From an uncultured Opitutia bacterium (GTDB lineage Bacteria; Verrucomicrobiota; Verrucomicrobiia; Opitutales; UBA953), in the NCBI GenBank assembly GCA_903850885.1, contig CAINMU010000105.1, positions 1 through 32,793 on the forward strand: a DNA stretch of 32,793 bases, read 5' to 3'. The notes under the pieces were generated by a model that was not told the DNA's origin, ran no database searches, and saw only the letters and a program-made list of their open reading frames with translations. Position numbers and translations under genes: made by a program. This document shows positions 1-32,793 of this stretch, one piece after another (position 1 is the first letter of the stretch; each line of letters begins with the position of its first letter).

Positions 1-219
1 AGCCGTCGTGGCGCCGCCGATGACCAAGAGGATGAACGGCCCGATCAGCAGGAGCCGGGAGGCCTGCTTGAACAACTCGACCGTGAAGAAATACGCCGCA
101 TCGGTGAGCATGCCTGGCCGGAAGAAACCTGGCCTCCGGCGCGCGCCCATAACCCGTTCGACGAAGTAGAAGACCAGCCCAAGGACCAGCACCGCGATCA
201 GCTTCTTCTTCAAGTCCAC
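1..219 (-). CDS. N-terminal part of a membrane protein, sterol desaturase / fatty-acid hydroxylase-like (partial)
   Basis: An open frame of 73 codons runs off the window edge, so only the N-terminus is visible. It begins with GTG, 18 bp after the stop of the upstream DUF1080 gene on the same strand, so the two are probably co-transcribed. Residues 7-20 are a hydrophobic helix (LIAVLVLGLVFYFV), followed by a basic stretch (ARRRP). Then comes FFRPGMLTDAAYFF, which resembles the first conserved block of the sterol-desaturase family, where an R-P-G-x-x-T-D-x-x-Y-F pattern precedes a membrane segment. Residues 54-68 are a second hydrophobic segment. The diagnostic histidine boxes of that family would lie beyond the edge, so the family call is tentative. 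A later ATG at codon 24 is an alternative start but would remove the first helix. Confidence 0.5.
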   Translation of the reverse strand, partial: MDLKKKLIAVLVLGLVFYFVERVMGARRRPGFFRPGMLTDAAYFFTVELFKQASRLLLIGPFILLVIGGATTA

Positions 220-237
220 GGGACTGGCTCGGGCCGT

Positions 238-1035
238 TTACTTCTTTTCGACGACCCAGATATTACGGTATTCGACGGCGTCGCCGTGGAACTGCAGGGC
301 GAGCGGCATTTTGTCGTCGTGCTTCACGTAAGGGGGATTCTTCTTATGGCTGCTGGGGCCGATATACTCGGAATTGTCCTGCACCTTAACGCCGTTCATG
401 ACGACGGTGATGCGGGCCTTGCTGGCGACAGTGCCGTCGGCGTTGAAGCGCGGGGCGGTCCACTCGACGTCGTAGCTGTTCCAAGAGCGAGAAGGCAAGC
501 AAGCGTTGAAGAGCGGGGGCAGCTGGCCGTAGATCGCAGAGGTCATGCCGTCGGCATAAGTCTCATTCTTCCAGCAATCAAGGACCTGGAGTTCGTAGGT
601 CTTCATGAAGAAGATGCCACTGTTCGAGCTGCCTTGGCTCTTCTTCTTGGGATCGTTCTCGTAACCTTCGGCGGAACGCCATTCGGCATGGAGCGTGATA
701 TCGCCGAAGGAGCGCTTGGTGCGAATCTGGTTACTGTGAGCGATCATGACTCCGTCCCGAATCATCCAAGTCGTCGGCGTCTTAAGTTTGGCGCTCGGAA
801 CCGCATCCGGCTCCCACTCGTTGGCAGAGTCATTTCCGCTGACTAAAACGATGGCGCCAGCTGGAGCCTTAGCCTCGTTGCATTTAAGTTTCGAAGCGTC
901 GGCACGAGAAGGCTGCGGACGGGCGGAATCATGAACGTGCCAGGTGGTTCCGGGAATGATCGGGGTATCGGTATAGCCTTCGGCGGCGACAAGACCGGCA
1001 GCGGCTAAGAGAAGGAGCAAGGAGGGGAGGCGCAT
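238..1035 (-). CDS. Secreted DUF1080 / 3-keto-disaccharide-hydrolase-like protein
   Basis: A 265-residue protein with a signal peptide (MRLPSLLLLLAAAGLVAAEG) and one DUF1080 domain, the LamG-like jelly-roll fold common in Verrucomicrobiota and Planctomycetota. Features typical of the family are visible: a block around 'TPTTWMIRDGVMIAHS', then GDITLHAEWRS, SNSGIFFM, YELQVLD, and a C-terminal LQFHGDAVEYRNIWV. Members act on or bind sugars, some as 3-keto-glycoside hydrolases. The exact substrate cannot be read from sequence. The frame stays open for 32 further codons upstream, but starting at 1035 places the signal peptide at the N-terminus, so that start is preferred. It faces away from accA and is followed at 18 bp by the partial membrane-protein gene. 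Export to the periplasm is inferred from the signal peptide. Confidence 0.85.
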   Translation of the reverse strand: MRLPSLLLLLAAAGLVAAEGYTDTPIIPGTTWHVHDSARPQPSRADASKLKCNEAKAPAGAIVLVSGNDSANEWEPDAVPSAKLKTPTTWMIRDGVMIAHSNQIRTKRSFGDITLHAEWRSAEGYENDPKKKSQGSSNSGIFFMKTYELQVLDCWKNETYADGMTSAIYGQLPPLFNACLPSRSWNSYDVEWTAPRFNADGTVASKARITVVMNGVKVQDNSEYIGPSSHKKNPPYVKHDDKMPLALQFHGDAVEYRNIWVVEKK

Positions 1036-1089
1036 GAGGGGGTGAGGTACGGTTACAGACAGGTTGGCGGGAGAGTGGTTCAACGGAAA

Positions 1090-1239
1090 GGGGAAATGAA
1101 TCAGGGGTTGGGGTAGCTCGACTCCCGGCACCTGCCACCTGTGCCGCCACCCGCCACCCGAATTGCCTACCCTACCCCCACCCCTAAAAACCCTGTTTTA
1201 CTCTGCTTTAACCCCTTCCCCCACCCCTTAACCACCCCC
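1090..1239. repeat. G-tract / C-tract intergenic element upstream of accA
   Basis: Between the divergent DUF1080 and accA genes, three GGGG runs (1090-1113) are followed by dense C-runs (1170-1193 and 1212-1239). The two C-rich blocks each hold four C-runs with loops of 1-7 bases, so each fits a G-quadruplex pattern on the minus strand. The G and C blocks could also pair as a long imperfect hairpin. A closely similar arrangement, sharing the 12-mer CCCCCACCCCTA, occurs upstream of pyrB at 17111-17204. Function is unknown. Confidence 0.55.
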
Positions 1240-1282
1240 AATTCCATTGCCCTATCCCCTCGGATTGCTCAACTTTACCGCT

Positions 1283-2251
1283 ATGTCAGCCCCGAAGCCC
1301 CGCTTCACCCTCGAGTTCGAAAAGCCCATTCGTGAGCTCGAAGAAAAAATCAACTCCCTCCGAGCCTCCTCCGAGAGCGCCGGCATGGATGTCACCAAGG
1401 AGGTTAAATCCTTGGAGACCAAGATGGAGCAGACCCGCCGCGAGGTCTACGGCAACCTCAACCCCTGGCAGCGCGTCCAACTGGCCCGCCACCCGCGCCG
1501 CCCCTATTCTTTAGATTATATCGGGATGCTCTTTGACGACTTCCAAGAGCTCCACGGCGACCGTCTGTTCATGGACGACGAATCCATCGTCGGTGGTACG
1601 GCCTTTTTCGAAGGCCGCCCCATTATGGTCCTCGGCCAGCAGAAAGGCCGCGACACGAAGGAAAGCCTCCGCCGTAACTTTGGCTGCCCTAATCCCGAAG
1701 GCTATCGCAAAGCTCTTCGTCTGATGAAGATGGCCCACACTTTCGGCCTGCCCATCATCACGCTCGTCGACACCCCGGGAGCCTTCCCTGGCATCGGCTC
1801 GGAAGAGCGCCACGTCGCCGAAGCCATCGCGGTGAATCTTCGCGAGATGAGTCAATTCGGCGTCCCCATCATCACTTTCGTCATCGGCGAAGGGGGTTCC
1901 GGCGGCGCGCTTGGCATCGCCGTATCTAATCGGGTTTATATCTTAGAGAATGCTTACTACTCGGTCATTTCTCCCGAAGGTTGCGCGGCCATCCTCTTCA
2001 AAGATCGCGCCCACGCACCCAAAGCGGCGGAAGCCTTGCGCCTCGACGCCCCCAATCTCGTGAAGCTCGGGGTCGTCGATGGCGTGGTCAAAGAACCCCT
2101 CGGCGGCGCTCAGGAAGATCCCGCCGCCACGGGTTCGAATATCCGCAAGACCTTGCGCGATTCTCTTCAGGAATTATCGAAGCTCACCCCCGAGAAACTC
2201 GTGGCGGCGCGCTATGCCAAATTCCGCGCCATGGGCGTCTTCGCGGAATAA
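1283..2251 (+). CDS. accA: Acetyl-CoA carboxylase carboxyltransferase subunit alpha
   Basis: A 322-residue cytoplasmic protein matching the usual AccA length. With AccD it forms the carboxyltransferase that moves CO2 from biotin-BCCP to acetyl-CoA, giving malonyl-CoA, the first committed step of fatty-acid synthesis. The N-terminal helical region (FTLEFEKPIRELEEKI) is characteristic. It is followed by WQRVQLARHPRRPYSLDYI, the crotonase-like core with GQQKGRDTKE, LVDTPGAFPGIGSEERHVAEAI, and the oxyanion-hole glycines in FVIGEGGSGGALGIAV. The start MSAPKPRF was chosen because AccA proteins begin close to this motif. An ATG 12 codons upstream is in frame but lies in the C-rich leader. The gene stands alone and ends in a strong bidirectional terminator. 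Confidence 0.97.
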   Translation: MSAPKPRFTLEFEKPIRELEEKINSLRASSESAGMDVTKEVKSLETKMEQTRREVYGNLNPWQRVQLARHPRRPYSLDYIGMLFDDFQELHGDRLFMDDESIVGGTAFFEGRPIMVLGQQKGRDTKESLRRNFGCPNPEGYRKALRLMKMAHTFGLPIITLVDTPGAFPGIGSEERHVAEAIAVNLREMSQFGVPIITFVIGEGGSGGALGIAVSNRVYILENAYYSVISPEGCAAILFKDRAHAPKAAEALRLDAPNLVKLGVVDGVVKEPLGGAQEDPAATGSNIRKTLRDSLQELSKLTPEKLVAARYAKFRAMGVFAE

Positions 2252-2262
2252 ATATCTTATAT

Positions 2263-2304
2263 CCCAACAAAAAGGGCGCCCAATCGGGCGCCCTTTTTGT
2301 TGGG
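2263..2304. terminator. Perfect bidirectional rho-independent terminator
   Basis: A perfect 19-bp inverted repeat (2263-2281 and 2286-2304, loop AATC) lies between the convergent accA and pseudopilin genes. The GC-rich inner stem (GGGCGCCC) is flanked by an A-tract on one side and a T-tract on the other, so it would give a hairpin plus U-run in both directions. Confidence 0.93.
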
Positions 2305-2317
2305 AAAAACAACCGAC

Positions 2318-3598
2318 TCAACCGCCGTTACCCAACAGCCGGATATAGCGCGTATAATTACGTCCGTATTGGTAGACGATGCGGCGAAAATCAGCCTGAT
2401 CGGAAAGTTTGGCCGCGCCCCTGATTTGCTGGAGACCCCGCAATTCTTTGGAGCCATCCGGAGTCAAAATCGTGATCGAAACCTCGATGGCTTTGAGCGA
2501 GTAAGGCAGGTAGCCCAATGGCGAAGCGGATTTCGGATTGAACGGACCCGTGCTATTGTCCGGATACATCCGGTCGGAATAAATCCGCATCCGACTGAAG
2601 AAATAATCGTAAGGGTGCGGTGCGGTGGAGCTATTGCCATTGCTTCCTGCAGGTGAAGCCGAACTAAAACGCAAGGGGGCCAAAGCCGTACTCGACGCCG
2701 AGGTGCCGTATGAAAATGCAGCGTTATACCCACCGTCAGTCGCTGGCGCGGCGGAAAATCGGGCGGTATCTCCGATGATCACCACGGGACGCAACGAGGT
2801 CGGCAAGCGACGGCAGGGATCGCTCAGTGCCGGCGAAGTGGCAGTTGCCGGCAGCGAGGACGAACACCACAGGACCAGGTTCATCGCCACGACGTTGGCG
2901 CCGATGAAATTCTGATCATCCAAAGTCCAATCAGCCGTACCACCACTGCTCATCAAGGTCTTGGAATGATAACCGCTGGACCCCGTGGAGGGAGCGTATT
3001 CCGGGATGAGGTGACTGGCATTCCAATAACTAAAAGGGGAGACGTCCGCGCCGGCGGCACCACTTAGAATCGTCGAAGTGGCGTCGGCAAAAGTTTTTTC
3101 GGGGTCAACGATCGTACGGTAAACCCCGTAAACCTGCTGAATCGGCTCACCCGGCATATCAAACGGCGAGCGTTGGCCGATACGATAAGCCACCGCGCAG
3201 ACATCACCCTTCAGGGTCGTCGGCGGAGTCGTCGCCACGGGCGAACGGCGCGGGCGGTCAGTCGGGGCCGAAAATAACATAACAATCGGGTGATCGATGC
3301 CCGCAAGATTGCCGACGACAGCCGGAAACCCGCTCGTGCCCGGCGTGACTATTTCCATCCAGCAACGGCCGTCGGGACGAATCACCGCGGTCTGAAAATC
3401 GTTCTCCATCGCATCCAACACCCCGCGAGCTTCGGACTGGGTCGCCAAATCCGCGACCGACCGATCATACGCCCGGAAAGCTTCGGAGGCGATTTGGACG
3501 ACAGCGAGGATGATCATGATCATGATCACCGCGGCGACCATGACTTCCACCAACGTGAAGCCGGCACGCTGCGCCTGATTTTGAGGGTAAGTCTTCAT
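2318..3598 (-). CDS. GspJ-like pseudopilin (prepilin-type N-terminal methylation domain)
   Basis: A 426-residue protein with a short basic leader and a prepilin-peptidase site, AG|FTLVEVMVAA, with Glu at mature position +5 and a hydrophobic helix to about residue 40. This is the classical type IV pilin / type II pseudopilin N-terminus. The helix continues into an amphipathic segment (ASEAFRAYDRSVADLATQSEARGVLDAMENDFQTAVIR), as in GspJ/PulW-like minor pseudopilins. The large globular C-terminal part is not recognisable beyond its strand-rich look. It is last of four genes (G-, H-, I-, J-like order) and its ATG overlaps the preceding stop as ATGA (3595-3598). It may correspond to one of the 'Verru_Chthon cassette' pilin-like families known from Verrucomicrobia, but that assignment needs an HMM. 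It ends next to the bidirectional terminator. Confidence 0.85.
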   Translation of the reverse strand: MKTYPQNQAQRAGFTLVEVMVAAVIMIMIILAVVQIASEAFRAYDRSVADLATQSEARGVLDAMENDFQTAVIRPDGRCWMEIVTPGTSGFPAVVGNLAGIDHPIVMLFSAPTDRPRRSPVATTPPTTLKGDVCAVAYRIGQRSPFDMPGEPIQQVYGVYRTIVDPEKTFADATSTILSGAAGADVSPFSYWNASHLIPEYAPSTGSSGYHSKTLMSSGGTADWTLDDQNFIGANVVAMNLVLWCSSSLPATATSPALSDPCRRLPTSLRPVVIIGDTARFSAAPATDGGYNAAFSYGTSASSTALAPLRFSSASPAGSNGNSSTAPHPYDYFFSRMRIYSDRMYPDNSTGPFNPKSASPLGYLPYSLKAIEVSITILTPDGSKELRGLQQIRGAAKLSDQADFRRIVYQYGRNYTRYIRLLGNGG

Positions 3599-4401
3599 CG
3601 GCTGATGACGATATTTTGCACCAAAATAGGATTCTCTTCGCGCACACTAAAAACGGAGAAGTCCGAGAAGTCGTGCGGGAAAAATTCCGCGACAATCGGC
3701 AGGTAAGCCAAGGCATACTGCTTTGGGTCGGCAGGAAGCGCAGTACCAACCGTCCATTGCGTGCTGCTGGGCTCACCCGCGTTTACGCCCGAAGGCACGA
3801 GCGCGTAACGCTGCCCAACTAACAGGCGCGATAGTGTGAGTCGCACCCGCATCGGAGTGCCCACGACATTGCGCGTGGCCGGCATGTCCTGGGTGAAATT
3901 ATTGGAAGCCGTGATCGCGACCTCCATGACCGAGGGGTTGGCGTTCAGGTTATAATTCCATGCCGAACTGCTTTTATAAGAGGCATCCTTGACCGCGGCC
4001 ACCAGCTTACGGTCATAGACGTAGACCCAGACGGCGGTCGTACTGGTCGCCGCATTGGCCAATAACCGATAGGCGAGGTCAAAGTCAGAGGCGTCGCTAA
4101 GGGGATCCAGCGCCGGACTTACCGTTCCGGCCTGATTGATATACTTGGTGTTCTGTGCCGTCGCCCCCGTGGGCAAAAAGGCGATCGTGCGCGGCTTATC
4201 GAGCGCTCCGATGAGTCGCGTCACACCGGCCAAGGCCCGATTGGTATTCATGATGTCATCGACCTGCTGGAACGTCGACCCGAGGATACCCACCAAGGAA
4301 AGAATCGCGATGCCGACGACTCCGATCGCCAGCGTGACCTCGATTAACGAAAAGCCTGGGCGACGTGATGGCCGCCGGGGATAAGAAGGATTTGTTTTCA
4401 T
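3595..4401 (-). CDS. GspI-like pseudopilin
   Basis: About 268 residues. After a basic leader with several Arg/Pro (YPRRPSRRPG) comes the prepilin site G|FSLIEVTLAIGVVGIAILSLVGIL, with Glu at +5. The T-L-A-I-G-V-V-G-I-A-I-L helix is typical of GspI/PulI-type minor pseudopilins. The C-terminal domain carries beta-rich stretches such as AVWVYVYDRKLVAA and GTPMRVRLTLSRLLVG. The start can be read as GTG at 4404 (four-base GTGA overlap with the upstream stop) or ATG at 4401 (one-base TGATG overlap). ATG is preferred only on codon preference. Either way the gene is translationally coupled to the one before it. It would be processed by a prepilin peptidase, which is not in this window. Confidence 0.83.
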   Translation of the reverse strand: MKTNPSYPRRPSRRPGFSLIEVTLAIGVVGIAILSLVGILGSTFQQVDDIMNTNRALAGVTRLIGALDKPRTIAFLPTGATAQNTKYINQAGTVSPALDPLSDASDFDLAYRLLANAATSTTAVWVYVYDRKLVAAVKDASYKSSSAWNYNLNANPSVMEVAITASNNFTQDMPATRNVVGTPMRVRLTLSRLLVGQRYALVPSGVNAGEPSSTQWTVGTALPADPKQYALAYLPIVAEFFPHDFSDFSVFSVREENPILVQNIVISR

Positions 4402-5255
4402 CACTTGGTTAAAGTCGTGGTGTTCATCTCATCGGCATCATTGGTCATGGAGACGTCTCCGTTGGGACGCAACGCGATGGCCGCGAACTGGGAATTGGAC
4501 GCCAGATCGAGCACCGCCGTACCCGAGGCATCATTGCGCATGACCCCATTGGCCAAGACGAGCATGACCCGCCCGAGGTGATTCGAGGCGCCGCTCGGTT
4601 GCAGTTCGACATAGTACCACTTCTTGGCGGTTTTATCGGACGACATCGTTCCCAGGTTAGTGGGCTGATTGTAGTAAGCAAACATCACCCAGGGCGGCGA
4701 GGTGGTGTGATCGAGCGCATTGCCCGCATTATCCGCAATGTCCCCGATGATGCTGCGGCGGGTATTGGCGGCGGCAGGCGCGCCGCTCGGATCGTTAATG
4801 GTCGTCGTGGTATCTTCCTTGGGGGGGATGAAGTAGACACCGTTAGGCAACAGTGAAGGCGACTCCGGCGCAAACCAGGTATACTTGGCATTATTGGTGG
4901 CGGCCAAGGTAGCCGGATCGACACCGCCGGCATCGATACTGTTGACGCCGCCCACGGCGATGACGAACTGGCGGAGGTGATTCGCCGGATCACTCGGGTC
5001 GTTCAGGATTAAAAGCCGATACCGCGCATTATAGGCGATGCCATTACCCAGCGTGCCGCGATTCATCAAAGCCAAAGCCCGCACCGAGCGGAGCGACGAG
5101 GCCAAAATTCTTTGGGACGCGGGCAAGCCTCCGCCATTGCCCGGCGAAAGGCTCAGGAAGAGCCCGGAGATAAGCATGATGATCGTGATTACCACCAACA
5201 GCTCCATCAGCGTGAAGCCACGACGAACCCGACTTGCGATCTTTGCTGGTATCAT
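4401..5255 (-). CDS. GspH-like pseudopilin
   Basis: A 284-residue protein with leader MIPAKIASRVRRG and prepilin site G|FTLMELLVVITIIMLISGLFLSL, followed by SQRILASSLRSVRALALMNRG. That pattern fits the GspH/FimT family, in which a helix ending in 'R-x-x-A-x-x-R' precedes a small beta domain. The C-terminal domain contains VMFAYY, KWYYVELQPSG and AAIALRPNGDVSM, the last resembling the end of GspH domains ('F...G'). The start ATG overlaps the preceding gene as ATGA (5252-5255). It is one of four overlapping pseudopilin genes, so it is presumably a minor subunit of a pseudopilus or pilus whose ATPase, inner-membrane platform and secretin lie elsewhere. Confidence 0.83.
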   Translation of the reverse strand: MIPAKIASRVRRGFTLMELLVVITIIMLISGLFLSLSPGNGGGLPASQRILASSLRSVRALALMNRGTLGNGIAYNARYRLLILNDPSDPANHLRQFVIAVGGVNSIDAGGVDPATLAATNNAKYTWFAPESPSLLPNGVYFIPPKEDTTTTINDPSGAPAAANTRRSIIGDIADNAGNALDHTTSPPWVMFAYYNQPTNLGTMSSDKTAKKWYYVELQPSGASNHLGRVMLVLANGVMRNDASGTAVLDLASNSQFAAIALRPNGDVSMTNDADEMNTTTLTK

Positions 5256-5908
5256 TGGATCGCAATCACGTCCGCGACGTCGCCCTTCTCCAAACCTTCA
5301 AGCGAACCGATATCCAAATCGGTCGTAAAAATAATGATCCGAGCCGGAATACCCGTACCGCCACTGGCAATCGAGCTAAGGTCGGGGGGCGTCTTGGCGG
5401 CATCCAGACCCGCGACGGCTTTGACCGTTCCGGTGCTGTCGGTGTCGAAGATTATGCGGATATTATGGTTACCAAAGCGATCCATCAACACCCCGGTGGT
5501 GGCCGTATTGGTGGAATAGTCTTCGAAATCGTCTTTAGCAAAAGCACAGAATTCTTCGGCATTACGGTTGAAGGTCTTGCGGTCCGTATCCTTCAAGGTC
5601 GATCCCTCGGGATTCTTGCCCGCAAGCGCCATGATGAAATTCACCCCAGTTGTCCCTGACTCTAGAGAATAGAGTGAATCTCCGGTGGTATCGTATTTAG
5701 TCCCGATACTGGGATAAAAACCGTAAGTCTGCTTATAGCGAGTGACCCCATTGGCCCACTGCGAAAAAGCCCCCTGCGCCGTAGCCAAGCGGGCCTTCTT
5801 GCGCACGCCCGATATCGCCGGGAAAAGCAGCCCGATCAGCATGCCGATGATAGCCATGGCTACCATCAACTCAACAAGGGTAAAACCAGAACGACGTCGA
5901 AGGGACAT
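5252..5908 (-). CDS. GspG-like major pseudopilin
   Basis: A 218-residue protein, first gene of the pseudopilin operon. The leader MSLRRRSG is followed by FTLVELMVAMAIIGMLIGLLFPAI, with Glu at +5, and the amphipathic continuation SGVRKKARLATAQGAFSQWANGVTRYKQTYGFYPS. The 'A-x-x-Q-x-x-x-x-x-x-A-x-x-x-Y-K-x-x-x-G-x-Y-P' pattern is typical of GspG/major pseudopilins. At 218 residues it is longer than the ~140-residue type II secretion GspG. The extra C-terminal part includes NIRIIFDTDSTGTVKAVAG and PARIIIFTTDLD. It lies 85 bp downstream of the antiporter gene, with a terminator-like hairpin immediately before its start. Confidence 0.85.
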   Translation of the reverse strand: MSLRRRSGFTLVELMVAMAIIGMLIGLLFPAISGVRKKARLATAQGAFSQWANGVTRYKQTYGFYPSIGTKYDTTGDSLYSLESGTTGVNFIMALAGKNPEGSTLKDTDRKTFNRNAEEFCAFAKDDFEDYSTNTATTGVLMDRFGNHNIRIIFDTDSTGTVKAVAGLDAAKTPPDLSSIASGGTGIPARIIIFTTDLDIGSLEGLEKGDVADVIAIQ

Positions 5909-5913
5909 AAGAA

Positions 5914-5954
5914 AAAAGGGGGCTTAATGTTAGATAAAAATGTTACCCCCTTTT
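5914..5954 (-). terminator. Terminator-like hairpin between the antiporter and the pseudopilin operon
   Basis: Read on the minus strand, AAAAGGGGG (5954-5946) pairs with CCCCCTTTT (5922-5914), with weak complementarity inside the loop, and a further T-run follows. It would end the antiporter transcript. The U-run finishes three to four bases before the ATG at 5908, which leaves very little room for a pilin promoter downstream of it. It could therefore also act as an attenuator for the pilin operon. Confidence 0.55.
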
Positions 5955-5993
5955 CCTGCCCCTTGAACAGTCAAAAACGCCCGTCCGCCCCCT

Positions 5994-7445
5994 CTATCGG
6001 ATAAAAATAAAGCAAAGGACGGCCACCACCGTCGGTAGTACCGCCCATAAGGCCAATTTAAGGGGAGAAACCCCCTGCGCAAAGTGTTTAGCCAAGATAG
6101 ATTGGCCGGCAGGGTTCGGCGCATTGGCGATGACGGTCAACCCTCCGCCCGCCAAAGCCCCCGCCATGACCGCATGGCGCAAACCTTGAGCCGTCGCGCC
6201 CCCCAAAGAAAGGCCAGGCACCTGCGAGGCCAAATAGGTAATCGCGGCATTATCATTGAAGGCCGTCAAGACCGTCGCCGAAAGCATCAGGGTGTTCGCA
6301 TCCAAGCGCGCGATGAGGGGAGAAATCCACCACGATTGCGTCCCACCCAAGACGACCAGTCCGGCCAAAAATAAACCTACCAACAACGGCCCCCGCCATC
6401 TGACCGGTGATTGCCACTGCGGCGTCGCTTCCGTGAACGCCAAGAAGACCAACAACCCTCCCACCATTAAAACCGGGTGGTGTCCGATCAGCATCAGCAC
6501 CGTCCAGACCATCAAAGCAAGGTGCCCGAGGGTGACCCAAAACGGGATCTCCGGGCGAGGCTTGTCGGTCGCCTCGTCCTTGGCTCGAAGCGTCATTTCG
6601 GTGAACTCGCTCCGGAAAAAAATAAAGGTCGCCGAGGTGGATAACAAAATCGTCGCCATGGCCGCCCCACCAAACTGACGGAAGACATCGGACAAACCCC
6701 AGCCCCACTTCGCCGCCACCATGACGACCGGCGGCGCAGCGAAATGCGTGAGCGCCCCGCCGACGGAAATATTGACGAATAATAGGGCCAAGGTGGCGTA
6801 TTTGAGGCGCTCCGAAGGCCGTAACGCATAAAACTGAGCGGATAATAACAACGCCGCGATTGTCATGGCCGCGGGCTCCGTGATTAAAGAGCCCAACAAC
6901 GGGGCGAGGGTTAGCATCACGAACCAGCGAGCGGCAACCGAATCACCCAAGCCACGCGCGACGCCCCCCAGCAGCCTTTCAGCCAGACGCATGATGGGAC
7001 GCGCCGACGCCAACACCATGATGATAAAAACGAACAGGGGTTCTAAAAACTTCGAGGGACCGATAGCCGCCAGCGTCGTCCCGGCCAGGTCGTAATTACC
7101 AGACTCGACAAAGCGACAGGCAAAATCCCAACCCTTCCCCGGCCAAAAAACCATCAAAGCAAAAAGGGCCAAAGCCCAAAGCCCAAAGACGGCCTCGACC
7201 TCTCCTAAGAGATGCAAAAGTGAGGCGCGTAGGTCTGCCGACTCCCCTTGCTCGTTCACCGGCACCAAGCCCAATCCAACTTGGGCGTCGTGCTCGACTT
7301 TTCTCCGGTGCGCTAATTTCGCAAAGTAAGAAGTCAGAAAAGCGTGCAAAACGGCCAAGCCGAAAACCGCGCTGGCCGCCACCAGGAATAAATCGCCGGC
7401 GGCAGCGTTTCCTAATTCCTGCCAGAGGGTTAGTTCATGCGGCAT
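5994..7445 (-). CDS. Putative Na+/H+ antiporter, PF07399-type
   Basis: About 483 residues with at least ten predicted membrane segments, for example LFLVAASAVFGLAVLHAFLTSYF, VFGLWALALFALMVFW, FLEPLFVFIIMVLASA and LLVGLFLAGLVVLGG, and an acidic cytoplasmic loop near residue 60-75. Conserved-looking polar motifs lie in membrane context: LITEPAAMTIAALLLSAQFY, FVNISVGGALTHFAAPPVVMVA, and LTAFNDNAAITYLASQVPG, where the Asn-Asp-Asn is a likely ion-binding element. This matches the ion-transporter-like family called putative Na+/H+ antiporter in Chlamydiae and Verrucomicrobia. Transport activity and ion are inferred. The first codon of the frame is a TTG at 7466, so the ATG at 7445 (MPHELTLW) is preferred. 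A 62-bp gap separates it from the efflux operon upstream. Confidence 0.77.
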   Translation of the reverse strand: MPHELTLWQELGNAAAGDLFLVAASAVFGLAVLHAFLTSYFAKLAHRRKVEHDAQVGLGLVPVNEQGESADLRASLLHLLGEVEAVFGLWALALFALMVFWPGKGWDFACRFVESGNYDLAGTTLAAIGPSKFLEPLFVFIIMVLASARPIMRLAERLLGGVARGLGDSVAARWFVMLTLAPLLGSLITEPAAMTIAALLLSAQFYALRPSERLKYATLALLFVNISVGGALTHFAAPPVVMVAAKWGWGLSDVFRQFGGAAMATILLSTSATFIFFRSEFTEMTLRAKDEATDKPRPEIPFWVTLGHLALMVWTVLMLIGHHPVLMVGGLLVFLAFTEATPQWQSPVRWRGPLLVGLFLAGLVVLGGTQSWWISPLIARLDANTLMLSATVLTAFNDNAAITYLASQVPGLSLGGATAQGLRHAVMAGALAGGGLTVIANAPNPAGQSILAKHFAQGVSPLKLALWAVLPTVVAVLCFIFIR

Positions 7446-7507
7446 GAGGCTTCGTAGGTCAGGCAAACCCTGACTGCAATCCCTACCGAAGGTCTTCGCA
7501 ACTCGCC

Positions 7508-8914
7508 TTAACGCTGAGCTCCCGCATCCGGCCGGGCTCCACCCAAGGCTTTGACCAAATCCACCTGGGCTCCGAGGCGATCCAACAGGACGCGCGCAAT
7601 CGCTACTCTTGATTCAGCCATCACCCGACGGGCGACCAGAAATTCCGCCGGCGAAGCTTGGCCGAGACCTTTACGTTCTTCGGCGATCCGATAGGCCTCG
7701 TCTGAAGCAAGCAAACGGCGCCGACCCGCTTCCGCAGCGACATCCGTTTCTCTTACGTCCACTAGGGCATCGCGCACTTCACGGAACGCATTAAGTACCG
7801 CTTTTTCATAAGCAGCAGCGGCCTGATGTTGAATCGCCACGGCCGCCTCGACGCGAGCGCCAGTGCGACCGAAATCAAAAATGGGTACGCTGGCGTTCAA
7901 GCCGAATTGCGACGTGCCATTCCCGGTAGAAAAAAGCGAAGAAAGTTCACGGCTTTCAACGCCCAATGCGCCCGTCAGGGAGAAGGTCGGGAAGTAAGCG
8001 GCCTTAACGTAGCCGATCCGGGCGTTCGCTGACACTAAGGATTGTTCTGCGGCGACGACATCAGGGCGCTGGCGCAAGAGCTCCGACGGCAAGCCAACAG
8101 CAGGCGCGGCAGGCGTGACCAGCGAATTTAATGGGCGTACGGTTAAGACCATCCCCGGTTGACCGACCAAGAAACCCAGCAGGTGTTCCGCTTGGGCCCG
8201 AGCCCGCCGGGTATCCGACAAAGCGGCGATTGCGGCCGAGCGGGCCACCTCCGCCTGCGCGCGATCATGGGCGCTGGCCGCCCCGACTTTGATCCGCTCT
8301 TCGGTGATCCGATATTCTTCGTCGCGGATATTTTTGATTTCTTCCGCCGCGGCGAGTTGGATATCGCTCGCCCGAACTAAGGCGTAGGTTCGCACCACCG
8401 AAGCCGTCAACGCCAGCTCCACTTGCAAACGTGCTTCGCTGACGCTTAAGAGTTGCGCCCGGGCGGCCTCAGAAGCGCGACGTAACTTGCCCCAGAAATC
8501 CAATTCGAAAGCCGTCGAGAGCCCGCCGCTATAAGAAGTCCGGTCACGGCCAGCAAAAGAAGTAATCGGCGAATAACCGTTATTGCTCACGGTATTTCGG
8601 CTTACACCCGCCCCCGCGTTCACCTGCGGCAACATAGCGCCGACGACTTCACTGAGACCGGCCGAAGCTTCTTCAACCCGGGCCACGGCAATCCGCAGAT
8701 CCGTATTGGCCTTCAAAGCGTCCGCCACCAAGGCATCTAATTCGGTATCATGGAAACCCTTCCACCAATCGGCCAGGACGGGCTGCCCCGTCGTCGCTTT
8801 ATTTTCAGGATAGGCCGTGAGCTCCGGCAACTTCGGCCGTTCGTAATCAGGCCCGACCGCGCAGGCGCAAAGCAACAGCGAGCAAATCGAACCGGCAAGG
8901 ATGAGGTTTCTCAT
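7508..8914 (-). CDS. Outer-membrane efflux lipoprotein (NodT/OprM family)
   Basis: A 468-residue TolC-like outer-membrane factor. It has a lipoprotein signal peptide with the acylated Cys18 in LLLCAC followed by AVGPDYERP, the hallmark of NodT-type factors. Two OEP repeats follow: the first contains DWWKGFHDTELDALVADAL and a long helical hairpin, the second RPDVVAAEQSLVSANARIGYVKAAYFPTFSL and the final hairpin VLNAFREVRDALV. It forms the periplasm-spanning exit duct for the adjacent RND pump. Its ATG overlaps the pump stop codon as ATGA (8911-8914), so it is translationally coupled as the third gene of the adaptor-pump-duct operon. The coding frame is intact, although the pump gene before it is frameshifted. 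Confidence 0.95.
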   Translation of the reverse strand: MRNLILAGSICSLLLCACAVGPDYERPKLPELTAYPENKATTGQPVLADWWKGFHDTELDALVADALKANTDLRIAVARVEEASAGLSEVVGAMLPQVNAGAGVSRNTVSNNGYSPITSFAGRDRTSYSGGLSTAFELDFWGKLRRASEAARAQLLSVSEARLQVELALTASVVRTYALVRASDIQLAAAEEIKNIRDEEYRITEERIKVGAASAHDRAQAEVARSAAIAALSDTRRARAQAEHLLGFLVGQPGMVLTVRPLNSLVTPAAPAVGLPSELLRQRPDVVAAEQSLVSANARIGYVKAAYFPTFSLTGALGVESRELSSLFSTGNGTSQFGLNASVPIFDFGRTGARVEAAVAIQHQAAAAYEKAVLNAFREVRDALVDVRETDVAAEAGRRRLLASDEAYRIAEERKGLGQASPAEFLVARRVMAESRVAIARVLLDRLGAQVDLVKALGGARPDAGAQR

Positions 8915-11900
8915 GCGCGGGGTTCCTTCCGGTCACCCGTAAGGACTTTGAAGAAAAGCGGAATGAAGAGTGTAGCCACAAAGGTATCAAAGAGCATGCC
9001 GCCAAAAACCCCCGTTCCCATGGAGCGGCGGGCACCGGCACCGGCGCCGGCAGCCAGAACCAACGGCACCACCCCGAGTACGAAGGCCATCGAGGTCATG
9101 ACCAGCGGACGGAATCGGATGCGCGCCGCTTCAACAGCCGCTTCCGCCGCCGACTTGCCAGCATCACGTGCTTTGACGGCGAATGCGACAATCAGAATCG
9201 CATTCTTGGCCGCCAAGCCGATGAGCGTCACAAGGCCAATCTGGAAATAAATATCGTTCGAGCCGCCGCGCACGAAGATCGCGACCAGCGCACCGAGCAG
9301 TGCGAACGGAACGGTGAGGATGACGCCCACGGGCAGCGACCATTTCTCATACAAGGCCGCCAGGATGAGAAAGACCATCAGCAGCGCCATCGAGAACGCC
9401 GGGATAGCTGAGCTGGCCGAACGTTTCTCCTGCAAAGCCTGGGCGGTCCAATCGAGTTCATAGCCGGGAGGAAGATTCTCCGCGGCGATTTCCTCGACGA
9501 TGCGCAAGGCCTCACTCGAACTTACTCCCGGAACGCTGCCGCCGATGACACGAGCGGCCACGAAACCTTGGTAACGCTCAATCTGATCGGGACCATAACT
9601 CTCACGAACGGTCACGAGCGAAGTCAGGGGCACCATCGAGCCATCACGGTCACGGACATGGACGCGACCGACGTCCTTGAGGGCCATGCGGTCAGAGGGC
9701 TCTGATTGCATAAGCACGCGGTAAGTACGGCCGGCGCGGGTGAAGTCGTTAACGTAGACCGAACCAATCGTGGTTTGAAGTGCGTCGTAAATTTCCGGCA
9801 GAGGTATCCCGAGGTCGCAGCGCGCACCTGGTCGACGTCCGCAGCGTATTGCGGCACGGTTGTGCGATAGAAGGTATTGATGCCCGTAAGTTTACTGTTC
9901 TGACGCAGGGCGGCCAAGAGTCCGTCAAGTACCTTACCGAGTTTGGCGGGATCGTCATCGTCTCGGGCCTGAAGGTAGAATTCGAAACCGCCGGCGGATC
10001 CGATACCGCGGATGGGCGGAGGATTCACGACGAAACAAAAGCCCTTGCGGGACTTAGCCACGGCACCAGTGAGCATGCCGCTGAGTTCTTCGGCGCTATA
10101 CTTGCGCTGATCCCAAGGGATGAGCGGGATGAAGATCGTACCCGCGTTGGTCTTTTCGCCGCCGCCAATCAGGTCGAACCCGCTGATGGCGAAAGCATGA
10201 AACACTTCGCTCTTAGGCGCCGGCGTGGCCATGATTTCCGGGACGATCTCCGCCATGTAAGCACGCGTGCGCGAAACGCTCGCGCCGTCGGGCAACGAAA
10301 CCACGCCGAGAACATACCCTTGGTCTTCGGAGGGAATAAAACCCCGAGGAATCGTGCGAATCAGCAAAACGTTAGCGGCGAGGATTGCGACGAAGATTCC
10401 CAGCGCGGCCTTCGGGTGGTCGAGCAACCAGCGCACGGTGCGCCCGTGCCAGGCGGCGACGGCATTGAAACGGGCTTCGAACCAGCGAAGAAAGCGGTTA
10501 CTGTGCGGGGCTTCGGCATCCCGCGGACGCAGGATGAGGGCGCAAAGAGCGGGCGTAAGGGTCAAGGCGACAAAACCCGAAATCACGACCGCGACGGCGA
10601 CCGTGATGGCGAACTGACGATAAAGAGCACCGGCAATACCGCCCAGGAAAGCAACCGGCACGAAAACCGATACCAGCACGAGCACAATCGCGATAATTGC
10701 GCCGCCCACTTCGCGCACGGAAGCAATGGCGGCGTCGAACGGCGACATGCCCTTCTCATGCATGAGTCGTTCGACGTTCTCCAACATCACGATTGCGTCG
10801 TCCACGACGATACCAATCGCGATCACCATGGCGAAGAGCGTCAGCGTGTTGATCCCAAAGCCGAAAAGCCACAGGCCGGCGAAGGTGCCGATCAGTGATA
10901 CCGGTACGGCCAACATCGGGATCAACGTCGCCCGCCAACTGCCCAAGAAGAGGAAAACAACCAGCACAACCAGGATGCCTGCCTCGAAGAGCGTATGCTC
11001 GACTTCGCTGATGGAGGCTTTGACGAAACGAGTCGTATCAAATGGGATTTCGTAATCCACGCCGGCCGGGAAACGCTTCGAAAGCAGGGCTACCTTGGCT
11101 TTCACGGCATCGGCAACGTCTAAAGCATTCGCACCCGGAGCGAGGAAGATACGGATCCCGACGGCAGTCTGGCCGTCGAGGGTCGCCTGCTGTTCGTAAC
11201 TCTGGGCGCCGAGTTCAAGCCGGGCCACGTCACGCAGACGCAACGTGCCCGCCGGGCCACCGGAGCGGATGATGATTTCGCCGAATTCCTCTGGCGTCGA
11301 AAGACGTCCGGCGGTGATGATCGGAATCGAGAAAGCTTGTCCTTCGGGCGTCGGCTCTTGGCCAAGTCGCCCAGCCGCATACTGGTTATTGGTCGCGCGG
11401 ATGGCTTTCGTGACGTCACCCGTGGTCACGCCGAGGCGCGACATCTTGTCGGGTTGTAGCCAGACCCGCATCGAGTAATCGCGGGCGCCGAAGACACCCG
11501 CATCACCGACGCCCGGGACGCGTTTGATTTCGTCGACGAGATTGATGGTGGCGTAATTGCTAAGGTAGATGGAGTCGCGCGTGCCATCCCGGGAGATGAC
11601 CGACATCGCCATGAGGATGTCGTTGGAGCGCTTTTTGACGATGACACCCAGTCGACGGGCGTCGTCGGGCAGGCGCGATTCCGCAATCTTCACGCGATTC
11701 GTTAGATTAATAATACAGAGGTCAGGGTCGGCACCCGGCTCGAAAGTGACGCTGATGGTTAGCAGCCCGGTCGACGACGCGTTGGAAGAATAATACAGGA
11801 GGTTGTCGGTACCGTTGATCTCTTCTTCAATCGGCGCAGCAACGGTCTTAATCAGCGTCTCAGCGGAGGCACCGAGGTATGACACGGTGATCGTGGCGAC

Positions 11901-12026
11901 AGGCGGCGCGATTTGAGGATATTGCGCGACGGGCAAGACCTTGAAGGCGAGCAAACCCGCTAACACAATAACCAGCGAAAGGACGGACGCGAAAATGGGC
12001 CGCCGGACGAAAAATTCCCAGGACAT
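8911..12026 (-). pseudogene. RND multidrug efflux pump (AcrB/MexB, HAE-1 type), interrupted by a one-base frameshift
   Basis: Two overlapping frames encode one inner-membrane proton-driven pump. The upstream frame (12026-9624, 800 codons) gives the N-terminus MSWEFFVRRPIFASVLSLV, the first porter domain, and TM4 with the paired aspartates in GIVVDDAIVMLENV. It runs to VPQYAADVDQVRAAT, then turns into nonsense. Correct protein (IPLPEIYDALQTTIGSVYVN, then DFTRAGRTYRVLMQSEPSDR) resumes in the next frame, which ends at 8911 and includes the TM10 Lys in LAAKNAILIV. Restoring one C at 9813-9814 gives a single 1038-residue protein, the normal length for the family. No other lesion is seen and the flanking operon genes are intact. 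The cause is therefore either a very recent inactivation or a sequence error. The start lies 9 bp after the adaptor gene. Confidence 0.9.
9813..9814 (-). other. Frameshift site: one base missing from a C-run in the RND pump gene
   Basis: On the minus strand the sequence reads GCG ACC TCG GGA where the family pattern wants GCG ACC CTC GGG ATA (A-T-L-G-I). Two Cs are present where three are expected. The reading frame on each side matches the AcrB family right up to this point. Confidence 0.85.
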
Positions 12027-12035
12027 CGCGGTGCT

Positions 12036-13169
12036 TTACTTGGCGGTAGGGGCGGCGACGACGGCCGGACGCGGCACGACCGGTGCGCCGGGTCGGACTT
12101 TCTGGAGATTATCCGTGACCAGACGATCGCCGGATTTGAGCCCGCTGAGAATCACCGCCGTGGGTCCGTTGATCTCGTCGACGACGACCGGTGCCATGAC
12201 GGCGAGGTTCTTGTCGTCGGCGAGCCAGACGAAACGTCCTTGGGTCGATTGCATCAAGGCCGCGGCGGGAATGACGAAGCCAGCGGGAAGCGTGCGGCCG
12301 CGCACGCGGACGCGCACATACTGACCCGGAAGCAATACGGCCTGAGGATTAGGGAATTCGGCCCGCATCTGGACCGTACCCAGTCGCGATTCGATCTGGG
12401 CGGCGACGAAATTGACTTTGCCGGGCTGCGCGTAGACCGAACCGTCAGGCAATAAGACCTCCACGCCAGCCGCAGCCGCCTGAGATCCTTGAGAAAGAAA
12501 AAGGCGGGCGTATTGCTGCTCGGAAAGTCCGAACCGCACCCAAACCTGCTCACGCTGTACCACCGTCGTGAGAAGGCTATCGGCTCCCGGAGAAACCAGC
12601 GAGCCTTCCGAACGATTCAGGCGACCGGTAAAACCCGCGATCGGTGCGCGCACTTCACAGTAGGAAAGATCCAGCTGCGCGGCATGTAATTTTGCGTCCG
12701 CCACATCCCGAGCGCCCCGGGCGGCGGCCGCGGCGGCCTTCGCATCGGCCGCTTCTTTTTTACTCGCCGCATTTTTCTTCAATAACGCCGCTTGTCGTAC
12801 CGACTCCGCTTCGGCTTGTTCAAAGCGCGCCTGCTCTTGCGAGAGTTGGGCGGCCGCTAATGAGAGGGCCACGGCATAAGGGGCCGGATCAATCCGGAAA
12901 AGCAGGTCACCCGCCTTGACGGAGGCACCCTCTTGATAAGATTGCGCCAAAAGGATACCGGTCACGCGGGCGCGTACCTCGACTTCCCGGGTGCCCTCGA
13001 CTTGGGCCGTTAACTCAACCACCTGGGGGACTGGGGCCGAGGTTAGGACCTGCAAATTAACCATGGGCGCGGACATGACCGGGGGCGTCGCCGGCTTACA
13101 TCCCGCGGCCAAGGCTAAAGCCATGACCCAGAAAAGAGACTCGACCACGCGGGTTTTACATACAGACAT
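12036..13169 (-). CDS. RND efflux periplasmic adaptor (membrane fusion lipoprotein, AcrA/MexA type)
   Basis: A 377-residue periplasmic adaptor. MSVCKTRVVESLFWVMALALAAGC is a lipoprotein signal peptide with the acylated Cys after Gly. The biotinyl-lipoyl-like half motifs are VEVRARVTGILLAQSYQEGASVKAGDLLFRIDPAPY and LSYCEVRAPIAGFTGRLNRSEGSLVSPG. Between them lies an Ala/Glu/Lys-rich coiled-coil hairpin (AQLSQEQARFEQAEAESVRQ onwards). The beta-barrel and membrane-proximal domains end with KSGDRLVTDNLQKVRPGAPV. It links the pump to the outer-membrane duct. The frame is open for 128 more codons upstream, but that stretch is antisense to the TetR gene, so the start at 13169 just before the lipoprotein signal is chosen. 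The start codon lies inside the palindromic operator at 13155-13178. Confidence 0.94.
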   Translation of the reverse strand: MSVCKTRVVESLFWVMALALAAGCKPATPPVMSAPMVNLQVLTSAPVPQVVELTAQVEGTREVEVRARVTGILLAQSYQEGASVKAGDLLFRIDPAPYAVALSLAAAQLSQEQARFEQAEAESVRQAALLKKNAASKKEAADAKAAAAAARGARDVADAKLHAAQLDLSYCEVRAPIAGFTGRLNRSEGSLVSPGADSLLTTVVQREQVWVRFGLSEQQYARLFLSQGSQAAAAGVEVLLPDGSVYAQPGKVNFVAAQIESRLGTVQMRAEFPNPQAVLLPGQYVRVRVRGRTLPAGFVIPAAALMQSTQGRFVWLADDKNLAVMAPVVVDEINGPTAVILSGLKSGDRLVTDNLQKVRPGAPVVPRPAVVAAPTAK

Positions 13170-13178
13170 GTATGTAAA
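13155..13178. promoter_or_regulatory. AcrR/TetR-type palindromic operator between the repressor and efflux operon
   Basis: A perfect 10-bp inverted repeat (TTTACATACA at 13155-13164, TGTATGTAAA at 13169-13178) is separated by GACA. The TACATACA/TGTATGTA half-sites resemble the known E. coli AcrR operator, although the spacing here is shorter. It covers the adaptor start codon and lies 15 bp before the repressor start. A TATTTA box at 13181-13186 could serve as a -10 for a near-leaderless repressor transcript. Binding would block both directions. Confidence 0.8.
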
Positions 13179-13193
13179 GGTATTTATCCCCCT

Positions 13194-13856
13194 ATGGCTC
13201 GCAAGACGAAAGCGGAGGCTGCACTCACTAAAGATAGAATTGTCACCTGCGCCCGACAGGTCTTTGCCCGAGATGGCGTCACCAATACCTCGCTCGAAGA
13301 GGTCGCCCGCGTGGCCGGCGTGACCCGCGGGGCGGTCTACTGGCACTTTCGCAACAAGGCCGATCTCTTCATGGCCGTCCGCTCGCAGACTGGCCTCCTT
13401 ATTCAACTGGGAGAGGCCCAAGGCGGCGACCCCCTGCAACGGCTGGAAAACGGCCTCCTCGAAGCGCTCCAGCGACTCAGCGATGAAACCGCGGCGCAGG
13501 AAACCTACGAAGTCATGCTCTGGAAATGCGAGTACGTGGGTGAGTTCGCCCAAGTGCGCGACGACCTGCTCAGCTCCGGCAACCTCTTCCTGGGCGATGC
13601 GGAAGCGCTTTATCGCGAAGCCCTTGCCGCTGGCATCGTCGCCGCCGACCTCGACCCGAAGACCGCAGCCCTGGCCACCTTTTGTTTTTACGCGGGGATA
13701 TTAAAGATATGGCTCGCCGACACCCGGGGCACGATCTTGCGAAAGCGAGCCCAGCAAGCGATCGCGCACCACATCGCCCAACAACGACGGCCATCGCTCG
13801 CCACGACAAGGCAGGTTGACCGGCGGGGGCGGCCGGCCAAAGATTCCTCACCGTGA
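13194..13856 (+). CDS. TetR-family repressor of the efflux operon (AcrR/TtgR type)
   Basis: A 220-residue regulator. The N-terminus MARKTKAEAALTKDRI closely resembles AcrR, and the helix-turn-helix VTNTSLEEVARVAGVTRGAVYWHFRNKADLF is the canonical TetR DNA-binding domain (about residues 25-58). The C-terminal ligand-binding half includes the AcrR-like 'E-V-M-L-W-K-C-E-Y-V-G-E' stretch and a membrane-like helix FCFYAGILKIWL. It is divergent from the adaptor gene with only 24 bp between start codons, which hold the palindromic operator. By analogy with AcrR it should repress itself and the pump genes until a drug-like ligand binds. The C-terminus (STRQVDRRGRPAKDSSP region) is basic and probably disordered. 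The next gene's GTG overlaps its TGA. Confidence 0.94.
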   Translation: MARKTKAEAALTKDRIVTCARQVFARDGVTNTSLEEVARVAGVTRGAVYWHFRNKADLFMAVRSQTGLLIQLGEAQGGDPLQRLENGLLEALQRLSDETAAQETYEVMLWKCEYVGEFAQVRDDLLSSGNLFLGDAEALYREALAAGIVAADLDPKTAALATFCFYAGILKIWLADTRGTILRKRAQQAIAHHIAQQRRPSLATTRQVDRRGRPAKDSSP

Positions 13857-14479
13857 AGGCCCTCCCCTCCCTTCTCTTCGCCTTGCTCGCGATCGTCCAA
13901 ACAGCGCGGGCCGCCGACCCGGACCCGCCGCAGACGCTGCCGATAATCTACGAGCAACCGGGTCCGAACTTCATCCTCCGGATCGACAACCGTCGTTACC
14001 AAGTGCCCAACGAGCTTAAGGAAGCCGTCGCCCGCCTCATGGCTTCAGCCAATTACCCGCGGACGAAATTGATTTACGAGGAATATAAACGGGCCTTGGG
14101 CGAAAAAGCCAAAGCGGACGCTACGCTCAGCAAAGCGGAGCAACAGCTCCAGCGTGCCATCAGCCGGACGGAACGCATCCGCGCGAATTTGGCCGCGCTG
14201 CGTAATCAGCTCATTCTCGCGCGCTCCACTTCACAGATCGAGGTCCGACAGGTCCTGATGTTGCAGGAACAAATTCTCCACGAGACCTCGAACCTGGCCG
14301 CCGCCGAAGCCCAAGAAGACCGCGAGCGCAGCCGCCTCGAAGAGGCCCGGCACGCAAATGAACCCACGATGCAACGCACCGAAAAAGCCAAAGACGATTA
14401 TATCCGCGCCTTGGGCGACTACGAGAAACCGTTCGCCGAAATCCGCGCCCTGGCGATGTCGGCCGGCACGGCGCTCTAA
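13853..14479 (+). CDS. Secreted coiled-coil protein of unknown function, coupled to the TetR gene
   Basis: A 208-residue protein with a clear Sec signal peptide (MKALPSLLFALLAIVQTARA|AD). A short Pro-rich stretch and a small domain (FILRIDNRRYQVPNELKEAVARLM) follow. From about residue 75 to 185 there is an almost continuous charged heptad-like region (ADATLSKAEQQLQRAISRTE, LMLQEQILHETSNLAAAEA, EDRERSRLEEARHANE) that should form a long periplasmic coiled coil. No family is recognised. It starts with GTG whose last two bases lie in the repressor stop (GTGA overlap), so it is translated with the repressor and probably shares its regulation. A role beside the efflux pump, for example in envelope stress, is only a guess from position. 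Confidence 0.8.
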   Translation: MKALPSLLFALLAIVQTARAADPDPPQTLPIIYEQPGPNFILRIDNRRYQVPNELKEAVARLMASANYPRTKLIYEEYKRALGEKAKADATLSKAEQQLQRAISRTERIRANLAALRNQLILARSTSQIEVRQVLMLQEQILHETSNLAAAEAQEDRERSRLEEARHANEPTMQRTEKAKDDYIRALGDYEKPFAEIRALAMSAGTAL

Positions 14480-14497
14480 ACTTTAGCTAAACTCAAC

Positions 14498-14608
14498 ATG
14501 AAATCCCCTTATCTCCGCCTCATCTTTGGGCTTATGTTTTGCACATCCAGCATCTTCGGCCAAGGCGACCTCTTCGAACCCACCCTTCGTGAAGCGCTGG
14601 GCCGCTGA
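14498..14608 (+). CDS. Tiny secreted ORF or gene remnant
   Basis: A 36-codon ORF starts 18 bp after the coiled-coil gene. It encodes a convincing signal-peptide-like N-terminus (MKSPYLRLIFGLMFCTSSIF, then GQGD) and about 14 further residues. It may be a genuine small exported peptide or the left end of a decayed secreted-protein gene, since the following 50 bp carry no in-frame continuation. No homologue is recognised. Confidence 0.35.
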   Translation: MKSPYLRLIFGLMFCTSSIFGQGDLFEPTLREALGR

Positions 14609-14658
14609 TTTTTCCGCCACCCCGCTTGTAATCGGCAAAGCTCCTTCCAATTTAGTTA

Positions 14659-15366
14659 ATGATGACCCGCAACTTCCGCTACTACGACTTAATCCTCGGC
14701 GCATTCGTGGCGGTGTTACTGTGCTCGAATCTCATTGGACCGGCGAAGGTCGTGCAGCTCGACCTGCCCTTCTTCGGCAAGACGGACTTCGGCGCAGGCA
14801 ACCTTTTCTTCCCGCTCTCCTACATCTTCGGCGACATCCTCACGGAAGTCTACGGCTACGCCCTCGCCCGGCGCGTAATCTGGGCGGGCTTTGGCGCGAT
14901 GCTCTTCGCGACGATCATGACCTGGGTCGTGCTCGCGCTGCCGGCTAGCCCGAACGAACCCTTCAGTGCGCAGCTGCAACCGGCGCTCGTCACGTGCTTC
15001 GGCGGCGGCTGGCGTATCGCCCTCGGCTCAATCATCGCGTTCTTCGTCGGCGACTTCCTCAACTCCTACGTGCTCGCGAAGATGAAGGTACGCATGGGCG
15101 GTAAGCATCCGTGGGCCCGCTTCATCGGATCGACCGTCGTCGGCCAAGGCATTGACAGCCTAATCTTCTACCCGCTCGCCTTCATCGGCATCTGGAGCCC
15201 GCAGACACTTCTCGCCGTGATGTTCGCCAACTGGATTTTTAAGGTGCTGGTCGAGGCGGTCATGACGCCCGTGACGACCATCGTCTGCGCCAAGTTAAAG
15301 GTAGCCGAAGGCGTTGATACCTTCGATACGGATACCGATTTCACGCCCTTCAGCCTCAAAGGCTAA
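14659..15366 (+). CDS. yhhQ: Queuosine precursor transporter (YhhQ / DUF165)
   Basis: A 235-residue inner-membrane protein of the VUT/DUF165 family, which imports queuosine precursors such as preQ0/preQ1 for tRNA modification. The signature is clear: SNLIGPAKVVQLDLPFFG, GNLFFPLSYIFGDILTEVYGY, the helix IIAFFVGDFLNSYVLAKMKV, then FIGSTVVGQGIDSLIFYPLAF and NWIFKVLVEAVMTPVT. Six membrane segments can be drawn. Two adjacent ATGs (14659 and 14662) are possible starts. No preQ1 riboswitch consensus was found in the 50 bp upstream. It follows the coiled-coil and tiny ORFs on the same strand but may have its own promoter. Confidence 0.94.
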   Translation: MMTRNFRYYDLILGAFVAVLLCSNLIGPAKVVQLDLPFFGKTDFGAGNLFFPLSYIFGDILTEVYGYALARRVIWAGFGAMLFATIMTWVVLALPASPNEPFSAQLQPALVTCFGGGWRIALGSIIAFFVGDFLNSYVLAKMKVRMGGKHPWARFIGSTVVGQGIDSLIFYPLAFIGIWSPQTLLAVMFANWIFKVLVEAVMTPVTTIVCAKLKVAEGVDTFDTDTDFTPFSLKG

Positions 15367-15500
15367 CCGTCCCGTAACCCGTTTAGGTGCCCTTTTCGAC
15401 CCCCAATGGGGTTTAATGCGGATTTCTATCTTATTATCCGGGATTTTAGAAGAATCCATTGACACTTTCCCCCCGGACGCACACATCACCCTCAGTCAAT

Positions 15501-15529
15501 TTCACTCAGGTAAGAGCCTCCCTTATAAA
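15501..15529 (+). promoter_or_regulatory. Possible sigma70-like promoter upstream of the hairpin region
   Basis: TTCACT (15501-15506) and TATAAA (15524-15529) are spaced by 17 bp, and transcription would start near 15536, just before four consecutive hairpins. A perfect TTGACA at 15459-15464 has no good -10 at the proper distance. Confidence 0.35.
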
Positions 15530-15535
15530 GGATGC

Positions 15536-15681
15536 AACAGTCGCGAGGGCGACTAACGGAAGAAGAAATAATATTCACCGTACCCGACCCCAGAGCTCCG
15601 TAGCTAGAGCTCTGGTCTTATTTGTTCGGATTTTCCGAAATCCATAACGAGCCGTTCCAACCGAACGGCTCGTCTCATTTT
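15536..15681 (+). ncRNA. Candidate structured small RNA (four consecutive hairpins)
   Basis: The 368 bp between yhhQ and tRNA-Leu contain no convincing protein gene. Four perfect hairpins lie in tandem: 15539-15554 (6-bp stem, loop GAGG), 15590-15615 (9-bp stem CCAGAGCTC/GAGCTCTGG, followed by TCTTATTT), 15628-15643 (6-bp stem, loop TCCG) and 15647-15673 (11-bp stem ACGAGCCGTTC/GAACGGCTCGT, followed by CTCATTTTA). The second and fourth look like terminators. A promoter-like pair lies just upstream. A 23-codon ORF starting at 15532 spans the first hairpin and could instead be a leader peptide. No known RNA family was recognised, and the strand is chosen from the T-runs and promoter. Confidence 0.35.
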
Positions 15682-15734
15682 ACCGGGACGCGCGACCTCG
15701 CCCAGCCGCTGTTAGCATCTTCCCAAAGTCGTCG

Positions 15735-15815
15735 TGCCCAAGACCGGACTCGAACCGGTAAGCCTTTCGGCGGCAGATTTTAAGTCTGATGTGTATACCA
15801 TTCCACCACTTGGGC
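15735..15815 (-). tRNA. tRNA-Leu (anticodon UAA)
   Basis: An 81-nt cloverleaf on the minus strand. The 7-bp acceptor is GCCCAAG/CTTGGGC with discriminator A, the anticodon loop TTAAAAT has UAA at 34-36, and there is a class II variable arm (CCGCCGAAAGG) and a T arm CCGGTTCGAGTCCGG. The 3' CCA is not encoded. It reads UUA (and UUG by wobble). It lies 47 bp after the DUF3147 gene on the same strand. Confidence 0.95.
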
Positions 15816-15862
15816 CGACACCCGCAACGTGCCGCTGTCCGACCAAATGGCAAATGGGAAAA

Positions 15863-16210
15863 TCAGGCACCGGCTTTATCCAAGAGCGGCTGGCAGAGTC
15901 GGTAGGTCGCCGCGGTGATGAGGCAGGCCAAAACCAGCGCCGGCCAGAACCCCAAAGCAGCCCTTAATAAGAGCGGGAAAGCAATAAAGAGCACGAACGA
16001 TGGAATGGTATAGGCCAAGATGGACCAATTAAGCGCGATGACTTTGGCCTGATCGCCCGTGTCCACCCACGTCCAGATCATCACCAAGAGGCTCGTCAAG
16101 GGCAGCGCGCAGAGCATCGCCCCCAGCGATATATTTCTTTTGGCCAACTCCGAGGCGCCCGTGATCACCGCGGCCGAAAGAAAGAATTTCAGAATCAACT
16201 GGAGGCTCAT
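15863..16210 (-). CDS. DUF3147 family membrane protein
   Basis: A 115-residue hydrophobic protein with four membrane segments. It opens with SLQLILKFFLSAAVITGASELAKRNISLGAMLCALPLTSLLVMIWTW-like sequence and continues with WSILAYTIPSFVLFIAFPLLLRAALGFWPALVLACLITAATY. Length and pattern (a 'K-F-x-x-S-A-x-x-I-x-x-x-S-E' first helix and 'L-P-L-x-S-x-L' in the second) match DUF3147, small inner-membrane proteins of unknown function. It is divergent from trpA (104 bp between starts) and is followed by tRNA-Leu. Confidence 0.8.
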   Translation of the reverse strand: MSLQLILKFFLSAAVITGASELAKRNISLGAMLCALPLTSLLVMIWTWVDTGDQAKVIALNWSILAYTIPSFVLFIAFPLLLRAALGFWPALVLACLITAATYRLCQPLLDKAGA

Positions 16211-16313
16211 GGGCCTAACTTACCCGCATTCGACAGGCCTGCAAAGCCGAAGTTAACGGGACCGGCGAGTGTCGCCTTGCGCTTCCGGTTAAAGCCGACT
16301 TTCTTCACCTGAC

Positions 16314-17105
16314 ATGGATCGAATCGCCCAGACCTTTGCCCGCTGCAAAACCGAAGGCCGTCCGGTCTTCGTCAGTTACGTCTGCGCCGGCGATCCCGAT
16401 GCCGCCACATCGAAACAGATCCTGCTCGCCCTGGCCCAGCACGGCGCCGACATCCTCGAAATCGGCATTCCCTTCTCCGATCCGCTCGCCGACGGGCTGA
16501 CCAATCAGTTGGCCTCACAGCGCGCGCTCGAAGCCGGCATGACTTACGATGGCTTGCTGGACATCATCCGCGCGACACGCGCCGGCACCGATAAGCCTAT
16601 CGTGCTCTATTGTTATTATAACCTGCTTTTTTCCTTCGGGGTCGAAAACTATTGTCGCAAGGTCCGCGCAGCCGGAGCCGATGGCCTGCTCGTCCTCGAC
16701 TGCCCGCCCGAAGAAGCCGGCGACCTGATCGCGGCCAGTAAGCAGCACGACCTCGCTAACATCTTCATCGTGGCGCCGACCACGCCGCCCGCCCGCGTGG
16801 CTTTGATCGCTAAGCATGCTTCGGGTTTCATTTATTACGTCTCCCGCGCTGGCGTGACCGGCGAGCGTTCTGATCTGGCCTCCAATCTTTCCGCCGCCGT
16901 CCAGGAAATTAAGAAGCACACGACGCTGCCGGTTTGCGTGGGCTTCGGCGTTTCGACCGCCGCCCACGTCCAAGCGATTGCCAAAGTCGCCGACGGGGTC
17001 GTCGTCGGCAGTGCTCTGGTTAACGTGATCGCCGCCCATAAGGATAAGCGGGGCGAAGCTGCGGCCGCCGTGGGCGCTAAGGTGCGAGAGCTACTGGCGA
17101 AGTAA
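16314..17105 (+). CDS. trpA: Tryptophan synthase alpha chain
   Basis: A 263-residue TIM-barrel enzyme that cleaves indole-3-glycerol phosphate to indole and glyceraldehyde-3-phosphate and passes indole to TrpB. The catalytic residues fall at the textbook positions Glu49 and Asp60 in ADILEIGIPFSDPLADG. The usual Pro after ADG is replaced (GLTNQ), a small departure. The phosphate-binding part is recognisable in FIYYVSRAGVTGER, VCVGFGVSTAAHV and ADGVVVGSALV. trpB is not in the window, so trpA is separated from it or lies at a distance. It is followed by a 189-bp gap with a G-tract/C-tract element before pyrB. Confidence 0.97.
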   Translation: MDRIAQTFARCKTEGRPVFVSYVCAGDPDAATSKQILLALAQHGADILEIGIPFSDPLADGLTNQLASQRALEAGMTYDGLLDIIRATRAGTDKPIVLYCYYNLLFSFGVENYCRKVRAAGADGLLVLDCPPEEAGDLIAASKQHDLANIFIVAPTTPPARVALIAKHASGFIYYVSRAGVTGERSDLASNLSAAVQEIKKHTTLPVCVGFGVSTAAHVQAIAKVADGVVVGSALVNVIAAHKDKRGEAAAAVGAKVRELLAK

Positions 17106-17110
17106 GTTAA

Positions 17111-17204
17111 GGGGTAGGGATAGGGGTCGGGGTAGTTAAACAAAATCAGGGGCTGCATGTCTTTTGCCATCTCCTACCCCTGCCCCTGCCCCCACCCCTA
17201 CCCC
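17111..17204. repeat. G-tract / C-tract intergenic element between trpA and pyrB
   Basis: Four G-runs at 17111-17132 (loops 2, 3 and 2) satisfy a G-quadruplex pattern on the plus strand. Five C-runs at 17177-17204 (loops 1-2) satisfy it on the minus strand. The outer parts (AAGGGGTAGGG and CCCTACCCCTT) are complementary and could form a long imperfect hairpin, possibly ending trpA transcription. It resembles the element upstream of accA in order, spacing and the shared 12-mer CCCCCACCCCTA. Confidence 0.6.
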
Positions 17205-17294
17205 TTCGCTATCCTCTAATCCCTTGACCAAGGGCCGTTCATCCGCACTTTCCCAATGGTCCTAACCTTCGTTGGGGCCACCGGAACCAACCGC

Positions 17295-18236
17295 ATGGCC
17301 CAACAAGCATCCTGGACGAAAAAAGACCTCACCGGCATCGAAGAGCTATCTCGAGCCGAAATCGAATTTCTCTTCCAGCAAGCAGACGGCTTCCTCCCCG
17401 CCCTCGCCCCCGGTAAAGGACTCGACCTCATGCGCGGGCGCACGGTGGTCAATCTCTTCCTCGAACCCAGCACCCGGACGCGCACGGCCTTTGAAATCTC
17501 GGCCAAAAAACTCGGTGCGGAAGTGGTCTCAATCAACACGACAGCCTCTTCGCTGGTCAAAGGCGAGACGCTCCGCGATACGGCCCTTAACATCCGGGCG
17601 ATGGGCGTCGACGCCATCGTCATGCGACACTCCTCCGCCGGGGCCGCACGCTACTTGGGCGAGGTCCTCGACATTTCGGTGATCAACGCCGGCGACGGCG
17701 CCCATGAACATCCGACGCAGGCCCTACTCGATGCCTTCACGCTCCGCCGCCACTTCGGCAAAGTCCAAGGCCTCAAGGTCACCATCCTGGGCGACATTCT
17801 CTTCAGCCGCGTCGCGCGCTCCAATATCCTCTGCCTGTCTAAGCTCGGTGCGGAAGTCACCTTGGCCGGCCCCGCCACGCTTGTCCCCGCCGCCCTCAAG
17901 GAAGCCTACCCGCAAGTCCGCATCGTCCATGATCTAAAGGAAGCCCTGAAAGACTGCGATGCGGTGATGCTCCTGCGCATTCAGCACGAGCGCCAAACGA
18001 CGACCCACTTCCCTTCTCTCGGTGAATACACCTCGCAGTTCGGGCTCAATGTCGAGCGCGCGGCTTGGCTCAAGCCTGCCGCCGTGGTCATGCATCCGGG
18101 GCCGATCAACCGGGGCGTAGAAGTCGAAAGCGAAGTCGCCGATGGGCCGCGCAGCCTGATCCTCGAACAAGTGCGCAACGGTGTTGCCGTGCGCATGGCC
18201 GTCCTTCACCTCTGCACCGGAGCGATTGCCCGATGA
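17295..18236 (+). CDS. pyrB: Aspartate carbamoyltransferase catalytic subunit
   Basis: A 313-residue ATCase, which condenses carbamoyl phosphate with aspartate in the second step of pyrimidine synthesis. The carbamoyl-phosphate loop FLEPSTRTRTAFE (about 56-67), the mobile-loop SSLVKGETLRDT, the MRHSSAGAARYL and GDGAHEHPTQALLDAFT segments, and the aspartate-domain VMHPGPINRG are all present, so the active site looks complete. MAQQASWTKKDL is taken as the start, the position typical for the family. An in-frame ATG at 17256 would add 13 unlikely residues. No pyrI is seen. Instead its stop overlaps a dihydroorotase homologue as ATGA, the arrangement of class A (Pseudomonas-type) ATCases. Confidence 0.97.
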   Translation: MAQQASWTKKDLTGIEELSRAEIEFLFQQADGFLPALAPGKGLDLMRGRTVVNLFLEPSTRTRTAFEISAKKLGAEVVSINTTASSLVKGETLRDTALNIRAMGVDAIVMRHSSAGAARYLGEVLDISVINAGDGAHEHPTQALLDAFTLRRHFGKVQGLKVTILGDILFSRVARSNILCLSKLGAEVTLAGPATLVPAALKEAYPQVRIVHDLKEALKDCDAVMLLRIQHERQTTTHFPSLGEYTSQFGLNVERAAWLKPAAVVMHPGPINRGVEVESEVADGPRSLILEQVRNGVAVRMAVLHLCTGAIAR

Positions 18237-19531
18237 ACCCGCCCGACCTCTCCCCCCTCTGGATCCGCGGCGCCCGCGTGATCGACCCCGCCGCCCAGCG
18301 CGACGAAGCGAAAGCTGATATTTTTATTAAAGACGGGGTCTTCGTTGAGAAATTCTCCGCCGCCGAACAAGCCCAAGCCCGCGTCATCGATGGGCAAGGG
18401 CTCGTCGCAACCCCGGGCTTCATCGACCTCAATTGTCGCCTCGGCGAACCCGGACGCGACGCCCGCGAAACCGTCCGCACCGGCACGCGGGCCGCTGCTG
18501 CCGGCGGCTTCACAACCGTCGTCACGATGCCCGACTCCTTGCCGGCCGCCGATAATATCGGGACCATTCAACTCTTGCGCGAAATCTGCGCCCGCGATGC
18601 GGCCGTCCGCGTCCTGCCCGCCGGCACGTTGACCAAAGAACACGAAGGCAAGGCGCTGGCCCCTTTGGGTTCGCTTAAAAAAGCCGGCGTCGTCGCGGTC
18701 ACCGACACGACCTCGGGCGTGCAGAACAACGAGATCATGCGTCGCGCCCTGGAATACGCCGCGATGTTCGACTTGGTCGTGCTCGACCATTGCCAAGATA
18801 GCAGCATGACGGAAGGCGGCCAGATGCACGAGGGCGCTTGGTCCCTGCGCCTCGGCCTTCGCGGCCTGCCCCGCGCCGCCGAAGAGATCGTGGTCTCGAG
18901 CGACTGTCTCCTCGCCGAACTCACCAAGGCCCGCATCCATCTGCAGCACCTTTCCTCCGGCGGCTCCGCCGAAATCGTCCGCCGCGCCAAGGCCCGCGGC
19001 CTCTCGATCACCGCCGAAGTTTCCGCCTTACACCTGCTACTGACCGACGGTGCCTTAGCCCGATACGATACGCACCTGAAACTCAATCCGCCCTTACGCG
19101 AAGAATCCGACCGGCTGGCCCTAATTGCCGCGCTCGTCGATGGTACCATCGATGCGATCTGCTCCGACCACTCGCCATGCACGGCGACCGAGAAGGATTG
19201 CGAATTTGACCAAGCCCCCTTCGGTGCGGCCACCTTGGAAACCACTTTCGCGGCCGCTTACGAAGCCATCGTCGCCGGTGGCCATGCGGACTTGGCCTTG
19301 CTTGTCGCGCGCCTCACTTCAGGCCCGGCCCGCGTGCTCGGCCTAAAAGCTGGCACCCTGCGCACCGGAGCCGACGCCGACTTGGTCTTGATCAACCCGA
19401 AGGCCCAATGGACGGCCACGATTGCCGCTCAACAATCCAAGGGAAGAAACAATCCTTTGGCCGAACGCGTGTTCTCGAGCCAAATCCGTTCAACCTATGT
19501 CGGCGGTCGCTTAGTCGGCGGCACCGCGTAA
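18233..19531 (+). CDS. Dihydroorotase-like protein, probably non-catalytic (PyrC'/PyrX type)
   Basis: A 432-residue protein with the overall fold and length of type I dihydroorotase: GFIDLN...EPG, RAAAAGGFTTVVTMPDS, MRRALEYAAMFDL, FDQAPFGAATLET. Key catalytic residues are changed. The metal-binding HxH (normally DLHVHLREPG) reads DLNCRLGEPG, so both His are lost (N67, R69) and the substrate Arg is Gly71. The 'F-S-D-D-G' metal Asp region reads VTDTTSG, and EVTPHHL reads EVSALHL. His186, His239 and Asp312 remain. In Pseudomonas, inactive PyrC' is encoded overlapping pyrB and is needed for ATCase assembly. The four-base overlap with pyrB here fits that role. If so, a second, active pyrC must exist elsewhere in the genome. 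Automatic pipelines will probably call it an active dihydroorotase. Confidence 0.85.
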   Translation: MNPPDLSPLWIRGARVIDPAAQRDEAKADIFIKDGVFVEKFSAAEQAQARVIDGQGLVATPGFIDLNCRLGEPGRDARETVRTGTRAAAAGGFTTVVTMPDSLPAADNIGTIQLLREICARDAAVRVLPAGTLTKEHEGKALAPLGSLKKAGVVAVTDTTSGVQNNEIMRRALEYAAMFDLVVLDHCQDSSMTEGGQMHEGAWSLRLGLRGLPRAAEEIVVSSDCLLAELTKARIHLQHLSSGGSAEIVRRAKARGLSITAEVSALHLLLTDGALARYDTHLKLNPPLREESDRLALIAALVDGTIDAICSDHSPCTATEKDCEFDQAPFGAATLETTFAAAYEAIVAGGHADLALLVARLTSGPARVLGLKAGTLRTGADADLVLINPKAQWTATIAAQQSKGRNNPLAERVFSSQIRSTYVGGRLVGGTA

Positions 19532-19532
19532 T

Positions 19533-20456
19533 ATGCCCGCCGAGCTGCAAGCGACTTTCGCTGGCTTCGGTCTCGCCGATTGGATTTTTGTCGGATGGAG
19601 CCTCGTCCTCAGCGGACTCGGACTTTACTCGTTAACGCGTGGCTATGCGCTCCCCGGTACCGACTATCCAGTCCGTCTCCGCGGACTGAGCGCCACGGCT
19701 CTGAGTTTCTTATCCCTCGGTCTTTTCTTTTTTGCGGTCTACTCCTCGGCAAGCCTCTTCACCAGCCTCTTCATCAAACCCAACGGTGCGACCCTCGGCC
19801 ATCAGATGTTAGCCCAGTTCCTCGGCCAAATGGTGGGGGTCGGCACTTTGTTATTCTTGGGCAATATCACCCGAGGCACGGTGGCCTGGGCCCCCTCAGC
19901 CGTCCTCGAAGGCGAACCGCCGCCGCCCGTCTTTTCAAATTTCAAAAACGAACTGCGCTTCACCTGGGAAGCCTGCACGCTGCGCAACTGGTTGGGGTCC
20001 TTCCTCTCCGTCGTTGGCTTGGCCGTTTTAGCCACCTTGGCTTGGAAAGCTTTTTATTGGTTCTGCAGCCTGCAGGGCCAAGTACTTCCCGAAGAACCGC
20101 AACAACTCGTGGAAACTCTGGCCAAATGGAACGGACCAGCCTGGCAACTGTGGGCAATCTTCCTCGCCATCGCCATTGGTGCGCCCGTCGTCGAAGAACT
20201 GGCTTTTCGCGGGACGCTTTATAATTCTCTTAAAGGCTGGCTGCCACGCGGGTATGCCATCGTCGTGACGGGCCTACTCTTCGGCATCGTACACGGCAGC
20301 GCGGCGGCTTTCTTGCCGCTTTTCGCCTTTGGCTGCTTCCTCTGCATCGTCCGAGATCGCTTCGGCCTCTTCACCTGCATGGGCGTCCACGCGGCTTTTA
20401 ATGCCCATAACTTTTTCTGGCTCTTGCTCGCGCCCACCGCTTCGACTAAATTCTAG
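19533..20456 (+). CDS. CPBP family intramembrane metalloprotease
   Basis: A 307-residue membrane protein with about eight hydrophobic segments and the three ABI/CPBP (Rce1-like) motifs. Glu221-Glu222 and Arg226 lie in EELAFRG, His254 in GIVHGSAAAFLPLFAFG, and His286 with Asn290 in MGVHAAFN. Such proteins are intramembrane glutamate or metal-dependent proteases, and substrates in bacteria are mostly unknown. The start ATG lies one base after the pyrC-like stop, and thiL begins three bases after its stop, so it belongs to the pyrB operon transcript. Nothing in the sequence ties its function to pyrimidine or thiamine metabolism. Confidence 0.88.
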   Translation: MPAELQATFAGFGLADWIFVGWSLVLSGLGLYSLTRGYALPGTDYPVRLRGLSATALSFLSLGLFFFAVYSSASLFTSLFIKPNGATLGHQMLAQFLGQMVGVGTLLFLGNITRGTVAWAPSAVLEGEPPPPVFSNFKNELRFTWEACTLRNWLGSFLSVVGLAVLATLAWKAFYWFCSLQGQVLPEEPQQLVETLAKWNGPAWQLWAIFLAIAIGAPVVEELAFRGTLYNSLKGWLPRGYAIVVTGLLFGIVHGSAAAFLPLFAFGCFLCIVRDRFGLFTCMGVHAAFNAHNFFWLLLAPTASTKF

Positions 20457-20459
20457 ACC

Positions 20460-21422
20460 ATGGGCGCTCTGACCTCTCATGCCGCGCAAAGTGTGGCGAC
20501 GTTGACCGAGGAAGAAATTATCCGGCGCGTCGTCGCGGCCCTCGCGGAAGTCTGCCCACCTTTTCCCGCCGGCCCCGGTGGTGATTGCGCGATTTTTCCG
20601 GCCACGGGCGGAAGGCTTTATCGCGTTAGTACCGTAGACTCGGTCCTGCTTGGGCGGCATTTCGATCTTTCCTGCAGCGGTATGCGTGCCGGTGCTAAAT
20701 TAGTAAACCGTAACTTAAGCGACTTGGCCGCCGCCGGTGCCAGCCCTTCGGACAGTCTCCTTTCCCTTCTCATCGGGCCCGACGTAGACGCGGCGTGGTT
20801 GATTGATTTTGCCCATGGTGCCGGGCGGGCCGCCGCCCAAGCCGGACTCACGGTAGTCGGCGGCGATGTTTGTCGCGCCGCGACTGGTTCCTTTGCGGCG
20901 ACGCTCGCCGTCCAAGGTTTCTCGCACCGCATCCTGACCCGGCGGACCAGCCAGCCTAGCGATACCCTTTTTGTCACCGGCCAACTCGGCGGTTCGATTT
21001 ACGGCAAGCACCTCGACTTCAAACCGCGCCTCGCGGAAGGTGAATGGCTTTGCGGACGCGGCGAAGTCACAGCCTGCACGGACCTCTCCGATGGGCTGGC
21101 GAAAGACCTGCCAGGCCTGCTTGGCTCGCAACGCAACGCCCGCCTTGAGCTGTCATCCTTGCCCATCTCGGAGGCCGCCCTCGCCCTCTCTCGGGCCGAT
21201 GGCCGCCCCGCCTTAGAACATGCCCTGCAAGATGGTGAAGATTATGAACTGCTCTTCACCGTCAGCGCGGACCGCGCGGATTTATTAGAACGCGACTTCA
21301 GACAGGCTTTTAAAGCCACCGGGATCACCCGAGTGGGAAGCATCGAAACGGGCGAAGGAAAGGCCTATAACCTCGCCAGCGGGCAACCGCTCGTGGGGCG
21401 TGGCTTCGGCCATTTCGCCTGA
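20460..21422 (+). CDS. thiL: Thiamine-monophosphate kinase
   Basis: A 320-residue member of the AIR-synthase/ThiL superfamily that phosphorylates thiamine monophosphate to thiamine diphosphate using ATP. Visible motifs are the nucleotide/Mg site GPGGDCAIFPATGG, STVDSVLLGRHFD, the KLVNRNLSDLAAAGASPS segment, GGDVCRAATGS, the C-terminal DLSDGLAKDL and GEDYELLFTV. These are all standard for ThiL and appear intact. It is the last gene of the pyrB, pyrC-like, CPBP, thiL run, with only CCA between the upstream stop and its ATG. It converges with the membrane-protein pair starting at 21448. Confidence 0.95.
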   Translation: MGALTSHAAQSVATLTEEEIIRRVVAALAEVCPPFPAGPGGDCAIFPATGGRLYRVSTVDSVLLGRHFDLSCSGMRAGAKLVNRNLSDLAAAGASPSDSLLSLLIGPDVDAAWLIDFAHGAGRAAAQAGLTVVGGDVCRAATGSFAATLAVQGFSHRILTRRTSQPSDTLFVTGQLGGSIYGKHLDFKPRLAEGEWLCGRGEVTACTDLSDGLAKDLPGLLGSQRNARLELSSLPISEAALALSRADGRPALEHALQDGEDYELLFTVSADRADLLERDFRQAFKATGITRVGSIETGEGKAYNLASGQPLVGRGFGHFA

Positions 21423-21447
21423 GCCGACGAGCCACAACCGTAACCCT

Positions 21448-21903
21448 TCAGAGCTTAAACTGCCTGATGATCACGAAGAGGGCGAAGATGAGCGAACAGC
21501 CTGCGAATGTCACCGTGGTCGTCTCGTAAGTCGCCAACAGACGTAAGACCGTATCCAGCAAAGTAAGGCATTCGCGCGTATCGGTCTCGGCCTTGTTCAG
21601 GGAGGCCGTCGCATTCTGGTCCGCTTCTTCGACCTTCTTGTTGTCGGATTTAAGCGTATCTCCCGGACCGATGAGGACCGTCATCGTCGCCGTGGACTTC
21701 ATGGCCTTTTTATAAGCTTCGACGGAGCTTTGGATACCGGCGGTGGCATTGCGTACTTTCTCGGTGGTATCTTTAAGTTCATGGCTGAACCAAAGACCCG
21801 CGAGGGAAACCAGCAAGGTCACCACGACCATGCCGACGATGCCGACTTCTGCTTGAACGAGGCCGCCCTTGAGGGGACGGCGCGATGATCGTATTTTGCT
21901 CAT
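21448..21903 (-). CDS. Small two-helix membrane protein with coiled-coil loop, unknown
   Basis: A 151-residue protein with a basic N-terminus (MSKIRSSRRPLKGG), a membrane helix at about 18-41 (VGIVGMVVVTLLVSLAGLWF), and a charged, Ala-rich region of some 80 residues with heptad character (ELKDTTEKVRNATAGIQSSVE, KKVEEADQNATASLNKAETD). A second membrane helix lies near the C-terminus (TVTFAGCSLIFALFVII). The likely topology is a helical hairpin with both ends in the cytoplasm and the coiled coil in the periplasm. No family is recognised. It follows another small membrane protein by 25 bp on the same strand, and the two probably form one transcript. Confidence 0.7.
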   Translation of the reverse strand: MSKIRSSRRPLKGGLVQAEVGIVGMVVVTLLVSLAGLWFSHELKDTTEKVRNATAGIQSSVEAYKKAMKSTATMTVLIGPGDTLKSDNKKVEEADQNATASLNKAETDTRECLTLLDTVLRLLATYETTTVTFAGCSLIFALFVIIRQFKL

Positions 21904-21928
21904 AGTTTTAATAATTTGGGTATGAAAG

Positions 21929-22423
21929 TTAGGCCGCGCGCGGACGGCGACGCGGGCGGACGGCAGGCAGCACGGTGGCCGCAGGCTTCTTCTTGGGGGT
22001 GGAACGTTTTCGGCCCGACGAGCGTTTTCGGCGGGAAGGCTTACGCCGGGCTTGCTTGTTCATCCCCAACTTCTGCTGGATGGTGAAGGTCATCCAGTCC
22101 ACGAGTTCGGGCGAAAGCGCCCCCGTGAGACCTTGGATGATGGCCTTGTTGATAGCCGAGAGCTCCCACTGGAAAGTGACAAAAAAAGCGATAATTGAGA
22201 AGATCGCGGCCGCCAAGACATGCTTGAGCGAACGCACCCAGTGCGCCGTCGCCGCTTCATCGATGAGCAGCCGGCCGACCATCGCCGCTGCGCCGATCAA
22301 TGAGACGATCCAGCCCCCATGACGGAACGCAAGAATCGCGGCCGCGAAATTATTTGCGGCGTTCGGCCCCTTGCCTGCCTTGATCGCCAAGACCGAAGCC
22401 TGGGCAAAACAATCCATCAACAT
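21929..22423 (-). CDS. Small membrane protein with strongly basic C-terminal tail, unknown
   Basis: A 164-residue protein. After an Ala-rich N-terminal amphipathic stretch, two membrane helices lie at about 35-55 (GGWIVSLIGAAAMVGRLLI) and 66-87 (HVLAAAIFSIIAFFVTFQW), followed by an amphipathic segment. The last 40 residues are dominated by Arg, Lys, Pro and Ala (KPSRRKRSSGRKRSTPKKK, then RPRRRPRAA). That tail looks like histone-H1-like or DNA-binding tails and could bind nucleic acid, anionic lipid or a partner. Size and layout recall phage holins, but there is no lysin or other phage gene nearby, so that label is not used. Paired with the coiled-coil membrane protein downstream. Alternative ATG two codons later. 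Confidence 0.65.
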   Translation of the reverse strand: MLMDCFAQASVLAIKAGKGPNAANNFAAAILAFRHGGWIVSLIGAAAMVGRLLIDEAATAHWVRSLKHVLAAAIFSIIAFFVTFQWELSAINKAIIQGLTGALSPELVDWMTFTIQQKLGMNKQARRKPSRRKRSSGRKRSTPKKKPAATVLPAVRPRRRPRAA

Positions 22424-22577
22424 CGGCCGATCCCTTCAATTTTACCCCGTTGCGACAAGGGCCGGCGAAAGCATGGACGAGAGAGGGGCACGGGGTAGGA
22501 CGTAGGTTAAGCCAGACCTGTCTAGTAACTAAAATAAGGGAAGCCTCGGACCGAACTCAATCACCAACCGAAGCCGC

Positions 22578-23024
22578 TCAGAGGGCCTTTTTTCGGGCCG
22601 GGCGCCCTTCGTCGACTTCGATATAATCGAACATCGTCTCGATTCCTGCCTCCCCGGTAAGACCGTTCTCTTTCAACCGACGAACGAGCACCTCGTTCGC
22701 CTCATCGCGCCAGCCGCGCTTTGTCATAAAACCGTTCCAGATTTCGATGTCATTCGGCGAAAGTTTACGACCTCTGGCCTCGGCCCAGACGCAGACTTGC
22801 TCATCCGTCACTTCCGGCTGACCGAGGACCCATGCGCGCAACTCATCATACTTAATCCCTAAATATTGGCAGCACCGGTCATCGAAAGCTTTGCCGAGAT
22901 TATTGACGAAATCCGCGTGCAATTGACCACGGGCATGCAGGCGCAGCTTGTCGACCAAGCGAGGTAAGTAAACCATACCGCGAACGGTTTCATAAGGGCC
23001 ACGGAGTCCAGGAACAATCGGCAT
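22578..23024 (-). CDS. DUF5069 domain protein
   Basis: A 148-residue soluble protein. The motif near the N-terminus, LRGPYETVRGMVYLPRLVDKLRLHARGQL, followed by FVNNLGKAFDDRCCQYLGIKYDELRAWVLGQPEVTDEQVCVWA, matches the pattern of DUF5069 ('R-S-P-R-x-x-L-x-G-x-x-x-L-P-R-x-I-D-K'), small cytoplasmic proteins of unknown function common in Verrucomicrobiota. The frame is open for 34 more codons upstream, but those carry basic low-complexity sequence reaching almost to the divergent SGNH hydrolase gene. The ATG at 23024 is therefore preferred. Function unknown. Confidence 0.72.
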   Translation of the reverse strand: MPIVPGLRGPYETVRGMVYLPRLVDKLRLHARGQLHADFVNNLGKAFDDRCCQYLGIKYDELRAWVLGQPEVTDEQVCVWAEARGRKLSPNDIEIWNGFMTKRGWRDEANEVLVRRLKENGLTGEAGIETMFDYIEVDEGRPARKKAL

Positions 23025-23140
23025 ACCTGTGAAAGAAAGCCGCTTGAGGGCGATTGGCAAGAGGACAGGCAGACGATGTGTCCGCTTGCTCTCCCTCGGT
23101 CGCGCTCCATTAATTTCGTACCCCACCCCGCTGCTCTCCC

Positions 23141-23857
23141 ATGCGCCCTATCCTCTGGCTCGTCCTTCTTTGCACCGTCGTTGGTCATGCCGCCAAGGAC
23201 GCTCCGGCGGCCAGCGCCGCGAGCGATAGCCCAACCCGCTTCGATAAAGATATCTTGGCGTTCGAAGCCTTGGACAAAGCCAATCCGCCGCCGCAACACG
23301 GGCTGCTGCTGACGGGTGCGAGCACTTTCCGCCGCTGGACCGATGCCTTAGAAGTCTTCAAGGCCTACCCGACGATCAACCGCGGCTTTGGCAGTTCAAA
23401 GACCACCGACGTTCTCCATTACATGGACCGGATTACCTTACCGTATCACCCCCGGGTCATCGCTTACCACTGCGGCAGCAACGATTTGAATTATGATAAA
23501 GCCACGGCGGCGGAGGTGGCCGGACGCGTCCGCACCTACTGGAGCCGAGTCCGGGCCGAGAACCCGGGCTGCGTGATGATTTTACTTTCGATTACCCACG
23601 CGCCTTCACGGCGAGCCTTCTGGGATGAAATGAAAAAGACGGACGCGGAATTCCAGAAAATCGCCCAAACGGAAAAAGGCGTCACCTTCCTGGATATCAA
23701 TCCGGCCCTCAATCTGCCCGACGGCGAACCGCGCGAAGGAGCCTACGTCAAAGACAACCTTCACCCCAGCGAACAAGGTTACAAGGCCATCGCGAAATTA
23801 CTTCTACCCGCCGTCGCTCAAGCTTGGCAACAGACCGCGCCGGCCTTCTCTAAATAA
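23141..23857 (+). CDS. Secreted SGNH/GDSL hydrolase, copy 1
   Basis: A 238-residue exported esterase-like protein. The signal peptide (MRPILWLVLLCTVVGHA) is followed by an Ala/Ser-rich linker and an SGNH domain. Block I is LLLTGAST, with the nucleophile probably Ser61, and GAS in place of the classical GDS, as in related secreted members with GSS. Block II Gly lies in INRGFGSS, block III Asn114 in HCGSNDLNY, and block V Asp205/His208 in KDNLHPSEQGY. Members remove acyl or acetyl groups, often from polysaccharides. The substrate here is unknown. It is followed 10 bp later by a closely related paralogue and lies near a glucuronoyl esterase, so a polysaccharide-deacylation role is plausible but inferred. 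Confidence 0.88.
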   Translation: MRPILWLVLLCTVVGHAAKDAPAASAASDSPTRFDKDILAFEALDKANPPPQHGLLLTGASTFRRWTDALEVFKAYPTINRGFGSSKTTDVLHYMDRITLPYHPRVIAYHCGSNDLNYDKATAAEVAGRVRTYWSRVRAENPGCVMILLSITHAPSRRAFWDEMKKTDAEFQKIAQTEKGVTFLDINPALNLPDGEPREGAYVKDNLHPSEQGYKAIAKLLLPAVAQAWQQTAPAFSK

Positions 23858-23867
23858 CCCTTACCTT

Positions 23868-24584
23868 ATGCGACCCTCTCTCTGGTTCTCGTGCTTACTC
23901 GCCCTCACCGCGCTCGCGGCTGACGCAACCAAGCCTCATATCCCGCTCGCCCAGCAGCCGCTGCGCATGGCCAAGGATATCGCTGCCTTCGAAGCCGCCG
24001 ATAAGGCCAACCCGCCGCCCCAGCACGCCCTGCTCTTCTCCGGCGCCAGTACGCTACGCATGTGGAAAAATGTCGGCGAGGAGATGAAGCCCTACCCGGT
24101 GATCAACCGCGGCTTCGGCGGTTCGTACACCACCGAAGTCCTCGGCTACATGGATCGCATCACGCTGCCGTATCACCCGCGCGTCGTTGTGTTCCAATGC
24201 GGTGGCAACGATGTGAATGCCGGCGACGAGCCGGCCGCACCTATCGCTCGCATCCGCGAATACCTTGCACGCGTCCGCAAAGAGAATCCCGATTGCGCCT
24301 TCGTTTTCATGGCCACCACCCGGGCACCTTCCCGCAAGGCGAAGTGGGATCTCCTGGACGACTTTAACCGCCAGCTCAAAAAATTGTGTCAGGAAGGAAA
24401 GAATCTTTGGTACTTGGACATCAACACCGCCCTCAACCTGCCGAACGGCGAAGGCAAGCCAGGGCACTACTTGAAGGACAATCTCCATCCCGATGTCGAC
24501 GGGTATAAAGCCATCGCCGGAGTGCTGAAGCCGGCCGTCGACGCCGCCTGGAAGGCGACGGAAGCAGCCTATACCGGGAAATAA
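23868..24584 (+). CDS. Secreted SGNH/GDSL hydrolase, copy 2 (tandem paralogue)
   Basis: A 238-residue paralogue of the preceding gene with the same length, signal peptide (MRPSLWFSCLLALTALAADA) and motif order: Ser61 in LLFSGAST, INRGFGGS, Asn114 in QCGGNDVNAGD and Asp204/His207 in KDNLHPDVDGY. The two proteins share long identical blocks such as YMDRITLPYHPRV and KANPPPQH, clear evidence of tandem duplication. Differences concentrate in the linker after the signal peptide and in the region around residues 115-125, which may alter substrate preference. The 10-bp spacing suggests one transcript. A REP-like palindrome starts 16 bp after the stop. Confidence 0.88.
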   Translation: MRPSLWFSCLLALTALAADATKPHIPLAQQPLRMAKDIAAFEAADKANPPPQHALLFSGASTLRMWKNVGEEMKPYPVINRGFGGSYTTEVLGYMDRITLPYHPRVVVFQCGGNDVNAGDEPAAPIARIREYLARVRKENPDCAFVFMATTRAPSRKAKWDLLDDFNRQLKKLCQEGKNLWYLDINTALNLPNGEGKPGHYLKDNLHPDVDGYKAIAGVLKPAVDAAWKATEAAYTGK

Positions 24585-24599
24585 GGTGTCAGCGCCTGG

Positions 24600-24653
24600 G
24601 TAGGGTTGAGCGCCCTCGCTCAACCGCGGCTGACCAAGGGTGGTCAGCCCTAC
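24600..24653 (+). repeat. REP-like double palindrome, family A, copy 1
   Basis: A 54-nt element of two adjacent perfect 9-bp hairpins, GGTTGAGCG/CGCTCAACC (loop CCCT) and GGCTGACCA/TGGTCAGCC (loop AGGG). An outer GTAG/CTAC pair makes a three-way-junction shape. The loops are complementary to each other. A second copy at 27565-27618 differs at only two positions, and a half copy in reverse orientation lies at 25979-25999. Confidence 0.85.
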
Positions 24654-24743
24654 CTATCCGAGGCAGGTCGGCCTAAGACGGAATTTTTACCCATACTCCA
24701 TCCTCGATACTCGGCCACGAGTCGTTGATGCTCTGGCCGCTCG

Positions 24744-25979
24744 ATGCACGAACCTTCCGCCACTCCTAACGCCTCCGAGCGTTTTCCGAACGGTCCTTTC
24801 GTCCGCTATATGTTCGGCGAAGGGATTTCGATGACTGGTACCTGGATGCAAGCCATGGCACAGGGCTGGGTGATGGCCAGCCTCACAGGCAGCAGTCTGG
24901 CTATCGCCGCAGTCAATTTTGCCGGCGGCCTGCCGATGTTAATCCTCTTCCGTATCGGGGGCATGTATGCCGATAAATACGACAAGCGCTTCATCCTCCA
25001 AGCCTGCCAGCTCGCGCAGATTACCTTCGCTGTCGTGATGGGTACACTGATCGCGCAGCACCAGCTCCAGATGTGGCATGTGATTGTGTGCGCGACTCTG
25101 CTGGGCGTCTCCAGTTCTTTTGAGATGCCCGCCGCCGCCGCCATTGTCCCCGAACTCGTCGGCAAAGAACACGTCGCTCGCGCCATCGCCGTCGACCGCG
25201 CCGTCTTCCACGGCACCCGCCTCGTCGGACCGGCCATCGCCGGCTTCCTGGTCGGCTCACTCGGCGCCGAATGGGCCTTCTATATCAATGCGGTCTCTTT
25301 CCTCGCTCTCATGATCGCACTGGCGACTCTGCCTCCGCGCCCCAAAGGCACGCAGGAGCAGGAAGAGAAACGCCAAGGCGGCATGGGCGCGGGATTCCAG
25401 CATCTCCGGAACGACCCCACCAGTTTCGCCATGGTGACCCTACTGGCGACCAACACCCTCTTCGTCTTCCCGACGATGATCATGCTGCTACCAATCTACG
25501 GCCAACACATCCTCAAGCTCGACCCCCAGCACATGGGACTGCTGATGTTCAGCTCCGGGATCGGTTCGGTGATTGGCTCGGTCGGGATCATGTTCCTTCC
25601 GCGCTCGGCGCGGCAGACGGTCATTGCGATGACGATGGTAATCATCTGCGGGGCACTCATCAGCCTGAGCAAAGCTGACGTCTTTCTCTGGGCGGCCTGT
25701 ACACTCACCTGTCTGGCTTTCGGCGTCTCAACCCTGGTCGGGCTTGCTAATACCATCGTGCAGGAACGTTCGCCGGAAGAAATCCGCGGACGCGTCTCTG
25801 CCATCGCCGGACTGAGCTTCTTCGGCTTCCTACCCTTTGCGGGACTTATCATGGGCTGGTTTGCGGATCATTTCGGCGTTCGCCCGGTGCTCTTCAGTTC
25901 CGCCTGCGCCTACGCGGTCATCGGCTGCATCGTCATCGTATGGGGACGCCGCGGGATGAACCGGGAAGCGTCGACCTAA
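24744..25979 (+). CDS. MFS transporter (EntS/MFS_3-like exporter)
   Basis: A 411-residue protein with 12 predicted membrane helices. The N-terminal motif FGEGISMTGTWMQAMAQGWVMASLTGSSLAIAAV is typical of the MFS_3 / EntS group, which exports siderophores or drugs. MFS motif A between helices 2 and 3 reads GGMYADKYDKRF. Further family landmarks are SSSFEMPAAAAIVPELVGKEHVARAIAVD, HGTRLVGPAIAGFLVG, and the second-half TIVQERSPEEIRGRVSAI. Cargo cannot be inferred. It lies alone between a family A palindrome (upstream) and a half copy that touches its stop codon. The start at 24744 (MHEPSATPN) is the first ATG, and a start a few codons later is possible. Confidence 0.9.
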   Translation: MHEPSATPNASERFPNGPFVRYMFGEGISMTGTWMQAMAQGWVMASLTGSSLAIAAVNFAGGLPMLILFRIGGMYADKYDKRFILQACQLAQITFAVVMGTLIAQHQLQMWHVIVCATLLGVSSSFEMPAAAAIVPELVGKEHVARAIAVDRAVFHGTRLVGPAIAGFLVGSLGAEWAFYINAVSFLALMIALATLPPRPKGTQEQEEKRQGGMGAGFQHLRNDPTSFAMVTLLATNTLFVFPTMIMLLPIYGQHILKLDPQHMGLLMFSSGIGSVIGSVGIMFLPRSARQTVIAMTMVIICGALISLSKADVFLWAACTLTCLAFGVSTLVGLANTIVQERSPEEIRGRVSAIAGLSFFGFLPFAGLIMGWFADHFGVRPVLFSSACAYAVIGCIVIVWGRRGMNREAST

Positions 25980-26036
25980 GCGAGGGCGCACAACCCTACG
26001 CAATACAACTAGGGCAGCACGCGGTGCTGCCCCTAC
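25979..26036 (-). repeat. Composite REP-like region: half family A plus family B palindrome
   Basis: 25979-25999 is the reverse complement of the first half of family A (one mismatch) and begins within the MFS stop codon. 26011-26036 is a 26-nt family B element (AGGGCAGCAC, then GCG, then GTGCTGCCC and CTAC) that is identical, in reverse complement, to 27528-27553. Both may also serve as transcription terminators. Confidence 0.8.
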
Positions 26037-26067
26037 CCTATTTCTCGCGAACCTGCTCGCCTAAAAG

Positions 26068-26142
26068 TGGTGCTCCCGTTGGGAGTCGAACCCAAATCGC
26101 CGGCTTCGGAGGCCAGCATTCTATCCATTGAAATACGAGAGC
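26068..26142 (-). tRNA. tRNA-Arg (anticodon CCG)
   Basis: A 75-nt minus-strand tRNA including an encoded 3' CCA. The acceptor GCTCTCG/CGGGAGC contains one U-G pair, the anticodon loop CTCCGAA gives CCG at 34-36, and the T arm is TTGGG/TTCGACT/CCCAA. The D stem (TTTC/GAAT) is weak but foldable. It reads CGG. Confidence 0.93.
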
Positions 26143-26210
26143 GTGAAGCAGTTAAAATCCCGTGAATTGATATTTAGTCAATCCTTCCCGAGTGGCGAAG
26201 CGGGCCGGCT

Positions 26211-27503
26211 TTATTTTTTCGTTAAAACCCGATCCGCGAAATTGAGGGTGTTTTGCCAGTCTTCCGCATTGATATCATGCTTACCCGGACGCACGTGGTA
26301 GCCGATGGTCTGCCCGATAGGTTGGCTGATTTTAGGATAATCCTTCGTCCCCAAGCCCGGCAGGCCCAAGACATGGTAGACGGGATCGGCATGCACGGCT
26401 CCTAGAAATTCACCGAGCGGATCAGCCCACAGGTCTTCGGCGGCACTGGCGACGTAAAGCGGACGCGGCGCCACGAGCGCCAACAAATAATGCTGATCGA
26501 GCGGCATCAGTTCCTCTTTTTCCGAGTAGGTTTCATAGCGCGCCGTGAACCAATACGGAAACCCTTTGCCTTTATAGTGCCCGGAGATGACGCCCACGGT
26601 CTCGCCGAAAATCCGCTTGCCGAGAGCGGCGCCACCGCAACCGGAATCATTGGATATAACTAAAGCGAATCGCGTATCCTGCGCGCCCGCCCAGAGCGAA
26701 GCTTTACCCAAACGCGAATGTCCAATGACGGCGACCCGCTTCGCATCGACCAAGGGATTTTTCTCCAACGCATCGAGCGTGCGCGAGAGGCCCCAGGCCC
26801 AAGCGCCGATGCAACCCCATTGACCATCGGCCCATTGCGTCTGCGTGCCCTGCGGCGAGAGCGCCGCCCGGTACGATTCCTTCCAGCCTGCCGGATGGTC
26901 GGGCTCGAAATCTCCATCATAGACGGTCGCCATGCCATAACCCCGGGCGATAATCATCTCCAGTTGCCAACGCGCCGCCTGGGCTCCGCGACTCGCCTCC
27001 GTGGCGCGATTGGCCTTGTCGACCGTCGTCCATTGCTTGGAAACCCAAGTCGACGGCAAGAAAACCGCGGCATCCGCCACCGTCGTGTGATTGCCTCCGA
27101 AGTTCAGCCCCAAGAACACCGGAGCCGGCCCCTTAATGCCGTTGGGCGTATAGAGTAGCAGGTCGAAGGCCGGCCCCTTCTTACCGATGGGCCAGACTTT
27201 CCATTGCGACCGCGTGGCCTTTCCGCCCAGGGCCTGCTTATCCTCTTCCCGCACCTCAATCACCCTCTCGGCCTGCGCCGCTTGGGTATTCGGCGTGCGT
27301 CCGAAAATATTTTCTTCCACCAGTTTCATCACTTCCGGACGCCGCACGGATTCCCACGTTTTCGCATCGGTGACTTTTCTGCCATCGGCGCAGATTAGCG
27401 GATCAGGCAAAATATACGGCGGTACTTTCGCCTCCTCGAGGATCGTAGCCGGAATCGCGGCCAACATGAGCAGGGGTAAGAGCATGGTGCGACTATGGGC
27501 CAT
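26211..27503 (-). CDS. Secreted glucuronoyl esterase (CE15 family)
   Basis: A 430-residue exported alpha/beta hydrolase. An N-terminal signal segment (MLLPLLMLAAIPATILEEAK) may start at 27503 or at the ATG at 27485. The catalytic Ser263 lies in VIGHSRLGKASLWAGAQDTRF, followed by the bacterial CE15 signature SNDSGCGGAALGKRIFGETV and the catalytic His409 in RPGKHDINAEDW. CE15 enzymes cleave ester links between lignin and glucuronic acid side chains of xylan. Where fungal enzymes have Glu in the 'E-S-G' position this protein has Asp (N-D-S-G), and the acid may come from elsewhere, as reported for some bacterial members. It stands with tRNA-Arg between two inverted family B palindromes. This and the SGNH hydrolases suggest plant-polysaccharide or algal-polysaccharide use. 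Confidence 0.88.
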   Translation of the reverse strand: MAHSRTMLLPLLMLAAIPATILEEAKVPPYILPDPLICADGRKVTDAKTWESVRRPEVMKLVEENIFGRTPNTQAAQAERVIEVREEDKQALGGKATRSQWKVWPIGKKGPAFDLLLYTPNGIKGPAPVFLGLNFGGNHTTVADAAVFLPSTWVSKQWTTVDKANRATEASRGAQAARWQLEMIIARGYGMATVYDGDFEPDHPAGWKESYRAALSPQGTQTQWADGQWGCIGAWAWGLSRTLDALEKNPLVDAKRVAVIGHSRLGKASLWAGAQDTRFALVISNDSGCGGAALGKRIFGETVGVISGHYKGKGFPYWFTARYETYSEKEELMPLDQHYLLALVAPRPLYVASAAEDLWADPLGEFLGAVHADPVYHVLGLPGLGTKDYPKISQPIGQTIGYHVRPGKHDINAEDWQNTLNFADRVLTKK

Positions 27504-27527
27504 CGTCTTCGAGGGGGCAAGACAGAG

Positions 27528-27553
27528 GTAGGGGCAGCACCGCGTGCTGCCCT
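27528..27553 (+). repeat. REP-like palindrome, family B, copy 2
   Basis: A 26-nt element identical to the reverse complement of 26011-26036. It is built on the perfect stem GGGCAGCAC/GTGCTGCCC with a three-base loop CGC. It lies 24 bp before the CE15 start codon, in inverted orientation relative to the other copy. Confidence 0.82.
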
Positions 27554-27564
27554 CGTTGCATCAG

Positions 27565-27618
27565 GTAGGGTTGAGCGCCCTCGCTCAACCACGGCTGACC
27601 AAGGATGGTCAGCCCTAC
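27565..27618 (+). repeat. REP-like double palindrome, family A, copy 2
   Basis: Differs from the copy at 24600-24653 at two of 54 positions, with both 9-bp stems intact. The outer stem is extended here (AGGTAGGG at 27563 and CCCTACCT ending at 27620). Its second loop is AGGA instead of AGGG. It lies 11 bp after the family B copy. Confidence 0.85.
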
Positions 27619-27641
27619 CTTGAGACAAAACTCAAAGGGAA

Positions 27642-27700
27642 ACCGGAGACCGGATAGTTAGCTGGGGCACATGACCGCAGCATAAATTCCGGTCTCCGGT
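27642..27700. repeat. Inverted repeat in the CE15-folA gap
   Basis: A perfect 13-bp inverted repeat (ACCGGAGACCGGA at 27642-27654, TCCGGTCTCCGGT at 27688-27700), extended imperfectly by AAAGGGA and TCTCCCCTTT on the outside, around a 33-bp centre. No ORF is present. It could be another decayed repeat element or a terminator region for folA. Confidence 0.6.
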
Positions 27701-27732
27701 CTCCCCTTTCTTAGCCGCCCGTGCCCACGTGT

Positions 27733-27810
27733 CACCATGCCCACGTGCCCCCTCGCGGCTTCAGCCGCGCCCTGCTTCGCAGCAGTTCACCATGCCCACT
27801 TGCCCCCTCG
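27733..27810 (+). repeat. Direct repeat pair with a palindrome between
   Basis: Two 23-bp direct repeats (27733-27755 and 27788-27810, each beginning CACCATGCCCAC) differ at one base and are 55 bp apart. Between them is a 7-bp stem CGCGGCT/AGCCGCG. This completes the 323-bp gene-free stretch between the CE15 and folA genes, which is made almost entirely of repeats. Confidence 0.6.
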
Positions 27811-27826
27811 TTGGAAGTTTTGGCGT

Positions 27827-28318
27827 TTATCGTTCCCAAACTTCAAACGCATACCCCAAGCCATCCTGCATACCCTTCTTCGACGAAACGAGCTTGGTGA
27901 AAGTGTGCTGCCAATCGGCGGGGAAGAAACGGTCGCCATCGAAATCGCGGTCGATGCGCGTGATGAGCAAGCGTTCACAAAGCGGTAGCCCCTCGGCGTA
28001 GATCCGCTCTCCCCCCGTGATCCAAACCGGGCCCGGCCAAGGCATCGCCTGGGCGAGAGCCAAGGCTTCCGTCAGATCGGCGGCCTTGGCCGCGCCCGGG
28101 AATTGCTTCCCCGCATCGCGCGAAACCACCACGGTCCCCCGCCCCGGCAAAGCCTTTCCTAATTCGGCATAGCAAGCAGGGCCCTCGATCATGACCCCAT
28201 CCTGGGTCTGCGACATAAACCAAGCCAAGTCCTCGGGGAGATGCCAAGGCAGACGCCCTTCGACGCCAATCACCCCGTTTTGGGCGACGGCAACGATGCA
28301 CTGGACGGGCTTAGCCAC
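27827..28318 (-). CDS. folA: Dihydrofolate reductase
   Basis: A 163-residue enzyme that reduces dihydrofolate to tetrahydrofolate with NADPH. The characteristic N-terminus IVAVAQNGVIGVEGRLPWHLPEDLAWF contains the Met20-loop equivalent and the catalytic acid (PEDL). The nucleotide-binding parts are GRGTVVVSRD and VWITGGERIYAEGLPLCERLLITRID, and the end shows the usual beta strands (GYAFEVWER). It starts with GTG at 28318, and no better ATG precedes the MAKPVQCIVAV segment. It is divergent from the PpiD-like gene (95 bp between starts). Confidence 0.95.
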   Translation of the reverse strand: MAKPVQCIVAVAQNGVIGVEGRLPWHLPEDLAWFMSQTQDGVMIEGPACYAELGKALPGRGTVVVSRDAGKQFPGAAKAADLTEALALAQAMPWPGPVWITGGERIYAEGLPLCERLLITRIDRDFDGDRFFPADWQHTFTKLVSSKKGMQDGLGYAFEVWER

Positions 28319-28413
28319 GGCAAAAGGGATAAAAGGAAGCCTCCCAAGCGCAAGCGCAAGGGCACCCCCTCCGACTGATTGACAGCCGCCAAAGGGCTTG
28401 GCAAGTTGGCGGG

Positions 28414-30015
28414 ATGATTACTTGGCTGCAGAACGCCACCGGCAAACACCATCGTCTGATCTTCGGCTTCTTGCTGGTGATCATCGTGGTCTCCTTCGTC
28501 TTTTACGGTTTTGCCGGTCGCGGCGCCCTCAAAGGCTCGGGGTCCTACATGTACCTGGGCGTCGACCTTAACGACCCCTCCATCCGCCTCCGCCATCGCG
28601 ATGCCCAGTTCTTCGCGAACATGACCGGTCAACGCATGGACAACGTCAGTCTCCAACAGCGCGTCGCCGAACTCAGCTTGGCCAATTCCCTGAATATTCC
28701 CGATCCCTCCGAAGCCGAAATCCGCAAAATCGCCAAAGACGCCACGATGCCTCCGGACGCTAAAGCCGAAGGTGATACGCTCGGTAAATTCATCGATTTC
28801 GCCTCCAAGCAGTTAAACGCCTCGGATCTGGAAACCCGCGCCCGCTTCGAGTCCTTCATCAAGGACACTTGGCGCATCAACAAGGCGATGACGATTCTCT
28901 CCGGTGGCGGTCACGCCACGGCAGCCCAAGTCAAACGCATCCTGGATCGCGAACGCGCCAAATGGACGGTAGACGCCGCCACACTCCCAGCGGCCAATTT
29001 CAAAGCCACGATTGCCGACGATGAAGCCAAGGCCAAAGCCTCTTTTGAAGCCAATAAAGAAACTTACCGCTTGCCCGCTAAAGTCGAAGTCAGCGTCGTG
29101 ACCATCACGGACGTCGCGGCTGACACGTCCCCAGTTTCGGACGATGAGGTGGTCACTTTCGGCTATAATGTTGCCGAGAAATTTAAATTCGAGACCGGTA
29201 AGGTGAAGGAACAAGCCTTGGCTCGCCGAGGTGAGATCGAGAAATTAATCCGGGCCGAACGCGCGGTCACCAACCTCGCTGGTTTGATTTCCGACGAGCT
29301 CTCCGAGAAATTCGCCGTAGATGCGATTAAGGCCGATAATCAAGGGTTTAATGCTTGGCTCAAGGCCAAGAAGGCGACCCTCACCGCTCTCCCAGCCTAC
29401 GACGCCGGCAGCCCTCCGGTGAACGACAAAGTGCCCGCCGAAGCTTTGCGAGCCGGCGGCGATCTCACCGAAAAAGAATGGCGCACCGACGTCTACCGTA
29501 CCGAACAAGGCGCCGTCTTCGTTCTACTCAACAAGCGCGCCGAATCACGCTTGCCCGAATTTGCCGAAGTCAAGGCTCTGGCCTTGAGCAACTGGAAAGC
29601 CACGGAACGTTCTCGCCTGCTGACCGAGGAAGTTGGCCGTCTGAACAAAGCCCTGCTCGCCGACCAGGCCGCTGGCAAAAGCTTCACGGAGAGCGCCAAG
29701 GCCCTCGGCCTGACCGTTTCCTCGCCCGCCGCCTTCACCGCTTTCACCGTACCTGAAAACCTCACGGGCGTGACCGAGAACACCGGCCAACTCATCGAAG
29801 TCGCCGGTGTCGGAAAAATCACCGCACCCATCCGGACGCGCAATGGCGATTATGTCTTCTTGCGCCCCGCTAAATCCGAAGTCCCTAAAGATGACTCCAC
29901 GGCCGAAGAAACTAAATTGTTCGTCCAACGTATTTCCGGTCGTAACGCTTATTTCACTTCGATGGGGCTCATCCAAGATCTGACCGCCCCGCCGGAACCT
30001 GAAGCCGCCAAATAA
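28414..30015 (+). CDS. Membrane-anchored PpiD/SurA-like periplasmic chaperone
   Basis: A 533-residue protein with a single N-terminal membrane anchor (LIFGFLLVIIVVSFVFYGFAG, about residues 15-35) and a large periplasmic part. That topology and the SurA-N-like segment with helix-rich sequence (SLQQRVAELSLANSLNIPD, then the SEAEIRKIAKD region) match PpiD, which helps outer-membrane and secreted proteins fold. A later part (AEALRAGGDLTEKEWRTDVYRTEQGAVFVLLNKRAES) looks like parvulin-linked sequence, but a clear catalytic rotamase domain is not visible, so prolyl-isomerase activity is doubtful. The protein is Lys/Glu/Ala-rich with probable coiled segments. It ends before a strong terminator. Confidence 0.75.
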   Translation: MITWLQNATGKHHRLIFGFLLVIIVVSFVFYGFAGRGALKGSGSYMYLGVDLNDPSIRLRHRDAQFFANMTGQRMDNVSLQQRVAELSLANSLNIPDPSEAEIRKIAKDATMPPDAKAEGDTLGKFIDFASKQLNASDLETRARFESFIKDTWRINKAMTILSGGGHATAAQVKRILDRERAKWTVDAATLPAANFKATIADDEAKAKASFEANKETYRLPAKVEVSVVTITDVAADTSPVSDDEVVTFGYNVAEKFKFETGKVKEQALARRGEIEKLIRAERAVTNLAGLISDELSEKFAVDAIKADNQGFNAWLKAKKATLTALPAYDAGSPPVNDKVPAEALRAGGDLTEKEWRTDVYRTEQGAVFVLLNKRAESRLPEFAEVKALALSNWKATERSRLLTEEVGRLNKALLADQAAGKSFTESAKALGLTVSSPAAFTAFTVPENLTGVTENTGQLIEVAGVGKITAPIRTRNGDYVFLRPAKSEVPKDDSTAEETKLFVQRISGRNAYFTSMGLIQDLTAPPEPEAAK

Positions 30016-30034
30016 ATCCAGGCCGGACGTTCTG

Positions 30035-30060
30035 AAAAGGCGGCACCAGCCGCCTTTTTT
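30035..30060 (+). terminator. Rho-independent terminator after the PpiD-like gene
   Basis: A perfect stem AAAAGGCGGC/GCCGCCTTTT with loop ACCA, followed by extra Ts (through 30060). It lies 19 bp after the stop codon. Confidence 0.93.
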
Positions 30061-30247
30061 ATTCTTATGAATAATCGGCCTTCGCCCGAACCTGGGGGGC
30101 AAGGATGCTTCTCCAGAAAACCGCGGGTCCGCCGAGCTTTCAGGCCCCGCGGACCCTCCCGGCTCTTTTCCGCTTCCCCTCACCCCTTCCCTGCCTCCAA
30201 ATGGCATGACGGAGGCTGATTCCAGCCCACCCCCCTTCTTCTCCCGC

Positions 30248-31612
30248 ATGTCCCAAGTCCGCGTCCGCTTCGCTCCCAGCCCCACCGGCTTCTTCCATAT
30301 CGGAAGCGCCCGAACCGCCTTGTTCAATTGGCTCTACGCCCGGCATACGGGCGGCAAATTCATCCTGCGCATCGAGGATACCGACAAAGAACGTAACTCG
30401 GAAGCGTTCCTGAAGATCATCCTGGATTCGATGCATTGGCTGGGGATGGATTGGGACGAAGGTCCCGGGGTCGGCGGCGATTTTGGTCCTTACTTTCAAT
30501 CTCAACGCACCGAACTTTATCGCGCCAAGCTCAAGGAGTTAGCCGACAAAGGCCGGGCTTACGAAAAAGACGGTGCTTGGTGGCTCCGCCTCGAAGGCGC
30601 CCGTTCCACCGTCTTCGACGACCACCTTAAAAAGGAAATCGAGAAAGTAGAGGCCGCACCGATGGTGCTCGAAGACCTCGTCCGCGGCCGCGTCGAACGC
30701 GCCGAAGATCGCGACTTCGTGCTCTTCCGTTCCAACGGCGAACCGGTCTTCCACTTCGTCAACGTCGTCGATGATATCGAGATGAAGATTACCCACGTGA
30801 TCCGCGGCGAGGATCACCTCTCCAATACGTCGAAGCACCTCGAGATCTTCAAAGCCTTCGGCGTGACTCCGCCCCTCTACGCCCACATTCCGCTGATCCT
30901 CAAGACCGACGGCCCGGGCAAGATGTCCAAGCGCGATCGCGGCGCCCTCATCGAGGAATATCAGCAACGCCGCTACCTACCGGCCGCAGTTCGGAATTAC
31001 CTTTGTCTATTGGGCTGGACGCCCGCCGACGGCAAAGAAGTCATGCCCATCGAAGAGATCGTCCGGCAGTTTGAAATCTCGGCCGTCCACCAATCGAATG
31101 CCCGCTTCGACGAACGCAAGATGTCGCACGTCAACGCCCAGACCTTGCGCCTGTTGCCGCCCGCAGAGTTCGCCGCCGTCGCCCGACCCATCTTGACCGA
31201 GACCGGTGTCGTCCATGCCGATATTTCGGACGCCCGCCTGACCGAGGTCTTGGGCATCGTGCAGGAGAAAGTGGTCTCCGTGGAACACCTGCCGGAGTTC
31301 CTCGCCTTCTTCTTCACGGATAAGTTTAATAAGGACGAAAACGCCTTGGCGAATCTTTCCAAAAAAGGCGGCGATCCGGTGGCCCGCATCCGCGAACTGT
31401 TGCCGACGCTCACCGCCGCCGTCTGGGAGGAAACCGCGCTGGATGCCGCTTTCACCGCCGTCGGTGCGACGCACGGCCGCAAGCCTACCGACTACTTCGC
31501 CCCCGTCCGCTATGCGATTTCGGGTCAAGGCGGCGGTGCGCACCTCCTCGGCGTCCTGCGCGTCCTCGGCCGCGACACTACCCTCGCCCGCCTCCAAGCC
31601 TTCGCCGCCTAA
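30248..31612 (+). CDS. gltX: Glutamate--tRNA ligase
   Basis: A 454-residue class I aminoacyl-tRNA synthetase that charges tRNA-Glu. The HIGH motif is seen in RFAPSPTGFFHIGSARTALFN and the KMSKS motif as GKMSKRDRG (Lys225). Other landmarks are the tRNA-acceptor segment HVIRGEDHLSNTSKH and the EDTDKERN region. Start at MSQVRVRFAPSPTG, since the family begins right at this block. The frame extends 14 codons upstream with unlike sequence. It is slightly shorter than many GluRS, and the Cys cluster used by zinc-containing GluRS is missing. It is followed by glnS, so the genome charges tRNA-Gln directly, provided glnS is complete. Confidence 0.96.
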   Translation: MSQVRVRFAPSPTGFFHIGSARTALFNWLYARHTGGKFILRIEDTDKERNSEAFLKIILDSMHWLGMDWDEGPGVGGDFGPYFQSQRTELYRAKLKELADKGRAYEKDGAWWLRLEGARSTVFDDHLKKEIEKVEAAPMVLEDLVRGRVERAEDRDFVLFRSNGEPVFHFVNVVDDIEMKITHVIRGEDHLSNTSKHLEIFKAFGVTPPLYAHIPLILKTDGPGKMSKRDRGALIEEYQQRRYLPAAVRNYLCLLGWTPADGKEVMPIEEIVRQFEISAVHQSNARFDERKMSHVNAQTLRLLPPAEFAAVARPILTETGVVHADISDARLTEVLGIVQEKVVSVEHLPEFLAFFFTDKFNKDENALANLSKKGGDPVARIRELLPTLTAAVWEETALDAAFTAVGATHGRKPTDYFAPVRYAISGQGGGAHLLGVLRVLGRDTTLARLQAFAA

Positions 31613-31619
31613 TCCCACC

Positions 31620-31664
31620 TTTGCACTTTTGCACAGGCGCTCGCGCCGATTTGCACTTTTGCAC
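31620..31664 (+). repeat. Short direct repeats between gltX and glnS
   Basis: The 15-mer TTTGCACTTTTGCAC occurs at 31620-31634 and 31650-31664, and each copy is itself made of two TTGCAC units. Between them lies GGCGC/GCGCC. This 45-bp element fills most of the 72-bp gap. Confidence 0.7.
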
Positions 31665-31684
31665 CTTCCCTACGATTCTCACCC

Positions 31685-32793
31685 ATGTCCTCCGACACCC
31701 CTCTTTCGGCGCCCACTCCGCGTCACTTCATCCAGCAGATCGTGGATGCCGACCTCGCGGCGGGTAAACATGCCGTCGTCGCGACCCGTTTCCCACCCGA
31801 GCCCAACGGCTACCTGCACGTCGGCCACGCCAAATCAATCTGCCTCAATTTCGGTTTAGCCCTTGAATTCAAAGGGCGTTGTCACCTCCGGATGGATGAC
31901 ACCAACCCGACCAAAGAAGACATCGAGTATGTCGATTCGATCAAGGAAGATGTCCGCTGGCTGGGCTTCGACTGGCACGAACACTATTACCAGGCCTCCG
32001 ATTATTTCGACCGCATGCACGCCGATGCGATCAAGCTAATCAAATTGGGGAAGGCTTTCGTCTGCCACCTCACGCTGGAACAAATGAACGCCTACCGCGG
32101 CGACCACAAGACGCCCGGTAAAAACAGCCCAACGCGCGATGCTTCCGTTGAAGAAAACCTCGCGCTCTTTGAAAAGATGACCCGCGGAGAGATCGATGAA
32201 GGCAAGGCGGTGCTTCGGGCCAAGATCGACATGGCCTCGCCTAATTTCCACCTGCGCGACCCCATCATCTATCGCATCCGCAAGACCTCGCACCACAACA
32301 CCGGCGACAAATGGTGCGTCTACCCGATGTACGATTACGCCCACCCGCTCGAAGACGCCTACGAAGGCATCACGCATTCCATCTGCACGTTGGAATTCGA
32401 AGTGCATCGCCCCTTCTACGATTGGCTCCTGCGCACGCTCGACACCCCCGCCAAACCGCAACAGATCGAATTCGCCCGCCTCAACCTGACCTACACCGTC
32501 ATGTCTAAGCGCCGCCTACTCGAGCTCGTTCAGGAAAAGCGTGTCACCAGCTGGGACGACCCGCGGATGCCCACGATTTCCGGCATGCGCCGCCGGGGTT
32601 ACACGCCCGCCGCCATCCGCAAGTTCTGCGAAACCATCGGCGTCACCAAGCACAACTCACTCACCGATGTCGCCCTGCTCGAACACGCCATCCGCGAAGA
32701 CCTTAATAAGACCTCGCCCCGTTTCATGGCTGTCCTCGATCCCGTCCGGCTCGTGATCGAAAATTACCCGGCCGACCAAGTCGAACACTTGGA
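31685..32793 (+). CDS. glnS: Glutamine--tRNA ligase (3' end beyond window)
   Basis: The first 369 codons of GlnRS, open to the window edge. It charges tRNA-Gln. The N-terminus [39 protein letters not shown] carries the HIGH motif. Further family marks are [29 protein letters not shown], the [11 protein letters not shown] loop, [26 protein letters not shown] and a KMSKS-type [11 protein letters not shown]. The start ATG at 31685 is the first in frame and gives a short Ser/Pro leader before HFIQQ. Only 72 bp separate it from gltX, so the two may be co-transcribed. GlnRS is otherwise scattered among bacteria and was probably acquired from eukaryotes, as a rule of the family. Confidence 0.96.

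Follow-up and report, generated by a model that had tools for sequence, protein, structure and literature searches.

The stretch of DNA analysed here, a window of 32,793 nucleotides from an uncultured Opitutia bacterium, very probably carries a conserved gene for a non-coding RNA at about 15494-15623. Judged from sequence, the block of helices H0-H3 appears to be a small RNA limited to one genus of freshwater and lake Opitutales (probably GTDB's UBA953, a lineage named in PMC12697132), without a match among the families of Rfam 15. The RNA is likely to act in trans and, with somewhat less assurance, the whole is best explained as an autonomous trans-acting small-RNA gene whose product would pair with other RNAs. 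A candidate small RNA had been proposed at this place in the initial annotation, and that reading gains from genus-wide conservation, compensatory changes, a promoter-like element that travels along with the RNA, and changing neighbours. The region looks like a small-RNA gene, with a promoter and boundaries that differ from those first given for it.

A blastn search with 15490-15690 against 95 genomes, comprising the window's own and others of its genus, family and order, matched the block in 37, all of them among the 55 genomes of the window's genus. In most of these it stops near 15625, at H3, with a sharp edge at the predicted start; in four genomes it spans only 47-54 nt of the core. A covariance model built from 16 sequences, with loci L031-L033 left out, recovered those three at 75-76 bits and gave one strong match in each of the 37 loci.

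Helices and their conservation

All four stems of the initial annotation are there as described, over a total of 135 nt: 15539-15554 (6 bp), 15590-15615 (9 bp), 15624-15638 (6 bp) and 15647-15673 (11 bp). Two further helices, at 15516-15535 and 15556-15581, carry conserved bases, and about 45 nt of the conserved block precede the first of the four stems. The features are as follows, in order of position.

15459-15464, + strand: -35-like element, TTGACA in 35 copies and TTGACT in 2 (all 37), within variable sequence
15482-15487, + strand: -10-like hexamer CACATC, 17 nt after the -35-like element, its position read in all 37 copies
15494-15623, + strand: small RNA, its transcript predicted at about 130 nt, the start placed by promoter spacing and the edge of the conserved block
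15516-15535, + strand: helix H0, GC-C-UCC / GGA-U-GC around the loop CUUAUAAA, from predicted folds
15539-15554, + strand: helix H1, AGUCGC-GAGG-GCGACU, exact in 37 of 37 copies
15556-15581, + strand: helix H2, ACGG(A)...(U)CCGU, inner part variable
15585-15589, + strand: unpaired linker CGACC, invariant in 22 aligned sequences
15590-15615, + strand: helix H3, 9 bp, constant GUAGC in the loop, followed by UCUUAUUU
15624-15638, + strand: helix H4, 6 bp, alignable in the locus-sharing clade only
15647-15673, + strand: helix H5, 11 bp, alignable only within that same clade, facing a convergent tRNA-Leu

The predicted fold of 15535-15681 was more stable than all 200 of its dinucleotide shuffles (z -5.53), as was that of 15535-15622 (z -3.98, again 200 of 200). 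For the structure alignment, 20 of the 37 loci were fitted to the model with near-identical copies omitted, giving 17 distinct rows; three weak extra model matches were dropped by a stricter limit. Of the cells in this 20-locus alignment, 97.8% were paired, as compared to 28-43% in slid versions, a figure biased towards the structure by the fitting to the covariance model.

The individual helices differ in what they contribute. H0, which holds the string earlier taken for a -10 element, has a central mismatch that becomes G-U in L034-L036; its UCC and GGA are invariant, and no compensatory pairs were found. None of the six pairs of H1, the helix with the strongest conservation, ever varies, and covariation therefore does not test its pairing. 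H2 is paired in 92.9% of cells, likewise with no compensatory pairs, and its inner part differs by clade. The check for covarying stems that had been proposed came out in favour of H3: both-side changes occur at five of its nine pairs, with four pair types at one of them, and all 19 both-side cells of the structure fall within this helix. Across all 20 rows GUAGC is kept in the H3 loop while the stem changes. For the structure as a whole, the 19 both-side cells compare with 5.2 in shuffles, none of 500 being as high, whereas further pair types (7 versus 5.8, with 103 of 500 as high) were not above shuffles.

Conservation of the stems in relatives holds across the genus for the first two of the four annotated stems, H1 and H3, but not for the third and fourth, H4 and H5, for which 19 distinct sequences of the locus-sharing clade were aligned. 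Compensatory change was seen at one of four counted pairs in H4 and both-side changes at four of ten in H5. Together this amounts to 5 of 14 counted pairs, a value reached by 15 of 500 shuffles, and to 16 such cells, reached by none of 500; further pair types were 7 versus 7.4 in shuffles. The L031-L033 clade has extra predicted 5' hairpins. Two other pairings were rejected, one of CCUC with GAGG, since L034-L036 read CGUC, and one a 5'/3' helix of the main-clade folds that was not kept in L026 or L035.

The RNA is better conserved than its surroundings. Among 17 loci with a complete adjacent yhhQ (19 were tried, two lacking a complete one), which give 136 pairs, mean pairwise identity was 0.951 for the RNA (122 nt), 0.854 for yhhQ, 0.650 for fourfold sites of yhhQ, and 0.702 for the 60 nt upstream of the RNA, promoter included. 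Between the window's copy (L001) and L003 the RNA is identical, with fourfold sites at 0.619.

Promoter-like element and predicted transcript ends

The -10-like hexamer reads CACAAC in 22 of the 37 copies and AATAGT in six, with CATAAC, AAAGTG and others in the rest, and conservation starts about 7 nt after it in most copies. The hexamer is poor in the window's clade. In L026, TTGACA-17-AATAGT scores 10/12 as a sigma-70 promoter, and this copy was the only positive one of five in a consensus promoter scan, which called none in the window, L031, L036 or L034. Over 14400-16600 the scan called no promoter at all, and so neither the TTGACA site nor TTCACT-TATAAA, the pair that the initial annotation had put forward as promoter-like. 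The TTCACT-17-TATAAA string is indeed present at 15501-15529, but a promoter role is doubtful, since it lies inside the conserved block and TATAAA reads CAGAAA in L031-L033. The other 34 of the 37 copies have TATAAA, with flanking bases as conserved as elsewhere in the RNA. Because the TTGACA element stands upstream of all 37 copies and TATAAA falls within the conserved block, we predict that the transcript starts near 15494, not 15535.

RNA polymerase would start near 15494 from the TTGACA promoter to give an RNA of about 130 nt, which would fold into H0-H1-H2-H3 and end after H3; on read-through past H3, the end would lie after H5, near 15681. H3 with UCUUAUUU is a probable terminator and H5 a probable second one. 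H3 scored as terminator-like in two of five copies, those of the window and L034, and not in L026, L031 or L036; H5 scored as terminator-like in the window. Terminator-like tails had been listed for two of the stems. Taken alone, terminator-like calls over 14400-16600 are no more frequent than chance would give (3 found, 2.8 expected).

Distribution and genomic neighbourhood

Over the wider order, the covariance model matched 36 of 372 genomes, all in the genus, in a search whose stricter filters may lose weak matches and whose listing lacks the genus genomes G034 and G044. When genome contigs were scanned with an exact pattern, 39 stretches came back, of which 38 were attributed to genus genomes already matched; the other, on a Euryarchaeota contig, is not recognised by the covariance model and was set aside as chance. 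There was no match to the RNA in the plasmid collection and none in viral contigs. The RNA has one match per genome with three exceptions, G007, G031 and G004, which have two each (L013/L044, L029/L069, and L018 with G004:C129), all at or near contig ends save L018. These double matches probably reflect assembly breaks in a strain-constant block and not true second copies.

Eighteen of the 55 genus genomes are without the RNA. Several of these are incomplete, though not all; G039 (97%), G046 (96%), and G053 and G049 (94% each) are near complete, and the RNA is therefore not indispensable to the genus. Under laxer search settings, the 18 together with 14 other genomes gave matches in 7 of the 32. 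The best, in G038 (23.9 bits, E 6.5e-4), falls within a 472-codon open reading frame (ORF) and resembles the model chiefly around the H1 string; we regard it as chance, a remote relative being improbable. Matches in G052, G039 and G064 overlap long ORFs and were treated as chance, as were those in G076, G070 and G030 (12.3-14.1 bits), which were inspected as sequence only. In a midpoint-rooted pyrB tree covering 38 genomes (the motif filter removed 4 of 42 sequences, and 13 genus genomes had none used), the RNA-bearing G041 stands beside the small genomes G046 and G018, both without the RNA, so that the RNA is plausibly ancestral to the genus and was lost in places.

Five contexts of the RNA were distinguished, namely yhhQ/tRNA-Leu, FAD oxidoreductase, AspRS, MadL/MadM and SDR, with Pfam run on one locus each and neighbours read by sequence. 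In the window's clade (L001-L025), yhhQ (Vut_1) lies upstream. Of the 21 copies of this clade with 100 or more bases of downstream sequence, 20 have a convergent tRNA-Leu as the next gene, found by ARAGORN in 19 copies and, for L006, by a motif at the gene start. The exception, L004, has another gene inserted; in this genome, G040 (L103 / L004), a 460-codon gene (MMKALFRTLILLPG...) stands 3' of the RNA where other copies of the clade have tRNA-Leu. In G017, G039, G005 and G051, no RNA separates yhhQ from tRNA-Leu, the two being about 25 bases apart or less. Upstream of yhhQ in the window lies a gene (13853-14479) that looks, by eye, like the one preceding the RNA in the L026 clade, where yhhQ was found elsewhere (G021) or not found; an older gene order may have left this trace.

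Since the RNA occurs with its own promoter-like element at unrelated loci, in five contexts and without a fixed cis neighbour, it is most likely trans-acting. We would count it among the autonomous trans-encoded small RNAs, as a conserved promoter-like element, a conserved structure and the lack of a fixed adjacent target were all found.

Alternative readings and mode of action

A cis-acting leader of the next gene, either a riboswitch or an attenuator, is a quite unlikely reading. Four of the five contexts, and L004/L103 as well, do have a next gene on the same strand, starting 138-188 nt after the start of H1, but these downstream genes are unrelated, and in the 20 of 21 window-clade copies the next gene is the convergent tRNA-Leu. 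A terminator-like hairpin moreover lies between the RNA and madL in L036 (0.3 expected by chance), and ten single-sequence folds, a weak test, gave no alternative antiterminator. Neither the constant class of downstream gene expected of a riboswitch, in whose place there were unrelated genes or a convergent tRNA, nor the conserved small ORF before a downstream gene expected of a leader peptide was found. The latter arrangement had been raised as an alternative on account of a 23-codon ORF at 15532, which is present in the window. Of the 37 copies, however, 31 have ACG at 15532 and only six have ATG. Three of those six stop early, the full ORF being kept in L001-L003 only, and not one position of the H1 block varies, not even third codon positions. 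That the downstream tRNA-Leu is convergent also speaks against a leader peptide or attenuator. Sequence comparison refutes a translated gene as a conserved feature, and a short translated gene or leader peptide is hardly tenable here. That the H1 palindrome is a DNA operator and no part of an RNA is also very unlikely. It is an invariant 16-bp inverted repeat, as such a site might be, but GTCGCNNNNGCGACT occurs at two other places in the genome, not more often than the backward control (3 forward and 1 reverse versus 4 and 2), and the adjacent H3 varies like an RNA helix.

The main rival of a trans-acting RNA that recognises other RNAs is one that binds protein, sequestering or scaffolding it in the manner of 6S- or CsrB-type RNAs instead of pairing with messages. 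In favour of this rival, neither the stem nor the loop of H1 changes in any of the 37 copies, a constancy that a protein-binding site might demand, and the window's genome, G000, yielded no Hfq; against it, CsrA was not found in G000 either, and a 6S candidate and an SRP RNA sit elsewhere in the genome, on contigs C28 and C10. We consider protein binding unlikely. That the RNA is a base-pairing regulator is a tentative reading which falls just short of being probable.

Comparison with known families agrees with the earlier statement that no RNA family is recognisable. No family of Rfam 15 reached its gathering threshold at the locus, the only such matches in the window being two tRNAs, and the same threshold gave no family in L031, L034 or L035. 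Permissive Rfam scans of four copies returned only families below their cut-offs, with the lowest E-values for mir-128 (0.008, 20.9 bits, cut-off 49) and mir-1538 (0.028, 22.1 bits, cut-off 78). Trans-encoded small RNAs such as RsaE/RoxS are alike in size, in having their own promoter-like element and a terminal hairpin, in mostly one match per genome, in being limited to a lineage, and in a constant loop on a changing stem. The C-rich loops of RsaE/RoxS cover Shine-Dalgarno (SD) sites; in contrast, SD motifs are not clearly enriched at starts here and Hfq was not found. 6S RNA (RF00013) is likewise a small structured RNA gene, but the 6S candidate of the genome (L039, G000:C28:13368-13531), its only RF00013 match, is at a separate locus, and no long bulged duplex is predicted for the present RNA. 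That candidate scores 40.7 bits, below the Rfam cut-off of 46.4, and 6S may therefore be under-annotated in this group. The small SRP RNA shares the string CGGAAGCAG with some copies, but a separate SRP RNA (RF00169, 75.2 bits, above cut-off) lies at C10 and there is no SRP match at the locus. The sponge RNAs of the CsrB/RsmZ type consist of a series of hairpins, as does this RNA, which also has GGA in AAAGGA and ACGGA; they differ in that CsrA was not found in the genome and both GGA are paired in most predicted folds.

In the proposed base-pairing mechanism, the RNA would contact other RNAs through its constant bases, with the GUAGC loop of H3 foremost and the CGACC linker and H0 loop after it. 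It would do this in a cell where neither Hfq nor CsrA is recognisable, and probably by other means than SD masking. G000, which is 96% complete and was the one genus genome searched, had no match to Hfq (PF17209) or CsrA (PF02599). In the window, SD-like motifs precede 2 of 26 ORFs, against 5.2% in shuffles; for the ORFs of 16 loci the count is 10 of 88, against 6.8% in shuffles and 48 of 427 for internal ATGs. The comparison is rough because starts were approximated by the first ATG. SD motifs before starts are thus not clearly enriched in the genus, and masking of SD sites by CCUCCC was dropped for this reason. As neither Hfq nor CsrA was recognised in G000 and SD motifs are not clearly enriched, Hfq-dependent or SD-masking action is unlikely. 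The motif counts, which speak against CCUCCC as an SD mask, are in line with PMC10783764, where Akkermansia and Verrucomicrobia bacterium IMCC26134 are listed as SD-scarce.

It is rather improbable, if conceivable, that this is an RNA class without a described relative, confined to one lake genus and at work in a cell with no recognisable Hfq or CsrA and little use of SD sites, with a novel mode of recognition through the invariant H1 and the GUAGC loop, and changing loci together with its promoter. How small RNAs exert control where Hfq and CsrA are not recognisable and SD sites are few is poorly understood, and the RNA offers a testable case of such control. Among the papers searched, none dealt, by title and abstract, with small or structured RNAs in Verrucomicrobia or Opitutae, so that a well-conserved gene with a ready covariance model would provide a starting point in this freshwater group.
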